From positions 186,001 through 250,000 of the forward strand of contig JAFZKP010000047.1 of NCBI GenBank assembly GCA_017553625.1: DNA of 64,000 bases, read 5' to 3'. Positions within the stretch are counted from its first letter, which is position 1; each line of letters opens with the position of its first letter. The DNA comes from Bacteroidales bacterium (GTDB lineage Bacteria > Bacteroidota > Bacteroidia > Bacteroidales > F082). Position numbers and translations under genes: made by a program. The notes beneath the pieces are model-generated. The model ran no database searches, was not told the origin of the DNA, and saw only the letters and a list, made by a program, of their open reading frames with translations. Of this stretch, positions 1 to 64,000 are shown piece by piece.

Positions 1-921
1 ATGTCAGTAATCAAGACCAATGACGGCGGAAACGTTTCACTTTACATCCCGACAGGCTCTGATTTTCAAGATGTCAAGAACATTTTAAACGATTTGGGCG
101 TATTGAAAAACAAAAATGCCTTTATATGGCTTGCCAAAAGGATGAATTATGACGAAAACGTGCATCCCGGAAGATATGTTTTGACCAACGGCATGACTAA
201 CCAGCAGCTAATCAACATGTTACGGATGGGCCACCAGACACCTGTAAAAGTTGTTTTCAACAACATGCGAACCGTCGAACAGCTTGCCGGACGCATCAGT
301 GAGCAAATCGAAGCCGATTCCGCTTCTATTGTCGATGAAATAAGAAACAACGATACGATTGACGCAACATATTTTATACCAAACACTTACGAGTTTTATT
401 GGAACACCGATGCTGATGACTTCGTAAGGAAGATGATTGCAGAATACAAGGTTTTCTGGAACGATTCAAGAAAGAGAAAGGCAAAAGAGAAACGTCTCAC
501 TCCAAAACAGGTCAGCATTTTGGCGTCAATTGTCGACAAGGAGACAACGAAAGTGTCGGAAATGCCAATAATCGCTGGCGTTTATCTCAACAGGCTAAAC
601 AAACGATGGCCGCTCCAAGCCGACCCGACTTTGGTTTACGCGTTAGGTGACTATGGCATCAGAAGGGTTCTGGACGTGCACAAAAAAATCGATTCACCTT
701 ACAACACATACAAATATCCTGGACTTCCGCCTGGTCCGATCTGCATCCCGTCAATAGCGGCTATTGACGCAGTCTTAAATGCAGAGAAACACAACTATTT
801 CTATTTCTGCGCCAAGGACGACCTCTCGGGATACCATGTGTTTGCTAAGAATATAACGGAGCATAACAAAAACGCCGACAGATACAGAAGAGCATTAAAC
901 AAAAACAAAATATACAAATGA
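1..921 (+). CDS. mltG: Endolytic murein transglycosylase MltG (5' end outside window)
   Basis: MltG (YceG family) cuts nascent peptidoglycan glycan strands at the inner membrane and so sets their length. The 306 visible residues cover the LysM-like N-terminal part and the catalytic domain. The motif ASIVDKET near residue 178 holds the expected catalytic Glu, and the family pattern PLQADPTLVYALGD follows. The N-terminal membrane anchor usual for this family is missing; the frame is open to base 1, so the gene is cut by the window edge and the ATG at base 1 is probably internal. The stop overlaps the next start as ATGA (918-921), which suggests translational coupling to the phosphohexomutase gene. 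The family call is firm; the true start cannot be seen. Confidence 0.93.
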   Translation: MSVIKTNDGGNVSLYIPTGSDFQDVKNILNDLGVLKNKNAFIWLAKRMNYDENVHPGRYVLTNGMTNQQLINMLRMGHQTPVKVVFNNMRTVEQLAGRISEQIEADSASIVDEIRNNDTIDATYFIPNTYEFYWNTDADDFVRKMIAEYKVFWNDSRKRKAKEKRLTPKQVSILASIVDKETTKVSEMPIIAGVYLNRLNKRWPLQADPTLVYALGDYGIRRVLDVHKKIDSPYNTYKYPGLPPGPICIPSIAAIDAVLNAEKHNYFYFCAKDDLSGYHVFAKNITEHNKNADRYRRALNKNKIYK

Positions 922-2270
922 AAGCATTCAAAGCATACGACATCAGAGGAGTTTGGGGCAGCGACCTAAACGAAGAAATAGCATACAGGATCGGATATTT
1001 CCTTCCTGACGTGCTTCCCGCCAAGACATTTTTAGTCGGAAGAGACATGCGTTTGTCGTCAGACAGCGCTTTCGAGCAGCTGACAAAAGGTTTGAACGAC
1101 AGAGGCGTCAATGTGGACAGCGTCGGGCTCTCCACCACCCCGCTCATCTATTGGACGACAGCGAAATACGGCTACGAAGCCTCTGTGATGATTACCGCCT
1201 CACACAACCCGTCAAACCACAACGGATTCAAAATCAGTGCGAAAGACGCGAAACCTGTCGGTTACGACACTGGGCTCAACAAACTCGAGAGACTCGTTGA
1301 GTCAGACACAAAAACTGTGGTTTCAACACAGAGAGGAGTCACAAAAGAAATCGATGTTTATGCCCAATACATTGATTTCCAAAAGCAGTTCCTCGGCGAC
1401 ATAAGCAAATTGAATGTCGCCGTCGACTGCAGCAACGGAGCGTCGAACATTTTCATCAAGAAACTTCTTGGCGACACACCTTATTATATTAATGACACTC
1501 TCGACGGACGATTCCCTGGGCATGAGCCGAACCCTCTCGAAGCCGAAAACCAAGAGCAAATCAAGGAATTGGTTTTGAAGCATAAATGCGACATCGGTCT
1601 TCTCTTCGACGGTGACGCCGACAGAATCACATTCATTGACGAAAAAGGCCAGTTCATCTCCCCAGATTTGATTATCGCATTCTTAGGCAATTATTTCCTT
1701 GGCGAGAAAAAACAGAAAGGCATTGTACTTCAAGACATCAGGTCATCACGAGCCATTCAGGAATATCTCGGCAGGCTTTACGGCGCAAAGGTCGAGACAT
1801 GGCGTGTCGGACGCGCCTACGCTGCCTTGAAGCTCCGTGAGTTAGACGGCTGCTTCGGTGGTGAGCTCGCCGGACATTACTACTTCCGTGACTTCTATTA
1901 TTCCGATTCCGGAATCATGGCGGCGCTTCTCGTGTTGAGGCTTTTAGCACAATTCAAGGGCGAAGGGAAGTGCATGTCGCAGATTATCAGAGAGATATCA
2001 GGTTATCACAACTCCGGCGAAATCAATTTCACTATCGAGAAAAAGAAAGAGGCGATGGATGCCGTACGCGACCATTTCATGGCTTTGGAAAAGCCTGAGC
2101 GTTTCCTCGATTTCGACGGCTATCGCCTGGATTATCAAGACTGGTGGCTGAATATCAGACCATCGAACACAGAACCGTATCTGAGGTTTTTGTGCGAAGC
2201 GAAAGATGAAAATAAACTGAAAGAAATAATTGAAGCGGTAACAAAAATAGTTAATCAGTTTGTCAGTTAA
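918..2270 (+). CDS. manB: Phosphomannomutase/phosphoglucomutase
   Basis: An alpha-D-phosphohexomutase that moves phosphate between C6 and C1 of hexoses, supplying sugar-1-phosphates for polysaccharide and nucleotide-sugar synthesis in the cytoplasm. All four family loops are visible in the 450 residues: the phosphoserine loop TASHNPSNHNG (Ser near 95), the metal loop DGDADR (231-236), the sugar loop GGELAGHYYF, and the phosphate loop RPSNTEPYLR near the C-terminus. The gene follows mltG with a 4-base overlap. Oddly, the last codons (residues VNQFVS) and the stop lie inside an 8-base repeat array that starts at 2256, so the native 3' end has probably been replaced or extended. Choosing mannose or glucose as substrate is not possible from sequence alone. 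Confidence 0.9.
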   Translation: MKAFKAYDIRGVWGSDLNEEIAYRIGYFLPDVLPAKTFLVGRDMRLSSDSAFEQLTKGLNDRGVNVDSVGLSTTPLIYWTTAKYGYEASVMITASHNPSNHNGFKISAKDAKPVGYDTGLNKLERLVESDTKTVVSTQRGVTKEIDVYAQYIDFQKQFLGDISKLNVAVDCSNGASNIFIKKLLGDTPYYINDTLDGRFPGHEPNPLEAENQEQIKELVLKHKCDIGLLFDGDADRITFIDEKGQFISPDLIIAFLGNYFLGEKKQKGIVLQDIRSSRAIQEYLGRLYGAKVETWRVGRAYAALKLRELDGCFGGELAGHYYFRDFYYSDSGIMAALLVLRLLAQFKGEGKCMSQIIREISGYHNSGEINFTIEKKKEAMDAVRDHFMALEKPERFLDFDGYRLDYQDWWLNIRPSNTEPYLRFLCEAKDENKLKEIIEAVTKIVNQFVS

Positions 2271-2313
2271 TCAGTTAGTCAGTTAATCAGTTAATCAGTT
2301 AGTCAGTTAACTG
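2256..2313. repeat. Octamer repeat array (CAGTT-type), copy 1
   Basis: CAGTT recurs exactly every 8 bases at 2256, 2264, 2272, 2280, 2288, 2296 and 2304, with AAT, AGT or TGT-type spacers, and ends in a single reverse copy (AACTG, 2309-2313). The array begins inside the last codons of the phosphohexomutase gene. The same octamer occurs at 5125-5191 and 63252-63345. Only a vestige of a reverse arm is present here, so this copy would not form the long hairpin that the other two can form. Confidence 0.9.
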
Positions 2314-2337
2314 AACAAAGACTAACTAAATAACCAT

Positions 2338-3255
2338 ATGAAAAGGTTTCTCCTGGCGATATTATTGATTCTCACCGTGTTAACGGCATCAGCGCAGGAC
2401 ACATTGCGAGATGACGCGAAGGTCAGGCGTAATGTGAAAATCGTTCTCGGCACCGAGGCGACGTTTTATGCCGCTTCAATGACCGGGCTTTATTTCGCAT
2501 GGTACGCCGACTATCCGCAGTCGAGTTTTCATTTTTACAATGACAACGCCGAATGGCTGCAGATGGACAAAGTCGGACACGGAGTCACCTCGTATCTCGT
2601 TGGTTCTTTCGGTTACGAGCTGTTGCGCGACGCCGGTCTCAACGAGAATCGTTCGATATGGCTTGGAGGCACTTTGGGACTCGCATTCCTGACAACCATC
2701 GAGGTTTTCGACGGATTCTCATCCGGCTGGGGATTCTCGTGGGGCGACATGGCCGCCAACACCTTAGGCTCAGCGATGTTCATCGGGCAGCAGTATTTAT
2801 GGCACGAGCAGCGAATCACATTAAAGTATTCGTTCCACACCACAAATTACCCGAATTATCGTCCAGATTTATTGGGAGAAAACTTCTTGCAGCAAACGCT
2901 AAAAGACTACAACGGCCAGACTTATTGGGCCTCGTTTAACATAAAGTCGTTGTTTTACAACCACAAGGAAAGCAAGTTCCCTGCATGGCTAAACTTCGCC
3001 ATCGGGTATGGCACAACAGGTATGATAAGCGGTTTTGACAACCAATCATATACTTTCCACGGCACTCCCACTCCACCATTCCATCAAAGAAAGCGAGAGT
3101 TCTTTTTCTCACTTGATGTCGATTTTACAAGAATTCCGACGAACAATAAATTTTTGAAATACACGTTTAAAGTATTGAATATCTTTAAAATACCATTCCC
3201 CGCTTTAGAATATAATACAGGTGGTGAATGGCTGTGGCATTGGATTTATTTCTAA
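2338..3255 (+). CDS. DUF2279/YfiM-like envelope protein
   Basis: A 305-residue exported protein of unknown function. Residues 1-19 form a signal peptide ending in TASAQ. The part around 75-160 has the DUF2279 pattern: DKVGHGVTSYLVG, then a Gly-rich membrane-like stretch and the acidic/aromatic segment EVFDGFSSGWGFSWGDMAANTLG. The C-terminal half, rich in aromatic residues and ending in an aromatic residue (WIYF), looks like outer-membrane beta strands. It follows the octamer array by 24 bases and has no clear promoter of its own, so it may be read from the mltG-manB transcript. The YfiM-like domain call is reasonable; the role is unknown. Confidence 0.75.
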   Translation: MKRFLLAILLILTVLTASAQDTLRDDAKVRRNVKIVLGTEATFYAASMTGLYFAWYADYPQSSFHFYNDNAEWLQMDKVGHGVTSYLVGSFGYELLRDAGLNENRSIWLGGTLGLAFLTTIEVFDGFSSGWGFSWGDMAANTLGSAMFIGQQYLWHEQRITLKYSFHTTNYPNYRPDLLGENFLQQTLKDYNGQTYWASFNIKSLFYNHKESKFPAWLNFAIGYGTTGMISGFDNQSYTFHGTPTPPFHQRKREFFFSLDVDFTRIPTNNKFLKYTFKVLNIFKIPFPALEYNTGGEWLWHWIYF

Positions 3256-3276
3256 TTGAAAATTAAAATGTTAAAT

Positions 3277-3690
3277 ATGAAAAGACTATTATTTGCTAGT
3301 TTAGCGGCATTTTTCCTGATGGTCAGTTGCGGACCGAATCCCGAGAAATCGAGGATGTTTTTGGACAAAGGTCTTGACTGTCTCTACACCTCCCAGTTTG
3401 ACGAAGCGATAGAGTTGTTTGACAAAGCCATCAAATACGACGAGAACAACCACGAAGCGTATTTCTATCGCGGATGCGCCTACAGCAACAATTTCAACAA
3501 CGACATGGCTGTCAAAGACTGGAACAAAGCCATTGAAATCAAGCAGGACTATGCCGACCCGTACTTCAACATAGGCTTGCTTTACAGAAGAAACAACGAT
3601 TATTCGATGGCTTGCTATTATTTCAAATTAGCTGAAAAATATGGCCGCCAAAACATGGAAGATTACGTGAAGTTCTGCGATTACTATTAA
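3277..3690 (+). CDS. Small TPR lipoprotein
   Basis: A 137-residue protein. The ATG at 3277 gives a clean lipoprotein signal, MKRLLFASLAAFFLMVSC, with the lipobox VSC; the frame also opens from TTG 3256 and ATG 3268, but these only add residues before the signal. The mature part carries about two to three tetratricopeptide repeats (motifs such as FDEAIELFDKAIKYDENN and AVKDWNKAIEIKQDYADP), so it is likely a lipid-anchored envelope scaffold. It lies 21 bases after the DUF2279-like gene. Its stop overlaps the stop of the convergent MORN-like gene by 4 bases. Partner and function are unknown. Confidence 0.8.
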   Translation: MKRLLFASLAAFFLMVSCGPNPEKSRMFLDKGLDCLYTSQFDEAIELFDKAIKYDENNHEAYFYRGCAYSNNFNNDMAVKDWNKAIEIKQDYADPYFNIGLLYRRNNDYSMACYYFKLAEKYGRQNMEDYVKFCDYY

Positions 3691-4220
3691 TCGGATTCTT
3701 CTTCCATGTTGTATTTGTCAATGGAAATCACATTGCCGTCAAGGTCGTATGTTTTCCATTGGCCTTTTTTTATGCCGTTTTGATATTCACCCTCAAACTG
3801 CGGAGTACCAGTTTCGTAATAAGTGCATGAATATCCGTCCAAAACGCCGTTTTTATATGTCTCAACAAGAATCAGCATACCAGTCTGTTCATTGAAATAG
3901 CGCCATTCTCCTGTACGTATCTTATTCTGATACAATCCTTTAGCAATTACTCTTCCATTCGGAGAATAAAACTCCGTTTCAGCATCGGAACCATTGTTTG
4001 AGAAAACTTTTTTGGCTTTCAGCACACCTTTTTCATCATAATACAGAAAATTTCCTTCTGGAAAACCGTTTTTGAAACTGCCTCTCAGCTTTATCTGACC
4101 ATTGTCATGATATTCAATCCAGCTGCCTTGACGGCGCCCCTGTTTGTCTGTTGTGTTTTGGGCAAAAGCGTTTCCAAAAGACAAAGAAATTAAAAATATC
4201 AAAAAGCAAAATCTTCTCAT
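3687..4220 (-). CDS. Exported MORN-like repeat protein (YwqK-type)
   Basis: A 177-residue protein with signal peptide MRRFCFLIFLISLSFGNAFAQ. I place the start at the ATG at 4220; a start at 4238 adds six residues before the signal and lies in the promoter zone. The mature protein is a row of about five repeats of the type G-W-x-Y-x-x-x-G-x-x-x-x-E-G-x-Y-x-x-G (for example GSWIEYHDNGQIKLRGSFKNG), the pattern annotated as MORN or YwqK antitoxin-like. Such repeats form extended beta sheets and often bind surfaces or partners; no toxin partner is visible nearby. It shares a divergent promoter region with recR. Confidence 0.75.
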   Translation of the reverse strand: MRRFCFLIFLISLSFGNAFAQNTTDKQGRRQGSWIEYHDNGQIKLRGSFKNGFPEGNFLYYDEKGVLKAKKVFSNNGSDAETEFYSPNGRVIAKGLYQNKIRTGEWRYFNEQTGMLILVETYKNGVLDGYSCTYYETGTPQFEGEYQNGIKKGQWKTYDLDGNVISIDKYNMEEESD

Positions 4221-4235
4221 GACTAAATTTTTTTG

Positions 4236-4264
4236 CAAAAATATATATAAATAACGTATTTTTG
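4236..4264. promoter_or_regulatory. Divergent promoters for the MORN-like gene and recR
   Basis: Two Bacteroidota -7 boxes of the form TAnnTTTG lie back to back: TATTTTTG on the minus strand (4243-4236) and TATTTTTG on the plus strand (4257-4264). The start codons lie only about 16 bases beyond each box, which predicts 5' leaders of roughly 10 bases. Confidence 0.7.
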
Positions 4265-4279
4265 CAAAAAAAGTTTTTT

Positions 4280-4888
4280 ATGGCTGAATATTCCTCCATT
4301 TTATTGGAAAAAGCTGTTGACGAGTTGGCAAAGCTGCCTGGAATCGGGCGAAAGACAGCGTTAAGGCTGGCGTTGCATCTTCTCGGAGAGGAAAAAGTGA
4401 CCACCGAGACGCTGGCGCAGTCGTTGTTGAACATGCGCGGCAACATTGTTTTATGCAAGCAGTGTTTCAACATCAGCGACGACGAATACTGCTCCATCTG
4501 CTCTAACCCGAAGAGAGACAACGGGTTGCTTTGCGTTGTCGCCGACATGCGCGATGTGATGGCGATTGAGAGAACCGGCTCGTTCAACGGTGTTTACCAC
4601 GTCCTCGGAGGAGTCATCGACCCAATAAACGGCATCTCGCCCAACGATTTGAGAATCAAGGAGTTGGTTGACAGAAGCATAAAAGAGAATTTCAGAGAGA
4701 TAATTTTAGCGTTGCCCGCGACTATCGAAGGCGACACCACCAACTATTACATTTTCAAGATGTTGAAGCATTTTGAAGGGCAGGTTACAGCAATAGCAAA
4801 AGGCATCGCCGTAGGCGATGCCTTAGAATACGCTGATGAGGTTACACTGGGACGTTCGATAATGAACAGAATCCCGTTTAACCGATAA
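4280..4888 (+). CDS. recR: Recombination mediator protein RecR
   Basis: RecR acts with RecO/RecF to load RecA on gapped DNA. The 202 residues show the N-terminal helix-hairpin-helix (LAKLPGIGRKTALRLALHL), the four-cysteine zinc finger (CKQC...CSIC), and the Toprim domain starting at LLCVVADMRDVMAIERTG and ending in DEVTLGRS. The start MAEYSS at 4280 fits the family; the frame upstream runs into the -7 promoter box. The coding sequence contains a perfect 11-base inverted repeat (4800-4824) with a 3-base loop. The 3' end overlaps a convergent small gene by 11 bases. Confidence 0.95.
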   Translation: MAEYSSILLEKAVDELAKLPGIGRKTALRLALHLLGEEKVTTETLAQSLLNMRGNIVLCKQCFNISDDEYCSICSNPKRDNGLLCVVADMRDVMAIERTGSFNGVYHVLGGVIDPINGISPNDLRIKELVDRSIKENFREIILALPATIEGDTTNYYIFKMLKHFEGQVTAIAKGIAVGDALEYADEVTLGRSIMNRIPFNR

Positions 4889-5111
4889 CCTCGTCCTCGA
4901 ACAGATTCAATTGGTTTTCACAGAGATACAATTCCTCAGGCACACCATATTCATAGTGTGAGATAAACCGCTCGATGTTTTTCTTAATCAGTTTGATGGG
5001 CGTGGTCTTTCGCGCCTTGCAATAGTTTTTGAGCGATTTGTACTGCCCTTGCGACAACTTGAATGTTATCGCGTGATACTTATAACTCCTTCTATTATGT
5101 TTACTTTTCAT
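4878..5111 (-). CDS. Small basic hypothetical protein
   Basis: A 77-residue protein that I do not recognise. The N-terminal half is strongly basic (MKSKHNRRSYKYHAITFKLS) and is followed by a predicted helix-turn-helix arrangement (GQYKSLKNYCKARKTTPIKLIKKNIERFI), which resembles ribbon-helix-helix DNA-binding proteins; the C-terminal 25 residues are acidic. It lies downstream of glmM on the same strand, separated only by the octamer hairpin, and I see no promoter of its own. It overlaps the recR 3' end by 11 bases. A DNA-binding role is inference only. Confidence 0.6.
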   Translation of the reverse strand: MKSKHNRRSYKYHAITFKLSQGQYKSLKNYCKARKTTPIKLIKKNIERFISHYEYGVPEELYLCENQLNLFEDEVIG

Positions 5112-5124
5112 ATTATTAGTTATT

Positions 5125-5191
5125 CAGTTGTTCAGTTATTCAGTTGTTCAGTTAAACTGGCTAACTGATTAACTGACTAACTGATTAACTC
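5125..5191. repeat. Octamer repeat hairpin, copy 2
   Basis: CAGTT occurs at 5125, 5133, 5141 and 5149, and then its complement AACTG at 5155, 5163, 5171, 5179 with a last partial unit at 5187, all in steps of 8. The two arms face each other across a single base, so the whole 67 bases can fold as one long imperfect hairpin. It fills the space between glmM and the small basic protein gene, both on the minus strand. Confidence 0.9.
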
Positions 5192-5194
5192 TAT

Positions 5195-6577
5195 TTACAT
5201 CATTTTTTTAGCTTCATCAAGCATCATCTGTGCCAGTCGGTCGGCTTCAGCCTCTGATTTGCCTTCGGAATAGACGCGGATGATTGGCTCAGTATTCGAT
5301 TTGCGGAGATGCACCCAGCCGTCGGCAAAGTCGATTTTCACGCCGTCGATGGTTGTCACCTGCTCGTTCTTGAACTTGTCGGCGAGTTTTGCCAAGATGC
5401 CGTCAACGTCGGTCTGAGGCGTGAGCTGAATCTTGTTCTTCGACATATAATAAAGCGGGAATTTCTTTTTAAGTTCCGACACAGTGCAATGGTTCTCAAC
5501 GAGATATGTCAGGAACAAGCCTACACCGACGAGAGCGTCACGGCCGTAATGGATTTCAGGATAGATGACACCGCCGTTGCCTTCACCGCCAATGACAGCA
5601 TCGACTTCCTTCATCTTAGCGACGACGTTCACCTCTCCCACTGCCGCAGCAGAATAGTGTCCTCCTGCAGCGTTAGTCACGTCACGCAATGCACGTGTTG
5701 ACGAGAGGTTGGAAACGGTGTTGCCTTTTTTATGTTCAAGAATGTACGAAGCGACGGTCACAAGGGTGTATTCTTCGCCATACATCTCACCTTTCTCGTT
5801 GATGAATGCGAGACGGTCGACATCCGGGTCGACGACGATGCCGAGGTCGGCACCACATTCCTTAACCTTTGCGCAGGTGTCTACGAGGTTCACCGCCAAC
5901 GGCTCAGGGTTATGAGCGAATTTTCCAGTCACCTCGCAGTTGAGTTCAATAACGTTTTTCACACCCAACTTCTTGAGCAGCATCGGGATAGCCATTCCGC
6001 CAGTGGAGTTGACACCGTCGACGACGACTTTAAGATTTGCCTTTTCGATAAGCTCTTTCTTCACGAGAGGCAGCTTACAAACCATGTCGGCATGACGTCC
6101 AATCCAGCCTTCAGCTAAAGTGTAGGTGCCGATTTCGTCAATTGGTGAAAACTCGTATTCGTCTTTTGCGGCTTTCTCGAGCAGCCATTTTCCGTCGGCT
6201 GCATCGATGAATTCTCCTTTATTGTCAAGGAGTTTGAGAGCGTTCCATTCTTTCGGGTTGTGCGATGCGGTAAGAATCACGCCACCATCGGCTTTCAACT
6301 CGGTGACAGCGATTTCTGTAGTAGGCGTAGTGCTCAGTCCGATATCGATAACGTCGGCACCCATTGCCTGTAAGTTACCGCAAACCAACTGGTTAACCAT
6401 CGTTCCGGAGAGTCGTCCGTCGCGACCCACCACGATGCGGGGACGTTTGACGCCACCGCGTCTGATCAAACAAATAAACGCTGAAGTCAGCTTGACAATA
6501 TCTATCGGGGTCAACCCGTCGTCCGGTCTGCCGCCAATAGTGCCGCGGAATCCGGAAATTGATTTAATTAATGGCAT
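5195..6577 (-). CDS. glmM: Phosphoglucosamine mutase (GlmM type)
   Basis: Converts glucosamine-6-phosphate to glucosamine-1-phosphate, leading to UDP-GlcNAc for peptidoglycan and LPS. The 460 residues carry the phosphoserine loop TASHNPKEWNALKL (Ser near 105), the metal loop DPDVDRLAF, the sugar loop GGEGNGGVIYPE, and the C-terminal phosphate loop RKSNTEPIIRVY. The GEGNGG loop is the version seen in Bacteroidota and archaeal enzymes rather than GEQSGH of proteobacterial GlmM, so some phosphoglucomutase activity cannot be excluded. A -7 box lies 18 bases upstream of the ATG. It diverges from the large TPR gene across an inverted repeat. Confidence 0.9.
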   Translation of the reverse strand: MPLIKSISGFRGTIGGRPDDGLTPIDIVKLTSAFICLIRRGGVKRPRIVVGRDGRLSGTMVNQLVCGNLQAMGADVIDIGLSTTPTTEIAVTELKADGGVILTASHNPKEWNALKLLDNKGEFIDAADGKWLLEKAAKDEYEFSPIDEIGTYTLAEGWIGRHADMVCKLPLVKKELIEKANLKVVVDGVNSTGGMAIPMLLKKLGVKNVIELNCEVTGKFAHNPEPLAVNLVDTCAKVKECGADLGIVVDPDVDRLAFINEKGEMYGEEYTLVTVASYILEHKKGNTVSNLSSTRALRDVTNAAGGHYSAAAVGEVNVVAKMKEVDAVIGGEGNGGVIYPEIHYGRDALVGVGLFLTYLVENHCTVSELKKKFPLYYMSKNKIQLTPQTDVDGILAKLADKFKNEQVTTIDGVKIDFADGWVHLRKSNTEPIIRVYSEGKSEAEADRLAQMMLDEAKKMM

Positions 6578-6594
6578 AATTCTAAAATTTTCCG

Positions 6595-6602
6595 CAAAAT
6601 TA
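6595..6602 (-). promoter_or_regulatory. glmM promoter -7 box
   Basis: TAATTTTG on the minus strand matches the Bacteroidota -7 core TAnnTTTG and lies 17 bases before the glmM ATG. Confidence 0.65.
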
Positions 6603-6639
6603 TGATATTAATTTTTAATTTGCAAATATTGCAGTTATT

Positions 6640-6713
6640 ATTTTTAATGTCATTTTCGAATTGCTCTCAATACCCTTGTGTCAAGTCGCAATTCTGCAAA
6701 TGACATTAAAAAT
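6640..6713. repeat. 74-base inverted repeat with TGTCATTT ends
   Basis: The left arm is 6640-6664 and the right arm 6688-6713. Sixteen outer bases match perfectly (ATTTTTAATGTCATTT against its complement), then a 2-versus-3 base internal loop, then seven more pairs (GAATTGC/GCAATTC) around a 23-base centre. It sits between the divergent glmM and TPR promoters. The outer TGTCATTT/AAATGACA ends match those of the palindrome at 9399-9465, so the two may be relatives. Confidence 0.8.
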
Positions 6714-6737
6714 ATATGATGTTTTCAAACTTTTTTG

Positions 6738-6745
6738 TATTTTTG
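6738..6745 (+). promoter_or_regulatory. Promoter -7 box of the TPR gene
   Basis: TATTTTTG, 15 bases before the ATG at 6761. The position of this box argues for that start over the upstream ATG at 6716. Confidence 0.65.
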
Positions 6746-6760
6746 CAAAAAAAATTTGAG

Positions 6761-8185
6761 ATGTTTGACGACGACAATTTTTTGGACGACGACATGGACG
6801 TGAACGAGCTTGTTGACCGCTTTGAGAACATGGTCAAGGAGCATCAGTCATGCTATTTCGACGCCGATGAACTGAACGTCATCTTGGAGCATTATCTCCA
6901 ACAAAACAACATCAAAAAAGCGAATCTGGCTGCCGACATTGCCATAAAATACCATCCGAACAATCCCATAATCAGCATTATTAAGGCAAAACAGCTTTTG
7001 GCAAACTCCCATGCAAAAGAAGCGCTTTCGACGCTCAAAAATGCCGACCTTGACCGCGACGACGCCGATTATCTGCTTACATTGGCGGCTTGTTATTCCG
7101 ATTTGGGTGAGAACAAAAAAGCCATCAAGGCCTACATGAAAGCAGCCAAAGAGTTCGATTTCAAGGATTGCGAGGACATTTACAACTTTATCGCTGTGGA
7201 ATATGAGAACCTCGGCGACATGGAGAACGCCCTGAAGTTTTTCATTTTAGGCATCAGTAAGGCAGAAGACATTGACAATCAATATTTTGAGATAAGAAAC
7301 TGCTATTCGATACTCCACAAAATGGATGACGGCATAGAGTTTTTCCGTAAGGAAATCGACCGTAATCCTTACAGCGTGCCTGCATGGATGGCTCTCGGCA
7401 ACTGCTACGTGAGGCTCGGGCAACTTGAAAACGCCATCGACCAGTTCGAATATGCTTTGGCAATCGACCCTCATTACAAAAAAGGATATGTCGACATTTC
7501 AACAGCTTACAACGAGCTGAACCGTTTCAAAGAAACCATCGAGACTGTGGAAGACGCGATGCGATACAACGCTGAGTCGCCGCTGCTGCTATGCCTTTAC
7601 GGCGAGGCGTTTGCAAAGACAGGCAACCACGAGGAAGCCATGAAGATTTACAAAAAAGCCATGAAAATGGACGAGAATCTTCCCGAGGCATACGCTGGAA
7701 TCGGTTTCTTGCTCAGCGACGAAAACAACCCGAAATCAGCGTTGAAATTCCTGAAACACGCACACACCCTGTCACCTTACAACACCGATTACATGTACGT
7801 AATCATCGAGGAATACAACAGACTCGGGGAATACGACAACGCGCTGAAGTTCGTCAATGAGATTTTGGACTTGAATCCTTACGACGAGAATGTGTACATT
7901 TCCATGATGGAATGTCATGTGTTGAAAGACGACCCGGAAAAAGCCATGGAATCGCTGGAGCGCGGCTTGCTCATCCTCCCTAACAACGCGGCACTGCTTT
8001 ACAGAAAGGCGTTTCTTTATTTTGCACAGGACCAGACCGAATCAGGACTGCTGACACTCGAGATGGCACTCAACCAAGACTATGACGGCCACATCGAATT
8101 CCTCAGCTTCGACGCCGAAAACCTCACGAGCAACCCCGCCATCATGGATTTAATTGAAGAATACAGGATTAAGAATAAAGCATGA
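6761..8185 (+). CDS. Large cytoplasmic TPR protein
   Basis: A 474-residue protein built almost wholly from tetratricopeptide repeats, about ten to twelve of them (for example PAWMALGNCYVRLGQLENA and AEAFAKTG-type helices). The N-terminus is very acidic (MFDDDNFLDDDMDVNEL). There is no signal peptide or membrane segment, so it is a cytoplasmic scaffold; the partner is unknown. The start at 6761 lies just after a -7 box. It overlaps the next gene as ATGA (8182-8185), and a plus-strand run of exporter, aroE and tex follows with short gaps, so these may be co-transcribed. Confidence 0.85.
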   Translation: MFDDDNFLDDDMDVNELVDRFENMVKEHQSCYFDADELNVILEHYLQQNNIKKANLAADIAIKYHPNNPIISIIKAKQLLANSHAKEALSTLKNADLDRDDADYLLTLAACYSDLGENKKAIKAYMKAAKEFDFKDCEDIYNFIAVEYENLGDMENALKFFILGISKAEDIDNQYFEIRNCYSILHKMDDGIEFFRKEIDRNPYSVPAWMALGNCYVRLGQLENAIDQFEYALAIDPHYKKGYVDISTAYNELNRFKETIETVEDAMRYNAESPLLLCLYGEAFAKTGNHEEAMKIYKKAMKMDENLPEAYAGIGFLLSDENNPKSALKFLKHAHTLSPYNTDYMYVIIEEYNRLGEYDNALKFVNEILDLNPYDENVYISMMECHVLKDDPEKAMESLERGLLILPNNAALLYRKAFLYFAQDQTESGLLTLEMALNQDYDGHIEFLSFDAENLTSNPAIMDLIEEYRIKNKA

Positions 8186-8670
8186 AAAACTACGTTTACA
8201 TTTTCCTTATCGCGATGGTACCGCTCATCGAGCTGCGTGGCGCAATACCTGTTGCATACGCCATCAACACCGCCAACCCCGACTTCAGCCTCCTTTGGAG
8301 CTATATCATCATCGCCATCGGCAACATACTTCCAGTTCCTTTCATATATTTGTTCGCCCGCAAGATTCTTGAATGGGGCAAGGACAAAAAAGTCATCGGC
8401 AAGTTCTTCACCTGGTGCCTCGAAAAAGGCGAAAAAGGCGGTCAGAAGCTTCAAGCCAAAGCCGGACGCGGACTTTATTGGGCATTAGTGCTCTTCGTCG
8501 GCATCCCTCTTCCTGGAACCGGCGCCTGGACTGGCACCCTCGCGGCAAGTTTCTTGGACATGGGCTTCAAGAAGAGCGTAATAGCCGTTATCGGAGGCGT
8601 GGTGCTGGCAAGCGTCATCGTCGGCGTGGTGTGCACATTGGGATTTGGAGCGTTTTTTGGAATCAGCTAA
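8182..8670 (+). CDS. Small multidrug export family membrane protein (COG2426)
   Basis: A 162-residue inner-membrane protein with the pattern of Pfam Sm_multidrug_ex: an N-terminal MVPLIELRGAIPVAYA segment, a central hydrophilic linker (KGEKGGQKLQAKAG), the conserved loop IPLPGTGAWTGTLAA, and a final hydrophobic helix. About four membrane segments are visible. The export function of the family is poorly proven, so the substrate should be treated as unknown. It starts inside the stop of the TPR gene (ATGA), and aroE follows after four bases. Confidence 0.85.
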   Translation: MKNYVYIFLIAMVPLIELRGAIPVAYAINTANPDFSLLWSYIIIAIGNILPVPFIYLFARKILEWGKDKKVIGKFFTWCLEKGEKGGQKLQAKAGRGLYWALVLFVGIPLPGTGAWTGTLAASFLDMGFKKSVIAVIGGVVLASVIVGVVCTLGFGAFFGIS

Positions 8671-8674
8671 AGTC

Positions 8675-9439
8675 ATGCAAAAATACGGACTCATCGGTCA
8701 TCCTTTAAGTCATTCATTTTCAAAGTCTTATTTTGATGATAAATTCAAAAATGAGAAGTTGGACTGTTGTTTTCTGAATTTCGACATAGAGAGTATCGGA
8801 AAACTTGAAGACATTTTACAACAACATCCTGATTTACAAGGTTTTACAATAACACATCCTTATAAAAAATCCATTTTTCCGTATCTGGATTTTGTTGAAG
8901 ACAATGCACGGGAGATTGGAGCTGTGAATGTGGTGAAGATTGATTCTGACAGAAAACTACATGGATTCAACACCGATTACGCTGGTTTTCAAGGACTTTT
9001 GGAAAATGCGACAAGTGACAAAAAGATAAAAAAAGCATACGTCTGCGGCACGGGCGGCGCTTCTGAAGCTGTGAAGTTCGTTCTGAAAAACCAAAACATC
9101 GATTTCGTTATTCTTTCAAGAAAAAACGAGTCGTATCAGAATTTGAAAAAAGAAGGATTTCATGATAACGAATTGATAATCAACGCAACGCCAGTCGGGA
9201 TGTTTCCGAATTGCAATGAGATGCTTGATCTGCCTTACGAGACGGCGAACTCGAGCAATATTTTTATTGATTTGATATACAATCCTGAGGAGACGATGTT
9301 TATGAAGGAGGCGAAAAAACGTGGAGCAAAGACGTTTAATGGATTGGAAATGTTAAAGTTACAAGCGGAAAAGGCTTGGGAGATTTGGAACTCACCCATG
9401 TCATTTCGACTGAAGCGAAGCGAAATGGAGAAATCCTAG
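8675..9439 (+). CDS. aroE: Shikimate dehydrogenase
   Basis: Reduces 3-dehydroshikimate to shikimate with NADPH in aromatic amino-acid synthesis. The substrate motifs GHPLSHSFSKSYF, ITHPYKKSI and NTDYAGFQG, and the nucleotide-binding glycine motif CGTGGASEAV, are all present in 254 residues. The start is the ATG at 8675; an upstream ATG at 8645 overlaps the exporter gene and is not needed. The last residues (about SFRLKRSEMEKS) are encoded by a palindromic element at 9399-9465, and the stop codon sits at its apex, so the native C-terminus has been altered. Confidence 0.9.
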   Translation: MQKYGLIGHPLSHSFSKSYFDDKFKNEKLDCCFLNFDIESIGKLEDILQQHPDLQGFTITHPYKKSIFPYLDFVEDNAREIGAVNVVKIDSDRKLHGFNTDYAGFQGLLENATSDKKIKKAYVCGTGGASEAVKFVLKNQNIDFVILSRKNESYQNLKKEGFHDNELIINATPVGMFPNCNEMLDLPYETANSSNIFIDLIYNPEETMFMKEAKKRGAKTFNGLEMLKLQAEKAWEIWNSPMSFRLKRSEMEKS

Positions 9440-9465
9440 GATTTCTCGACAAGCTCGAAATGACA
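9399..9465. repeat. REP-like palindrome at the 3' end of aroE
   Basis: An inverted repeat that begins TGTCATTTCGA and ends TCGAAATGACA. The inner arms GAGAAATCCT/AGGATTTCTC meet at CCTAGG, where the TAG stop of aroE (9437-9439) lies. The left arm has about 11 more bases than the right. Such TGTCATTTCGA...GAAATC palindromes are a common dispersed type in Bacteroidota, but I have not matched this one to a database family. It may also act as the aroE terminator or an mRNA-stability hairpin. Confidence 0.85.
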
Positions 9466-9485
9466 AACAAAATGAAAATATAAAT

Positions 9486-11612
9486 ATGACTAACATATAT
9501 GTAAATAAAATATCGCATGATTTCAACGTCAGCACCAGAGTGGCTGAGAATGTCATAAAGTTACTCGGAGAAGGCGCGACTGTGCCGTTTATCGCACGTT
9601 ATCGCAAGGAGATGACCGACACGATGAACGAAGAGACCGTCGCAGAGGTGAAAAAACGCCTCGAACAACTCGACGAGCTTGAAAAACGCAAGGAATTTGT
9701 GCTCAAATCGATTGCCGAGCAGGAAAAACTGACTCCGGAACTCGAGAAAAGCATCACCAACGCCGAGACTTTGCAGGATGTTGAAGACCTGTACCTCCCC
9801 TACAAGCCGAAACGCCGCACCAAGGCAGAGATTGCGCGCCAGAAAGGACTGGAGCCACTTGCCAAACTCATCATGTCGCAGAACAGCGACGACGTGAACG
9901 GCTTGGCTAAACGCTTCATCAACAAAGAGAAAGACGTCAACAATGAGGAGGAAGCCTTGAAAGGCGCCTGCGACATCATGGCTGAATGGATTTCCGAAAA
10001 CATCAACGGACGCAACAAAATCCGTAAGATTTACCATAAAGAAGGCGTCATAAGCTCCACCGTGATAAAAGCGAAAGAAGAAGACGCACAGACATACAAA
10101 CAATATTTCAACTTCAGCGAGCCAATCGCAAAAGCGCCCTCGCACCGCATTCTGGCGTTGTTCCGCGCTGAAGAGGAAGGACTCCTGAAAGTGAAACTCA
10201 GCATCAACGCCGATGACGCGCTCAACATCCTTGACGGCATATTTTTAAGGAACGACAACGCATCCACGGACTTGGTTCAGGACGCCATCGACGATGCCTG
10301 GAAACGTCTTCTGGAGCCGTCACTCGAGACCGAGATGCGCGCGCTTTATAAAGAGAGAGCCGACGAGGTGGCGGTGAAGGTGTTTGCCGAGAACCTGCGG
10401 CAGCTTCTCCTTGCCGCGCCATTGGGCAAAAAACGCGTTCTCGCCCTTGACCCCGGTTTCCGCACAGGCTGCAAAGTGGTGATTCTCAACGAATACGGTG
10501 CATTGGTGCATAACGAGACCATCTACCCTCACCCACCGCAAAACGAAAGAGGAAAGTCGGCGGCTAAGATAGCGCATTTAGTGCAGGCATATAAAATCGA
10601 CGTCATCGCCATCGGCAACGGCACGGCGGGACGCGAGACCGAAGACTTCATCAAGAGTATCAGATTCGACAGGGACATCACCGCAGTGATGGTCAACGAG
10701 AGCGGCGCTTCAATATATTCGGCAAGCAAGGTAGCGAGAGACGAGTTTCCTGACTACGACATCACTGTGCGAGGCGCGGTTAGCATCGGCAGACGCCTCA
10801 TGGACCCGCTGGCGGAGCTTGTGAAGATAGACCCGAAGTCCATTGGAGTGGGACAATATCAGCACGACGTCAACCAGAAAATGCTCGGCGACGAGCTTAA
10901 TAGCGTCGTGGAAAGCTGCGTCAACGCTGTCGGCGTGGAACTCAACTCAGCCAGCGAACAACTTTTCTCGTACGTGAGCGGCGTGGGTCCGCAATTAGCC
11001 AGCTCCATAGTGAAATACCGCAACGAAAACGGTGGCTTCACCAGCCGCAAACAGCTGATGGAAGTGCCGCGTCTCGGCAACAAGGCATTCGAGCAATGCG
11101 CTGGATTCCTCAGGATTCACGGGGCAAAACAGCCACTCGACGCAAGCGCGGTGCATCCCGAGAGTTATCATATCGTCGAGAAAATGGCGAAGAAACTTGG
11201 AGTGAAAGTCGAGGAACTCATTGGCAATGATGAGCTTATCGCAAAGATAAACCCGAAAGAATTCATCGAAAAAGACTTCGGTATCGAGACGATAAACGAC
11301 ATCATCGACGAGCTCAAGAAACCAGGACGAGACCCTCGCAAGAGTTTTGAGGTCTTTGAATTTGACAAGAACATCAGGACCATCAATGACTTGCGACAAG
11401 GCATGCAACTCGTCGGAATCGTCACGAATATCACGGCTTTCGGATGTTTCGTCGACATTGGGGTGCATCAGGACGGACTTGTTCATATCAGCCAGATGTC
11501 GAACAGCTACATCAACGACCCGAATCAGGTGGTGAAGCTGAATCAAAAGGTTAAAGTCACTGTTACAGACGTTGACATTCCAAGAAAACGCATCAGTTTG
11601 AGCATGAAATAA
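9486..11612 (+). CDS. tex: Tex-family RNA-binding transcription accessory protein
   Basis: Tex (YhgF) is a conserved nucleic-acid-binding protein linked to transcription. The 708 residues follow the usual order: helical N-terminal domain (VPFIARYRKEMT), YqgF/RNase H-like domain (VLALDPGFRTGCKVVIL), two helix-hairpin-helix motifs (NSVVESCVNAVGVELNSAS; VPRLGNKAFEQCAGFLRI), and a C-terminal S1 domain from about residue 640 (GIVTNITAFGCFVDIGV...LVHISQM). Length and order match the family. It begins 20 bases after the palindrome that ends aroE and probably shares its transcript. A promoter for the next gene starts right after its stop. Confidence 0.95.
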   Translation: MTNIYVNKISHDFNVSTRVAENVIKLLGEGATVPFIARYRKEMTDTMNEETVAEVKKRLEQLDELEKRKEFVLKSIAEQEKLTPELEKSITNAETLQDVEDLYLPYKPKRRTKAEIARQKGLEPLAKLIMSQNSDDVNGLAKRFINKEKDVNNEEEALKGACDIMAEWISENINGRNKIRKIYHKEGVISSTVIKAKEEDAQTYKQYFNFSEPIAKAPSHRILALFRAEEEGLLKVKLSINADDALNILDGIFLRNDNASTDLVQDAIDDAWKRLLEPSLETEMRALYKERADEVAVKVFAENLRQLLLAAPLGKKRVLALDPGFRTGCKVVILNEYGALVHNETIYPHPPQNERGKSAAKIAHLVQAYKIDVIAIGNGTAGRETEDFIKSIRFDRDITAVMVNESGASIYSASKVARDEFPDYDITVRGAVSIGRRLMDPLAELVKIDPKSIGVGQYQHDVNQKMLGDELNSVVESCVNAVGVELNSASEQLFSYVSGVGPQLASSIVKYRNENGGFTSRKQLMEVPRLGNKAFEQCAGFLRIHGAKQPLDASAVHPESYHIVEKMAKKLGVKVEELIGNDELIAKINPKEFIEKDFGIETINDIIDELKKPGRDPRKSFEVFEFDKNIRTINDLRQGMQLVGIVTNITAFGCFVDIGVHQDGLVHISQMSNSYINDPNQVVKLNQKVKVTVTDVDIPRKRISLSMK

Positions 11613-11614
11613 AA

Positions 11615-11622
11615 TATTTTTG
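11615..11622 (+). promoter_or_regulatory. Promoter -7 box after tex
   Basis: TATTTTTG immediately after the tex stop, 21 bases before the ATG at 11644. Confidence 0.6.
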
Positions 11623-11643
11623 TATTTTTCGAGTTATAAAAAT

Positions 11644-12447
11644 ATGAAAAAGTACTTTTTAATCGGATTATTCATAGCTTTCACGGCTTTGACAAACAGT
11701 GCCAAAGCCCAGATATTCCTTGGCGAGGCATTCGTCGGGCTTAACCTTTGCCAGGTCGACGGCGACCAGATCATGGGATTTCACAAAAAGGGCATCAACG
11801 TCGGTGTGGGTGTCATAACGCCCATCTGGACAAAGAACAACTTCAGCCTCGACTTGTCACTTGAGGTTCTTTACAACCAAAAAGGAGCCAAACAAGGCAG
11901 GAAATATTTCGACGACAAAATCGACCCGATAACCGGGATTCCAATCACTGGCGAATACGATTTGAGCCTGAGCTACGGCGAGGTTCCTTTCATGGTTTAT
12001 TTCACCGATAAGAAACTCGTCTCGGCAGGTGTCGGCGTTTCATACGCACGACTGATGTCAGCAGTGGAATACGAGCACGGCGTCAAGACTTCCGCGACAG
12101 CGACAAGCGGCGACTATGACCAGAACGAATTCAACATCTTGGCGGACGTGAAGCTACGCGTGTGGCAGAGATTCAAATTAGGATTCAGATACTCCTACTC
12201 CATCAACAAAATCAGAACCCGCGAATATCACAACCTCGACGGGACATCACTGGGAAACTTCAACCAGTTCAACAATCTCTTCACCCTCAGGCTGACTTAC
12301 GTCTTCAACGAGCGACTCGAAGATTTGCACCGAGAGGAATACATTTACCAAGGCGACAACCCGAAATATCATGAAAAGGCTGTCGAAAGAAAAATCAAAC
12401 GACTGAAGAAGCAGCAAGAGCGAGAAGCGAGACGAAACAAGCAGTAG
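11644..12447 (+). CDS. Outer-membrane beta-barrel protein (PorT-like)
   Basis: A 267-residue protein with a signal peptide ending NSAKAQ near residue 22. I start it at the ATG at 11644; the frame extends to a TTG inside the -7 box. The mature part has alternating strand patterns (VGVGVITPIWT, FSLDLSLEVLYNQKG, MVYFTDKKLVSAGVGVSYARL, FKLGFRYSYSINKI, LFTLRLTYVF) typical of the small 8-10-strand barrels called outer membrane beta-barrel or PorT-family proteins. After the last strand comes a basic tail of about 40 residues (KAVERKIKRLKKQQEREARRN), which is unusual for a barrel. Function unknown. Confidence 0.75.
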   Translation: MKKYFLIGLFIAFTALTNSAKAQIFLGEAFVGLNLCQVDGDQIMGFHKKGINVGVGVITPIWTKNNFSLDLSLEVLYNQKGAKQGRKYFDDKIDPITGIPITGEYDLSLSYGEVPFMVYFTDKKLVSAGVGVSYARLMSAVEYEHGVKTSATATSGDYDQNEFNILADVKLRVWQRFKLGFRYSYSINKIRTREYHNLDGTSLGNFNQFNNLFTLRLTYVFNERLEDLHREEYIYQGDNPKYHEKAVERKIKRLKKQQEREARRNKQ

Positions 12448-12527
12448 TTTTCTTTTCTTTCAATTTCCAGTTAGTTTGGTTTATTTTTCGAAAAAAATTA
12501 GCAAAAATGTTAATTTGTATTAAATAA

Positions 12528-12677
12528 ATGTTTATTTTTAGCGATGAGTTAAAAGGTTATGTGATTGATTTACAAAAGTTTGACACTATTTTAAAATCAC
12601 ATATTCGCAATGGCGAGATTGAAATAAAAGAAACAAAATTAATTGGCATCGAAGACAAATTGTTTAATTATGATTGA
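12528..12677 (+). CDS. 49-residue ORF upstream of the HTH gene
   Basis: Reads MFIFSDELKGYVIDLQKF to LIGIEDKLFNYD and is bounded by an in-frame TAA directly upstream of its ATG. Its stop overlaps the start of the HTH gene by 8 bases (12670-12677), an arrangement common in two-gene toxin-antitoxin units. I do not recognise the protein; it is too short for a RelE/HigB toxin and shows none of their motifs. It may be a small partner of the HTH protein, a truncated gene, or a translated leader. Confidence 0.45.
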   Translation: MFIFSDELKGYVIDLQKFDTILKSHIRNGEIEIKETKLIGIEDKLFNYD

Positions 12678-12933
12678 AAACACATTATTTAAAGAGGAAC
12701 TTGCAAAAATACCTGAAGACGTGCGAAAACAGGTTGATTTGTCGTGGGCTATTGCCGATAAAATTGATGCTTTATTAAAGAAAAAAGGCTTGTCTCAGAA
12801 AGAGTTCGCACATCTAATGGGAAAAACCGAGCCGGAAGTTTCCCGCTGGGTTGGTGGAACCCACAATTTCACACTTAAAACATTAGCAAAGATTTCAGTT
12901 GTTTTAGGCGAGGATCTTATAAAAGTGTTATGA
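12670..12933 (+). CDS. XRE-type helix-turn-helix protein (antitoxin-like)
   Basis: An 87-residue DNA-binding protein. The ATG at 12670 overlaps the 49-residue ORF, and I prefer it to the upstream TTG start at 12643. The C-terminal half is a canonical helix-turn-helix: ADKIDALLKKKGLSQKEFA, HLMGKTEPEVSRWVGG, THNFTLKTLAKISVVLG. The N-terminal part (KIPEDVRKQVDLSWA) is typical of HigA-like antitoxins and small regulators. Its partner is not evident. It probably regulates its own small operon. Confidence 0.8.
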   Translation: MIENTLFKEELAKIPEDVRKQVDLSWAIADKIDALLKKKGLSQKEFAHLMGKTEPEVSRWVGGTHNFTLKTLAKISVVLGEDLIKVL

Positions 12934-12994
12934 CAACTTTTTTCTTAAAAACGTACACAAAACATGCCGAAGACACTGATATTCAAGAAACCGA

Positions 12995-13070
12995 GCGTGT
13001 CGAAGACACGCAATCTCATTAGCCCCAGGCGATGCCTGGGGCTAATAGAATAGTGTGCCTCCGGCACACT
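12995..13070. repeat. Cluster of three hairpins with 3-base loops
   Basis: Three perfect inverted repeats lie side by side: 12995-13011 (GCGTGTC-gaa-GACACGC), 13018-13046 (13-base stem around ATTAGCCCCAGGC, loop gat), and 13052-13070 (AGTGTGCC-tcc-GGCACACT). They fill the space between the HTH gene and the convergent PEGA gene. No T-run follows any of them on the plus strand, so they look like REP-type palindromes rather than simple terminators. Confidence 0.85.
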
Positions 13071-13088
13071 TTCTCAGCCAACATGGAA

Positions 13089-15284
13089 TTAATTCTCGGC
13101 AGAGCAAACAAGGCGCACACTTCGACCGCCTTCGCGGATGCTCCAAATGTCAGCGTAGAGGAAGCCGCCGTCGAAGAGCACGCCGTCCGCGAGGTCACTA
13201 TCTCCGTACGTAGCCGACCAGTAGTAGCCGCGGGAGCCGACGTGGCCGACACCTGCCCCGTATCGGAAGCCCGCAGCAGGCAGGAAGACTGCTCCATTCG
13301 CCTCGAACTTGTTGGTCCAGTCAGTCATGCTTATATTGTTGCTGCTGAAGCTCGCATCTGTCTTGTTTGTGTTGCTTAGACTGTAGTTTGAACTGCTCCA
13401 GCTGTCCGGAAGGAGTATCACTCCGTTTATGCCATTCACAGTTGTCTTAGCATATCTGATTCCACTGCTTGTACTTCTTGTGTCGAACACATACACCCAC
13501 TCGTCCTCTGTGAGAGTGAACCAGCTCTTGCCGACACCGTTGGATATTGTGTTGTTGCCCCAGTCGGTAAACGAGCTGTAGTCGCTGCTGCTTTCGGAGC
13601 TTTTTGTAGGGTTGTTGCCAGTTCCCCAACCGAAAAGGTCTATCCATCCGCTGTAGTTCGAAGAGATGTTTTCGTTCGCATCGCCAATCATGTCCCACTG
13701 GTGCTCGGCAAATCGCCAGGTTTTTGTGGAAGCCTGGTATTGGAGGTTGCCTTTTGAAAACTGTACTTTTTTTCTTGAGGATACAGAGAAAACTCCGTTT
13801 ATAGCACCTGTTGAAAACGTCAGCTGCACCGATGTATCGCCACCCGTTTGCGCCACCGATATTTTAATTGTGGTCTCCTTGCCGTCGCGAACAGCCTTAA
13901 CACTGTGCTCGCCGAAGCTCATTGTCGCATTCAGAGGGCTAACTCCCACATAATTCCCGTCAACATATATTTTGTCGCCGCTCTTGTCGGTGGAAATAGC
14001 AATTTCTCGGCCAGTTGACAGTTTCTCATTGATAGTCAATTTGTTTTTATCGTCAAGTGTTATGGTTTTAGTCACAGAAACACACCCGCTCTTCTCAAGT
14101 CTTAACTCACGGGTTCCAACAAGGACGTTGGTCAAGACCCTTGGAGTGGTTCCGTAGTTCTTGCCGTCAATAATGATATTAGCGCCAATCGGGTTACTCA
14201 CCACCTCTACAGTTCCATAAATAGGCTCGGGATTGGGTATAACAATGCTCTCGTTTGTGCCAAGTGCCAACTGCACGTTTTTAATGGAAGTCTTATGCGA
14301 CGCCTTCCTCGCTTCCAGACTATGCGCTCCGTCACCCAGCCTTCCGTTCCATCTCCCATTGCCTTTCATTTCATTGTCGACATAAATATCTGATTCCGAA
14401 TCGGTTGTTATCGTCACAGTCACAAAATTGGCGCTCATGCTCATGGAAGCCTGAATGGTGTTGCCGTCTGTTACGGTGAAAGTCTTTTCCACCGCTGAGA
14501 ACATCTCCTTCATCACACGCACTCTATGTTCGCCACTCGCCAAACGGTTGGATTTGTATGGCGTCTTACCAACATTTTTGCCGTCAATGAACACAAAAGC
14601 GTCGCTTTCAGGACTGCTGGTCACATTCAAATATCCGAATGCCGGACGCAATGCCTTGTTTATAGTTACATTCTCGCCATCTTTGTCAGGAATGACCGCC
14701 TCCCCATTCTCTGCATGATACAGGTCACATTCTATGCGCCAGGAGTGTTTCTCGCCTGCTTTGAATGATTTATACGCTTCTTTCACCCCTGCGAACTCAT
14801 TATCAATATAAATCGTGGCATCAGATTGGTCTGCACTGACAATCAGGAAGTTATATATTTCCTTAACAGAAGCTTTGGGCTCATCTTTTTTGTTCACAAG
14901 GGTCATCTCATAACCATGCTTCGCTTTCAAGTCGTATGGCAGCGTAAATTCAGTCGAGCTGAAATCAGGATGCGAAATCTTCAGATAATCGGCATATCTG
15001 GCTGTGAGATAAACCCACACTTCCCCGTCTTTGTATTCCAACATGATAAAAGTGCCCATGTTACCGCTGAAACTCAAACGTTTACGTTCCTTCTCATTGA
15101 TATTTTCAGTCCTAACTTTGATAACCGCAAAAGGCAGGTCATTGTCATCCAACTGATAATTCTCGTCAGGGTTGACATTCACAAAACCCTCAACCTCCTT
15201 AAACGAGCCCGGTTTCACTTCAAGCTGCGCCAATGCGTTAAGCGACAATAAGATAGCAAAGATAAAGACAAATAATTTTTTCAT
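13089..15284 (-). CDS. Exported PEGA-domain protein with C-terminal FISUMP/DUF1566-like domain
   Basis: A 731-residue protein with signal peptide MKKLFVFIFAILLSLNALAQ. After an N-terminal domain of about 130 residues there are about five PEGA-like repeats near 155-190, 215-260, 290-330, 355-400 and 430-475 (motifs such as VFIDGKNVGKTPYK and IYVDGNYVGVSPLN). PEGA repeats are small beta domains of extracellular proteins. From about 497 a different domain follows (VQFSKGNLQYQAST, FGWGTGNNP, FLPAAGFRYG, YWSATY), like the FISUMP/DUF1566 family found in paralogous Bacteroidota surface proteins. A -7 box lies 20 bases upstream. It is a likely cell-surface binding protein; the ligand is unknown. Confidence 0.8.
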   Translation of the reverse strand: MKKLFVFIFAILLSLNALAQLEVKPGSFKEVEGFVNVNPDENYQLDDNDLPFAVIKVRTENINEKERKRLSFSGNMGTFIMLEYKDGEVWVYLTARYADYLKISHPDFSSTEFTLPYDLKAKHGYEMTLVNKKDEPKASVKEIYNFLIVSADQSDATIYIDNEFAGVKEAYKSFKAGEKHSWRIECDLYHAENGEAVIPDKDGENVTINKALRPAFGYLNVTSSPESDAFVFIDGKNVGKTPYKSNRLASGEHRVRVMKEMFSAVEKTFTVTDGNTIQASMSMSANFVTVTITTDSESDIYVDNEMKGNGRWNGRLGDGAHSLEARKASHKTSIKNVQLALGTNESIVIPNPEPIYGTVEVVSNPIGANIIIDGKNYGTTPRVLTNVLVGTRELRLEKSGCVSVTKTITLDDKNKLTINEKLSTGREIAISTDKSGDKIYVDGNYVGVSPLNATMSFGEHSVKAVRDGKETTIKISVAQTGGDTSVQLTFSTGAINGVFSVSSRKKVQFSKGNLQYQASTKTWRFAEHQWDMIGDANENISSNYSGWIDLFGWGTGNNPTKSSESSSDYSSFTDWGNNTISNGVGKSWFTLTEDEWVYVFDTRSTSSGIRYAKTTVNGINGVILLPDSWSSSNYSLSNTNKTDASFSSNNISMTDWTNKFEANGAVFLPAAGFRYGAGVGHVGSRGYYWSATYGDSDLADGVLFDGGFLYADIWSIREGGRSVRLVCSAEN

Positions 15285-15303
15285 AACAGCGAATTTAAGA
15301 TTG

Positions 15304-15311
15304 CAAAAATA
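15304..15311 (-). promoter_or_regulatory. Promoter -7 box of the PEGA gene
   Basis: TATTTTTG on the minus strand, 19 bases before the ATG at 15284. Confidence 0.65.
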
Positions 15312-15352
15312 TGAAATTCCTATCAGAATAACAAATTTTTACGTGTAAAAAC

Positions 15353-15380
15353 GTAGAGACGCACGGCCGTGCGTCTCTAC
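15353..15380. repeat. Perfect 28-base palindrome after the dipeptidyl peptidase gene
   Basis: GTAGAGACGCACGG followed directly by its exact complement, 28 bases in total. It lies 24 bases after the stop of the minus-strand peptidase gene. In that direction it is followed by GTTTTT, so it could serve as a terminator. GTAGAGACGC-type palindromes are known as dispersed repeats in several bacterial genomes; only one copy is in this window. Confidence 0.9.
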
Positions 15381-15404
15381 ATGTGTTATAATAATGGAAT
15401 TATG

Positions 15405-18005
15405 TTATTCAATCACCGTCACCACTTTCTCCAATTCCTTCATTGTCTCAATGTGACCATTTTTTGTCACGTAGCCGAGACCCGGAACGAGGAGTTCTAT
15501 GTTATGACCTGCGTTGAGGAATTCCATCAAGGTGTTCTTGACGCAGTATTCTGTTGCTATACCGCTGATAACCAAATTATTACCAACACATTCCGAAAGC
15601 ATTCTGCCGTCAGGGCCGACTGACTCAAAGCCTGAATACTGCTCTTCATCAACCTTTTCACCTTTGCGGAAGATGTTTCTTGCCGGGTCAGGACGGTTGG
15701 CTGGATTTACGACATCGGTGTAAAACGCCTCGTGGATGGCTCCGCCACGTGTTCCCTGCACACAGTGAACAGGCCAGATGCCACCGAAATCGGCGAATGA
15801 GCTGTGGTTTGCCGGATGATAGTCGGTGATGTAGATAACGCGCTCGTCAGGATGCGCGTTGATGTATTTAACCACCTCATGCACTGCGTTTTCAGCGTTG
15901 CCGCAAGCCAAAGTGCCATCGATGAAGTCGTAAAGCATATCAACAACGAGATGTGTTGGGGCATCGGCATGATGCTCGTCAACGAAGCTGTAGTTCTTAC
16001 CGTAATCGAGATGCTGCTGCATGAAGTCTGACGGGTAATTCACCTTATAATCAACAACTTTTCCATCTTTTACAACAGGAACGATGTCCGGATTGATGAA
16101 TCCGCCGTAAGGTTTCAAACCGAGAGCATTGTAACGCTCTTTCACCTCTTTATGAAGGACAGGGTCAATCTTCACTGCGTATGTCTCGATGAGATTCTTG
16201 CCCGCCTCGTAATCGCCTTCCGACTTAACTCTTTGAATCTCAGCGAGCAACTCACCAAACAAGCCACGAAGTTTCTCATAGTCGTTGATGACGAAATATG
16301 TCTTGCCGTCGCGGACTTTCTTCTCGATGACGTTGTCTTTCATGCCCTTTTCATAGCACCATCTACTGATGAGGGCGCGATCCTGCATGTGTGACTCGGT
16401 GATGGTCTTGCCGAGCTCGATTCTTGCAAGCTGTCCCATCAAACCGTTACGGATGAAACTTGAATATTCAGCTTTGTAGCACTCCATGTTTGGAAGTATG
16501 CCGAGTTCAACCATCTTCGGGTCAGCGCAGTAATACAATCCGAACAAATCAGCACGTGACTCTTCAAGTGCAGAGCTGTATTCTTTCAACGAGTTAGGTT
16601 GCGTCGTCGGAAGCAACTGTCCAGAGCCGTGACCGAGGCATTCGTGTAAATCAGTGTGAAGAACGTCAGCGATGCCGCCATATTCCTTGCAGAGGTCGAT
16701 TTCCTCTTGCGAATAAGCGAATTCCGCCAAAGCGCTCTTCGGAGATTCATTTGCGGCTTTCTCATATGCGTCCATCAAGTTGGTGATTGTCACTGACTTG
16801 GAGCCGTGTTCCTTGCGAATCCAGTCGGCGTTAGGCAGGTTGATTCCGATTGGAGGTGCCGGGAAGCAGTCACCAGCGAGAGTTGTCACTATGATGCCCT
16901 TGGCGCTCACACCCTTACACTCTTTCTTCTTGAAACGCGGGTCGACTGGCGAGTTGTCCTCAAACCATTGCGCGTTGGCGCTGATGATTTCCGAGCGTTT
17001 TGTGGCTTCCATGTCTTTATAATCGACAATGGCTTCCCACGTTGCCTTCATTCCCATCGGGTCGCCATAGTCCTCAATGAAGCCGTTCACAAAATCGATA
17101 TTCGAGATTGAATCCTCTACCCAAGCGATGTTGTATTCATCCCATTTCTTAAGGCAACCTGTTGTGTAGTAATCGATTAACAGATTTGTATAGTTACGCT
17201 GGCTGTCGTTTTCAGCAACCTCGTTGGCTTTTTTCAGCCAATAAACAATCTGCTCGATTGCCTTTCCGTAAAGTCCGTCAATTTTATAAACTTCCTCATG
17301 AATCTTACCGTTTTCCTTAACGAGCTTCGAATTCAAGCCGTAAGAAATCGGCTCGGCATCGTTTGGTTTGCGTTGAGCATCATAAAAAGCCTCAACTTCA
17401 CCTTTATTAATATTACCTTCATAGAAATTCACACATGAGTTTTGGATGATATCCTCTTCCCCACTGCGGCGAATCGCATACAAATCCTTGTCGAAAATCA
17501 CAGGGGTGATGAATGTAAGGAAAGCGTCAACAGTCTCGCCTTCAGCCAAAGGAAGAAGTTTTTCGTCAGAGTTTTTCACAAGTTGTGCAAAATATTCCTG
17601 CGAAATCTCTGGGAACATCTTATCCTCCGCATAATGATGATGAATGCCGTTGCTGAAGAAAACACGCTTTGCATAAATCACAAAGTTCTGATAATCAGCG
17701 CATTTCTTATCACCATTGTAAGAATTGAGGATGGCCTCAAGGGTCTTGCGGACAGTCAGATTGTACTTGAAATTCTGGTCTGCAAGGATGTCCCGACCGC
17801 ATTTGGCGGCTTCACCAAGATAATAAACGTACTCTTTCTGCTGAAGCGTCAGCTGTTCCCATTCAGGAATCTGATAACGCATCACTTTCAGGTCGGCGAA
17901 CTCATCGACGAGATACTTGAATTCATCATTCTGGGCTTTCTTCTCGCCTGACGTACAAGCAGTTAGAAGCCCTGCAACACTTAATAACATGATTATTCTT
18001 TTCAT
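15405..18005 (-). CDS. Dipeptidyl peptidase III (M49) fused to a nicotinamidase domain, lipoprotein
   Basis: An 866-residue protein. Residues 1-17 form a lipoprotein signal with lipobox LTAC. Residues about 20-675 are a complete M49 dipeptidyl peptidase III, a zinc enzyme that removes dipeptides from peptide N-termini: HECLGH at 454-459 (the Bacteroidota form of HEXXGH) and EESRAD at 481-486. From about 685 to the end, in the same frame, is a full isochorismatase-type nicotinamidase domain. It has Asp689 (LVVDMLYDF), the metal site DYHPANHSSF, Lys781 (RKGEK) and Cys821 (ATEYCV), the expected Asp-Lys-Cys triad. DPP III proteins of this group usually end near the junction, so this is a two-enzyme fusion. 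If anchored as predicted, nicotinamide would be deamidated outside the cytoplasm. Confidence 0.9.
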   Translation of the reverse strand: MKRIIMLLSVAGLLTACTSGEKKAQNDEFKYLVDEFADLKVMRYQIPEWEQLTLQQKEYVYYLGEAAKCGRDILADQNFKYNLTVRKTLEAILNSYNGDKKCADYQNFVIYAKRVFFSNGIHHHYAEDKMFPEISQEYFAQLVKNSDEKLLPLAEGETVDAFLTFITPVIFDKDLYAIRRSGEEDIIQNSCVNFYEGNINKGEVEAFYDAQRKPNDAEPISYGLNSKLVKENGKIHEEVYKIDGLYGKAIEQIVYWLKKANEVAENDSQRNYTNLLIDYYTTGCLKKWDEYNIAWVEDSISNIDFVNGFIEDYGDPMGMKATWEAIVDYKDMEATKRSEIISANAQWFEDNSPVDPRFKKKECKGVSAKGIIVTTLAGDCFPAPPIGINLPNADWIRKEHGSKSVTITNLMDAYEKAANESPKSALAEFAYSQEEIDLCKEYGGIADVLHTDLHECLGHGSGQLLPTTQPNSLKEYSSALEESRADLFGLYYCADPKMVELGILPNMECYKAEYSSFIRNGLMGQLARIELGKTITESHMQDRALISRWCYEKGMKDNVIEKKVRDGKTYFVINDYEKLRGLFGELLAEIQRVKSEGDYEAGKNLIETYAVKIDPVLHKEVKERYNALGLKPYGGFINPDIVPVVKDGKVVDYKVNYPSDFMQQHLDYGKNYSFVDEHHADAPTHLVVDMLYDFIDGTLACGNAENAVHEVVKYINAHPDERVIYITDYHPANHSSFADFGGIWPVHCVQGTRGGAIHEAFYTDVVNPANRPDPARNIFRKGEKVDEEQYSGFESVGPDGRMLSECVGNNLVISGIATEYCVKNTLMEFLNAGHNIELLVPGLGYVTKNGHIETMKELEKVVTVIE

Positions 18006-18042
18006 TATTTTTATTTTAATTAATAATTCTGAAATAAGATTG

Positions 18043-18071
18043 CAAAATTATCGTTTTTTTTATTACCTTTG
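18043..18071. promoter_or_regulatory. Divergent promoters for the peptidase fusion and SPFH gene
   Basis: TAATTTTG on the minus strand (18050-18043), 37 bases before the peptidase ATG, and TACCTTTG on the plus strand (18064-18071), 29 bases before the SPFH ATG. Both match TAnnTTTG. Confidence 0.65.
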
Positions 18072-18100
18072 CAAAAAATAACAAATTAAAAATTAAAGCT

Positions 18101-18961
18101 ATGGAATACACGCAACAGTCTGGCTATCAACAGAATAAGCCAACAAACAACAAGAAATACGGACCAGTTATCCTGATTGGAGTTCTGGTTTTATTGCTCA
18201 TCATTTTCTGGAGCCGCATCACGGTGACGATTCCAGCAGGTCACGGCGGAGTGCTTTACCGTCTGTTCGGCGGCGGTATCGACACGTCGAAAACTTACGA
18301 GGAAGGATTCCATTTCATCGCTCCATGGAACACAATGACGCTTTATGAGGTGCGCCAGCAAGTCGCTGACGAGGAAATGAGCGCTCTTTCTTCAAACGGA
18401 TTGGAAATCAAGATAGAGTTCTCGACTTGGTATCAGCCGACATGGCAGGAAATCGGCGAACTCCACGCCACCATCGGAACACAGTATCTGACGAGAGCAG
18501 TCTATCCAGCCATGCGTTCGGCTGCGAGAAGCGTTCTCGGACGTTACACCCCTGAGCAGATTTATTCCACAAAACGTGACGCCATCCAGGAAGAAATCTT
18601 CATCGAGACAAAGAACCTTCTCGAAGGCAAACACATCCAGCTCAACCAAGTGCTCATCCGTTCGGTCACTCTCCCTCCTACCATCAAATCGGCTATCGAG
18701 AGCAAGCTGAAACAGGAACAGGAAGCTTTGGAGTATGAATTTAAACTCGAAAAAGCATCGCAAGAGGCTGAACGTCAGCGTGTTGAGGCTGAAGGTAAGG
18801 CAAGAGCAAACAACATCGTCAGCGCGAGTATTAACGACAGGATTTTGCGTGAAAAAGGCATCGAGGCGACATTGAAGCTCGCCGAATCGCCAAACACCAA
18901 GGTCGTCATCGTGGGCAACAGCAAGGACGGAATGCCTTTGATTTTAGGAGACATCAAATAA
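18101..18961 (+). CDS. SPFH/prohibitin-family membrane protein
   Basis: A 286-residue membrane-anchored protein of the prohibitin/band 7 group, which forms ring-like assemblies in the inner membrane. A Gln/Asn-rich N-terminus ([17 protein letters not shown]) precedes one membrane helix (about 25-42). The SPFH domain follows ([45 protein letters not shown]), and then a charged helical segment ([20 protein letters not shown]). It has its own promoter and overlaps smpB by one base (TAATG), so the two are translationally coupled. The precise role in bacteria is not settled. Confidence 0.9.
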
Positions 18962-19416
18962 TGGCGAACAAAGTCAAACAGGTAAGAATTAGCATTAAAA
19001 ACAAGCGTGCGTCGTTTGAGTATTTCCTCATCGACCGCTACACAGCCGGCATCGTCCTGACAGGCACGGAGATTAAGAGTATCCGCGAGGGCAAGGCAAG
19101 CCTCGTGGACTCTTACTGCTCCTTCATCGGCAACGAGTTGTTTGTCATTGGGATGCACATCGCGGAATATGCTTTCGGGACATACAACAACCACGTGCCG
19201 AAACGCGACCGCAAACTGCTTCTCACTATGAAGGAACTGCGCAAACTCAAGGCGAAAAGCTCTGAAAAAGGCTTCACCATCGTGCCAATTGAGATGTTCG
19301 TCAACGAGAAAGGACTGGCAAAAGTGGAAATCGCACTGGCAAAAGGGAAGCATTTCTACGACAAACGCGACAGCTTGAAAGAAAAAGATTCGAAAAAAGA
19401 AATTAGAGAATTGTAG
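18961..19416 (+). CDS. smpB: SsrA-binding protein SmpB
   Basis: SmpB binds tmRNA and brings it to stalled ribosomes for trans-translation. The 151 residues show the conserved start ([24 protein letters not shown] truncated here to its core [20 protein letters not shown]), [31 protein letters not shown], and the basic C-terminal tail [18 protein letters not shown]. Its ATG overlaps the SPFH stop by one base. The stop codon lies in the left arm of a palindrome (19413-19440). No tmRNA gene is in the window. Confidence 0.95.
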
Positions 19417-19440
19417 GGACAAGGCCTGCCTTGTCCGTAC
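19413..19440. repeat. Palindrome over the smpB stop codon
   Basis: A 9-base stem GGACAAGGC/GCCTTGTCC around a 2-base centre, extended outward by GTA/TAC after one mismatch. The smpB TAG stop (19414-19416) is in the left arm. No T-run follows, so it is more REP-like than a terminator. Confidence 0.8.
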
Positions 19441-19454
19441 GGGATAAATTGAAA

Positions 19455-19964
19455 ATGAAAAAATTATTAATTGCATTTCTGATTACAATTTCATTGCCGA
19501 TTTTCGGTAACGCACAGAAAATCAATTGGATGACATTTCAGGAAGCCGTGAAGCTGAACGAGACTGCGCCAAAAAAGATATTCATCGACGTCTTCACCGA
19601 CTGGTGCGGATGGTGCAAGAGAATGGATCAGACCACCTTTATTAATAAAGAGGTTGTCGACTACATGAACGAAAATTTTTATGCTGTGAAGTTTGACGCC
19701 GAGATGAACGACACCATTTTCTTTTCAGGCTATAAATTTGTCAATGAAGGGAACAAAAACGGTCGCAAAGGCACACACCAACTGGCAATCTCTTTGCTTC
19801 AGGGCAAGATGTCGTATCCGTCATACGTCTTCATGAACGAGAAAAACCAGCTCCTCACGGTAGCCCCCGGATACATGGAAGCGAAAGATTTTCTGCCTGT
19901 TTTGAAGTATTTCGGAACAGACGCCTACCTCAAACAGACATATCAGGACTTTATCAAGAAATAA
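19455..19964 (+). CDS. Exported thioredoxin-like protein
   Basis: A 169-residue thioredoxin-fold protein. The ATG at 19455 gives a signal peptide, MKKLLIAFLITISLPIFGNAQ; the TTG at 19431 lies in the palindrome and is not needed. The active site is Cys51-Gly-Trp-Cys54 in IDVFTDWCGWCKRMDQTTF, and the conserved cis-Pro region is SYPSYVFMNEKNQ. It probably acts as a periplasmic disulfide reductase or isomerase. It sits between smpB and a lipoprotein gene whose ATG directly follows its stop. Confidence 0.88.
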   Translation: MKKLLIAFLITISLPIFGNAQKINWMTFQEAVKLNETAPKKIFIDVFTDWCGWCKRMDQTTFINKEVVDYMNENFYAVKFDAEMNDTIFFSGYKFVNEGNKNGRKGTHQLAISLLQGKMSYPSYVFMNEKNQLLTVAPGYMEAKDFLPVLKYFGTDAYLKQTYQDFIKK

Positions 19965-21440
19965 ATGCGTAAACTGTTAGTTTTCATAATATTAGCACTT
20001 GTAACGCTGACGATTTCCTGCAGAAAAAAACAGGTTTATTCAGACAGTCCGTCGATGAACATCAGCCTTTCGACTGATACAATAGCCTTCGACACCGTTT
20101 TCACATGCGTTGGCTCCTCGACAAGGACGTTGATGATTTACAACAAGAACTCTGAAAACCTGAAAATCAACTCGATACGACTCGAAAAAGGCGCATCATC
20201 GCCTTTCAGCATCAACGTTGACGGGGAGTCGGGACATGTTTTCAGCGACAAGGAGATTTATGCAAACGACAGCCTTTACATCTTCGTCAAAGTGACGATA
20301 AACCCCAATGACGCCAACAACCCGTTTTTTGTGCCCGACCGCCTGATTTTCAACACAAACGGCAACGAGAAAGTTGTAAATCTCATCGCTTACGGGCAAA
20401 ACGCACACTATATCATAGGTCGAAAAGGCATCTTCCCTGACCAAAATGGCAATTACACAAACTATTACACCGCTATCACCGATTCGGTAAACAAAGACGT
20501 ACATTGGACTTCAGAAAAACCTTATGTCATTTATAATGTGGCACTTATAGATTCTGATGGCACTCTCACCATAGAACCGGGAACACACGTATATTTCCAC
20601 GGTGGCGCAGGACTTTGGGCTTGGAGCGAGGGTCAGCTTATTGTCAACGGAACAAAAGAAAATCCCGTTGTGTTTCAAGGTGACAGACTCGAAGACTTTT
20701 ACGCCGACCAACCAGGACAATGGGACAGAATCTGGCTCATGGAGGCTCGCGAAGGTCATGGGCATATAATCAACCATGCAATTATCCGCAACGGCTTCAT
20801 CGGCTTGCAGATTCAAAGATTGTTGAAAGACAATTTAGCTCCGACATACATAACAAATACAATCATCGAAAACCACACCGGAATGGGAATATATGCCAAT
20901 TGTTACAACATAGGAGCGTCGAATTTTGTGGTAAACAACTGCGGGAACTATTGCGTGGCACTTACCGGCGGCGGCGAATACGTCTTCACTCACGGCACTA
21001 TCGCCAACTACTGGAACAGCTCAACAAGAAAGACAGAAGCACTGTTTTTCAACAACTTATACAACAATCCGACAGACGGCAACACATACGTCATCCCATT
21101 CGTCTGTGAATTTAACAACAGCATCATTTACGGCAACAGAAGCGATGAGTTCGGCACCGACTTCTACCCTATCCAAGACACAAATTACATTTTCAGAAAC
21201 AGTCTGATATGCACGACACGACCGCATAATAATATTAATTTTTACGAGTCTTGCATATTCAACAAAACGCCGAATTTCGTCAACACTTCTGAATTCAACT
21301 ACCACCTTGACACATTGTCAGCGGCAATAGGAATCGGCAATCCGATTTATTCAACTGGCGCATTGCAGTTTGACTTGGATGGCGTTGAAAGAGGCGGCAC
21401 GCCAGACGCTGGCGCTTACCAATATATTGAGATGCGATAA
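19965..21440 (+). CDS. Beta-helix lipoprotein
   Basis: A 491-residue lipoprotein with signal MRKLLVFIILALVTLTISC. The N-terminal 150 residues look like an immunoglobulin-type domain (TRTLMIYNKNSENLKINSIRL). The middle part has the pattern of a right-handed parallel beta-helix: LTIEPGTHVYFHGGAGL, repeated short strands with N and G turns, AIIRNGFIGLQI, TIIENHTGMGIY. The end, RGGTPDAGAYQYIE, is typical of the last turn of such helices (choice-of-anchor Q-like). No catalytic residues can be assigned, so this may be a surface binding protein. The stop codon lies inside a terminator hairpin. Confidence 0.75.
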   Translation: MRKLLVFIILALVTLTISCRKKQVYSDSPSMNISLSTDTIAFDTVFTCVGSSTRTLMIYNKNSENLKINSIRLEKGASSPFSINVDGESGHVFSDKEIYANDSLYIFVKVTINPNDANNPFFVPDRLIFNTNGNEKVVNLIAYGQNAHYIIGRKGIFPDQNGNYTNYYTAITDSVNKDVHWTSEKPYVIYNVALIDSDGTLTIEPGTHVYFHGGAGLWAWSEGQLIVNGTKENPVVFQGDRLEDFYADQPGQWDRIWLMEAREGHGHIINHAIIRNGFIGLQIQRLLKDNLAPTYITNTIIENHTGMGIYANCYNIGASNFVVNNCGNYCVALTGGGEYVFTHGTIANYWNSSTRKTEALFFNNLYNNPTDGNTYVIPFVCEFNNSIIYGNRSDEFGTDFYPIQDTNYIFRNSLICTTRPHNNINFYESCIFNKTPNFVNTSEFNYHLDTLSAAIGIGNPIYSTGALQFDLDGVERGGTPDAGAYQYIEMR

Positions 21441-21458
21441 ATCGCATCTTTATCTTTT
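21431..21458 (+). terminator. Intrinsic terminator after the beta-helix lipoprotein gene
   Basis: The stem GATGCGA/TCGCATC (21431-21437 with 21442-21448) has a 4-base loop holding the TAA stop and is followed by TTTATCTTTT. It ends the SPFH-smpB operon ahead of the convergent M23 gene. Confidence 0.75.
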
Positions 21459-21459
21459 A

Positions 21460-23172
21460 TTATTTTGATTGTTCTCTGACTAAGTTGAACGTCTTGCGCG
21501 TTTCGTTGCCAACTACATCTGTTACAACGACTTCCATTTTGTTTTTGCCCTTTTTCAGATATTCGTCAACGTCATAAAACAACAGGTCGTTTTTCGCGTC
21601 ATACGCCCCGACGACCCATTTCCCGTTGAGGTAAATGTCATATTTGTCAATTCCAGATTCCGAGTCTTTAATCTTGATTCTCAATCGTTTAGTGTTGACA
21701 ATTTTTGAATTGTCATTAAAATTGACCGGATTGACTTCTGGTTTCACTGTATCTATAGCCAAAGCAAAAGTACCGCAAGAACGCGTCTTCGAACAAACCA
21801 TACCGTCCGACATCTTGCCGCCTAATGGCGCGAATTTTCCATCTTTTGCAACAGAAACCATATACAACTTGTCGGAAGAAGCATATTTCTCTGCGGGACG
21901 AATCTTCAAATCAATGTTTTTCTGAACCGGAATCTCCTCAGAACCAAAGACATACGCAAAATCAGATGCAATATTTTCTATCGTGTCAAGCTGCCGGGCA
22001 AACACATATTCAAATTTGTAAAACGCCTTTTTAGGAATTTCAGCAGTAAATCCATCAAGACCCACTAGCACCTCATCGTTCCCATCAACACGATAATAAC
22101 TTCTACTGTATTGATTATCAGAATATTCCGACAAAGGCTCATCACCAATCAACGTAAACTTCAACGTTGTCGTGTTGTTGTAATGGTCTTTGACAACAAA
22201 TTTCATCTCCGCCCTGTCCCCTTTTTTCATCGTGACACTGCCATATCTTTCACCATACAAGTCAAGAATATTATACTCGTCAATTTCCGTTCTCACATAC
22301 CTGATTTTATCGTTTATAAACTTTTTATAATCAATCAAACTGTTGATATAGCGTGTTTCATCATAAGAATATCTATCAAATAAAATATTGAATATCAGTC
22401 TGTTATCAGCAAAAAGCTCAATTGAACGAACACCGTTTTTGTTGGCAGAGCCATCCGCCTGGTCGTATGCGGAAATGCCAAAATAAACCGTCCCGTTCAC
22501 CTTAATTTCACCATCTTTTAAAGAATATTTCCCGTTATTTTCAACAACCTCGAAAAACATTTCCGAATCAGAACCGTTGACAGAAGATAACTCCTTGGGA
22601 TACAATGCAATACCATTGATTTTAGGCTTCTGGTTATCATTTATTTTAAAACCGAATAAGCAAGGATTTATCGGACGCTGACCGGCATCACGAAGCTCAT
22701 AGTGCAAATGAGGACCACCAGAACCGCCGCTGTTACCGCTAAGTCCAAGAAAATCACCTACTTTAACTGGAATATCACCTTTTTCAAGAAATAAATTTTG
22801 GACAAAAGACTTGCTTTCGAGCTGCTTTTTCCTAACATACTTTCCAATCTTGTCGTTAAAGCTTTCCAGATGCGCATAAACAGACATAAATCCATCATTA
22901 TGAGTGATATACACCACATTTCCATATCCAAAAGGCGACACGCCAATACGACTGACATAGCCATCGGCAACGGCATAAACCTTCTTGCCAATCTCGCCTC
23001 CTGTTTTTATGTCAACACCAGCATGAAAAGCGTTGTTTCGAAGCTCTCCAAAAGTCGCTGAAAGATAAATAGGTATCTTCACCGGATTCGGATAAACAGG
23101 ATACTTGGGCTTATTCTGTGCACATAAAATATTGACAACCAATAAAAAAACAATCAAAAACCTAAATCTCAT
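21460..23172 (-). CDS. M23 family metallopeptidase
   Basis: A 570-residue exported zinc peptidase of the lysostaphin/LytM type, which acts on peptide cross-links of peptidoglycan. The ATG at 23172 starts the signal MRFRFLIVFLLVVNILCAQ; a TTG six bases upstream also opens the frame. The M23 domain occupies about residues 30-170 with the zinc motifs HAGVD and PHLHYELR and the loop YAHLESF. A long C-terminal region of about 390 residues (beta-rich, for example ESGIDKYDIYLNGKWV) is typical of the Bacteroidota version and is of unknown function. A divergent promoter separates it from the sulfatase-family gene. Confidence 0.88.
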   Translation of the reverse strand: MRFRFLIVFLLVVNILCAQNKPKYPVYPNPVKIPIYLSATFGELRNNAFHAGVDIKTGGEIGKKVYAVADGYVSRIGVSPFGYGNVVYITHNDGFMSVYAHLESFNDKIGKYVRKKQLESKSFVQNLFLEKGDIPVKVGDFLGLSGNSGGSGGPHLHYELRDAGQRPINPCLFGFKINDNQKPKINGIALYPKELSSVNGSDSEMFFEVVENNGKYSLKDGEIKVNGTVYFGISAYDQADGSANKNGVRSIELFADNRLIFNILFDRYSYDETRYINSLIDYKKFINDKIRYVRTEIDEYNILDLYGERYGSVTMKKGDRAEMKFVVKDHYNNTTTLKFTLIGDEPLSEYSDNQYSRSYYRVDGNDEVLVGLDGFTAEIPKKAFYKFEYVFARQLDTIENIASDFAYVFGSEEIPVQKNIDLKIRPAEKYASSDKLYMVSVAKDGKFAPLGGKMSDGMVCSKTRSCGTFALAIDTVKPEVNPVNFNDNSKIVNTKRLRIKIKDSESGIDKYDIYLNGKWVVGAYDAKNDLLFYDVDEYLKKGKNKMEVVVTDVVGNETRKTFNLVREQSK

Positions 23173-23191
23173 CTTCAATAAATTTAATTTA

Positions 23192-23219
23192 CAAAGATAC
23201 GATTTTTTTATTAAATTTG
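23192..23219. promoter_or_regulatory. Divergent promoters for the M23 peptidase and MdoB/LtaS-like operon
   Basis: TATCTTTG on the minus strand (23199-23192) and TAAATTTG on the plus strand (23212-23219). The start codons lie 19 and 13 bases beyond the boxes. Confidence 0.65.
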
Positions 23220-23232
23220 CAAAAAAAATTGA

Positions 23233-25161
23233 ATGTTGTCTAATAGGGAAATCCCGCTTTGGAAAGTGTTTGTCATCCGCCTCTGCGTGATGCTGCTGTT
23301 GCTTGCCACAAGCCGTTGGCTGCTGTTCCTTTTCAACACAGGAAACTTCCCGAATCTCAGCGTTGGCGAGCAGTTTAGGCTGTTTTTCATCGGGATGCGA
23401 TTCGACATCTGGACTCTAATCATCGCCAACATACCATTACTCGTCTTTTACGGCATTCCTTTAGAATTAAAATACAACAAGATATATTGCAAACTCGTTG
23501 ATATTCTTTTTGTTATAACAAACATTTTGTGTATCACCCTGAATCTCATCGATGTGATTTACTATCGCTACATCGACAAGAGAATGACATCGGAACTCAT
23601 TGGTTTTGTTACACATACCGACGACAACCAAGGCGGTTTGGTGAAGCAGTTTCTTGTGGATTTCTGGTTCATGATGGTGATTTTTGCGATATTCTTGATT
23701 GCAATCATCATTCTGACAAGAAAAACAAGAGTGAAACCCGCTGTCATTTTTAACAGAAAGTATTGGTACTCAACACATTCGCTTGTGTTTTTATTGCTTG
23801 TAGCGGTTTCTATTATCGGACTTCGGGGCGGATTGCAGAACAAGCCGATAAGTATCATCACAGCGGCAAGCTACACAAAAACGCAAAACATCCCGCTGGT
23901 TTTGAACACGCCTTTCACCATTGGACGCGGCTCCTCCGGCGAAGTGCTCAAAAAAATCGATTTTTATGATGATGAGGAACTTGAAAAGCTCTACTCTCCT
24001 ATTCACAAAGATTTGAAAATCAATCGTTTTATCGATAACAACGCAAAAGACTACAACATTTTCTTGATTATTTTGGAGAGCCACGGACAAGAGATGGTGA
24101 AGTTTTACAACGACAAACGTGAGGAAACGCTCACTCCGTTTCTCGACTCATTGCTCGCCAACAGCTTGAGTTTCAACGGCATGGCAAACGGTCGCCAGTC
24201 AATCGAGGCACTCACGTCCATACTCTCGGGCCTGCCCTCGCTCATGTCAAAAGACTATGTGGAGTCGCGTTACGCCGCCAACCGCCTTGACGGATTCGGA
24301 AGCATTTTGAAACGACACGGCTACACCACTGCCTTCTTCCACGGCGGCAACAACGGCACAATGAACTTCAACGCCTCCGCCATCTCCGCCGGATTCGACA
24401 GCTATTACGGTCGCGACGAATACGGTAACGATGACGATTACGACGGCACATGGGGCATCTCCGACATGCCGTTCCTGCAGTTTACAGCATCGAAACTAAA
24501 CGAGATGCACAAGCCTTTCGCAGCAGGAGTCTTCACACTCTCGTCTCATCACCCGTTCAAACTACCAAAAGGATATTCACTTCCCAATGGCAAATATGAA
24601 ACCGATTTCGAAAAGACAGTGCGTTACACCGACGACTCGATGCGTAAGTTTTTCGAGACGATTTCGCAATACAGCTGGTACGACAGCACCATCTTCGTGA
24701 TTGTAGGCGACCATGTCAACCCAGAACACCGCTTCGACAACTATCTCAACGGCTATGGACAATATCAGATTGTGACGGCGTTTTACGCTCCAAGCGTTAT
24801 TAAACCATTGAAAACCAACATTATGGCGCAGCAAACTGACATCGGAATAAGCCTGTTGGCTGCTCTCGGCTGCAACGACACCATTTTCACATTCGGAAGA
24901 AACGTGTTCGACAGCCTGCAAGAGCCTTGTTTTTCAAGCTATCTCAACAACATCTACCAGTATTCCGATGGCAATTTCATGCTTCAATCCGATGGCAATA
25001 ACACCACATCGGTTTTCGACATCAACAACGACCCTTGCCTGAACAACAATCTTTACAAAAACGATGAAAAAGAGAATTGGGACAAGCTAAACGACAAGTT
25101 CAGAATGATTCTCCAACAATACAATAACAGAATGATTAACAACAAGTTATATATAAAATGA
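23233..25161 (+). CDS. LTA synthase/MdoB-family phosphotransferase (sulfatase fold)
   Basis: A 642-residue inner-membrane protein. About five membrane helices fill residues 10-200, then comes an extracytoplasmic sulfatase-like domain: IFLIILESHGQE (metal-binding Glu), NGRQSIEALTSIL, where Ser takes the place of the nucleophilic Thr, FFHGGNNGTMNF, FTLSSHHPFKLP, and VIVGDHVNPEHR. Family members move phosphoglycerol or phosphoethanolamine from phospholipids to glycans. In this operon the next gene is a diacylglycerol kinase (4-base overlap), which would recycle the diacylglycerol released by a phosphatidylglycerol donor. The acceptor is unknown; phosphoethanolamine transfer remains possible. Confidence 0.85.
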   Translation: MLSNREIPLWKVFVIRLCVMLLLLATSRWLLFLFNTGNFPNLSVGEQFRLFFIGMRFDIWTLIIANIPLLVFYGIPLELKYNKIYCKLVDILFVITNILCITLNLIDVIYYRYIDKRMTSELIGFVTHTDDNQGGLVKQFLVDFWFMMVIFAIFLIAIIILTRKTRVKPAVIFNRKYWYSTHSLVFLLLVAVSIIGLRGGLQNKPISIITAASYTKTQNIPLVLNTPFTIGRGSSGEVLKKIDFYDDEELEKLYSPIHKDLKINRFIDNNAKDYNIFLIILESHGQEMVKFYNDKREETLTPFLDSLLANSLSFNGMANGRQSIEALTSILSGLPSLMSKDYVESRYAANRLDGFGSILKRHGYTTAFFHGGNNGTMNFNASAISAGFDSYYGRDEYGNDDDYDGTWGISDMPFLQFTASKLNEMHKPFAAGVFTLSSHHPFKLPKGYSLPNGKYETDFEKTVRYTDDSMRKFFETISQYSWYDSTIFVIVGDHVNPEHRFDNYLNGYGQYQIVTAFYAPSVIKPLKTNIMAQQTDIGISLLAALGCNDTIFTFGRNVFDSLQEPCFSSYLNNIYQYSDGNFMLQSDGNNTTSVFDINNDPCLNNNLYKNDEKENWDKLNDKFRMILQQYNNRMINNKLYIK

Positions 25162-26048
25162 AAGAAAAAATATTGTTTATTGTCAACCCCATCTCGGGTC
25201 ATCACGACAAATCGAAGTTCCCATCGATTGTCGAGAATCTCATTGACAAAAACAAATTTGAATACTCTATTTCTTTGACAGAACGTGGCGGTCATGCTGC
25301 TGAGCTGACGAAGAAAGCCATTGAGGATGAATACGATATCATCGTGGCTGTAGGCGGCGACGGCACCATCAACGAGGTGGCGACAAATATGATCGGAGCG
25401 CGTCAGACATTTGCGATAGTGCCTTATGGCTCGGGCAACGGTCTCGCACGTCACCTGCATCTGCCTTTAAAACCAAATAAAATCATTACCGAAGTCATAA
25501 ATAAAGGTGTAAAATCAAAGATTGACACCGCCACGATGAACGGAGTGCCATACATCAGCATCGCTGGCGTTGGCTTCGACGCGATAATAGCTGATTACTT
25601 CGCAAAAGACCCGAACCGTGGACTGAAAACGTATGTAAAACTCGTCACTGAAAAATATTTCCATTTCAAACCCGAGAAATATCACCTCATCATTGACGAC
25701 AAAGAGGAATTCGACTGCGAGCCGCTGTTTATCTCGTTTGCCAACAGCAACCAGTTCGGTTTCAATGCCGCGGTCTCCCCTCACGCCTCGCTCAACGACG
25801 GACTGCTCGACGTATGCATCTTCAAAAAACCCAACATCCTTCAGGTTGCTTACGTCGCCGAACGCCTGCTGACACAAAGAATCGACAAGACACATTTTGT
25901 CGACATCCACAAAGCAAGCAAAATCAAAGTCATAAGGGAAAAAGAGGATTACGCCAACATCGACGGCGAGGCTGTAATGATGCCTAAAGACGTGGTGGTG
26001 GAAATCAATCCGTTGAGTCTGAATATTTTATTACCAAGCAATAATTAA
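25158..26048 (+). CDS. Diacylglycerol/lipid kinase family protein
   Basis: A 296-residue soluble lipid kinase of the DagK/YegS type that phosphorylates diacylglycerol or a related lipid. The family motifs are clear: IVNPISGHHDK at the N-terminus, the nucleotide loop VAVGGDGTINEVA, IVPYGSGNGLARHL, and GVGFDAIIA. Its ATG overlaps the stop of the transferase gene (ATGA), and MscS follows after 11 bases. The pairing with an MdoB/LtaS-like enzyme suggests recycling of diacylglycerol to phosphatidic acid. Confidence 0.9.
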   Translation: MKEKILFIVNPISGHHDKSKFPSIVENLIDKNKFEYSISLTERGGHAAELTKKAIEDEYDIIVAVGGDGTINEVATNMIGARQTFAIVPYGSGNGLARHLHLPLKPNKIITEVINKGVKSKIDTATMNGVPYISIAGVGFDAIIADYFAKDPNRGLKTYVKLVTEKYFHFKPEKYHLIIDDKEEFDCEPLFISFANSNQFGFNAAVSPHASLNDGLLDVCIFKKPNILQVAYVAERLLTQRIDKTHFVDIHKASKIKVIREKEDYANIDGEAVMMPKDVVVEINPLSLNILLPSNN

Positions 26049-26059
26049 ATCACAACACT

Positions 26060-27313
26060 ATGATTACCAAATACTTGTCAATTTTAGAGAAACTTTTTAT
26101 AGGCATGCGCTTCGATGCCGTGCTTGCACGCGATTTTGCGCAAGGAATCGGCATAATAACACTTCTGGTAGTGTCGTTCGCATTGTTTTTCCTCGTGAAA
26201 TTCATTTTAAGGAGATACGTCGGAAAAATCATTAAAAAGACAAAAACCAGATACGATGACTTTTTCCTCGGCAAAAAGCTGGAAAGACGACTCGCATTCC
26301 TCATTCCTGTTTATATGACGAAAGGTCTGCTCTACGTAGTGGCTCCCGACCTGGATTCTTTAAACTCATTCATTTATGTGATGGCAAGAATCGGTGAAGT
26401 CACCACATATTCTGGCATCATATTATCCATATTGGAATCATTATCAGACATTTACAGCTCTTTCGACATATCAAAGAACAAACCGATCAAAGGATTGATT
26501 CAGATTTCGAAAATCATCGTTATTCTGATATGCATCCTCTTGGTGGTGGCGGTCATAACGAACAAGGATTTGGGCAACATATTCATCGGACTGGGAACTC
26601 TCTCCGCCGTGCTGATGCTTGTCTTCAAAGACCCGATACTCGGATTTGTTGGAAGCATCCAATTGACAACCAATGACATGGTTCGTATCGGCGACTGGAT
26701 TGTAAAAGGAAATGCCGACGGAAATGTCATCGACATGGGACTTACAACCGTGAAAGTCCAGAATTGGGACAACACCATCACAACCATCCCCACCTACTCT
26801 CTCATCTCCGACCCGTTCATCAACTGGCGCGGCATGACCGAATCTGGTAGCAGAAGAATAGCACGTTCCATCATCATCGACATCGACACCATCAAGTTCT
26901 GCACACCTGAAATGCTTGAGAGATACAAGAAATTCCAGCTTGTTTCAAAATATATCACCGACAAGGAAAAAGAAATCGAGGAATACAACAAAAGCAAGAA
27001 TATCGACACTTCAACCCTTGCCAACGGCCGCCGTCAGACCAACATCGGCATTTTCAGGGCCTATCTGCAGGAATATATCAAGCAGAATCCAAATCTGAAC
27101 CACAAAATGACAATGCTTGTGCGCCAGAGAGACGCCACAGAGTTCGGCGTGCCGCTACAGATCTACTGCTTCTGCAAGAAAACCGACCTGATTTCATACG
27201 AAGCGGTTCAAAACGACATCTTCGACCACATTTATGCTGTAGTGACACAGTTCGACCTCAAATTATATCAGAGACCGTCATCGCACTCGATAGAATTTAT
27301 AAATGACAGGTAA
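26060..27313 (+). CDS. MscS-family mechanosensitive channel
   Basis: A 417-residue channel protein that opens on membrane stretch. Four to five membrane helices lie in residues 25-200. The pore helix and beta domain are recognisable in FIGLGTLSAVLMLVFKDPIL followed by GFVGSIQLTTNDMVRIGDWI, VIDMGLTTVKVQNWDNT, and the SLISDPFINWRG strand. The longer cytoplasmic insert (around residues 285-335) is typical of the YbdG/MscM subgroup. It is the last gene of the transferase-kinase-channel operon and converges on trkH. Confidence 0.9.
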   Translation: MITKYLSILEKLFIGMRFDAVLARDFAQGIGIITLLVVSFALFFLVKFILRRYVGKIIKKTKTRYDDFFLGKKLERRLAFLIPVYMTKGLLYVVAPDLDSLNSFIYVMARIGEVTTYSGIILSILESLSDIYSSFDISKNKPIKGLIQISKIIVILICILLVVAVITNKDLGNIFIGLGTLSAVLMLVFKDPILGFVGSIQLTTNDMVRIGDWIVKGNADGNVIDMGLTTVKVQNWDNTITTIPTYSLISDPFINWRGMTESGSRRIARSIIIDIDTIKFCTPEMLERYKKFQLVSKYITDKEKEIEEYNKSKNIDTSTLANGRRQTNIGIFRAYLQEYIKQNPNLNHKMTMLVRQRDATEFGVPLQIYCFCKKTDLISYEAVQNDIFDHIYAVVTQFDLKLYQRPSSHSIEFINDR

Positions 27314-27333
27314 GTTTTTTGAAACTGCAGGTT

Positions 27334-28863
27334 TTACTTCTTGTTCCAGAAAGTTGGAGTGAAGATAAGCAACACGGTGTAAATTTCAAGACGTCCCATC
27401 AGCATAAGGAACGACATTACCCATTTCGCTGTCACAGATAAGTCTGAAAATGTTGTGGCAGGACCTGTCGACTTGTAGCCTGGTCCCATATTACTGAGCG
27501 AAGTAATGGTGTTAAATATGCTTTCCTCAAATTCACATCCGCTAATTGTAAAAACAAGAACACCAACAATGCAAATAATCACATAGAAAAACAGAAAATT
27601 CAATGTTCTGAGAAGAATCTCATTCGACACCACTTCTTTTGAAATCTTCACAGTGAACACTGCATTGGGATGAAGAAACTGTTTGATAGTGTTGCGGATA
27701 GACTTGAGGCACACCATCCAACGGATAATCTTGATTCCTCCCGATGTGGAACCCGCGCACGAACCGCTGAGCATGAGCAACAGCGTTGGGAAAAGGAATA
27801 ATCCTCCCCACAATGTATAATCATAATATGAACCTTGGAAACCTGTTGATGAGATAATTGTCACAACGTGGAATAAAGCGGCGCGAAAACGTGACTCAAA
27901 CACAGGTTCAGGATAAGCAGAAGTATCGGTAGCCACAGTTTGAACACTTGGAGCATAGTAAAACAAGGCTAAAATAACAGTCACCGTAATTACAATAACG
28001 CCTAAAAACCACCTGAACTCCTCATTTTTCAAGAAATCTTTAACCTCACCTCTCGTAAGAAAATAATACAAGGAGAAGTTAACTCCTGACATCATCATGA
28101 ATAATATGCAGAAATACTCCACATAGCTAGAGTTGAAATATCCTATGCTTGACTGATGAGTGCTGAATCCACCGCTGGACATGGTTGTAAGTGCATGACA
28201 CACAGCATCGTACAGATTCATTGGACCTGCCCAATACACTAAAGCGCAACAAATCGTCAAAAACATATATATTAGGTAGAGATGACGGGCTGTGACAGCC
28301 ATCTTCGGATGAAGCTTTTTCACACTTAAACCCGACATCTCAGCCGAAAACAATGTCGTTTTGTTTGAATTCTTGTTCAAAGCAGGGATGATGGCGAGGA
28401 ACAAGACGATGATACCCAAACCGCCAAGCCATTGTGTCACGCTACGCCAAAACAATATTCCATGTGGCTGTGAATCAATATTATTCATGATTGTTGCACC
28501 CGTAGTCGTGAAACCTGACATCGATTCAAAAAACGCATCGGTGATGTTGTCAATTGCACCGGTAAAAATGAAAGGGAGCATGCCAAACACAGCAAAAAGC
28601 ACCCAGGCCACCGTGACGAGTACAAAAGAATCCTTCATCGTGAGGTTGTCGATTTTTTTAATTCTCTCGTCACCTTTCTTCGCCTTCTCCTTGCCCGCCG
28701 AAAGCAGTATAAAACCGAAAATACCGGTAATCATCGTGGCGGCAAGCAGCGACACCACGTCCTTCTCACCGCATTGCACATTGTAATACATGGCGACCAT
28801 CGAAGCGACAAACATGAAAAACGCCTCGACAAGAATAAAAACGCCGTAAATCTTTGCCTTCAT
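27334..28863 (-). CDS. trkH: TrkH-family potassium uptake protein
   Basis: A 509-residue potassium transporter subunit with four M1-P-M2 units. Selectivity segments are visible as SMSGFTTTGATIM, TMSSGGFSTHQSS, IISSTGFQGSYY and SLSNMGPGYKSTGP, each carrying the expected glycine. TrkH needs the cytoplasmic NAD-binding TrkA for gating; no trkA lies next to it, so it must be elsewhere. It has its own promoter 21 bases upstream and diverges from the RND operon. Confidence 0.93.
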   Translation of the reverse strand: MKAKIYGVFILVEAFFMFVASMVAMYYNVQCGEKDVVSLLAATMITGIFGFILLSAGKEKAKKGDERIKKIDNLTMKDSFVLVTVAWVLFAVFGMLPFIFTGAIDNITDAFFESMSGFTTTGATIMNNIDSQPHGILFWRSVTQWLGGLGIIVLFLAIIPALNKNSNKTTLFSAEMSGLSVKKLHPKMAVTARHLYLIYMFLTICCALVYWAGPMNLYDAVCHALTTMSSGGFSTHQSSIGYFNSSYVEYFCILFMMMSGVNFSLYYFLTRGEVKDFLKNEEFRWFLGVIVITVTVILALFYYAPSVQTVATDTSAYPEPVFESRFRAALFHVVTIISSTGFQGSYYDYTLWGGLFLFPTLLLMLSGSCAGSTSGGIKIIRWMVCLKSIRNTIKQFLHPNAVFTVKISKEVVSNEILLRTLNFLFFYVIICIVGVLVFTISGCEFEESIFNTITSLSNMGPGYKSTGPATTFSDLSVTAKWVMSFLMLMGRLEIYTVLLIFTPTFWNKK

Positions 28864-28884
28864 ATCTTACAAATGTGCAGGTTG

Positions 28885-28892
28885 CAAAAATA
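28885..28892 (-). promoter_or_regulatory. trkH promoter -7 box
   Basis: TATTTTTG on the minus strand, 21 bases before the trkH ATG at 28863. Confidence 0.65.
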
Positions 28893-29029
28893 ACTATTTT
28901 TTTAATATATGACACTTTTAATGATGTTTTTTATGGTTTCGAACATCGCTGTCCCTCTGAAGCAGGAATATATCCCGATGAACTTGCCAAATTCAAGTAT
29001 GAAATTCAAATCCATTTGGATAAATGAAG

Positions 29030-29037
29030 TAATTTTG
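29030..29037 (+). promoter_or_regulatory. Promoter -7 box of the RND operon
   Basis: TAATTTTG, 45 bases before the TolC-like gene's ATG at 29083, giving a leader of about 40 bases. The 138 bases between the trkH box and this one hold no gene that I can support. Confidence 0.6.
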
Positions 29038-29082
29038 CGAACTAATATAATTATAGGTACAAGAATAAAAATTATAAATAAA

Positions 29083-30429
29083 ATGTTCACAACAAAACGG
29101 GTTTTAACAACGGTTTTTTGTATTTCCTTACTGATGTCAGGACTTATCGGCAAAGCGCAACAGGCGCAGGATTCGCTCATCATAAGCTTGGATCAGGCGA
29201 TTGAAATCGCAATGGAGGAAAGCAACAGTATAAAAATCGCTGACCTAACAATAGAAAAATCAGGATATTCAAAGAAAGGCACCTACGCCTCACTATATCC
29301 AAACGTCACTGCCTCAGGCAGTTACCAGCGCACTCTGAAAAAACAAATCATGGCAATGGGCATCGGCGGCCAGGCAATGGAAATCGAAGTCGGAAAATGG
29401 AACAACTTGAATGCAGGTATCAATGCATCCATGCCTCTCATTAACGCTCAGCTGTGGCAAACACTGAAACTGTCGGCATTGGACGTGGAACTTGCCGTTG
29501 AGCAGGCACGCTCATCAAAGATTTCTATGGTCTCGCAAGTAAAAAAAGCCTACTACGCCGTGCTTCTGGCTCAACAGGTTTATGATGTTTACAACAGCGT
29601 CTATGAAAACGCAGCGAAAAACCTTGAACGCACTGAGCAGAACTACAACGCTGGAAAATCATCTGAGTATGAATATCTTAGAGCACAGGTAAATGTCAAA
29701 AACGCCGAGCCTAACGTCTACAGCTCCTTGATGGCAATCGACCTCGCCATCTGGCAGCTCAAAGCCGTGATGGGCATCGACCTTAACGCGAAAATAGGAG
29801 TGCAAGGCAACATCGACCAATACAAAGACGACATGCTGTCATTCAACCTTTCAAGCAGTAGAATCAGTCTCGACAACAACAGCACTCTTGTACAGCTGGA
29901 TTTGCAGAACAAACAGCTTGAGCGCACGATAAAAATGACGAAATACCAATACATCCCTACCCTATCGGCTTCGTTTTCATATAGCTACATAGCCATGGGC
30001 GATGATTTCAAATTCAAATGGAACCCTTATTCCGTTGCAGGGTTGAGCCTCAACATCCCAATCTTCGACGGTTTTTCAAAACGAAACAACATCCGCCAAT
30101 ATCAGGCGACACAAAACATTCTTGAACTCAACATTGAAGACACTGAACGCAATCTAAAAATAGCATTGAAAAACTACGACAACCAGATTGCGACCTATAT
30201 GAAGAACTACGCGGCAGCCGAATCCACTCTTGAGATGGCGCAAAGAAGCTACGACATCGCCGAAAGGATGTACGAACTCGGAAAAGCCACGCTTCTTGAA
30301 CTCAACGACGCCCAGCTCGCCTTGGTGCAGGCACAACTCACCATGAGCCAGGCGGTTTACAACTTTATGATAACAAAAGCATCAATCGACGAACTCGCCG
30401 GAATCGAATTCCCAACAGAAGAAAATTAA
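29083..30429 (+). CDS. TolC-family outer-membrane efflux protein
   Basis: A 448-residue outer-membrane channel. The ATG at 29083 gives the signal peptide MFTTKRVLTTVFCISLLMSGLIGKAQ; the frame extends upstream across the promoter but those starts lack a signal. Two long coiled-coil repeats follow the TolC pattern (LDQAIEIAMEESNSIKIADL; LNDAQLALVQAQLTMSQAVYNFM near the end; SLYPNVTASGSYQRT strands). It is the first gene of an efflux operon with adaptor, RND pump and PII-like gene. The substrate is unknown. Confidence 0.9.
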   Translation: MFTTKRVLTTVFCISLLMSGLIGKAQQAQDSLIISLDQAIEIAMEESNSIKIADLTIEKSGYSKKGTYASLYPNVTASGSYQRTLKKQIMAMGIGGQAMEIEVGKWNNLNAGINASMPLINAQLWQTLKLSALDVELAVEQARSSKISMVSQVKKAYYAVLLAQQVYDVYNSVYENAAKNLERTEQNYNAGKSSEYEYLRAQVNVKNAEPNVYSSLMAIDLAIWQLKAVMGIDLNAKIGVQGNIDQYKDDMLSFNLSSSRISLDNNSTLVQLDLQNKQLERTIKMTKYQYIPTLSASFSYSYIAMGDDFKFKWNPYSVAGLSLNIPIFDGFSKRNNIRQYQATQNILELNIEDTERNLKIALKNYDNQIATYMKNYAAAESTLEMAQRSYDIAERMYELGKATLLELNDAQLALVQAQLTMSQAVYNFMITKASIDELAGIEFPTEEN

Positions 30430-30436
30430 TAAAAAT

Positions 30437-31453
30437 ATGAAAAGAATACACACATTATTAATTACAGCCTCCGCCATCGTAATGATGTCATGCGGACAGT
30501 CACAACAGCAAAACACGCAGCACGTAGCGGAAACCCCGAAAGTCACCGTTGCAACAGTCAACGCTGAATATGTATCACAGCTCTCGGTGTATCCCACAAC
30601 AATAGAAGCCGACATCGTGAACAATATCGCTCCACAATCATCCGCGCGTATCAGCAAGATTTACGTGGAGATAGGCGACAAAGTGGAAGCAGGACAGACT
30701 CTCGCCAAGATGGACGAGGTGAATCTCGAGAAATCAAGACTTCAGCTGATTAACGACTCCATCGAGTTCGGCAGAATCGAACAGCTTCATGAAATAGGCG
30801 CCACTTCACAGTCGGATTACGAGGCAATGTCTTTGAAATATGACGTTTCGAAAAAGACTTACAAAAACCTTTTGGAAAACACCGTGTTGAAAAGCCCAAT
30901 CTCCGGTGTCGTTACAGCCCGCAACTATGATGAAGGCGACATGTACGCCATGGCTCAGCCTCTGTTCGTGATTCAGAAAATAAACCCTGTGAAGATGCTC
31001 ATCAACATCTCAGAAAGCAAATATTCTCAGATTAAAAAAGGCATGGAAGTTGACATCACCACAGAGGCGTATGGCGACCAGGTTTTCAAGGGTGTCGTTG
31101 ACCTCATCCACCCTACCATCAACGCCATGACACACACATTCTCCGTGGAGGTGAAGTTTGCCAACAATGACCTCACCCTGCGTCCTGGCATGTTCGCGCG
31201 CGTCACGGTCAACTGGGGCGACAATTTCAATGTTGTGATTCCTGACAGGTCTGTGATGAAACAAGTGGGTTCAGGCGAGCAGTTCGTCTATGTCCTCAAC
31301 CCTGACGGCACCGTGACATACACCGTTATCGAACTCGGTCGCAGAATGGGCAACAGATACGAGGTAGTTAGCGGTCTTGAAGACAATAGCACCGTCGTTC
31401 TGACAGGTCAGACAAGACTGAAGAACGGAATCGCTGTCGAGGTAGTTAAATAA
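30437..31453 (+). CDS. RND periplasmic adaptor (membrane fusion) lipoprotein
   Basis: A 338-residue adaptor that links the inner-membrane pump to the TolC channel. It begins with the lipoprotein signal MKRIHTLLITASAIVMMSC. The lipoyl/barrel-sandwich motif appears as ISKIYVEIGDKVEAGQTLAKMD and VLKSPISGVVTARNYDEGDM, and the beta-barrel and membrane-proximal domains follow (LRPGMFARVTVNWG; VVSGLEDNSTVVLTGQTRLK). The helical hairpin is short (about 35 residues), as expected for HAE-type adaptors. It starts 7 bases after the TolC-like gene. Confidence 0.93.
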   Translation: MKRIHTLLITASAIVMMSCGQSQQQNTQHVAETPKVTVATVNAEYVSQLSVYPTTIEADIVNNIAPQSSARISKIYVEIGDKVEAGQTLAKMDEVNLEKSRLQLINDSIEFGRIEQLHEIGATSQSDYEAMSLKYDVSKKTYKNLLENTVLKSPISGVVTARNYDEGDMYAMAQPLFVIQKINPVKMLINISESKYSQIKKGMEVDITTEAYGDQVFKGVVDLIHPTINAMTHTFSVEVKFANNDLTLRPGMFARVTVNWGDNFNVVIPDRSVMKQVGSGEQFVYVLNPDGTVTYTVIELGRRMGNRYEVVSGLEDNSTVVLTGQTRLKNGIAVEVVK

Positions 31454-31458
31454 TTTTG
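31451..31458 (+). promoter_or_regulatory. Possible internal promoter before the RND pump gene
   Basis: TAATTTTG overlaps the adaptor stop codon, 16 bases before the pump ATG at 31475. The match to TAnnTTTG is exact, but the bases are AT-rich and the stop codon supplies part of the motif, so chance is quite possible. Confidence 0.35.
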
Positions 31459-31474
31459 TAAATTAAAGAAAATC

Positions 31475-34400
31475 ATGAGTTTATATAGAACATCCGTAAA
31501 TCATCCGGTAACGGTATCCCTGGTTTTCATCACGATTGCCATTCTGGGTGTTTTCGCACTGTCGAAATTGTCAATCAACCTCTTCCCTGACATGGGAACG
31601 AACTCAATCATGGTGATGACATCTTATTCTGGAGCCAGTGCGGAAGATATCGAGACGAACATCACCAAGACACTGGAGAACACTCTCAACGGTGTCAGTG
31701 ATTTGAAGCACCTCTCGTCATCGTCAAAGGAAAACGTCTCCGTCATCACTCTTCAATTCGAGTATGGCATCGACATTGAAGACGCCACAAACAACGTCCG
31801 CGACAAACTCGACATGGTCAGGCAATATCTTCCTGACGGCGCCGGAAACCCGACCATCTTCAAATTCAGCATGGAGGACATCCCTGTCATGTTCCTTTCC
31901 GTGACAGCTGAAGAAAGCCTGTCGGGCCTCGACAAAATCCTTGACGACAAACTGACAACCCCGTTGGCACGTGTGGCAGGCGTGGGCACAGTATCAGTCT
32001 CCGGCGCACCGAAACGTGAGATTCAGGTGTTCGTCGACCCTAACAAACTCGAAGCATACAACATCACCGTTGAACAGATTTCCCAAGCATTGGCCTACGA
32101 AAACCGGAACACACCTGCCGGAAACATTGATATCGGCTCAAACACCTACGCCGTCCGCGTGGAGAAAGAGTTCAAATCAGCAAAAGAGATGCTTGACGTC
32201 GTGGTCGGAATATTCCAAGGCACTCCAATTTATCTTAAAGATGTGGCAAGAGTCAACGACGGCGAGCAGGAACGTCTGCAGAAGGTATTCTCCAACAAGA
32301 TTCAGGGTGCCATGGTGACAATCCAGAAACAAAGCGACGCCAACTCGGTGAAGGTTTGTAACGGCATCAAAAAGGAACTTGAAAAAATCAAGAAAACACT
32401 GCCTTCTGACATCAAAGTCAACATGATTAATGATACCAGTGAAAGTATTGTCAACACCATCGACTCATTGAAAGAGACTATCTTCATCACTTTCATCGTG
32501 GTTATGTTGGTTGTGTTCATCTTCCTCGGCAGATGGAGAGCCACCGTCATCATCGTGCTTTCAATTCCTATTTCACTTGTAGCATCTGTCGTTTACCTTT
32601 TCGCAACAGGTAACACATTGAATATCATATCAATGAGTGCTTTGACAATCGCAATTGGCATGGTCGTCGACGACGCTATTGTGGTTTTGGAGAACATCAC
32701 ATCGCACATCGACAAAGGTGCGAAACCGAAAGAAGCTGCGGTGCATGCCACCCAGGAAGTGTCAATTTCAGTTATCGCCTCCACCCTCACCATGTTGGCG
32801 GTGTTCCTGCCTCTCACCATGGTCAACGGCACTGTTGGCGTGTTCTTCCATCAGCTCGGCTGGATTGTCAGTATCATCATGATTGTTTCAACGTCAGCTG
32901 CTCTGACACTTGTCCCGATGATGTGTTCAAAATTACTTGGGACAAAGCAGTCAATACATGCCTGGCATAAAATAGTATTCACACCTATTAATAAAGGTCT
33001 CGACGCGTTAGGACGCGGATATGGTCGTCTCATCAACTGGGCGGTCACACATCGTGCCCTTACAGTTATCATCGCCGTCGTTATCTTTGCCGTGACAATA
33101 TTAACGACCATGCCTGGAATGAAAACCGAATACATGCCGAGCATGGACCAAGGCCGTCTGACAGTCAACATTGAAATGCCTGTTGGTACTCAGGAAGATA
33201 TTACCGGACAGCTTGGCGCGGAACTCGCCGACAAATACATGCGCGAGATTCCTGAAATCCTGGTTATGAACTATCGTTACGGTGTCGCCGATGAAGACAA
33301 CGCCTTCGCATCCATGCAAAGCAACGGCACACACGTCCTCTCTATGAGAATCAACCTCGGAAGCAAAGAGAATCGTAAGAGAAGCTGCCAAGAGATTGCG
33401 GAATATATCCGTAAAGACTTGAAAAACAACGCTGTTATCAAAAAATACAACGTCACTGAAGGACGAGGTATGGGTTCAACATCAAGCGTGTCAGTTGAGA
33501 TTTACGGATACGACTTTAACATATCAGACAGAATCGCAAAAGAAATTGCCGCCGACATGAAAGAATGCGACGAGATTTCACAGGTTCTCATCAGCCGTGA
33601 CGAATACAGCCCTGAAATCCATGTCGATTTCGACCGTGAGAAACTGATGCTCAACGGCATCAACATAACAACCGCATCACAATACGTAAGAAACCGCATC
33701 AACGGCTCTGTCATGTCGTATTTCCGCGAAGACGGCGAGGAATACAACATCCGTGTGCGTTACGCACCTGAATTCAGGACTGGCGTTGAAAACATCGAAA
33801 ATATCGTGCTTTACGGCTCATCAGGACAGGCGGTACGCCTAAGCGAAGTCGCTAAGATTGTGGAAGGCCGCACCCCTCCTACCATTGAGCGTAAAGACCG
33901 TGAGCGTATCGTCACCATCACTGGTATTGTATCAAAAGGTTATGCACTTAGCGATGCTGTGGCTGTCTCTGAAAAATGTATCGACAAGGCGGAGATACCT
34001 GCAGAGTTCATGGTAAAAATCGCCGGTGATTATGAAGACCAGCAGGATGCCTTTAAAGACATGTTCACTCTCATATTCCTTATCATCATCTTGGTTTACG
34101 TTGTCATGGCATCACAGTTCGAGTCATTGCTCGACCCGTTTGTCATCATGTTCTCGGTACCTTTCGCCATCACAGGCGTACTTATCGGATTGAGAGTCAA
34201 CGGTATGGCACTCGGTGTCATGGCACTTATCGGCGTTATGATTTTGATGGGTATCGTTGTGAAAAACGGTATTGTGCTTATCGATTACACCAGATTGTGC
34301 CTTGAACGCGGCATGGGTGTCAACGAGTCTGTCGTCACAGCATCACGCCAACGTCTTCGTCCTATTCTCATGACGACGCTCACAACAGTTCTCGGTATGC

Positions 34401-34576
34401 TGCCAATGGCATTCGGAAATGGCGAAGGCGCTGAGATGTGGAACGGACTCGGTGTGGTGGTGTCGTGGGGTCTGACAATTTCAACCCTCATCACTCTCGT
34501 GCTCATCCCGACATTGTACGCAATATTCATTTCAAGAAGAATCAGACGTAAAGAAAGAAAACTCGCAAGAATATGA
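31475..34576 (+). CDS. RND efflux pump inner-membrane subunit (AcrB/HAE1-like)
   Basis: A 1033-residue proton-driven transporter with the full 12-helix layout: helix 1 at residues 10-28, a large periplasmic loop, helices 2-6 with the proton-relay sequence IAIGMVVDDAIVVLENI (paired Asp near 400), a second loop, and helices 8-12 (GIVVKNGIVLIDY). The duplicated porter segments (LSGLDKILDDKLTTPLARVAGVG; MGSTSSVSVEIYGYD) fit drug rather than heavy-metal pumps. It forms a tripartite system with the two genes before it. Its stop overlaps the PII-like gene (ATGA). Confidence 0.95.
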   Translation: MSLYRTSVNHPVTVSLVFITIAILGVFALSKLSINLFPDMGTNSIMVMTSYSGASAEDIETNITKTLENTLNGVSDLKHLSSSSKENVSVITLQFEYGIDIEDATNNVRDKLDMVRQYLPDGAGNPTIFKFSMEDIPVMFLSVTAEESLSGLDKILDDKLTTPLARVAGVGTVSVSGAPKREIQVFVDPNKLEAYNITVEQISQALAYENRNTPAGNIDIGSNTYAVRVEKEFKSAKEMLDVVVGIFQGTPIYLKDVARVNDGEQERLQKVFSNKIQGAMVTIQKQSDANSVKVCNGIKKELEKIKKTLPSDIKVNMINDTSESIVNTIDSLKETIFITFIVVMLVVFIFLGRWRATVIIVLSIPISLVASVVYLFATGNTLNIISMSALTIAIGMVVDDAIVVLENITSHIDKGAKPKEAAVHATQEVSISVIASTLTMLAVFLPLTMVNGTVGVFFHQLGWIVSIIMIVSTSAALTLVPMMCSKLLGTKQSIHAWHKIVFTPINKGLDALGRGYGRLINWAVTHRALTVIIAVVIFAVTILTTMPGMKTEYMPSMDQGRLTVNIEMPVGTQEDITGQLGAELADKYMREIPEILVMNYRYGVADEDNAFASMQSNGTHVLSMRINLGSKENRKRSCQEIAEYIRKDLKNNAVIKKYNVTEGRGMGSTSSVSVEIYGYDFNISDRIAKEIAADMKECDEISQVLISRDEYSPEIHVDFDREKLMLNGINITTASQYVRNRINGSVMSYFREDGEEYNIRVRYAPEFRTGVENIENIVLYGSSGQAVRLSEVAKIVEGRTPPTIERKDRERIVTITGIVSKGYALSDAVAVSEKCIDKAEIPAEFMVKIAGDYEDQQDAFKDMFTLIFLIIILVYVVMASQFESLLDPFVIMFSVPFAITGVLIGLRVNGMALGVMALIGVMILMGIVVKNGIVLIDYTRLCLERGMGVNESVVTASRQRLRPILMTTLTTVLGMLPMAFGNGEGAEMWNGLGVVVSWGLTISTLITLVLIPTLYAIFISRRIRRKERKLARI

Positions 34577-34866
34577 CAGCAATATTCATCGCCTATAATC
34601 AGGCATATTATGAAGAAATCTCCGAACTCCTTGAAAAACAAGGAGTTCGCGGATTCACCAAATGGAATGAGATAACAGGAAGAGGCTCTGAGACTGGTGA
34701 GCCACACTACGGAACCCACACTTGGCCAACATTCAACGATGCCATGCTCACCTTCGTCGATGACGAAAAAGTGGACAGCATCATGAATTCACTCCATGAA
34801 CACGACCTAAAAACTCCTGAACTGGGTTTGAGAGCATTCTCTTGGAAAATCGATAAAACTGTTTAA
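34573..34866 (+). CDS. Small PII-like protein of the RND operon
   Basis: A 97-residue soluble protein whose ATG overlaps the RND pump stop. It has the beta-alpha-beta ferredoxin-like pattern of PII signalling proteins (MTAIFIAYNQAYYEEISELL, then MLTFVDDEKVDSIMNSLHEHD, then LGLRAFSWKIDKTV) and a middle loop GRGSETGEPHYGTHTWP where PII proteins hold their T-loop. Similar small proteins are found at the ends of some RND operons and may sense the pump's state or a ligand. No ligand can be assigned. Only 3 bases separate its stop from that of galM. Confidence 0.7.
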   Translation: MTAIFIAYNQAYYEEISELLEKQGVRGFTKWNEITGRGSETGEPHYGTHTWPTFNDAMLTFVDDEKVDSIMNSLHEHDLKTPELGLRAFSWKIDKTV

Positions 34867-34869
34867 GAA

Positions 34870-36006
34870 TTATTTCTTTCTCGGCTTTTTCACGCCAAAT
34901 CTGTAAATACAGGTGTGATGATATTCTTCCCCTGGTCTTAACACCACACTCGGGAAGTTTTCTTGGTTGGGAGAATCAGGAAACATCTGTGTTTCAAGGG
35001 CAAAAGACTCATGTGTACGCAACGGCTTGCCATATTTTCCCATAGTTTTCCCGTCAAAGAAATTACCACTGTAGAACTGCATTCCAGGCTGGTCAGTAAA
35101 AACCTCCATCACCCTACCCGACTCTGGTTCAAGAACCGATGCCGCAAAACCCATCTCACCAATAGGTTTGTTCAACACCCAGTTAAAATCATAACCATTG
35201 CCATTAGCCATTTGAGGATGATAAACATTGAAGTCCTTACCTATAGCCTTGCTTTGCATGAAATCCATCGGAGTGTCTTTTACAGAAATGAGTCTTCCTG
35301 TCGGAACAAGATTCTTGTCAACAACAGTGATAAGTTTTCCATTTATTCTAAGCAAATGGTCAAATATTGAACCATTACCCTCGCCTTTCAAATTGAAAAA
35401 CGAATGATGTGAAAGGTTGCAGACTGTTGGAGCATCTGTCGTTGCCAAATAATCAACACGGAACTCATTATCAGGAGTTAGAGTGTAAGTCATTGTGATG
35501 TCAAGATTTCCAGGGAAGCCATCCATTCCATCAGGTAATACTGTATGAAGGACAATCGCATTATCAGTTACTGATTTCACATCCCATACGACTCGGTCAA
35601 CACCAAACTCTCCACCGTGAAGAGTGTTTTCACCGGCATTTTTATAAAGCTCGTATTTCTTTCCGTCAAGCGTAAACGACCCGCCTCCGATTCTGTTGGC
35701 ACAACGACCGACAACTGCTCCAAGGTATCTCTCACCTTTATTATTAATATATCGGTCAATATTGTCATAACCGAGAACAATATCATCATAACTACCTTTA
35801 AAATCTGGCATCCACAACGACACGACACGTCCACCGTAATTCGTCACCTGCATTGTAAGAAAACCGTTTTTCAAAGTGTAGAGAGACACTTTCTTACCAT
35901 CAACCTCAGTATTGAAATCATTGACATTCATAAGTTTAACTTCATTTTTCTTTGTACAACCAATAAAAAACATAGCGCAAAGCGCAAAAATCAAAAACCT
36001 TTTCAT
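34870..36006 (-). CDS. galM: Galactose mutarotase (aldose 1-epimerase), lipoprotein
   Basis: A 378-residue enzyme that interconverts alpha and beta anomers of aldoses. It begins with a lipoprotein signal, MKRFLIFALCAMFFIGC, so it is probably anchored in the envelope. Conserved motifs are GAVVGRCANRIGGG, NTLHGG, CNLSHHSFFNLKG with the catalytic His, NGYDFNWVL and FALETQMFPDSPN with the catalytic Glu. No sugar-uptake genes adjoin it. Its promoter diverges from that of the hybrid kinase gene. Confidence 0.92.
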   Translation of the reverse strand: MKRFLIFALCAMFFIGCTKKNEVKLMNVNDFNTEVDGKKVSLYTLKNGFLTMQVTNYGGRVVSLWMPDFKGSYDDIVLGYDNIDRYINNKGERYLGAVVGRCANRIGGGSFTLDGKKYELYKNAGENTLHGGEFGVDRVVWDVKSVTDNAIVLHTVLPDGMDGFPGNLDITMTYTLTPDNEFRVDYLATTDAPTVCNLSHHSFFNLKGEGNGSIFDHLLRINGKLITVVDKNLVPTGRLISVKDTPMDFMQSKAIGKDFNVYHPQMANGNGYDFNWVLNKPIGEMGFAASVLEPESGRVMEVFTDQPGMQFYSGNFFDGKTMGKYGKPLRTHESFALETQMFPDSPNQENFPSVVLRPGEEYHHTCIYRFGVKKPRKK

Positions 36007-36025
36007 AATTTTTTAATTAATAGTG

Positions 36026-36073
36026 CAAAATTACAAAATATTTCTGACACAAACTATTTTTTTAGTAATTTTG
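36026..36073. promoter_or_regulatory. Divergent promoters for galM and the hybrid kinase
   Basis: TAATTTTG on the minus strand (36033-36026), 19 bases before the galM ATG, and TAATTTTG on the plus strand (36066-36073), only 5 bases before the kinase ATG at 36079. The plus-strand spacing predicts a leaderless or nearly leaderless message. Confidence 0.6.
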
Positions 36074-36078
36074 TCTCG

Positions 36079-38538
36079 ATGAGAGAAGTTAAATTCATAA
36101 GGAAACACTATGAAAGACGCGTTCGTTGGGAAGCATTGGTGATCTATGTTTTGGCAATAATTATCTGCGCTTTCGTTATCCATTACATCTCTAATCTAAA
36201 AAAATCAATTATAAATCAACGAGTTACCATTGACCGTAACGAGATGGTTCTCAATTTTACAAATGAGCTCATTCAAAATGTTAACGAGGCGCAATCACAT
36301 GCCCAACTTTATACAATTTCAGGAAATCCCGAACATCTGATTAAGTTCAACGAGAATCTGCAAATGACATCGTCGATAAAAGACTCCATCATCTGTTATT
36401 CTGACAACGATGACAAAAACAAACAGATTTTGAATGACATCGTCGTGCTTTTAGATCGTAAAGAAAACATTATCAAAGAGATAACCCATCAATATGATAT
36501 TTTTAACCCATACGACGAGATAAATAAAATCCTTTCCAACTACAAGCCGAAAGAGAAAACAACGAAAATCGTAGCTGTCACGAAGCAAGACACCATTTAT
36601 ATTAAAGGTGACAAAAAGAGTTTTTTCCAACGTGTTTTTTCTTCTGAAATCCCACGCGACAGTGTCATTTTTGTGACTACTACAACCTACGACACCATCA
36701 CGGAGGAGACGCCTGCCAGTAAAATCGACATAATGGAAGGCATCAAGATATACACCGACAAGGGCAAACAGGAATATCTTGCACGACTGAAAGAGATTGA
36801 AAATCAATACCAAAGCTTCATAAAATCCGACCAGGAAATTTCAGAGGAGATTTCGGGACTTCTCATCGCACTTCATAAGCAAACCCTGACTTCCGTTATG
36901 ATTGCCATCCAAAAAAGCGAGTCGGTCATCCAGCGCAACTTGGATTACTCCATTTATGGCGGCACAATTGCATTGTTTTGTATCATGCTCTTTATCTTCC
37001 TGATTTTCAAAGATATAAAAAGAGTTTCAAGAGCCAGAAAAGCAATGGAGGAAGCCCAGAAACGCACTGAAGAGATTATGGAAAGCCGCCACAAACTGCT
37101 TCTTTCCGTGTCACACGACATCAAGGCGCCGCTATCTTCGGTAATCGGTTACATCGAGTTGATGTTAATGGAACAGCATAACAACGAAGACATCCAACGG
37201 CTTAAATCAATGAAGTATTCATCGCAGCACATACTTTCACTTCTTTCAAATCTTCTTGATTTCTCAAGTCTTGAACAAGGAAAGCAGTTCATCAAGCGTG
37301 CTGACTTCAATGTTTCCGAACTCTGCGACCAGATTGCAACCATGTTCAAGCCAATCGCAGAAAACAAACAACTTAAGTTTTTCTATCATAAAAACATATC
37401 CGACGACTTATACATCAACTCCGATGCACTGAAAATCAAACAAGTTGCGAGCAATATCATATCAAACGCATTAAAATACACCATCGAAGGCGAAGTGCAT
37501 TTTGGTGTGTATCTGATAAACAACAAATTGGTTTTCAACGTATTGGATCAGGGAATTGGCATCCCGACTGAAAAAATTGACGAGCTTTTCAAGCCTTTTA
37601 GCAAAGCCGAAAACAACACAGGTCTCGCCGAAGGAAATGGTTTCGGACTTTTCGTTGTCAAAGGCCTTCTTGAACTTCTTGGTGGAAACCTTAAAGTGAT
37701 GTCAGAACTTGAAAAAGGAAGCCACTTTGAGATTTCAATTCCAGTGAAAGTCGTTGAAAAGAATGAGGTCAAAGAACAAAATAGCACTGACAATCAAATT
37801 ATTACGACAAAAAAGAAGCTCAACATCCTTCTTATCGACGACGACAACAGTCTGCTTGCCGTTATAAGCGCAATGTTGAAAAAGATTGGACATTCTTCCG
37901 ACATCTGCCGTTCATATATCGAGTTCAACAAGTACATCAACGAACTCGACAAATACGACATGATTCTGACCGACCGCGAAATGGGCACTTTCTCCGGCAA
38001 TGATGTCATGAAGACAATAAAAGCCGTTGACAAGGAGAAGAAAATCATCCTGATGACTGCCAGCGATGAATATTCCGAGAGATTCGCCATCACTGAAGGC
38101 TTCGACGGATATATCAAAAAACCATTCAGCATCAAAGATCTGGCTCTTCTTTTAAATGACAACTGGGTTGAAGACGATTGTCAGAAATGTGAGTTCAACG
38201 ACGATTTCCCTCAGCTCTGCACCATGTTTGACAACGACAGCAATGCCATCCGCGACATCTTGCAGACTTTTGTCAAGTCCACTTCCGATAATCTCGTCAC
38301 GCTCAACGATGCCATCACCGAGCATGATTTTGCAAAAGCACAGTCTGTCTGCCATAAAATGCGTCCGATGTTCATACAACTGGAGCAGAAATCCGCCGAC
38401 TATCTCACAGAGATGGACAGCCGCCACGGTCAGGACTCCTCCACCCTGCCGGATTGGGAAGAAAAAGGCATCGAATTCATGAATCAATCCGATGCCCTTT
38501 TGGCGATGCTCGCCGAGAAATATGATATTTCCGATTAG
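36079..38538 (+). CDS. Hybrid sensor histidine kinase with receiver and Hpt domains
   Basis: An 819-residue membrane sensor kinase. Order: membrane helix 17-37; a helical extracytoplasmic sensor region 40-290; membrane helix about 293-311; HisKA with phospho-His346 (SVSHDIKAPLSS); HATPase (DQGIGIPTEKI; GFGLFVVKG); receiver domain about 582-695 with Asp632 (LTDREM); and a C-terminal Hpt domain with His759 (VCHKMRPMF). This is a BarA/ArcB-like phosphorelay within one chain. No partner response regulator is adjacent. The start at 36079 fits the first membrane helix; the frame is open further upstream, antisense to galM, but that part is not needed. Its stop overlaps the typA stop by 4 bases. Confidence 0.9.
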   Translation: MREVKFIRKHYERRVRWEALVIYVLAIIICAFVIHYISNLKKSIINQRVTIDRNEMVLNFTNELIQNVNEAQSHAQLYTISGNPEHLIKFNENLQMTSSIKDSIICYSDNDDKNKQILNDIVVLLDRKENIIKEITHQYDIFNPYDEINKILSNYKPKEKTTKIVAVTKQDTIYIKGDKKSFFQRVFSSEIPRDSVIFVTTTTYDTITEETPASKIDIMEGIKIYTDKGKQEYLARLKEIENQYQSFIKSDQEISEEISGLLIALHKQTLTSVMIAIQKSESVIQRNLDYSIYGGTIALFCIMLFIFLIFKDIKRVSRARKAMEEAQKRTEEIMESRHKLLLSVSHDIKAPLSSVIGYIELMLMEQHNNEDIQRLKSMKYSSQHILSLLSNLLDFSSLEQGKQFIKRADFNVSELCDQIATMFKPIAENKQLKFFYHKNISDDLYINSDALKIKQVASNIISNALKYTIEGEVHFGVYLINNKLVFNVLDQGIGIPTEKIDELFKPFSKAENNTGLAEGNGFGLFVVKGLLELLGGNLKVMSELEKGSHFEISIPVKVVEKNEVKEQNSTDNQIITTKKKLNILLIDDDNSLLAVISAMLKKIGHSSDICRSYIEFNKYINELDKYDMILTDREMGTFSGNDVMKTIKAVDKEKKIILMTASDEYSERFAITEGFDGYIKKPFSIKDLALLLNDNWVEDDCQKCEFNDDFPQLCTMFDNDSNAIRDILQTFVKSTSDNLVTLNDAITEHDFAKAQSVCHKMRPMFIQLEQKSADYLTEMDSRHGQDSSTLPDWEEKGIEFMNQSDALLAMLAEKYDISD

Positions 38539-40355
38539 TCGCTCACTTCCTCGCTGTGTCTGCCGCTTCTCTTCCTCTCAATCTCATCAAGTATGATTTT
38601 CCTCAAACGCAGACTCTTTGGAGTGACTTCAAGATATTCGTCGTCGCGAATGTATTCCATATATTCCTCTAGCGACATTCTTACTGGCGGGATAAGCACA
38701 ATCTTATCGTCCGAACCAGAAGCACGGACGTTGGTCAGATGCTTTGTCTTATTGATATTCAACACAATATCGTTCGCGCGTGTGTTCTCGCCAATGACTT
38801 CGCCCATGTAAACGTCTTCATTCGGCATGACAAAGAACTTGCCGCGGTCTTGAAGTTTCCACAATGCGTAAGGCACAGCCGTTCCGGTCTCCATTGCGAT
38901 AAGCGCACCAACCTCGTGAGTGTCCATCTCTCCTTTCCACGGCTCGTAATCCTTGAAACGGTGCGACATCACCGCTTCGCCTTCGGTTGCAGTGAGCATT
39001 GCGCTTCTCAATCCGATAAGACCTCTCGCTGGAATATCAAAATCAAGATTCATACGGTCGCCTTTAGGAGACATGTTTGTCATCTCACCCTTGTGCTGTG
39101 ATGCCAGTTCAATGACGCGACCGGCAAAATTCTCAGGAACCTGCACGTTCATAACCTCAATAGGTTCGCACTTCTTGCCGTCGATTTCCTTCAAAAGCAC
39201 CTTCGGCTGTCCAATCTGGAACTCATAACCCTCACGGCGCATCGTCTCAACAAGGATACTGAGGTGAAGGATACCACGACCATAAACCATCAAGGAATCA
39301 GGTGAATCCGTGTCTTCAACCTTCAAAGCGAGATTCTTCTCCGTCTCTCTGTAAAGACGCTCGCGCAAATGGCGTGATGTCACAAATTTTCCTTCTCTTC
39401 CAAAGAATGGAGAGTTGTTGATTGTGAACAACATGCTCATTGTAGGCTCATCGACATGAATTGGAGGCAGAGCTTCCGGATTCTCAAAGTCAGCGACAGT
39501 ATCACCGATTTCAAAGTTCTCGAGACCCATCAAAGCAACAATATCACCTGCCATTACAGGCTTTTTCGTTCTCTCTTTGCCAAGACCTTCAAATGTGTAA
39601 AGTTCCTTAATCTGGTTTTTCTCAATCGTACCGTCACGTTTCACCAACGACACATTCATACCAGCCTGAAGGATACCGCGTTTCAGACGCCCCACTGCGA
39701 TACGGCCCACATACGAGCTGTAATCAAGTGATGTGATAAGCATCTGCGGTGTTCCCTCTTCATATTTAGCTTCTGGAATCGTGTTGATAATCACATCCAA
39801 AAGATAAGAGACATCGTTTGTCACATGTGTCCAGTGATCTGACATCCAACCCTGCTTTGACGAACCGAAAACTGTAGGAAAATCAAGCTGGTCGTCGGTT
39901 GCGCCGAGGTTATACATCAGGTCAAAGACAGCTTCCTGGGTCTCTTCAGGTGTACAGTTCGGCTTGTCAACCTTATTAACAACCACGATTGGTTTCAGTC
40001 CGAGTTGGATTGCCTTCTCAAGCACGAAACGTGTCTGAGGCATCGGACCTTCAAAAGCGTCAACCAAAAGGAGAACGCCGTCTGCCATATTCAAAACACG
40101 CTCCACCTCGCCACCGAAATCACTGTGACCAGGAGTATCTATAATGTTGATTTTAACATCTTTATATCTAACGGAAACATTTTTAGACAAGATAGTGATA
40201 CCTCTTTCACGCTCAAGGTCATTGTTATCCAAAATCAGATCCCCATTATCCTTATCCTCCCTAAACAATTTGGACTGGTACAAAATTCTGTCCACCAAAG
40301 TTGTCTTTCCATGGTCAACGTGTGCGATAATCGCAACGTTACGAATACTTGTCAT
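38535..40355 (-). CDS. typA: Ribosome-associated GTPase TypA/BipA
   Basis: A 606-residue translational GTPase related to EF-G that helps ribosome assembly and stress adaptation. The G motifs are clear: G1 AHVDHGKTTL, G2 RERGITILSKN, G3 DTPGHSDF and G4 NKVDKP. EF-G-like beta-barrel and alpha-beta domains follow (GRVIELASQHKGEMTNM; ARGLIGLRSAMLTATEG). It lies 34 bases downstream of the barrel gene of the surface cassette on the same strand, with no terminator between, so read-through transcription is possible. It converges on the kinase gene with overlapping stops. Confidence 0.95.
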   Translation of the reverse strand: MTSIRNVAIIAHVDHGKTTLVDRILYQSKLFREDKDNGDLILDNNDLERERGITILSKNVSVRYKDVKINIIDTPGHSDFGGEVERVLNMADGVLLLVDAFEGPMPQTRFVLEKAIQLGLKPIVVVNKVDKPNCTPEETQEAVFDLMYNLGATDDQLDFPTVFGSSKQGWMSDHWTHVTNDVSYLLDVIINTIPEAKYEEGTPQMLITSLDYSSYVGRIAVGRLKRGILQAGMNVSLVKRDGTIEKNQIKELYTFEGLGKERTKKPVMAGDIVALMGLENFEIGDTVADFENPEALPPIHVDEPTMSMLFTINNSPFFGREGKFVTSRHLRERLYRETEKNLALKVEDTDSPDSLMVYGRGILHLSILVETMRREGYEFQIGQPKVLLKEIDGKKCEPIEVMNVQVPENFAGRVIELASQHKGEMTNMSPKGDRMNLDFDIPARGLIGLRSAMLTATEGEAVMSHRFKDYEPWKGEMDTHEVGALIAMETGTAVPYALWKLQDRGKFFVMPNEDVYMGEVIGENTRANDIVLNINKTKHLTNVRASGSDDKIVLIPPVRMSLEEYMEYIRDDEYLEVTPKSLRLRKIILDEIERKRSGRHSEEVSD

Positions 40356-40389
40356 TTATTTAAATTAAATTTAATTGTTTATCAATCTT

Positions 40390-41184
40390 TTACCATCTGT
40401 TCGCTTTCCTGAAGGTGCTGCATGTGCCGGTATTGCGGTAGAAAGGCATACCTATACTTATCATAACCTCCAACCCTCTATTGAATCTATCACCGGTTAT
40501 GTTATACGCATTCACATTTTCTGCCACAGCAGACTCATCTTTCTCCATCTTAGAGAATGTATCTGTAAGACCGTAATTATAACCTGCCTCCAGTTTCAAA
40601 TACAATGCGGTCTGTGGCATGTAAACATCAAAACGGAATCCTAATCCAAACAACACGCTAACATTATATTCCTTCATGTTCGCACTACCTATCTCTATCT
40701 CCTGGTTTATTGCTGTCACACCATCCTGCTTCATGCTTATCTCTCCACCCAACACGTATCCGAAATCAGGCGCGACAAACACATACGGTTTGAATGAGCG
40801 CGACATAATCATATATAAATCAATCGGAACACGGAAATCCACACACCTTGAATTAATCTTGTAGTCCACATTAGTTGCATTATTTGTCTCATACGACACC
40901 ATACCGCCTCTTCCAATGTACATCAACTCTGGTGAAACAGACAACCATCTCGTTACCGGTATCTCCAGATACAATCCGAATGATGGTTTGATCGAATACG
41001 TCGAATTCAAATCCTTCAATTCTGTATCTGTATATGCCATTGTGGCATCGTTCACGCCAAACTTCACGCCCATTGACACAATCTTCGACAAGTTCACACG
41101 CCTGTCGTTACCGATTCGCATCTGTGCCTTCAAAACCCCGCCTGATACCAGGCATAATATTAGCAATATAATAGTCTTTCTCAT
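40390..41184 (-). CDS. Cassette copy B: outer-membrane beta-barrel protein
   Basis: A 264-residue outer-membrane barrel with a signal peptide ending GGVLKAQ near residue 21. The strand-rich mature part (SIKPSFGLYLEIPVTRWLSV, FKPYVFVAPDFGYVLGGEIS, GLGFRFDVYMP, GLEVMISIGMPFYR) fits the small PorT-like barrel group. It is the third gene of cassette B, 11 bases after the lipoprotein gene. It is very similar to the barrel at 44799-45584 over its whole length; both end in FRKxNRW. It may be the outer-membrane partner of the repeat protein encoded first in the cassette, by analogy with SprF-type partners of SprB-like adhesins. That role is inference. Confidence 0.8.
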   Translation of the reverse strand: MRKTIILLILCLVSGGVLKAQMRIGNDRRVNLSKIVSMGVKFGVNDATMAYTDTELKDLNSTYSIKPSFGLYLEIPVTRWLSVSPELMYIGRGGMVSYETNNATNVDYKINSRCVDFRVPIDLYMIMSRSFKPYVFVAPDFGYVLGGEISMKQDGVTAINQEIEIGSANMKEYNVSVLFGLGFRFDVYMPQTALYLKLEAGYNYGLTDTFSKMEKDESAVAENVNAYNITGDRFNRGLEVMISIGMPFYRNTGTCSTFRKANRW

Positions 41185-41195
41185 CTCTTATCTTT

Positions 41196-41837
41196 TTAAT
41201 TGTAGTACCAGTTATAACGCTCAGATAATTTGTCTTTGTCATAATAAAGGAAAAACGAACCTGCCGGATATAAGTCAAGGACACCATTTGATGAATCATA
41301 AACATCCATTATGATGCTCGCATATTTGAGATTTCTTATACCATCTTCGGTAATTCTACCTTTATATATTATTCCTCTCTTTACTCTAACATCGTAAATG
41401 CCATAATCCATCTTCTTGTTTTCAACATAATAAACAGTAAAGTAAGAATCATGACCCATTACATATACAGTGTCAATAACTGTTTCTGTCTCCTCATAAT
41501 GAATTAATTTAGCCACTTTATTATGCTGATTCATGAACTTCAAATACACATTTGGCTCATAAACATCCAACGGCCATGTATTAATATTGACGTTTGAGGT
41601 GTCTCTCTTTTTGGGGGCAAACATAAACTCTCCCTCTATCTTTGGAGGTTTGTCTCCAGTATAAATCTCACCGAATCTCTGTTCAAAAACATCTCTCGCC
41701 TTCTTTGGAATGACTTTTACAATATCCTCAACATACTGTTCTTCACCCAAAAAAGTCAAAGTAGAATCATTGTTTTTCGTGCAGCTAACCATAGACAAAG
41801 CCGCCAGCGACACAATAAATAAACTTATCTTTCTCAT
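41196..41837 (-). CDS. Cassette copy B: unknown lipoprotein
   Basis: A 213-residue lipoprotein (signal MRKISLFIVSLAALSMVSC, Cys19) that I do not recognise as a named family. Recurring features shared with its paralog at 45596-46237 are GEEQYVEDIVKVIP near residue 30, PPKIEGEFMFAPK, EPNVYLKFMNQHNKVA, DTVYVMGHDSYFT, KRGIIYKGR and SERYNWY at the end. It is the middle gene of cassette B, 10 bases after the repeat-protein gene and 11 bases before the barrel gene. It probably sits on the outer membrane next to the barrel. Confidence 0.75.
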   Translation of the reverse strand: MRKISLFIVSLAALSMVSCTKNNDSTLTFLGEEQYVEDIVKVIPKKARDVFEQRFGEIYTGDKPPKIEGEFMFAPKKRDTSNVNINTWPLDVYEPNVYLKFMNQHNKVAKLIHYEETETVIDTVYVMGHDSYFTVYYVENKKMDYGIYDVRVKRGIIYKGRITEDGIRNLKYASIIMDVYDSSNGVLDLYPAGSFFLYYDKDKLSERYNWYYN

Positions 41838-41847
41838 AACTCAAACG

Positions 41848-44610
41848 TTATCTGTCAATTACTACTTGTTTGTAAATATTACCGAGTTTCGTCTCCACGA
41901 GAACCAAATATGAGCCTCTTGGCAGATTATCAACATCGATAAACACCTTGTTTTCATCGCTGTACTGTCCTTTCCAAACGGTCTGACCATACAAGCTTAT
42001 AATCTTAATGCCTGTTATCTCCTCCGATTCGACAACCACCTTATCCTTCGCAGGATTCGGATAGACATCAGCCTCAATCATCGAAACTTCTTCAACGTCA
42101 TAGAAATGACCATTGATTGTGATTTGTCTCTTATTGTCAGGGCTGCAAACATTCTCTGCTGCAACCTGAAGGATACATTCACCAGGTGTTGTCACATACA
42201 AAACGCATTCATTTCCATGAGGCTCAACCACCCACTTGTCGCTTCCGATAAGCGTCCATCTGTAATCGTTGCAATGTTCAACAGGATCAATGACATATTC
42301 ATATCGTCCCGTCTGCAAGTTCGTTGATGCGTAAGTCTCTTTGTAGCCTTGAATCTGGCTTGGTCCGAAATCAAACACTGGAAGTATTGTAAGATTCAGC
42401 ATCACGATACTGTCGCAGCCGTGAATTGAGCTAAGATTCAACGTGTCGTTAACAACTCCGACTTCAGGAGTTATGATGCTGAATCCGTTATCAACATAGC
42501 TCTCACCTTCACAGATCGATTCAACCAATCTTATGTTGTAAGTGTTGTATACTGTAAGATTCAGACGCACAATACTGTCGCAACCATACTGGTTAACAAG
42601 GTTCAAAACCTTATTGTGTACTCCAGGTGACGGATTATTTACTGTAAATCCGTGACCGATATAATCCTCACCATAACAGATATGCTCAGTGAATAAAGTG
42701 TCATTCACCGGATTGACTGTAAGTCTCAGATACACAGTACTGTCGCATCCAAATTGGTTTTCAAGGGACAATGTGTCAAATATTATGCCGACCGGAGGTC
42801 TTACAATATTAAACCCATTCTGGACATAGCTCTCACCATAGCACAATATCGGGTTCAAATATGTGTCATGCAACGGATTTACTGTAAGGGTAAGATACAC
42901 AGTGCTGTCACATCCAAACTGGCTCTGCAGCATCAAACTGTCACTGTATGTGCCAACTGCCGGCTCAATATATTCAAATCCATTCTCAATATAACTTTCC
43001 CCGTAGCAAATGGATTCAACAAAACGTATCTCATAAATTGGCATTACCGACAATCTCAACTTAACAACGCTGTCGCATGCGTATTGGCTCTGCAGGAACA
43101 AAGTATCCTTATAAACTCCAACTTCAAGAGAATCAAGATAGAAGCCGTTTTGAGAATAAATCTCGCCGAAACAAATTGTATCCAAAATCAGAGTGTCATA
43201 CACAGGGTTCACCGACAATTGCAAGAACACCGTGCTGTCACAGTTGTACTGGTTTGCCAAAACCAAAGTGTCGTAATGTAAACCAACCGGCAGATCATCA
43301 AAATAGAATCCATTCTGGTCATATATATCACCGAAACAGATTGCATCTACAATGAGAGTATCATTCACCGGATTCACCATCAGCTGCAGACGCACAGTGC
43401 TGTCGCATCCCAACTGCGTCTGTAATACCAATGAATCGCTATGCGGACCAACTGGCAGAGATTCAATATAGAATCCGTTCTTGGTATAGATATTACCATA
43501 GCAAATAGTATCAAAAATCAGCGTATCAAATACAGGATTCACTGTCAGATCAAGATAAAACATCGTACAACCGCTGGCATTGCTCTCCAAAATCGTGTCA
43601 TAAACCTTTCCTACTTCAGGCTGCGGGATGAAGAACTCATTGTCAATATAATCCTCACCATAGCAAATCGAAGCCACAACAAGCGAGTCAACTACTGGAT
43701 GAACGACAAGGTTAAGACGAATCGTACTGTCACAACCCATCACCGTCTCATATCTTAGGTAGTCATGGTACTCACCTGGAGCCGGATGCAAATATGTGAA
43801 ACCATGTCCGGTGAAATCATCGCCAAAGCAAATAGACTCATTGTAAATAGTTTCATATTCAGGAAGAACAGTGAGAGTCAGATAAACCGTACTGTCACCT
43901 CCATATATATTCTTCAGTTTAAGGCTGTCAATCATAGTGCCGGCAGGCTGTCCGTGAAGAATCACAAAACCTTCAAGCAGATAATCAACACCTTGGCAGA
44001 CTGTATCAGTCAAATATGTTGCAGGCTCAGGCATAACATAAAGATTAAGACTGACAAGACTGTCGCAGCCGTACATGCTCTGCAGCGACTGTGATGCTGT
44101 GTGAACACCTATTTTCGGTTGAATGAAATTGAAACCGTTCTCTGTATAGTCACTTCCTATTGTGATATATGCCGAAATCAAAGTGTCGTAAACAGGATAA
44201 ACCATCAAATCAAGAACCACGATACTGTCGCAACCACCCTGGCTTGTGAAGAACAATGTGTCGTAATTCCAGCCAACTGGAGGGGCGATGACATTAAATC
44301 CGTTATCCGTGTAATCCTCACCGTAACATATTGATTCCCAAAGCACTTTCTCATAACCAGGATTAACAGTCAAATTAAGTACAACGATACTGTCACCACC
44401 ATGAACATTGGTGTAAACAGCCGTGTCAACAAAATGACCGACCTCAGGTTGTATATAAACGAATGCATTATTTATATAATCTTCGCCATGGCATATCGAA
44501 ACATCGAGCACCTTATCAGCATCTCGAATTTCGGATTTAACTTGGGAAAAGACAGAATTACCAATGAAAATCAATAATATAGCCAATGAAATCTTAGATA
44601 AATATCTCAT
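41848..44610 (-). CDS. Cassette copy B: T9SS-secreted protein with 13 Cys-rich repeats
   Basis: A 920-residue surface protein. Signal peptide of 22 residues (ends NSVFSQ). From about residue 37 to 750 there are 13 repeats of about 55 residues with the pattern ICYGEDYxxNGF...PxVG...DTLxL...GCDSxVxLxLTVNP; most carry two cysteines, 30-40 residues apart, which could form a disulfide. A beta domain of about 85 residues follows (YEYVIDPVEHCNDYRW). The last 80 residues are a type A T9SS sorting domain (VYPNPAKDKVVVES ... GSYLVLVETKLGNIYKQVVI). It is the first gene of cassette B, with its own promoter. The likely role is an adhesin or binding protein; the ligand is unknown. Confidence 0.85.
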   Translation of the reverse strand: MRYLSKISLAILLIFIGNSVFSQVKSEIRDADKVLDVSICHGEDYINNAFVYIQPEVGHFVDTAVYTNVHGGDSIVVLNLTVNPGYEKVLWESICYGEDYTDNGFNVIAPPVGWNYDTLFFTSQGGCDSIVVLDLMVYPVYDTLISAYITIGSDYTENGFNFIQPKIGVHTASQSLQSMYGCDSLVSLNLYVMPEPATYLTDTVCQGVDYLLEGFVILHGQPAGTMIDSLKLKNIYGGDSTVYLTLTVLPEYETIYNESICFGDDFTGHGFTYLHPAPGEYHDYLRYETVMGCDSTIRLNLVVHPVVDSLVVASICYGEDYIDNEFFIPQPEVGKVYDTILESNASGCTMFYLDLTVNPVFDTLIFDTICYGNIYTKNGFYIESLPVGPHSDSLVLQTQLGCDSTVRLQLMVNPVNDTLIVDAICFGDIYDQNGFYFDDLPVGLHYDTLVLANQYNCDSTVFLQLSVNPVYDTLILDTICFGEIYSQNGFYLDSLEVGVYKDTLFLQSQYACDSVVKLRLSVMPIYEIRFVESICYGESYIENGFEYIEPAVGTYSDSLMLQSQFGCDSTVYLTLTVNPLHDTYLNPILCYGESYVQNGFNIVRPPVGIIFDTLSLENQFGCDSTVYLRLTVNPVNDTLFTEHICYGEDYIGHGFTVNNPSPGVHNKVLNLVNQYGCDSIVRLNLTVYNTYNIRLVESICEGESYVDNGFSIITPEVGVVNDTLNLSSIHGCDSIVMLNLTILPVFDFGPSQIQGYKETYASTNLQTGRYEYVIDPVEHCNDYRWTLIGSDKWVVEPHGNECVLYVTTPGECILQVAAENVCSPDNKRQITINGHFYDVEEVSMIEADVYPNPAKDKVVVESEEITGIKIISLYGQTVWKGQYSDENKVFIDVDNLPRGSYLVLVETKLGNIYKQVVIDR

Positions 44611-44657
44611 AAAAACAATATTTTAAACACACTTTATAGTCATTATAATAAATCCTG

Positions 44658-44665
44658 CAAATATA
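44658..44665 (-). promoter_or_regulatory. Promoter -7 box of cassette B
   Basis: TATATTTG on the minus strand, 47 bases before the repeat-protein ATG. It lies in the context ATGTCGTATaTTTGCAG, nearly the same as the cassette A promoter at 48103-48110 (one base differs), so the promoter was duplicated with the genes. Confidence 0.7.
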
Positions 44666-44708
44666 CGACATATTTAAATAAATATAAAATAAAAAGTAAA
44701 AAAAATAA

Positions 44709-44753
44709 CAAAAAAAATCTTACAAATTATCAGCAACGACAACCTGTAAGATT
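44709..44753 (-). terminator. Terminator after cassette A
   Basis: On the minus strand the 9-base stem AATCTTACA/TGTAAGATT (44753-44745 with 44724-44716) has a 20-base loop and is followed by a run of T. It lies between the barrel gene of cassette A and the promoter of cassette B, so the two cassettes are probably separate transcripts. A second, smaller stem (TTGAAGC/GCTTCAA) lies just before it. Confidence 0.7.
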
Positions 44754-44798
44754 TAATATGTCTTTTGAAGCTCCGAGGCTTCAATTACGATGGGGAAA

Positions 44799-45584
44799 TT
44801 ACCATCTGTTAGATTTCCTGAAATTGCTGCATGAGCCTGTTTCGCGATAGAATGGCATACCTATACTAATCATCACCTCAACGCCCCTGTTGTATCTGTC
44901 TCCTGTTATGTTGTATGCATTGGTATTACCCGACACAGCAGATTCATTTTTCTCCATTCGTGAGTACGTGTCAAGTAATCCGTAATTGTATCCAGCCGTC
45001 AGCTTCACATAAAGTGCTGTCTTTGGCATATACACATCAAAGCGGAATCCCAATCCAATTAAAGCACTGATATCATATTCCTTCATATTCGCACTGCCTA
45101 TCTCTATCTCTTCAGAAACTCCATCCTTTTTCTGGCTTATATATCCACTCAACACATATCCGAAGTCAGGTGCGACAAAGGCGAAAGGCTTGAATGTTCT
45201 TGATAACTGCATATAGAACTCTACTGGAACACGAAAATCCACATACCTTGAATTTATCTTAAAGTCAACCTGTTGTGAGTTTTTGGTTTCATACGAATAC
45301 ATCGTGCCTCTTCCGACATACATAAGTTCTGGTGACACCGACAGCCAGCTCATTACTGGTATCTCAAGATACACTCCAAACGACGGCTTGATAGAATATG
45401 TCGGGTTCAGGTCTTTCAGTTCTCCATCTGTATATTTCATCATGGCGTCATTCACTCCGAACTTCACACCCATCGACACCACTTTCGAAAGATTGACTCG
45501 CCTGTCATTACCGATTTGCATCTGCGCTTTCAACAAACCGCCAGATAGCATGCATAATATCAGCAATATTATTGTCCTTCTCAT
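44799..45584 (-). CDS. Cassette copy A: outer-membrane beta-barrel protein
   Basis: A 261-residue paralog of the barrel at 40390-41184, with the same signal (ends GGLLKAQ), the same strand pattern and the same C-terminus (SNFRKSNRW). By eye most positions are the same across the whole length, making it the most conserved gene of the duplicated cassette. It ends the cassette A transcript; a terminator follows. It lies 11 bases after the lipoprotein gene, the same gap as in cassette B. Confidence 0.8.
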   Translation of the reverse strand: MRRTIILLILCMLSGGLLKAQMQIGNDRRVNLSKVVSMGVKFGVNDAMMKYTDGELKDLNPTYSIKPSFGVYLEIPVMSWLSVSPELMYVGRGTMYSYETKNSQQVDFKINSRYVDFRVPVEFYMQLSRTFKPFAFVAPDFGYVLSGYISQKKDGVSEEIEIGSANMKEYDISALIGLGFRFDVYMPKTALYVKLTAGYNYGLLDTYSRMEKNESAVSGNTNAYNITGDRYNRGVEVMISIGMPFYRETGSCSNFRKSNRW

Positions 45585-45595
45585 CTCTATTCTTT

Positions 45596-46237
45596 TTATT
45601 CTTTATACCAGTTATATCGCTCTGCCAGATTTTCTGCGGACCCATCCTCATACATGAAGTATGTTCCTACAGGATATAAGTCGACCTCTCCTCCTGATTC
45701 ATCTTCAATATCCATGATAACACTGGCATATTTCAAGTTCTTGATACCCGCATCAACCACTCTACCGCTGTAAATAATACCTCTTTTCATCTTCACCTCA
45801 TACATGCCGTAGTCATACATCACATCCTCCACATAGTAAGCGGTAAAATAACTGTCACGTCCCATAACATAAACAGTGTCGGTTTTTGTCTCAACTTCCT
45901 CGTTATGAATAAATGTCGCCACTCTGTTATGCTGGTCCATGAATTTCAAATAAACATTAGGTTCTACTGCGGTCAAGGGCCAAACACCTTCAAAATTGGT
46001 GTACTTTCTCACTTTCGGAGCGAAAAGGTATTCCCCTTGAATGTTTGGCGGGACAGAGCCCCTGTAAATTCCAAATCTTTTGTTGAATTCCTTCACCATG
46101 TCCTCGGGTATCACTTTCAATATATCCTCGACATATTCTTCCTCGCCGAGAAGCACCAAGGTGGTTTCATCATTCTTGGTACAGCTTATCATAGCAGCAC
46201 CTAATACAAGCATAAGGATTATTGCTCTTATTCTCAT
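45596..46237 (-). CDS. Cassette copy A: unknown lipoprotein
   Basis: A 213-residue paralog of the lipoprotein at 41196-41837. I start it at the ATG at 46237, which matches the paralog's start, puts Cys19 in the lipobox (MISC), leaves a good AAAGGA ribosome site 7 bases upstream, and gives the same 10-base gap to the gene before it. ATGs at 46243 and 46261 are alternatives. Shared blocks are GEEEYVEDILKVIP, PPNIQGEYLFAPK, EPNVYLKFMDQHNRVA, DTVYVMGRDSYFTAYYVED and ERYNWY. Function unknown. Confidence 0.75.
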   Translation of the reverse strand: MRIRAIILMLVLGAAMISCTKNDETTLVLLGEEEYVEDILKVIPEDMVKEFNKRFGIYRGSVPPNIQGEYLFAPKVRKYTNFEGVWPLTAVEPNVYLKFMDQHNRVATFIHNEEVETKTDTVYVMGRDSYFTAYYVEDVMYDYGMYEVKMKRGIIYSGRVVDAGIKNLKYASVIMDIEDESGGEVDLYPVGTYFMYEDGSAENLAERYNWYKE

Positions 46238-46247
46238 AGCCATTCCT

Positions 46248-48002
46248 TTATTTTTCAACAATTATTTGTTTGTAGGCATTACCTTTCTTAGTCTCCACAA
46301 GGACAATGTGCATACCTGCCGACAAATCGCTGACATCCAACACAACCTGTTCCTCGCTGTCATATTCAGCAACTTTTTCTATCTGACCAAGCAAGCCCAT
46401 TATCTTAATGCCTGTTATCATCTCTGATTTCACTGTCATGGTGTTTTTGGCTGGGTTCGGGAACAGACTTGCCTCTATCATTGAATTTTCATCCACACCG
46501 AAGAAAACACCTGTTATTCTTAATGTCTTAAACGTTGTGTCGCACCTGTTCCATGCGCTGACTTTCAAATCATAATTACCTGCAGATGTAACATACAATG
46601 TGCATTTTGTTCCATCAGGTACAACAACCCATTTATCATTGTCAACAACTTCCCAATGATATTCGTCGCAATACTCAATTGGACGGATTGAATATTCATA
46701 TTTTCCAGTCTGGACATTTGTCATTGCATAGGTGTTTTGATACCCTTCTATCCTGCTGTCTCCGAAATCAAACACAGGGAACACCTCAAGTGTCAGGTTA
46801 ATAACACTGTCGCATCCATGAATTGACGGGAGAGTTATTGAAGTATTCAACGTACCGACTTCCGGATTTATGATATCGAAGCCATGCAGTTGGTAATTCT
46901 CACCATGGCAAATCGTATCATAAACAGGAGTCTCAAACAATTCATGAACTTTGAGTTTTATACTAACAATGCTGTCACATCCATAAATCGTATTAAGGAA
47001 CAATGTGTCGAAATGCTCGCCAACAGACGGTCTTTCGAAATAGAAACCGTGACCGTTGAAACTCTCACCATAACAAATCTCTTCATTAAAATTGGTGTTA
47101 TAGTTTGGATTCACAGCCAAATCAAGATACAAGATACTGTCGCATCCGAGATAAGTGTTAAAAAACAGGGTGTCGAGATATGTACCCACAGCCGGCTGAA
47201 TGACATTGAATCCGTTTTCGGTATAATCCTCGCCATCGCACACTGAAGCGCTGATATATATGTCATACCTCGGATTGATTGTCAATGTGAGATATACCAT
47301 ACTGTCGCAGCCTTCCGCAGTGTTTGTCAACAATGAATCATAAATCACTCCGGCAGCCGGATTCTCAAAATTGAATCCATTGATAAGATAACTCTCGCCT
47401 TCACAAATAGTGTCAAACAACAATGAGTCGATACCTGCATCATAAATGTTAAGTTCAAGAGTGACAATGCTGTCGCATCCATACTGGTTCGGCACTGTCA
47501 GCGTATACTGGAATGTTCCGATATCAGGTTTGGTGATGTCGAATCCATTTAACTGATAATTCCTACCATGACAAATAGTATCATACAACAATGTATCTGA
47601 TAACGGATTGATAATCAATGCAAGATAAACAGTGCTGTCGCATCCGAGCATGCTCTGCAAATGCAATGTATCATTAAATTCACCAACAGGAATTGAATCC
47701 AACACTGCACCACCCCACTCATAAGGTTCGCCAAAACAAATAGTGTCATTTACTGTTATATTGAATGTCGGGTTAACAGTCAGCTGAAGGTTCACAACAC
47801 TATCTTCGGTAATTGGTATTGAATATTCCCATAATCCAGCGGTATCAGGAGTTAATGTTGTCGAGTTTATTAAATACGGATCGCCAAGACATATCGTATC
47901 CAACAGATTATACGTCACAGGATCTCTGTTAACATTCTGGCCACAAACTGGAAATGCAAGCAAAAGCAGCATAAAAATATGCAAAATTCTTTTCTTTATC
48001 AT
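46248..48002 (-). CDS. Cassette copy A: T9SS-secreted protein with 7 Cys-rich repeats
   Basis: A 584-residue surface protein, the shorter paralog of the 920-residue protein. I start it at the ATG at 48002, giving the signal MIKKRILHIFMLLLLAFPVCGQ; the frame is open to 48116 but that part holds the promoter. Seven repeats of about 55 residues run from about 35 to 420 (for example TICHGRNYQLNGFDI ... YGCDSIVTLELNIY), then a beta domain (YEYSIRPIEYCDEYHW) and an 80-residue type A T9SS sorting domain (LFPNPAKNTMTVKS ... GNAYKQIIVEK). The first two repeats are the most divergent. Likely a surface adhesin or binding protein. Confidence 0.85.
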   Translation of the reverse strand: MIKKRILHIFMLLLLAFPVCGQNVNRDPVTYNLLDTICLGDPYLINSTTLTPDTAGLWEYSIPITEDSVVNLQLTVNPTFNITVNDTICFGEPYEWGGAVLDSIPVGEFNDTLHLQSMLGCDSTVYLALIINPLSDTLLYDTICHGRNYQLNGFDITKPDIGTFQYTLTVPNQYGCDSIVTLELNIYDAGIDSLLFDTICEGESYLINGFNFENPAAGVIYDSLLTNTAEGCDSMVYLTLTINPRYDIYISASVCDGEDYTENGFNVIQPAVGTYLDTLFFNTYLGCDSILYLDLAVNPNYNTNFNEEICYGESFNGHGFYFERPSVGEHFDTLFLNTIYGCDSIVSIKLKVHELFETPVYDTICHGENYQLHGFDIINPEVGTLNTSITLPSIHGCDSVINLTLEVFPVFDFGDSRIEGYQNTYAMTNVQTGKYEYSIRPIEYCDEYHWEVVDNDKWVVVPDGTKCTLYVTSAGNYDLKVSAWNRCDTTFKTLRITGVFFGVDENSMIEASLFPNPAKNTMTVKSEMITGIKIMGLLGQIEKVAEYDSEEQVVLDVSDLSAGMHIVLVETKKGNAYKQIIVEK

Positions 48003-48102
48003 ATCTTTAAATAATCTCACTTTATTAAAAATCAACATGTTACAATTAGAAAAACTCTCATTCCGAAGCACTGTTATGAGATTTTCCCTATTTAACAATC
48101 TG

Positions 48103-48181
48103 CAAAAATACGACATTTTTTGAAAAAATGAAATTTTATGTCAAAAAAATATTCAAAATATTAAAAAAAACTTTACTTTTG
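48103..48181. promoter_or_regulatory. Divergent promoters for cassette A and recQ
   Basis: TATTTTTG on the minus strand (48110-48103) for cassette A, in the context ATGTCGTATtTTTGCAG shared with cassette B, with a leader of about 95 bases to the ATG at 48002. TACTTTTG on the plus strand (48174-48181) for recQ, 14 bases before its ATG. The cassette A leader contains an inverted repeat (GAAAA..TCTCAT with ATGAGATTTTC, 48049-48086). Confidence 0.65.
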
Positions 48182-48195
48182 CAAAAAGCGCATAC

Positions 48196-50124
48196 ATGAG
48201 TGAACTTACAAGGTCGGTTTTGGTAAGATATTGGGGGTATCCTTCTTTCCGCCCAATGCAGGAAGACATTGTAGATTCTGTTATTGCCGGACGCGACACA
48301 CTTGCGCTTTTACCTACAGGAGGAGGAAAGTCGATATGCTTTCAGGTTCCTGCGATGGCGATGGACGGCGTGTGCATTGTAGTTACGCCGCTCATCTCGC
48401 TCATGAAAGACCAGGTGCTTCATCTCAAAAGGATAAACATCGCTGCAGCAGCCATTTACTCAGGAATGCATCCGAGCGAGGTCGAGATTGCATACAACAA
48501 AGCGGTTTTCGGAAGCCTCAAGTTTCTCTATGTGTCACCAGAGCGTCTCATGACCGACACTTTCATTGAGGCAATCAAAAAGATGAAGGTGTGCCTGCTT
48601 GCCATCGACGAGTCGCATTGCATATCGCAGTGGGGCTATGATTTCCGTCCGCCCTATTTGAAAATTGCCGAAATACGACCATACATTCCAAACACGCCAG
48701 TACTGGCACTTACAGCCACAGCAACCCCAAACGTTGTCGACGACATACAGTTCAGGCTCGGCTTTAAGGAGAAAAACGTGTTCCAGACAAGCTACGAACG
48801 CAAAAACGTGACTTACAATGTCATAAAAACCGCTGACAAATACAACCTCATGTACCGTCTCTTCATGAAGATGGACAGAGGCAGCGGCATAGTTTACGTC
48901 CGTAGCCGCAAACGCACCAAGATTATCGCTGACTGGCTGCAGTCAGTTGGTGTCAGCGCCACGTATTATCATGCGGGCATCGACGCCAAGACCCGCGACG
49001 AAAGGCAGAAGACGTGGATGGAAGGAAGGATTAAAGTCATTGTGGCGACCAACGCATTTGGCATGGGTATCGACAAGCCCGACGTGCGCGTGGTTGTTCA
49101 CATGGACCTCCCCGACAGCCTCGAAGCTTATTTCCAGGAAGCAGGAAGAGCCGGCCGTGACCTGAAACCGTCCGAAGCATTTCTGCTTGTTGCCGACAGC
49201 GACATTAAACAACTCAAAGACAACCTGCAACAGTCATATCCTGAACTCGAAAGAATTAAAACCATTTACAACGCGGTAGGCAATTATCTTCAAATTCCTA
49301 ATGGCGCAGGTAAAGGTCAAAGCTATCCTTTTGACATGGCTGAATTCAGCAAAACATACGGATTCTCACTCATAGAAGTGTTCAACTCATTGAAACTCAT
49401 GGAAAGAGAAGGATTCTTCGTGTTGTCAGAAGCCATGAGCACACCTTCACAGCTTATGATTAAGGCAAGCCGTGAAGACCTTTATCGTTTTCAGGTTGAA
49501 TATGCTGAGTTTGACACCTTAATTAAATATCTATTAAGAAACTATCCTGGAATTTTGTCGGACTTTGTGAAGATACGAGAAGAGCAGATAAGCCAGAAGC
49601 TCGGAATTGATGTGACAAAAGTTGAAAACACGCTGAAAAAACTGGAGAGATACAACTTCCTTACTTATATTCAACGAAGCGACAAACCTCAGATTCAATA
49701 TCTAACGGAGCATCAGGACACGAAACACTTCTCATTATCCGACGAGGTTTACAAAGACAGGAAAGAAGACGCCACCCGTCGTGTGCAGGCCGTGATTGAC
49801 TTCGTCAACAACGACGACGAATGCCGCAGTGTTCAGCTTCTTCGATATTTCGGCGAAAAAATCAAGACAAGATGCGGGAAATGCGACGTGTGCAGCATCC
49901 GCAATCAGATGAAAATCAACGATGAGGAATACAAAAACATCAGTGAGATAATTCTCGGCGAGTTAAAAAAACGCATCGTTCCTCTTTATGAGACACCGTC
50001 ATTGGCTAAAAACCATCTTGAAGAAAAGGTCTTGGAGACTGTGCGTTGGATGCTCGACAACGGTGTCATCGAGCAGGACGAGAACGGTAACCTGAGAGAG
50101 AAGAGGCAAGGCACGCTGTTCTAA
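48196..50124 (+). CDS. recQ: ATP-dependent DNA helicase RecQ
   Basis: A 642-residue 3'-5' DNA helicase for recombination and repair. Helicase motifs: motif I LLPTGGGKSICFQ, motif II DESHCISQWGYDFRPPY, motif III LALTATATPNV, motif VI QEAGRAGRD. The zinc-binding RecQ C-terminal region shows RYFGEKIKTRCGKCDVC. The usual C-terminal HRDC domain is not evident; the protein ends in a shorter winged-helix-like tail. It has its own promoter and ends before a hairpin shared with hup. Confidence 0.95.
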   Translation: MSELTRSVLVRYWGYPSFRPMQEDIVDSVIAGRDTLALLPTGGGKSICFQVPAMAMDGVCIVVTPLISLMKDQVLHLKRINIAAAAIYSGMHPSEVEIAYNKAVFGSLKFLYVSPERLMTDTFIEAIKKMKVCLLAIDESHCISQWGYDFRPPYLKIAEIRPYIPNTPVLALTATATPNVVDDIQFRLGFKEKNVFQTSYERKNVTYNVIKTADKYNLMYRLFMKMDRGSGIVYVRSRKRTKIIADWLQSVGVSATYYHAGIDAKTRDERQKTWMEGRIKVIVATNAFGMGIDKPDVRVVVHMDLPDSLEAYFQEAGRAGRDLKPSEAFLLVADSDIKQLKDNLQQSYPELERIKTIYNAVGNYLQIPNGAGKGQSYPFDMAEFSKTYGFSLIEVFNSLKLMEREGFFVLSEAMSTPSQLMIKASREDLYRFQVEYAEFDTLIKYLLRNYPGILSDFVKIREEQISQKLGIDVTKVENTLKKLERYNFLTYIQRSDKPQIQYLTEHQDTKHFSLSDEVYKDRKEDATRRVQAVIDFVNNDDECRSVQLLRYFGEKIKTRCGKCDVCSIRNQMKINDEEYKNISEIILGELKKRIVPLYETPSLAKNHLEEKVLETVRWMLDNGVIEQDENGNLREKRQGTLF

Positions 50125-50130
50125 ACAAAA

Positions 50131-50152
50131 AAGGTCGCCTGATGGCGACCTT
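50131..50152 (-). terminator. Terminator between recQ and hup
   Basis: A perfect 9-base stem AAGGTCGCC/GGCGACCTT with a TGAT loop. On the minus strand a run of T follows (TTTTTTG), so it mainly ends the hup transcript; it may also stop recQ transcripts. Confidence 0.8.
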
Positions 50153-50175
50153 CTCAGTCAATAGAAATAACTCTA

Positions 50176-50439
50176 TTATTTTACTAAATCCGCGCTGGCT
50201 TTGAATTTCACAACTGTCTTAGGAGCAATCGTGATCTTTGCACCAGTTTGTGGATTACGGCCATTACGAGCCGGGCGCTTTATTGTTGACAATGTGCCGA
50301 ATCCGACCAATGAAATACGTTCACCATTACGGACTGCATCTGTTGCTGCGCAAATAAAAGCGTCGAGAGCTTTCTTAGCATCAACTTTTGTGAGGCCAGC
50401 TTTTTCAGCCATCACATTCACTAATTCTGCTTTATTCAT
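50176..50439 (-). CDS. hup: HU-family DNA-binding protein
   Basis: An 87-residue histone-like protein that bends and compacts DNA as a dimer. It starts MNKAELVNVMAEKAGLTK at the ATG at 50439; the longer frame upstream is not needed. The body helix KKALDAFICAATDAV and the DNA-binding arm LVGFGTLSTIKRPARNGRNPQTG are canonical. It has its own promoter with a leader of about 35 bases and is followed by a strong terminator, so it is a single-gene unit despite lying just after fmt. Confidence 0.95.
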   Translation of the reverse strand: MNKAELVNVMAEKAGLTKVDAKKALDAFICAATDAVRNGERISLVGFGTLSTIKRPARNGRNPQTGAKITIAPKTVVKFKASADLVK

Positions 50440-50476
50440 TTTGTAAGTTTTAATAAGTTTAAATTCTTTTGACATG

Positions 50477-50484
50477 CAAATATA
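50477..50484 (-). promoter_or_regulatory. hup promoter -7 box
   Basis: TATATTTG on the minus strand, 37 bases before the hup ATG at 50439. Confidence 0.65.
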
Positions 50485-50547
50485 TAAATAAAAAAAGAAA
50501 CAAAACAAATTTTTTTGAAAAAAATTAAAAAAAATGCTAAAGCACAA

Positions 50548-51513
50548 TTACTTGACGAGCTTCCAATCTTCTAAAATCCTCGTTCCTCTTAGGAATTCCG
50601 CAATAGGCATCTGTTTCTTTCCAGCCTGTTGTATTTCAATAATCTTAATGCAAAAGTCACTCAAAACGACCTCCAGAAACGTTTTTCCATCTGTTTTAAG
50701 CATATAAGGCTCACAATTTTCCGCTGATATTGACGCTATTTCGGTCTCAAATATCTTCAAATCAAGAATCTCGCCGTTCGGGTTTTGTATTTTTGCATGT
50801 GCCGCAGGATATGGCGACAGACCTCTAACAAAATTATATATGTCTTTTGCAGGTCGGCTCCAATCGATGTAACAGTCTTCCTTGAAAATCTTAGGCGCTG
50901 GTTTCAGCTCGATTTTCTCCTGTTCAATTATTGTATTCTGACTCAAGGCATTAACCTTCCCCTCTTCTATCATTTTGATTGTCTCGACAATAACCTTATT
51001 GCCCAATTTCATAAGCGTGTCATGAAGTTCGCCCGCGTTCATCTTCTCTCCTATCGCGACTTTTTCCTTCATTATCATCGCGCCCGTATCTATTTCTTTA
51101 TCAAGGAAAAACGTTGTAAGACCCGTCTCCGTTTCACCATTCATTATCACATGATTGATAGGAGCCGCGCCTCTATACTGAGGAAGCAGTGATGCGTGAA
51201 GGTTTATTGTTCCCTTTGGCGGCATGCTCCACACCACTTCCGGAAGCATCCTGAATGCGACCACAACAAACAAGTCTGCATTGAATGTTCTCAATTGTTC
51301 GATGAATCCTTCGTCCTTTAGTTTCTCGGGCTGAAGCACCGGCAATCCGTTTCTCATGGCACACTCCTTAACTTCCGAGGCGCGCATCTGTTTGCCGCGT
51401 CCAGCAGGTTTGTCGGGTGTTGTGACGACAGCCGCCACCTCATAACCTGCCGACAAAATCGCCTCAAGTTGCGATGCCGCGAACTCCGGTGTTCCAAAAT
51501 ATATTATCCTCAT
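50548..51513 (-). CDS. fmt: Methionyl-tRNA formyltransferase
   Basis: Adds a formyl group to initiator Met-tRNA. The 321 residues show the N-terminal YFGTPEFAASQLEA, VTTPDKPAGRGK, the catalytic LHASLLPQYRGAAPINHVIMNG, DTGAMIMKEKV, and a C-terminal OB-like domain (FVRGLSPYPAAHA). Length is normal. A terminator hairpin with a T-run lies only 20 bases before its ATG, and I see no TAnnTTTG box between, so its expression may depend on read-through from the TPR gene upstream. Confidence 0.95.
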   Translation of the reverse strand: MRIIYFGTPEFAASQLEAILSAGYEVAAVVTTPDKPAGRGKQMRASEVKECAMRNGLPVLQPEKLKDEGFIEQLRTFNADLFVVVAFRMLPEVVWSMPPKGTINLHASLLPQYRGAAPINHVIMNGETETGLTTFFLDKEIDTGAMIMKEKVAIGEKMNAGELHDTLMKLGNKVIVETIKMIEEGKVNALSQNTIIEQEKIELKPAPKIFKEDCYIDWSRPAKDIYNFVRGLSPYPAAHAKIQNPNGEILDLKIFETEIASISAENCEPYMLKTDGKTFLEVVLSDFCIKIIEIQQAGKKQMPIAEFLRGTRILEDWKLVK

Positions 51514-51534
51514 AGACTTGTCATTTTATTAAAA

Positions 51535-51560
51535 ATGCCTGACTCATAAGAATCAGGCAT
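51535..51560 (-). terminator. Terminator or attenuator between the membrane TPR gene and fmt
   Basis: An 11-base stem with one mismatch (ATGCCTGACTC/GAATCAGGCAT), loop ATAA, followed on the minus strand by TTTTTAA. It lies 34 bases after the TPR stop and 20 bases before the fmt ATG. Confidence 0.75.
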
Positions 51561-51594
51561 AATATCCCACATGAATAAAACGTATTTCCTTAAA

Positions 51595-52287
51595 TTATTT
51601 TGCGAGTTTTGCCTCAGCGTATGCAATGTTTTTCTCAATACTGAAACCTTCATTGCTGTTAGGATAATCGGCCTTGATGATTTTGTACATCTCCAATGCC
51701 TTCTGGTAGTTTTCGACCATCTCGTATGCATAGCCGGCTTTCATGAGCATCATCGGGCTTGTGAATGAGTTGGCTGATTCTTTGGCGGCTCTCTCATAGC
51801 ATTTTGCCGCTTCAGCTGCGTTGTCAAGCTCCATATATGCGTCACCCATAGCGCCTGTTGCCAATGGTTTTACAAGCTGGTCTTTACCCTTGAACTCGCC
51901 GAGATATTTAACTGCATTGTTGAAGTCGCCAGTGTTAAGATAGCAAATACCCGCATAGTATCTTGCGAGATTGCCGGCTTTTGTTCCACCATATTCTTCG
52001 ATGATATTGATGAAGCCAAGATTGTTGCCATCACCATTGAGAGCTGTTGCGTAATCGTCATTCTCGAAAAGCTGTTCAGCATGGAAGATAGCTGTCTGAG
52101 CTTCAGCCTCACGAGGCTCATAGACAAATTTCCTCAATCCAAAAATAGCCATAACAACCAACACAATAGCCACGACAGCTATTAAAATTGGTTTGCGATT
52201 TTCTTCAACAAACATTTCTGTCTTTCCTAATGTCGACTCAATTGATTCGAGACGTTCTTCGTCTTTCTGTACGTTTTCTTTTGCCAT
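51595..52287 (-). CDS. Membrane-anchored TPR protein (YfgM-like)
   Basis: A 230-residue protein with a cytoplasmic N-terminus (MAKENVQKDEERLESIESTL), one membrane helix at about 33-52, and an extracytoplasmic C-terminal part of about four tetratricopeptide repeats (RYYAGICYLNTGDFNNAVKY; GDAYMELDNAAEAAKCYERA; MLMKAGYAYEMVENYQKALE). The layout resembles YfgM, a chaperone-network partner of the Sec translocon, but the similarity is one of architecture. It diverges from trmH and is followed by a terminator. Confidence 0.8.
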   Translation of the reverse strand: MAKENVQKDEERLESIESTLGKTEMFVEENRKPILIAVVAIVLVVMAIFGLRKFVYEPREAEAQTAIFHAEQLFENDDYATALNGDGNNLGFINIIEEYGGTKAGNLARYYAGICYLNTGDFNNAVKYLGEFKGKDQLVKPLATGAMGDAYMELDNAAEAAKCYERAAKESANSFTSPMMLMKAGYAYEMVENYQKALEMYKIIKADYPNSNEGFSIEKNIAYAEAKLAK

Positions 52288-52312
52288 ATCAATAAAACAT
52301 TTTTTCGAGCTG

Positions 52313-52363
52313 CAAATTTACGGATTTTTTATTTATGGAGAACAAAAAAAATAATTATATTTG
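52313..52363. promoter_or_regulatory. Divergent promoters for the membrane TPR gene and trmH
   Basis: TAAATTTG on the minus strand (52320-52313), 25 bases before the TPR ATG, and TATATTTG on the plus strand (52356-52363), 44 bases before the trmH start. Confidence 0.65.
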
Positions 52364-52407
52364 TAAAATTTTTATCACATACACTATTTTAGTTTAACTC
52401 ATTCATT

Positions 52408-53100
52408 TTGAACGCTAAAGAACATAAATTATACGAATTTCTCTCCAATTACATAACGGAAGAAAGGAAACAGCGCTTCGAGCAGGTGTTGAATTACAGG
52501 ACTCGTCACCTCACAATAGTGCTTGAAGACATTTATCAGTCGCACAACGCGAGCGCGGTGTTGAGAAGCTGCGACCTGACAGGTGTTCAGGACATACACA
52601 TTATCGAAAACAAATGGGTTTACGACATCAATCCGGATATTGTTGTCGGCAGCAGCAAATGGCTCGACCTCCACAAATACAACGTCAACGAGTTCAACAC
52701 ACCTGAAGCCTTTGATTTTTTGCATAGCAAAGGCTATAAGATAGTCGCGACATGTCCGCACCAGAACGACTACACCCTTGACACTCTCCCACTCGACCAG
52801 CCTATCGCGGTGGTGTTCGGTACGGAAAAAACCGGTCTCACCGACTATGCGCTCGAACATTCCGACATGTATGTGCAGATACCGATGCACGGCTTCACTG
52901 AGAGCTTCAACATCAGTGTTTCCGCGGCTTTGCTGATGTACACTCTGACGCAACGGCTACATAAAAGCGACATCAATTGGCATCTCTCAGAAGAGGAAAA
53001 ACAAGAGCTAAGACTCGACTGGACTCGCAAGTCCTTGAATCGTGTCAGAACTTTCGAAAATAAATTTTACGAAATTTTTCCAGAATTTTCGAAACAATAA
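52408..53100 (+). CDS. trmH: tRNA (guanosine-2'-O-)-methyltransferase TrmH, TTG start
   Basis: A 230-residue SpoU-family 2'-O-methyltransferase acting on tRNA (Gm18). Family motifs: motif 1 SHNASAVLRSCDLTGVQDIH, motif 2 PIAVVFGTEKTGLTDYAL, motif 3 IPMHGFTESFNISVSAALLMY, which form the knotted SAM site. The only start that keeps the conserved N-terminus (KEHKLYEFLSNYITEERKQR) is TTG at 52408; no ATG or GTG lies nearby in this frame. An alternative start codon may keep its translation low. A possible small RNA gene follows the stop. Confidence 0.92.
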   Translation: MNAKEHKLYEFLSNYITEERKQRFEQVLNYRTRHLTIVLEDIYQSHNASAVLRSCDLTGVQDIHIIENKWVYDINPDIVVGSSKWLDLHKYNVNEFNTPEAFDFLHSKGYKIVATCPHQNDYTLDTLPLDQPIAVVFGTEKTGLTDYALEHSDMYVQIPMHGFTESFNISVSAALLMYTLTQRLHKSDINWHLSEEEKQELRLDWTRKSLNRVRTFENKFYEIFPEFSKQ

Positions 53101-53111
53101 AAAATAATTTG

Positions 53112-53191
53112 TATTTTTGCAATCCAGTGTGGTTGCGGTTGTTATAATTACACACCACAAACAACAGATTCAACCGCTCCACACCTTTTTT
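53112..53191 (+). ncRNA. Possible small RNA or trmH terminator
   Basis: Between trmH and pepT there is a -7 box TATTTTTG (53112-53119), followed 7 bases later by a hairpin: GTGTGG (53127-53132) with CCACAC (53179-53184), and GCGGTTG (53135-53141) with CAACCGC (53171-53177), around a 29-base loop. A run of six T follows (53186-53191). Promoter, folded body and terminator together would make an RNA of about 65 bases. If the box is a chance match, the same hairpin is simply the trmH terminator. I find no match to a known RNA family. Confidence 0.45.
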
Positions 53192-53204
53192 ATTATTCGG
53201 CTTA

Positions 53205-54422
53205 TTATTCAGCGAACAATTTTATAATATTCATTATCACTTCCGATGCCTTCTCCATGCTTTCAAGCGGCACATACTCCCATTTACCATGGAAATTATG
53301 TCCTCCAGCAAAGATATTCGGACAAGGGAGTCCCATAAAACTCAAGTTAGCGCCGTCAGTGCCGCCACGGATAGGCTGCACTTTAGGCTTCACGCCAGCC
53401 ATCTCTATCGCCTTGATGGCTTTTTCGACAATAAAATAATGTGGCTCCACCTCTTGACGCATGTTGTAATACTGGTCTTTCAGCTCCATTGTCACAATAT
53501 TTTCGTATTTTTTATTGATAAACTCGACGATTGAAGTCAATAGCTCCTTCTTTGTTTCAAACTTCGTCCTGTCATGGTCACGGATGATATAGCCCATGTT
53601 TGTCTCCTCAACCGTTCCCGTGATATCTGTCAGATGGAAAAATCCCTCATAACCCTGTGTGAATGCAGGTCTCTGCTCAACTGGGAGCATTGCGTTGAGT
53701 TCCATAGCGATAAGCATGGAGTTGACCATCTTATCCTTACCATAGCCTGGATGGATGTTGCTGCCCTGAACATGGATTTTTGCGCTTGCCGCGTTAAAGT
53801 TCTCATATTCCAGTTCACCAATCTCACCGCCGTCGATAGTGTAAGCATATTTCGCACCGAATTTCTTGACATCGAACTTGGCGACACCACGACCAATTTC
53901 CTCATCAGGAGTGAATCCAATCTTTATCTCACCATGTTTGAATTCCGGATGTTCCATGATATACTGAGCCGCATACATAATAGCAGCCACGCCACCCTTG
54001 TCGTCAGCGCCAAGCAAGGTTGTTCCATCGGTCGTAATGATTGTCTTCCCCACATATTGCTGCATCTCAGGAAATTCAGAAACTTTCAGATACAATTCTT
54101 TTTCAGCATTAAGCAAGATGTCTCCACCGCCATAGTTCTCAATAATCTGAGGTTTGATATCCTTTCCCGAGGCGTCTGGTGATGTGTCGACATGGGCGAT
54201 AAAACCTATAGCAGGTATTTCCTTATCGACATTCGACGGGATTGTCGCCATCACATAGCCATATTCATCCAAATCAGCTTTGATGCCCAAATCCTGAAGC
54301 TCTTTTTGCAACATTTTAAGCAAATCGAACTCTCTCATGGCACTTGGCTGTGTCTCTGATTCCGGATCTGAAGTCGTCTCAACAGCGACATATCTCAAAA
54401 ACTTATCCAATAACTTTTCCAT
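53205..54422 (-). CDS. pepT: Peptidase T (tripeptide aminopeptidase)
   Basis: A 405-residue M20B zinc peptidase that removes the N-terminal residue of tripeptides in the cytoplasm. Metal-site motifs: GFIAHVDTSPDASG, TLLGADDKGGVAAIM, GFTPDEEIGRG with the catalytic Glu, YTIDGGEIGELEYENFNAA, and QPIRGGTDGANLSFMGLPCPN. Length and order match the family. It starts 6 bases after the OPT transporter gene, so imported oligopeptides would be degraded by an enzyme made from the same transcript. Confidence 0.95.
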   Translation of the reverse strand: MEKLLDKFLRYVAVETTSDPESETQPSAMREFDLLKMLQKELQDLGIKADLDEYGYVMATIPSNVDKEIPAIGFIAHVDTSPDASGKDIKPQIIENYGGGDILLNAEKELYLKVSEFPEMQQYVGKTIITTDGTTLLGADDKGGVAAIMYAAQYIMEHPEFKHGEIKIGFTPDEEIGRGVAKFDVKKFGAKYAYTIDGGEIGELEYENFNAASAKIHVQGSNIHPGYGKDKMVNSMLIAMELNAMLPVEQRPAFTQGYEGFFHLTDITGTVEETNMGYIIRDHDRTKFETKKELLTSIVEFINKKYENIVTMELKDQYYNMRQEVEPHYFIVEKAIKAIEMAGVKPKVQPIRGGTDGANLSFMGLPCPNIFAGGHNFHGKWEYVPLESMEKASEVIMNIIKLFAE

Positions 54423-54428
54423 AATATT

Positions 54429-56435
54429 TTATTTTTCAATTTTTACACGTTTTGAATCCCAAATCATATAAATGATGATAGCGATATACATCACCAAAGC
54501 TATCAACGACGCCCATGGTGTTGATGCGAACAATGAGCCGTCAGCAGTCTTTGCCACCAAATCGACATTGGCGAACTTCAGTATAGCGCTCACCACGCCC
54601 ATCAATGCGCCACCAGCAATAAATCCGGATGCGATAAGTGTTCCGCGGTCATAACGGGCTTTGTTAATCTTCTCATCTTTTGTGCGAGATGACACGAACC
54701 ATGACACCGCACCTCCGATGAGAAGCGGAATATTCAGGTCAATCGGGATAAACATACCGAGAGCGAACGGCAGTGCCGGCACTTTGATAAACGTGAGTAT
54801 CAATGCTATAAGCGCGCCGATGCCATACAACAGCCATGGAGCGTTGCCGCCCGACATCATCGGCTCGATTACTGCCGACATGGCGTTTGCCTGAGGTGCG
54901 ACGAGAGCGCCGTCACCAACGAAACCGTAAGCTTTGTTGAGAATCATGATAACGCCCGCCACCGTTGCCGAAGCCACCGCGACACCGACGAACTTCCAAA
55001 TCTCCTGGTTTTTAGGTGTCGTTCCAATCCAATAACCAACTTTCAAATCGGTGATGAACGCGCCAGCCACTGCGAGTGCGGTACAAACAACGCCGCCGAT
55101 TATCAATGCCGCAGTCATTCCAGCAGCACCGTTGAGACCTGCTGCCACCATCACCAAAGATGCGAGAATCAAAGTCATGAGTGTCATGCCGCTAACTGGA
55201 TTTGAGCCGACAATAGCGATTGCGTTTGCAGCCACCGTCGTAAACAGGAACGCTATCACAGCCACAACAAGGATTCCGATGGCGGCGTGCCCAAAGTTGC
55301 CAACGACACCGAAACGGAAGAACACAAAGGTAAGAAGCAGTATCACAACTATCCCGATGACTATGAATTTCATCGAAAGGTCATTTTGTGTGCGCTCAAC
55401 GGTTTCGCCAGCCGACTTCTTGCCTTTAAACTCGTTGGCAGCCAGTCCAACCGACGACTTTATCACACCCCACGATTTGATGATGCTGATGACACCAGCC
55501 ATAGCGATGCCACCGATGCCGATGTGACGGGCGTAATCCTTGAAAATCACCTCTGGCGACAACTCCCCTATCGTTGACGCGATTCCTGTATTCATCATAT
55601 CGATGATGTCATTACCCCAAATCAGGTTCATGCCAGGAATAATGATAAACCACACCAACATAGAGCCGCAGCAGATGATGAATGCATATTTCAAGCCGAT
55701 GATGTAACCGAGACCGAGCACTGCAGCGCCCACATTGACCTTGAACATCAGTTTCGCCTTGTCCGCAATTGCAGCGCCAAATGACACAACTCTTGTTGAA
55801 ATCGTCTCCGACCACCACCCGAAAGTGGAAATAATAAAGTCATACAAACCTCCAATCAGTCCGCTTATCACGAGAAGAAGCGAGTCCTTACCCATTTTCT
55901 GTCCGCTGACAAGAACCTGCGTGGTGGCAGTGGCTTCCGGGAATGGGAACTTTCCATGCTGTTCCTTCACGAAATATTTACGGAATGGTATCAGGAACAA
56001 GATGCCGAGCACACCGCCGAGCAACGAGCTCAGGAACACCTGCATATAGTTAATCTCAATATCATAACCTTTGCCTTGAAGGATGTAAAGAGCAGGCAAC
56101 GTGAAGATTGCGCCTGCCACGACACCGCCCGAGCAGCCTCCAATCGACTGAATAATCACATTTTGTGACAAGGCGTCGTTTTTCCTTGCCACATTCGACA
56201 GTCCAATAGCGATAATGGCTATTGGGATTGCGGCTTCAAACACCTGTCCCACTTTCAGTCCGAGATATGCGGCGGCGGCAGAGAACAGCACCGTCATCAA
56301 CAGACCGACAACAACCGACCAGACCGTCACCTCTTTATATTTCTTTTTCGGCGACAATATCGGTTCATAAACCTCGCCTTCTTTCAGCTCACGCTGAGCG
56401 TTTTCAGGCAATCCAAATTTTTCATTCTCTTCCAT
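54429..56435 (-). CDS. OPT-family oligopeptide transporter
   Basis: A 668-residue inner-membrane transporter of the oligopeptide transporter superfamily, with about 14-16 membrane helices. Visible family features are the N-terminal EVTVWSVVVGLLMTVLFSAA, GGCSGGVVAGAIFTLPALY, the loop GKFPFPEATATTQVLVSGQK and PVSGMTLMTLI in the second half. Relatives import peptides or metal complexes. Operon order (response regulator, this gene, pepT) suggests peptides as substrate; that is inference. Gaps are 16 and 6 bases. Confidence 0.92.
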   Translation of the reverse strand: MEENEKFGLPENAQRELKEGEVYEPILSPKKKYKEVTVWSVVVGLLMTVLFSAAAAYLGLKVGQVFEAAIPIAIIAIGLSNVARKNDALSQNVIIQSIGGCSGGVVAGAIFTLPALYILQGKGYDIEINYMQVFLSSLLGGVLGILFLIPFRKYFVKEQHGKFPFPEATATTQVLVSGQKMGKDSLLLVISGLIGGLYDFIISTFGWWSETISTRVVSFGAAIADKAKLMFKVNVGAAVLGLGYIIGLKYAFIICCGSMLVWFIIIPGMNLIWGNDIIDMMNTGIASTIGELSPEVIFKDYARHIGIGGIAMAGVISIIKSWGVIKSSVGLAANEFKGKKSAGETVERTQNDLSMKFIVIGIVVILLLTFVFFRFGVVGNFGHAAIGILVVAVIAFLFTTVAANAIAIVGSNPVSGMTLMTLILASLVMVAAGLNGAAGMTAALIIGGVVCTALAVAGAFITDLKVGYWIGTTPKNQEIWKFVGVAVASATVAGVIMILNKAYGFVGDGALVAPQANAMSAVIEPMMSGGNAPWLLYGIGALIALILTFIKVPALPFALGMFIPIDLNIPLLIGGAVSWFVSSRTKDEKINKARYDRGTLIASGFIAGGALMGVVSAILKFANVDLVAKTADGSLFASTPWASLIALVMYIAIIIYMIWDSKRVKIEK

Positions 56436-56451
56436 AATGACAAACTATTTT

Positions 56452-57789
56452 TTACAATTCAATATCGTAAAGATGCATTTTGTTGTACAAAGTTTTGCGG
56501 TCTATTTGCAACAAACGTGCCGCAACAGTCTTGTTTCCTCTTGCTTTTCTGAGTGCCGCCACGATTTGCGCTTTCTCATCACCTGGCTGCAACGCCATAT
56601 CATTTTCGCTTGGAGCATTTTGCGGACGTCTTGTCAAGACAGGCAGATTATCGGCGGTTATCTCCTGGTTTTCAGCAAATAAAGCCGAGCGTCTTATCAC
56701 GTTCCTCAGTTCACGCAAATTACCGTCCCATCTGTGTTGTTTCAAAACGTTTATCGCTTCTTTTGAAATACTCTTCACATCTTTGCCAAGTTCTATATTA
56801 GCCTGTTCGAGGAAATGATATGCAAACTCCTCCAAATCGTCAAGTCTTTCGCGCAAGGGCGGAACTTCTATTGAGAACTCGTTGATTCTATGATACAAAT
56901 CCTGACGGAATCTTCCCGCTTCTATTGCCGACTCCAAGTCTTCATTGGTGGCAGCCACGATTCTCACGTCAACGTTGATGTCCTGGGCAGAGCCGACAGG
57001 ACGAACTTTCTGTTCTTGCAAGGCTCTCAACAGCTGTTTCTGCACCTCATAAGGCAGGTTGCCGACTTCATCAAGGAAAACTGTTCCGCCTTTTGCCTCC
57101 TCAAACACACCTCTCTTGTCGGCGATGGCTGAGGTAAAAGAGCCCTTAAGATGTCCAAAAAGCTCCGATGGGGCTAATTCCATTGACAGACTGCCGCAGT
57201 CAACAGCGATGAACGGCTTGTTTTTGCGGTTGCTCTGCTCATGAATCATTCTTGCAATATATTCTTTGCCTGTACCGCTCTCACCAAGGATAAGCACCGA
57301 CATTTTTGTTGGAGCCACAAGAGCGACATGGGTATAAACCCTTTGTATCACGGGGCTTTTACCTTTAACAACGGTCTGCGACATCTCTTTTTCAGACGAC
57401 TTACGGTCCTGCTTCACCTCTTTGTTTTCTTGTTTGAGAGCCAGCTCTATCTTTTGCTGAAGCAGTTCCGGATTGATAGGTTTCTTAAGATAATCGAAAG
57501 CACCGAGTTTTATGGCATTTACAGCAGTCTGAACGTCAGCGTATCCTGTCATTATAATAAAAGGTGTCATTATCTTCTTTTCCCTTAAGTAGGTAAGAAA
57601 CATTATGCCGTCGCCGTCAGGAAGGCGCAAATCGCTGAGAATCAGGTCGAATTGTGATGTTTTTGAGGCATTAAGAGCCTGCTCCAGATTCGAGACCAGC
57701 ACCGTCTCCCAACCGTTTTTCTGGAACCAGGTCCGCAGCATCACGCCGAAAGCCACATCATCGTCTACTATTAAAATCTTTTTTGACAT
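56452..57789 (-). CDS. Sigma-54-dependent response regulator (NtrC family)
   Basis: A 445-residue regulator: receiver domain (ILIVDDDVAF, phospho-Asp in LILSDLRLPDGDG near 54), AAA+ domain about 145-380 (Walker A GESGTGKEYIARM, Walker B GGTVFLDEVG, arginine finger RFRQDLYHRI), and a C-terminal Fis-type helix (NKTVAARLLQIDRKTLYNKM). The sigma-54 contact loop reads GSFTSA rather than GAFTGA; Thr and Phe are kept. It is the first gene of an operon with the OPT transporter and pepT. No partner histidine kinase adjoins. Confidence 0.92.
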   Translation of the reverse strand: MSKKILIVDDDVAFGVMLRTWFQKNGWETVLVSNLEQALNASKTSQFDLILSDLRLPDGDGIMFLTYLREKKIMTPFIIMTGYADVQTAVNAIKLGAFDYLKKPINPELLQQKIELALKQENKEVKQDRKSSEKEMSQTVVKGKSPVIQRVYTHVALVAPTKMSVLILGESGTGKEYIARMIHEQSNRKNKPFIAVDCGSLSMELAPSELFGHLKGSFTSAIADKRGVFEEAKGGTVFLDEVGNLPYEVQKQLLRALQEQKVRPVGSAQDINVDVRIVAATNEDLESAIEAGRFRQDLYHRINEFSIEVPPLRERLDDLEEFAYHFLEQANIELGKDVKSISKEAINVLKQHRWDGNLRELRNVIRRSALFAENQEITADNLPVLTRRPQNAPSENDMALQPGDEKAQIVAALRKARGNKTVAARLLQIDRKTLYNKMHLYDIEL

Positions 57790-57811
57790 AACAAATATTC
57801 TGCTCGTTCTG

Positions 57812-57819
57812 CAAAAATA
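57812..57819 (-). promoter_or_regulatory. Promoter -7 box of the regulator-OPT-pepT operon
   Basis: TATTTTTG on the minus strand, 22 bases before the ATG at 57789. The form is that of the main sigma factor, not sigma-54. Confidence 0.6.
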
Positions 57820-57864
57820 AATATTTTATTTTTATCGTCGGCAAAAAATAGCAATAAAAAAATA

Positions 57865-57894
57865 GGAATCCGGCATCAGGCGATGTCGGATTCC
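57865..57894 (-). terminator. Terminator after the coiled-coil lipoprotein gene
   Basis: A 13-base stem with one mismatch (GGAATCCGGCATC/GATGTCGGATTCC), loop AGGC; on the minus strand it is followed by TATTTTTTTA. Confidence 0.8.
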
Positions 57895-57921
57895 CGTAAA
57901 TATTGAAAACGAGCAGAAAAA

Positions 57922-58782
57922 TTACTTGGTTTGTGCAACCAAATATCTTGATACACTCCAGAATGCCTCTGGACTTGTAATCTCTAATGTGACGATCTTC
58001 TTACCTTCCTCGTTTGTACCTGGGACGAGTTCGTAAGAATCATTTGGATGGCTTGTGAGGACGACGACCTTCTTTGCTACGAATGTGATTGTTGCAAGGT
58101 CACGTTTGTCTGACTTTGTGAAGCACTCTGTAGGGACATCGTTCTTCAGCACGCTCTTTGCATTGAGCATGATACCTTTTTCCTTGAGCTCTTTCTTTGT
58201 TGCGCCAATGTAATAAACAGTGTTCATTTCATTTGTCTGGGCAATCTTTTCATTGTTAAGAGTCTCAATCTGTGTGTTAGCGTTGCTAAGGTCATTGTTA
58301 AGGTTCTCGACCTGAGTGTTCAAGCCAGCGATCTGGCTGTCTTTCTCGACAATCTGAGCCTGGAGATTAGTAATCATCTCTTCTTTTTCAGCTATCTGAG
58401 CCTGAAGCTTCTTGATCTGTGAGCGCAAATAAGTGTTGTTTTTGTTTGCTTTGGCGAGGACGTCGTTCAATGAATCCAAACGAGCGTGATTTGTTGCCAT
58501 GACTTCTTTGAGCTGGAGGAGTTCTGACATGATCTGGTCTCTGTCGCTGCCTTCCTGTTTGACCATAAGAATGCCTTCTGCGTCACGAATTGCCTGAAGA
58601 TTGTTCTCGACCTCGTTAAGAATGCCTAACGTGGCATTGAAATCGTTCTCCATGTTAGTTTTTGCAACTTCAAGAGCTTCCTTTTCGGCCTTTAAAGTCT
58701 GATACTTCTTTGAACTCTCAACGCATGAGCTTAAAATAAGAGCTACTAATGCTACTGATACAATTGTTAATGCTTTTTTCAT
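57922..58782 (-). CDS. Coiled-coil lipoprotein of unknown function
   Basis: A 286-residue lipoprotein (signal MKKALTIVSVALVALILSSC). Residues about 22-190 form a long alpha-helical coiled coil (KYQTLKAEKEALEVAKTNME; KLQAQIAEKEEMITNLQAQI). A C-terminal globular domain of about 95 residues starts YYIGATKKELKEKGIM and holds the strands TITFVAKKVVVLTSHP and KKIVTLEITSPEAFWSVSRYLV. It is likely an envelope structural or scaffold protein. Unusually for this window, its nearest -7 box (58994-58987) would give a leader of about 200 bases. Confidence 0.75.
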   Translation of the reverse strand: MKKALTIVSVALVALILSSCVESSKKYQTLKAEKEALEVAKTNMENDFNATLGILNEVENNLQAIRDAEGILMVKQEGSDRDQIMSELLQLKEVMATNHARLDSLNDVLAKANKNNTYLRSQIKKLQAQIAEKEEMITNLQAQIVEKDSQIAGLNTQVENLNNDLSNANTQIETLNNEKIAQTNEMNTVYYIGATKKELKEKGIMLNAKSVLKNDVPTECFTKSDKRDLATITFVAKKVVVLTSHPNDSYELVPGTNEEGKKIVTLEITSPEAFWSVSRYLVAQTK

Positions 58783-59049
58783 TTTTTATAATTTTAAAAT
58801 TAGACTGTGCTAACGTAATGTGTTTGGTGCTAAAATCGTGCCAAACTGTTTTTTATTCAACAAATTCTATTAACTATCTGATAATCAATAATAATTAAAT
58901 AATTTTCTCGTTTTCTCCATTGTAAAAATCTGTGGAAAAGTGTGGAATTGTTCTACAGTAATCCACAAACCCCATTTTTTACGGCGCAAATTTACAAAAT
59001 ATTTTGATATGTCAACAATATTTCTTTATTTTTGCATAAATTTTTTATT
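58783..59049. promoter_or_regulatory. Long divergent intergenic region with DnaA-box-like sites
   Basis: AT-rich 267-base region between the coiled-coil lipoprotein and MATE genes. It holds a minus-strand -7 box TAAATTTG (58994-58987), a plus-strand -7 box TATTTTTG (59027-59034), a weak hairpin GTTTGG/CCAAAC (58822-58846), and three DnaA-box-like 9-mers within 37 bases: TTTTCCACA (58939-58931, minus, fits TTWTNCACA), AATTCCACA (58949-58941, minus) and TAATCCACA (58959-58967, plus). I see no gene in it. Confidence 0.5.
59027..59034 (+). promoter_or_regulatory. Promoter -7 box of the MATE gene
   Basis: TATTTTTG, 15 bases before the GTG at 59050; it overlaps an apparent TTG start at 59032, which is therefore unlikely to be used. 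Confidence 0.65.
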
Positions 59050-60357
59050 GTGAACCGCTCAATTTTAAAATTAGCCATCCCAAACATTATCAGCAACATA
59101 ACAGTTCCGTTGCTGGGTCTCGTCGATATGATGCTCATGGGGCATCGCAGCTCCCCTGTTTATATAGGTGCCATAGCCTTGGGAGGGACAATTTTCAGCG
59201 TTCTTTATTCGTTTTTCAGTTTTCTAAGAGCAGGCACAACAGGTTTCACCGCCCAGTCGCTTGGAGCGAAAGACTTTTCTGAAATAAGCTTCTCTTTGTA
59301 CAGGTCAGCGACAATTGCCATTTTGGCCTTCATATTTATAATATGTATACAAGAACCTATTGCCAGAATCAGTCTGGTTCTGTTAGACGGAAGCGATGAA
59401 GTGAAGAGTTTGGCTATCACCTATTTTTTTATAAGGATATGGGCGGCTCCGGCAAACATGCTGCTTTACTGCCTCAACGGATGGTTCATCGGGATGCAAA
59501 ACACCAGAATTCCAATGATAATTGCCATTGTCATCAATGTGCTAAATATCGTTTTCAGCGTCTTTTTGGTCTTAATAATGCATCAGGACGTTGCCGGCGT
59601 GGCACTTGGAACCGTGATAGCCCAATATTGTGGACTCGCCACGGCACTTATTTTTCTTTTTATCAAATACAGACATTTCCTTATCAAAATTGACATTCAT
59701 ATCTTATTGGATATCAACAAGATAAAAAGGTTCTTCAAGGTCAATACTGACTTGATGATAAGAAGCATTCTTCTCGTTCTCACAATTGCATTTTTTACAA
59801 ACCAGTCAGCAAGACTTGGAGACAACATATTGAGTGTCAATATGATACTACTGCAATTCTTCTATATCTTCTCATATTTCACCGATGGTTTTGCGTACGC
59901 GGGCGAGGCTCTTGTAGGAAAATTCATCGGTTCAAGAGATTCCGACAGTCTGAACAGCGTAGTGAAACATCTTTTCAAATGGGGAATGATTATCAGCATT
60001 CCTTTTTCGATAATATACGCCATCTTCCCCACCACTTTCGTGACAATCATATCCAACAACCCAGTTATCATCAGCGAAGTCAGACCTTATTATATATATA
60101 TGGTCGTGATTCCGGTAATAACTTTCGCGGCGTTTCTTTGGGACGGCATTTATATTGGTGCCACGGCTTCCAAGGCAATCCGCAACACCATGATTATCTC
60201 TTCAATAATTGTGTTTTTGCCATTATGGTACATTCTCATGCCATTATTTGGGAACCACGGCTTATGGATAGCTTTTCTCGGCTTCATGCTTGCAAGAGGC
60301 GTTTCAATGACTGTCTCGGCTAAGAGGAGCATTTTACAACTACCTAAAAATCAATAA
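59050..60357 (+). CDS. MATE-family efflux transporter, GTG start
   Basis: A 435-residue cation-coupled multidrug/toxin exporter with 12 membrane helices in two halves. Visible family features are IPNIISNITVPLLGLVDMML at the N-terminus, RAGTTGFTAQSLGAKD, MLLYCLNGWFIGMQNTRIPM, and the second-half counterpart GFAYAGEALVGKFIGSRD. It is of the DinF-like branch. The start is GTG at 59050 (reads MNRSILKLAIPN), placed just after a promoter. The Cas4-like nuclease gene begins one base after its stop. Confidence 0.9.
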   Translation: MNRSILKLAIPNIISNITVPLLGLVDMMLMGHRSSPVYIGAIALGGTIFSVLYSFFSFLRAGTTGFTAQSLGAKDFSEISFSLYRSATIAILAFIFIICIQEPIARISLVLLDGSDEVKSLAITYFFIRIWAAPANMLLYCLNGWFIGMQNTRIPMIIAIVINVLNIVFSVFLVLIMHQDVAGVALGTVIAQYCGLATALIFLFIKYRHFLIKIDIHILLDINKIKRFFKVNTDLMIRSILLVLTIAFFTNQSARLGDNILSVNMILLQFFYIFSYFTDGFAYAGEALVGKFIGSRDSDSLNSVVKHLFKWGMIISIPFSIIYAIFPTTFVTIISNNPVIISEVRPYYIYMVVIPVITFAAFLWDGIYIGATASKAIRNTMIISSIIVFLPLWYILMPLFGNHGLWIAFLGFMLARGVSMTVSAKRSILQLPKNQ

Positions 60358-60358
60358 G

Positions 60359-61633
60359 ATGCATATATTATCAAAATCGACATACATCAAAGGCGAGCAA
60401 TGTGTCAAAGCATTGTATCTTTTCAAAAACAGACCGTTTCTGCGCGACAAGCTTAGCATGGAGCAACGCGCCAAGTTCAAACGCGGCACAGATGTCGGAA
60501 TTCTTGCGCAACAATATTTCCCTGAAGGCATCAATATGACGCCGTCTTCGCCATCACAATTCGGAAAAAAAGTCGCGGAAACGATGCAGAATCTTTCAAA
60601 TCCTGACATCAACGTGATGTATGAGGCTGTGTTTCAATACGATGACACCCTCATCATGCTTGACATCATCGTGCGCGACGGCGACAAATGGCGTGCAATA
60701 GAAGTGAAAAGCTCGCTCAGTCTGAGCCCGACATATTACAAAGACGCGGCACTCCAATATTATGTCTTGAAAGGATGCAATGTCCCGATTTCCGACATAC
60801 AATTGATGTATATCAATGCGGATTATGTGAAAAACGGCGAGCTTGACTTGTCACAACTTTTTGTTTTTCAATCCGTTAAAGATTATGCCGAGCAATATCA
60901 GGAAGTTATTTCAAATAATATCGCCAACTTCAAAGACATCATCAAGCAGCCACATTCGCCGAAGATTCCCATTGGAAACCAATGCGATGCGCCATACAGA
61001 TGTGAATTTCACGGACATTGCTGGAAAGATGTCCCTAATGAAGCAGACAAGCTCTACTCCATTGATTACAAGCCTCTTTACGAATTATTAGGCGATAGGA
61101 ACAAGACAACAGCGTTTCTAAATCTTTTGTTTTATCGTCCAGCAGTGCCACTTTTTGACGGCGACAAGCCTTACTCCGAATTCATAATCGCGTTTTCAAT
61201 ATTGTCAAACAACGGCAGTTTCGATAAAATCTACAACTGGAGTTGCCTTGATGACATGTCGAGATGGAAAGAAAGTCTAAGTTTATTATCCGAGCAACTG
61301 GCTGGTTTTGAACGTGTTATCTGTTTCGCGCCGCAAAACATCACAGCATCGTTGCAAAAATATGACTTGATGGAATCAAAGGATTTGAATTACAAAATCT
61401 TGAATTTCAGGGAAGTCTTGCAGCAATCGGATTTCCATCATGAAAAAGTGAAGTACGACTTTTCTTTGAAAAACGTATTTGAAAGCGTTTTCCCGAACAA
61501 GACACTTTTCGAGCACAGCAGGATAATCTTGAATGCCATGAGCGAGAACGTCATCGAAAGAAATCTGATAACTAACGACTTAGAGCAGGAAAACCGCGCT
61601 TTGCGTGAGCTTTATTCCCATTTCGCGCATTAA
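60359..61633 (+). CDS. Cas4-like PD-(D/E)XK nuclease with Fe-S cysteines (DUF2779-like)
   Basis: A 424-residue protein. The N-terminal half fits a PD-(D/E)XK nuclease: LIMLDIIVRDGDKWRAIEVK, giving D...E-x-K, then SLSLSPTYYKDAALQYYVL. Four cysteines for a likely Fe-S cluster are Cys15 (YIKGEQCVKALYLF) and the C-terminal group CDAPYRCEFHGHCW near 213-226, the spacing seen in Cas4 and AddB. In DUF2779 proteins an RNase H-like exonuclease follows with a DFET motif; here that place reads AFLNLLFYRPAVPLFDGDKPY, so the acidic pair is lost. No CRISPR genes adjoin. A repair or nucleic-acid processing role is inferred. Confidence 0.75.
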   Translation: MHILSKSTYIKGEQCVKALYLFKNRPFLRDKLSMEQRAKFKRGTDVGILAQQYFPEGINMTPSSPSQFGKKVAETMQNLSNPDINVMYEAVFQYDDTLIMLDIIVRDGDKWRAIEVKSSLSLSPTYYKDAALQYYVLKGCNVPISDIQLMYINADYVKNGELDLSQLFVFQSVKDYAEQYQEVISNNIANFKDIIKQPHSPKIPIGNQCDAPYRCEFHGHCWKDVPNEADKLYSIDYKPLYELLGDRNKTTAFLNLLFYRPAVPLFDGDKPYSEFIIAFSILSNNGSFDKIYNWSCLDDMSRWKESLSLLSEQLAGFERVICFAPQNITASLQKYDLMESKDLNYKILNFREVLQQSDFHHEKVKYDFSLKNVFESVFPNKTLFEHSRIILNAMSENVIERNLITNDLEQENRALRELYSHFAH

Positions 61634-61679
61634 AAACAAAAAAGTTATCAACATCTTTTAAACAAATCATCATTTGTAC

Positions 61680-61687
61680 TACTTTTG
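61680..61687 (+). promoter_or_regulatory. dnaB promoter -7 box
   Basis: TACTTTTG, 4 bases before the dnaB ATG at 61692. With transcription starting 3-6 bases after the box, the message would begin at or next to the start codon. Confidence 0.6.
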
Positions 61688-61691
61688 TAGT

Positions 61692-63242
61692 ATGAATAAA
61701 GAAGATATAAAAAGAACAGGATTTGTAAGGTCACAGGCGCAGTCGGCATCTGTGGATCTACTTAATAATCAAGGACGTATACCACCTCAAGCCGTCGATT
61801 TGGAGGAGGTTGTATTGGGTGCTCTGATGCTCGAGAAAGAGGCTGTGAACGCCGTCATCGACATTTTAACGCCAGAGGTGTTTTATAAGGAGGCGCACCA
61901 GCTTATTTTTGCCGCAATCAAGGATTTATTCACGAAGTCGGAGCCAATTGACATTCTTACGGTGACGAACCATCTGAAGTCGACCAACGACCTTGAAGCT
62001 GTGGGCGGACCGTATTACATCTCGCAGCTCACCAACCGTGTGGTGTCGTCAGCAAATATCGAGTATCACTCAAGAATCATCCTGCAGAAATACATTCAGC
62101 GCCAGCTCATCCAGATTTCATCCGAGACCATCAAAGACGCTTACGAGGATTCCGCTGATGTCTTTGACCTCTTGGACAGTGCCGAGAACAAGCTTTTCCA
62201 AATCAGCGAGAACAACCTGAGGCGCAATTACGACCAGATGCCCGACCTCGTGAAACTCGCCATCGACGATATCGAGAAGGCTAAGAACGCTGGTTCTGCC
62301 CTTCGCGGCGTGCCGTCAGGATACACCGAACTCGACCGCATCACGCAAGGATGGCAGAAGTCAGACCTCATCATCCTTGCTGCGCGTCCAAGTATGGGTA
62401 AGACAGCTTTTGCCTTGAACATGGCACGCAATGCAGCAGTAGACTTCAACAAACCGATAGCGTTTTTCTCGTTGGAGATGTCGTCGGTGCAGCTCGTGAC
62501 ACGTCTTATCTCTTCAGAAACGTCACTAACAGCCGACAAACTGCGTTCAGGACAACTTGCAGAATACGAGTGGCAGCAGCTTAACACGAAAGTATCGCCT
62601 CTCATCAACGCGAAACTGTATATCGACGACACGCCACAGCTCTCGGTCTTCGACCTCAGGGCAAAATGCCGCCGACTGAAACAGCAGCACGACATCCAGA
62701 TGGTTTTCATTGACTATCTGCAACTTATGACAGCCAAGACTGAGAAAAACGGCAACCGCGAGCAGGAAATCAGCAATATCAGCCGTTCGCTCAAGAGTCT
62801 GGCGAAAGAGCTTAACATTCCAGTTCTCGCCCTTTCACAGCTGTCACGTAGCGTTGAATCACGTCCAGGCTCAAAGAAACCTATCCTTTCCGACCTTCGC
62901 GAGTCAGGAGCAATCGAGCAGGACGCAGACATGGTAATCTTCATTTATCGTCCTGAATATTACGGACTTAGCGAAGACGAAGACCATTCATCGACAAAAG
63001 GGAAAGCTGTTATTAATATCGCAAAGCACCGTAACGGAAAACTTGGCGACGTTGAGTTGCGTTTCATTGGACAATACGCGCGTTTCGAAGACCCTGAAAA
63101 CGATTACAGTCGTAACATTGGTGGAGGCAATGACAGCGCCAACAACAACGAGCCGTCACAATTCGCACCAAACACCAATTTCAACACCCCGACCGAAAGA
63201 AGAATCGGGTCAAGAATGAATAACGACGACTTGCCGTATTAA
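61692..63242 (+). CDS. dnaB: Replicative DNA helicase DnaB
   Basis: A 516-residue hexameric helicase that unwinds DNA at the replication fork. N-terminal domain with PPQAVDLEEVVLGALMLEKE; linker; RecA-like C-terminal domain with Walker A LAARPSMGKTAFALNMARN, Walker B MVFIDYLQLM, LSQLSRSVESRPGSKKPILS and the arginine finger region KHRNGKLGDVELRF. The C-terminal 40 residues are a disordered Asn-rich tail. The start is the ATG at 61692; the TTG at 61674 lies ahead of the promoter box. No intein is present. Confidence 0.96.
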   Translation: MNKEDIKRTGFVRSQAQSASVDLLNNQGRIPPQAVDLEEVVLGALMLEKEAVNAVIDILTPEVFYKEAHQLIFAAIKDLFTKSEPIDILTVTNHLKSTNDLEAVGGPYYISQLTNRVVSSANIEYHSRIILQKYIQRQLIQISSETIKDAYEDSADVFDLLDSAENKLFQISENNLRRNYDQMPDLVKLAIDDIEKAKNAGSALRGVPSGYTELDRITQGWQKSDLIILAARPSMGKTAFALNMARNAAVDFNKPIAFFSLEMSSVQLVTRLISSETSLTADKLRSGQLAEYEWQQLNTKVSPLINAKLYIDDTPQLSVFDLRAKCRRLKQQHDIQMVFIDYLQLMTAKTEKNGNREQEISNISRSLKSLAKELNIPVLALSQLSRSVESRPGSKKPILSDLRESGAIEQDADMVIFIYRPEYYGLSEDEDHSSTKGKAVINIAKHRNGKLGDVELRFIGQYARFEDPENDYSRNIGGGNDSANNNEPSQFAPNTNFNTPTERRIGSRMNNDDLPY

Positions 63243-63251
63243 CCAATTAAC

Positions 63252-63345
63252 CAGTTAGTCAGTTGGTCAGTTAGTCAGTTGTTGAATCAAGTTAACTGAT
63301 TAACTGATTAACTGACTAACTGAACAACTGAACAACTGAACAACT
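63252..63345. repeat. Octamer repeat hairpin, copy 3
   Basis: CAGTT occurs at 63252, 63260, 63268 and 63276, then after a 13-base spacer AACTG occurs at 63294, 63302, 63310, 63318, 63326 and 63334, with a last partial unit at 63342, all in steps of 8. The arms can fold as a long imperfect hairpin. It fills the space between the convergent dnaB and carbamate kinase stops; the last unit touches the kinase stop codon. Confidence 0.9.
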
Positions 63346-64000
63346 ATTTCACGATCCTTGTTCCAGCGTTAGGGTTGCCGAGGCTTGTTGCGTCGGTGAT
63401 GACGGCATCATGGCCTGTCTCCTCGACGAACTTGATAGCGGCACGCATCTTCGGTGCCATTGAGCCTTCGGTAAACTGACCGTCAGCGAGATATTTCTTA
63501 GCTTCCTCGACAGTGATTCTGCCAAGAGCCTGTTCGTTTTCCTTACGGAAATTGATATATGCCTGAGGGACATCGGTGAGGATGTAGAACTCGTCGGCTT
63601 TCACCTGCACTGCCGCCAATGATGATGCGAGGTCTTTGTCGATAACTGCCTCAACGCCGACGTAATAGCCGTCTTTCTCAACGACCGGGATGCCGCCGCC
63701 GCCAACAGTCACAACGATATTTCCGCCTCTTGCAAGAAGTTCAACAAGCTCAATATTGTTGATTTCCAACGGTTTCGGTGAAGCCACAACTTTACGCCAG
63801 CCCCTACCCTTCGGGTCTTCCTTGAAAATCGCGCCAGTGGCTGCCGCATATTTCTCAGCCTCTTCCTTTGTATAATATGGACCGACCGGCTTTGTAGGAT
63901 TCTTGAACATCGGGTCGTTACCATCGACCAACACGCGTGTCACAAAAGTGACGATGTTGTTTTTGAATCCGTGTTGTGTCAACACTTTGCGGAATCCTGT
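63344..64000 (-). CDS. arcC: Carbamate kinase (5' end outside window)
   Basis: Carbamate kinase makes ATP and carbamate from carbamoyl phosphate at the end of arginine or citrulline breakdown. The visible C-terminal part shows DPMFKNPTKPVGPYYTKEEA, GRGWRKVVASPKP, the glycine loop GGNIVVTVGGGGIPVV, the nucleotide region AVIDKDLASSLAA, FYILTDVPQAYI, and the end EGSMAPKMRAAIKFVEETGH ... TDATSLGNPNAG. The frame stays open to the last base of the window, so the TTG at 63985 is not the start and about 100 residues are missing. Its stop abuts the octamer hairpin. Confidence 0.93.
   Translation of the reverse strand, partial: TGFRKVLTQHGFKNNIVTFVTRVLVDGNDPMFKNPTKPVGPYYTKEEAEKYAAATGAIFKEDPKGRGWRKVVASPKPLEINNIELVELLARGGNIVVTVGGGGIPVVEKDGYYVGVEAVIDKDLASSLAAVQVKADEFYILTDVPQAYINFRKENEQALGRITVEEAKKYLADGQFTEGSMAPKMRAAIKFVEETGHDAVITDATSLGNPNAGTRIVK

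Follow-up and report, generated by a model that had tools for sequence, protein, structure and literature searches.

The described systems closest to the locus analysed here are SprB/SprF and PG1035/PorP, in which type B cargo of the type IX secretion system (T9SS) is paired with a cargo-specific PorP-like outer-membrane barrel (PMC12635249, PMC9143113). SprB and SprF are encoded side by side, and disulfides are described between SprF and GldK and between PorG and GldK, the former through one of the conserved tail cysteines of SprF (PMC12635249). PorG is also a small barrel, and its short tail on the periplasmic side carries a cysteine, a single one in PorG of P. gingivalis (PMC12635249). For type A cargo, PorV serves as the collecting protein and A-LPS as the anchor (PMC9143113).

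In the window, which is the whole 64,000-nucleotide stretch of DNA that was analysed, two tandem cassettes lie between recQ and typA, each encoding a T9SS type A repeat protein, a lipoprotein and an outer-membrane barrel (Table 1). The first-pass annotation had claimed this gene order twice on the minus strand with matching gaps, and this was borne out: all six open frames were found where it placed them, separated by exactly 10 and 11 bases in cassettes A and B alike. The flanking genes, which we take to be a recQ-like helicase and a typA-like GTPase, are syntenic in two further genomes (loci L111 and L226), where the same double cassette stands between them.

Table 1. Features of the double cassette and its surroundings, by position in the window.
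Feature	Positions	Strand
Cassette A gene 1, T9SS type A repeat protein, 584 aa, signal peptide, C-terminal sorting domain	46248..48002	-
Cassette A gene 2, LIP lipoprotein of unnamed family, 213 aa, lipobox ...MISC	45596..46237	-
Cassette A gene 3, small outer-membrane beta-barrel (PF13568), 261 aa	44799..45584	-
Cassette B gene 1, T9SS type A repeat protein, 920 aa, sorting domain	41848..44610	-
Cassette B gene 2, LIP lipoprotein, 213 aa	41196..41837	-
Cassette B gene 3, small beta-barrel (PF13568), 264 aa	40390..41184	-
Flanking gene, presumed recQ-like helicase	48196..50124	+
Flanking gene, presumed typA-like GTPase	38535..40355	-
Promoter-like element ATGTCGTATTTTTGCAG, upstream of cassette A	48100..48116	-
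Promoter-like element ATGTCGTATATTTGCAG, upstream of cassette B	44655..44671	-

Both repeat proteins, which contain 55-residue repeats (about 7 in A and about 13 in B), match the type A sorting domain models PF18962 and TIGR04183 above the curated cut-offs, and TIGR04183 is also matched by all 10 selected cargo homologues, one of them below the cut-off. The type B model TIGR04131 found no match in the two cargo proteins or in these 10 homologues; the one type B match of the genome is a separate protein outside the window. Both window barrels match PF13568 above its cut-off and neither matches the PorP/SprF model TIGR03519 in NCBIfam up to E 1, the sole TIGR03519 match of the genome being a separate PorP just before porK. 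Because its cargo is type A and its barrel is not of the PorP/SprF kind, the trio does not belong to SprB/SprF, the system with which the first-pass annotation had compared it. What the two share is a surface protein with a cargo-specific outer-membrane barrel. In contrast to SprB/SprF and PG1035/PorP, however, the trio combines type A cargo with a small PF13568 barrel and has a lipoprotein gene between the cargo and barrel genes, and where the tail of SprF has a Cys-x-Cys pair, that of the trio barrel has one conserved cysteine.

The lipoproteins of the window both have a lipobox-like cysteine, as read by eye, and belong to a family (LIP) without a Pfam model; a PDB sequence search with the lipoprotein gave four matches, all at E of at least 0.1, which we took for chance. 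Across 99 genomes of the genus, the best LIP match has an E of up to 1e-30 in 79, is weaker in 19 and is lacking in one. Among 20 weak-match loci, chosen from those with listed places, nine have the family barrel, eight of these with T9SS cargo upstream, and the other 11 hold a different gene, mostly of 350-417 aa, with no adjoining barrel or cargo. Ten of the 19 weak-match genomes were inspected; in eight the match read is the different gene, and the other two (G416 and G477) have the pair or the trio. A weak LIP match within a T9SS protein on C11 (E 0.117) was set aside as chance. The surface-export signal of Bacteroidota lipoproteins is C-x-K-(D/E)2 behind the lipidated cysteine (PMC5080379). 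Its strict form occurs in only 5 of 104 lipoproteins, and lysine at +3 occurs in 76 of 90 distinct LIP N-termini versus 19 of 51 other lipoprotein-like N-termini; the LIP lipoproteins may be exposed at the surface.

To follow the three genes across the genus, we used 60 regions (set A) that hold the stronger LIP matches, rather than all of them, from genomes that did not feed the model. When a partner was accepted within two genes, 61 of 62 LIP copies had a barrel downstream and 59 a same-strand T9SS gene upstream, with two more convergent, against a background of 8/181; many of the loci are orthologues, so these are not counts of independent events, and three loci are duplicated under record names (L213 is L111, L205 is L122 and L199 is L115). 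Direct neighbours alone account for 60/62 barrels and 58/62 cargo genes, and the gaps between cargo gene and LIP are mostly short. Gene picking had masked one lipoprotein (L178) and two barrels (L220 and L061) that are present under antisense frames, and with such frames added the barrel is found in 63/63 cases and the upstream T9SS gene in 60/63, with two convergent. A second set (set B) was fetched by barrel matches and is therefore biased for barrels. The claim that the three genes form a unit was thus clearly upheld inside the genus. Cargo types vary between loci, and the lipoprotein and barrel clades follow cargo type: the cargo label changes 12 times on the barrel clades and 11 times on the LIP clades, compared with shuffled means of 43.7 and 43.6, a clustering to which near-copies add. 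These three genes are a repeatedly reused set in gut Bacteroidales that probably builds a surface-protein complex. A convergent barrel and T9SS gene on contig 46 resembled another trio and was rejected, as it has no lipoprotein.

The two cassettes of the window differ in a graded manner, with identities of 78.5% for the barrels, 57.8% for the lipoproteins, and 51.4% for the last 175 residues and 43.8% for the rest (400 aligned residues) of the repeat proteins. This is the order that the first-pass annotation had given, although its description of the barrels as nearly the same was generous. Its explanation, that diversification falls on the exposed protein and leaves the membrane parts constant, failed. 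Orthologous repeat proteins evolve no faster than the other parts (dN/dS against the closest relative of 0.083 and 0.085, compared with 0.072 and 0.063 for the lipoproteins and 0.152 and 0.063 for the barrels), the order of conservation within single sites across the genus varies from site to site, and between two recQ-typA loci the barrels are 48-50% alike and the lipoproteins 55-60%. On these three grounds we rejected the gradient as a sign of diversification. It has another cause; the barrels are alike only inside each genome.

The most constant feature of the barrels is a cysteine in the C-terminal tail, Cys252 in barrel A, where it is the sole cysteine after residue 25, and Cys255 in barrel B. 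By alignment column it is kept in 99 of 101 distinct barrels that adjoin a lipoprotein, one of the exceptions being cut by a contig end; this replaces an earlier count of 106/106 based on the last 32 residues, because that count includes cysteines within the last strand. The next richest cysteine column reaches 19/101, and in 28/101 barrels the tail cysteine is the sole one of the mature part. All nine barrels of the weak-match loci have it too. It is lacking in the cargo-bearing barrel of L099 and in the family barrel of L088, which has no lipoprotein beside it, and none of nine other PF13568 barrels inspected by eye, of 10 in the genome, has a cysteine behind the last strand. A suspected broken barrel in L063 proved intact, the reported stop being its normal end.

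A PDB sequence search with the barrel profile gave no matches. The tails of PorG have the same design as those of the trio barrels, and a profile alignment pairs the tail cysteines of the two, with distant similarity. PorG nevertheless differs in that it is a general secretion component, whereas the trio barrel is part of a cargo-linked set, and in its Pfam family, which we take to be DUF6089/PF19573. That model is matched by 0 of 28 trio barrels at E 0.01, and the genome has a separate PF19573 gene. The nearest profile relatives of the trio barrel are not PorG but OMP_b-brl_2 barrels fused to an OmpA domain (hhalign probability 100, E 2e-46), which in five genomes lie beside, or one gene from, a LIP family lipoprotein. 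Unlike these fusions, the trio barrels lack an OmpA domain, conserve just one cysteine, located in the tail, and adjoin T9SS cargo. The OmpA model PF00691 is present in L078 and found no match in the window barrels.

The reading we favor, with moderate confidence, is that the genes of a cassette are an operon and specify a single surface complex. Gene 1 would encode a repetitive, probably adhesive protein exported by the T9SS through its type A signal, and the lipoprotein and small barrel would be its dedicated outer-membrane partners, in contact with it; the pair travels with the cargo type and, at several places on the chromosome, has been combined anew with unrelated cargo. The nearly invariant cysteine in the short tail should face the periplasm, where a putative intermolecular disulfide would form beneath the membrane and give the surface protein a mechanical hold from inside. 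Through it the barrel may be tied to the protein-export or gliding machinery. The best candidate partner would be PorK, a part of the PorKN ring, through its reactive cysteine, a tentative choice made by analogy with PorG and SprF bonded to GldK. In the PorK of the genome the two conserved cysteines are both present, and 14 of 14 PorK loci encode the counterpart of GldK Cys343; T9SS genomes have this cysteine in general, however, so that finding it is not discriminating. Counting against the proposal, PorV collects and A-LPS anchors type A cargo, so a dedicated partner is unneeded for export. The lipoprotein loci outside the genus and family f4, the pairs without neighbouring cargo, the L099 barrel, the closer kinship with OmpA fusions than with PorG and the rarity of the strict surface-export signal also weigh against it. 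That the trio barrels are a third disulfide-tethered class besides SprF and PorG, in which a reusable pair would couple varied type A adhesins to the moving or energised PorKN ring, is a broader proposal that we consider rather unlikely.

The tail cysteine could instead join copies of the barrel to each other, or the barrel and an OmpA-like protein, in disulfide oligomers unrelated to PorK, a possibility that we regard as doubtful. Oligomers of OmpA proteins in P. gingivalis and T. forsythia are mentioned in PMC12635249, and the barrel-OmpA fusions that are the closest relatives found mostly carry two cysteines, located in the linker or OmpA part in 6/7. In the seventh, however, both are lost, which suggests a bond internal to the fusions; moreover, the alignment with the trio barrel ends before the tail cysteine and so does not establish common descent of the cysteines, and PF00691 is matched by none of the 28 trio-type barrels scanned. 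The lipoprotein and barrel might also serve as a carrier for specific cargo in place of PorV, as SprF does for SprB. The pairs do sort with cargo type, as is thought for PorP-like proteins and type B cargo (PMC9143113), but the cargo has ordinary type A sorting domains, which use PorV, and both PorV and the PorP-like carriers are FadL-type barrels with 14 strands (PMC9143113) whereas the trio barrel is a small PF13568 barrel; we think this distinctly improbable.

If the pair were an independent envelope unit, for example for OmpA-like wall attachment, the T9SS gene would be a frequent neighbour only. Among 22 lipoprotein loci from outside the genus and family f4, one has a T9SS gene beside the lipoprotein, five have an OmpA-fused barrel that adjoins it or lies one gene away with no T9SS cargo directly upstream, and in the remaining 17 no family barrel adjoins it; in three loci (L098, L090 and L229) the pair occurs without adjoining cargo. 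Against this stand the same-strand cargo genes upstream of nearly all lipoprotein genes in the genus sample, the sorting of cargo types with pair clades, and the alaS site, where 11 distinct loci (13 with duplicates) have a convergent T9SS gene after the barrel, and we judge an independent unit unlikely. A chance grouping of three genes that was then duplicated has nothing in its favor beyond the two copies in the window, and it is refuted by the synteny counts and the double cassette in L111 and L226; its probability is practically nil.

Type A T9SS cargo is thought to reach A-LPS via a general carrier, and a cargo-matched lipoprotein-barrel pair in most genomes of the genus would provide another means of holding it. 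On the broader proposal, if true, a pair coupled to PorKN would let gut bacteria hold, pull or move surface proteins by the secretion motor. With the tail cysteine one can ask, concretely and cheaply, if barrels other than SprF and PorG share their newly found coupling to the GldK/PorK track by disulfide.

The common promoter context that had been claimed for the two cassettes is present, as ATGTCGTATNTTTGCAG was found in the window solely at both cassette sites, with 0 expected. Its core TANNTTTGCA, however, occurs 21 times in the window versus 3.5 expected and thus looks like an ordinary promoter element of the genome, and we rejected the shared promoter as a special regulatory link. The copies are separated, again as claimed, by a terminator-like hairpin of 18 pairs followed by a T run at 44754-44715 on the minus strand. 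An alternative in-frame ATG at 46243 would cut the first gap of cassette A to 4 bases. A longer start for repeat protein A is possible at 48116, but that ATG sits within the promoter-like element.

Cassettes A and B agree with the first-pass annotation in their six reading frames, gene order and gaps of 10 and 11 bases, as well as in the common upstream element and the hairpin that separates them. The repeat proteins carry about 7 (A) and about 13 (B) 55-aa repeats, and both have a T9SS sorting domain of type A in a Pfam/NCBIfam scan. The barrels match PF13568, and the lipoproteins match no family above the cut-off in Pfam or NCBIfam, nor do any of 29 members of their family match Pfam at E 0.01. 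The assembly that holds the window on its contig 1 (2.47 Mb, 52 contigs, 87% complete) has 90 matches to T9SS sorting domains, along with PorK, one PorP, one type B cargo and one DUF6089 (PorG-type) gene, so at least these pieces of a type IX system are present in the host genome. TANNTTTGCA occurs 21 times in the whole window versus 3.5 expected and is likely a general promoter element of this genome.

The order of cargo, lipoprotein and barrel, which the first-pass annotation saw twice in the window, is kept across the genus. We used 60 regions with strong matches to the lipoprotein, from genus genomes outside the training set of our search model and picked for holding the lipoprotein; a script found 62 lipoprotein genes spread over 59 of them. 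A family barrel lies downstream on the same strand of 61 of the 62, and a T9SS gene lies upstream on the same strand of 59 and converges from behind the barrel at 2; the other locus (L183) has one T9SS gene two genes past its barrel. Direct neighbours alone give 60/62 (barrel) and 58/62 (upstream cargo), and adding frames masked in gene picking gives 63/63 and 60/63. As background, of 181 further genes in these regions (150 aa or longer), 8 have a T9SS gene as upstream neighbour. Within trios, most genes are separated by fewer than 40 bases or overlap slightly. A set collected through barrel hits has 29 lipoprotein genes and 28 barrels (29 with a masked one at L061), with a T9SS gene upstream at 21, convergent at 4 and absent at 4, two of these at contig ends. 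From these counts we conclude that the trio is a conserved unit.

Coordinates of the features discussed
Location	Strand	Feature
Window 48002-44799	minus	Cassette A
Window 44610-40390	minus	Cassette B
Window 40390-45584		Barrels homogenised, lipoproteins not; likewise in L226
Window 11644-12447	plus	Further PF13568 barrel, C-tail rich in lysine and arginine, without cysteine
L016:7532-12043		Third lipoprotein-barrel pair, same genome (contig 7)
L133:3314-15487		Interleaved cluster: 2 lipoproteins, 2 barrels, 3 T9SS proteins
L018:9718-13056		T9SS protein (subtilase-like by eye) and PF13568 barrel, convergent stop to stop, without lipoprotein
L102:7155-8711		Longer multi-domain lipoprotein containing the lipoprotein-family domain
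L103:7954-10044		As L102
L104:8029-9876		As L102
L106:7288-8607		As L102

The third pair lies beside a gene that we take to be alaS, and a T9SS protein of 986 aa converges on it from the far side, with the two stop codons facing each other; the alaS site shows this convergent arrangement again in 11 further distinct loci. A T9SS gene stands between lipoprotein and barrel at L133, L243 and L244.

Barrel relatives occur in 25 of 40 genomes searched, the genus share being 22 of 24. The lipoprotein model, built from 29 lipoproteins, matches at E <= 1e-6 in 98/99 genomes of the genus, 30/393 of the order and 11/395 of the phylum, with our own genome counted in each tally. By best match the genus tally splits into 79/99 genomes with a strong match (E <= 1e-30) and 19 with weaker ones only. 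Of 20 weak-match loci that we fetched, nine have a family barrel, eight of these with T9SS cargo upstream, and the remaining 11 hold another gene, without barrel or cargo. The relatives' records are Bacteroidales metagenome assemblies, several from the gut of goat, horse, deer and buffalo. A second lipoprotein-like gene (L230-L237, L239-L241) is longer (mostly 350-417 aa), has a domain weakly resembling the lipoprotein, and in most of these loci precedes two genes of about 412 and 340 aa, with no barrel or T9SS cargo. Among the four multi-domain lipoproteins of the table, one has collagen-like repeats and two have a C-terminal domain that presumably resembles FISUMP.

One lipoprotein-barrel platform serves many cargoes. 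Ten upstream genes scanned with Pfam included five IgGFc-binding proteins, most of which have PKD domains, one protein with FG-GAP repeats, one Ig_7/PKD_6 array and two with the sorting domain alone above the cut-off; that of L090 is a transglutaminase-like protein and not T9SS cargo. Clustering the cargo ectodomains of 92 distinct trios gave families of 32, 26, 12, 6, 6 and 2 plus 8 singles. Barrel and lipoprotein sort with these cargo families: on their quick trees (six families, 84 rows), cargo labels change 12 times for the barrel and 11 for the lipoprotein, against a possible minimum of 5 and shuffled means of 43.7 and 43.6, where shuffling asks only whether labels cluster and orthologous near-copies add to the clustering. 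Because the changes exceed the minimum, cargo exchange between trios has probably happened. In L226, another genome with the same double cassette between recQ and typA, one cassette carries a cargo of 2668 aa from another family.

In a search that covered openly licensed papers, none of the titles and abstracts listed (20 of 27 and 12 of 167 matches) reports a trio of this kind. The nearest arrangement found there joins type B cargo to PorP-like barrels, with a periplasmic lipoprotein, PorE, added in P. gingivalis (PMC9143113). A cargo with a dedicated barrel is known; the trio departs from this arrangement in its cargo type, its barrel and lipoprotein families and the lipoprotein gene's regular place between the other two.

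Past their last strand the trio barrels carry a short tail, in which a single cysteine is nearly invariant; both ends of outer-membrane barrels normally face the periplasm. The cysteine is present in 28/28 barrels of a curated alignment. Among 101 distinct barrels with a lipoprotein beside them, 99 have it; the exceptions are one cut by a contig end (L086) and one with no tail (L099). It recurs in 9/9 further barrels from weak-match loci and in those of L220, L061 and L178, whose frames were masked in gene picking. The next richest cysteine column is filled in 19/101. The family barrel L088, which has no lipoprotein beside it, lacks the tail cysteine, and none of nine other PF13568 barrels of the host genome (nine of ten examined, ends read by eye) has a cysteine past the last strand, two having one within or just before it.

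We consider it likely that cargo, lipoprotein and barrel would assemble into a single outer-membrane complex which retains the exported protein, and that the barrel would be bonded to a partner in the periplasm. The tail cysteine may matter by analogy: in F. johnsoniae, SprF and PorG are barrels whose tail cysteines form disulfides with Cys343 of GldK, a lipoprotein of the moving track, and the PorG of P. gingivalis carries just one cysteine in its tail (PMC12635249). Host PorK has both conserved cysteines, 264 and 320, 56 apart (285 and 343 in GldK, 58 apart). Cys320 falls on the GCF motif when aligned to P. gingivalis PorK and, judged by order and spacing, would be the counterpart of Cys343. 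The PorG-type proteins of these genomes share the tail layout of the trio barrel, with one invariant cysteine (13 aligned), and a profile comparison places the two types far apart overall (probability 96.7, E 3.8e-10), yet pairs their tail cysteines. PorK is a candidate partner, which we hold possible but doubtful. Cys320 has a counterpart in 14/14 PorK loci compared, and a cysteine general to T9SS genomes is necessary but not discriminating. The partner might instead be an OmpA-like protein or the barrel itself, a reading we hold about equally probable. By profile, the trio barrel groups with PF13568 barrels extended by an OmpA domain (probability 100, E 2e-46). In 28 of the 101 barrels beside a lipoprotein the tail cysteine is the sole cysteine of the mature part, so an internal bond is impossible there.

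In the lipoprotein of the proposed three-protein complex, the lipidated cysteine is the sole nearly constant one (103/104; next column 27/104). Of its 90 distinct N-termini, 76 have a lysine at +3, versus 19 of 51 other lipoprotein-like N-termini, which recalls the surface-export signal described in PMC5080379; the strict motif occurs in 5/104 only, so surface exposure is a tentative reading.

The trio is also present at L099 and L094, in a family outside the host genus (f4). Outside both, an OmpA-fused barrel adjoins the lipoprotein gene or lies one gene off in 5 of 22 loci, and a T9SS gene lies directly upstream in one of 22 (L110). A simple history would be that an old lipoprotein-barrel pair lost the OmpA domain and acquired T9SS cargo. 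In the fusions, linker and OmpA part together hold two cysteines, both present in 6/7 and both absent in the seventh, and this joint presence or absence suggests an internal disulfide there; the trio tail cysteine might descend from one of them.

Between the window copies the barrels are most alike and the repeat proteins least, as first noted, but this gradient does not stand as a sign of surface-protein diversification. The proposal that the exposed protein diversifies while the membrane parts stay fixed is contradicted by dN/dS and by identities with L226. Compared with the closest relative (L111, recorded from goat omasum), the repeat proteins have dN/dS values of 0.083 and 0.085, the lipoproteins of 0.072 and 0.063 and the barrels of 0.152 and 0.063; the flanking typA-like gene has 0.011 and the recQ-like gene 0.033. 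All six cassette genes are under purifying selection of similar degree, laxer than on the flanking genes. Barrels A and B are 78.5% identical in the window and 82.2% in L226, whereas barrels of the two genomes share 48-50%; high identity within and low identity between genomes indicate that each genome homogenises its own barrels, gene conversion being the simplest route, and that the gradient mostly reflects this process. Lipoproteins are 55-60% identical across the two genomes and 56-58% between A and B, so that across genomes at this locus barrels are less alike than lipoproteins, and of the three genes only the barrel seems to undergo concerted evolution. Homogenisation is not clearly shared by the tandem pairs at L190 (barrel 55.2%, lipoprotein 66.5%) and L133 (41.5% and 29.5%), and in single-site comparisons across the genus the conservation order of the parts varies between sites.
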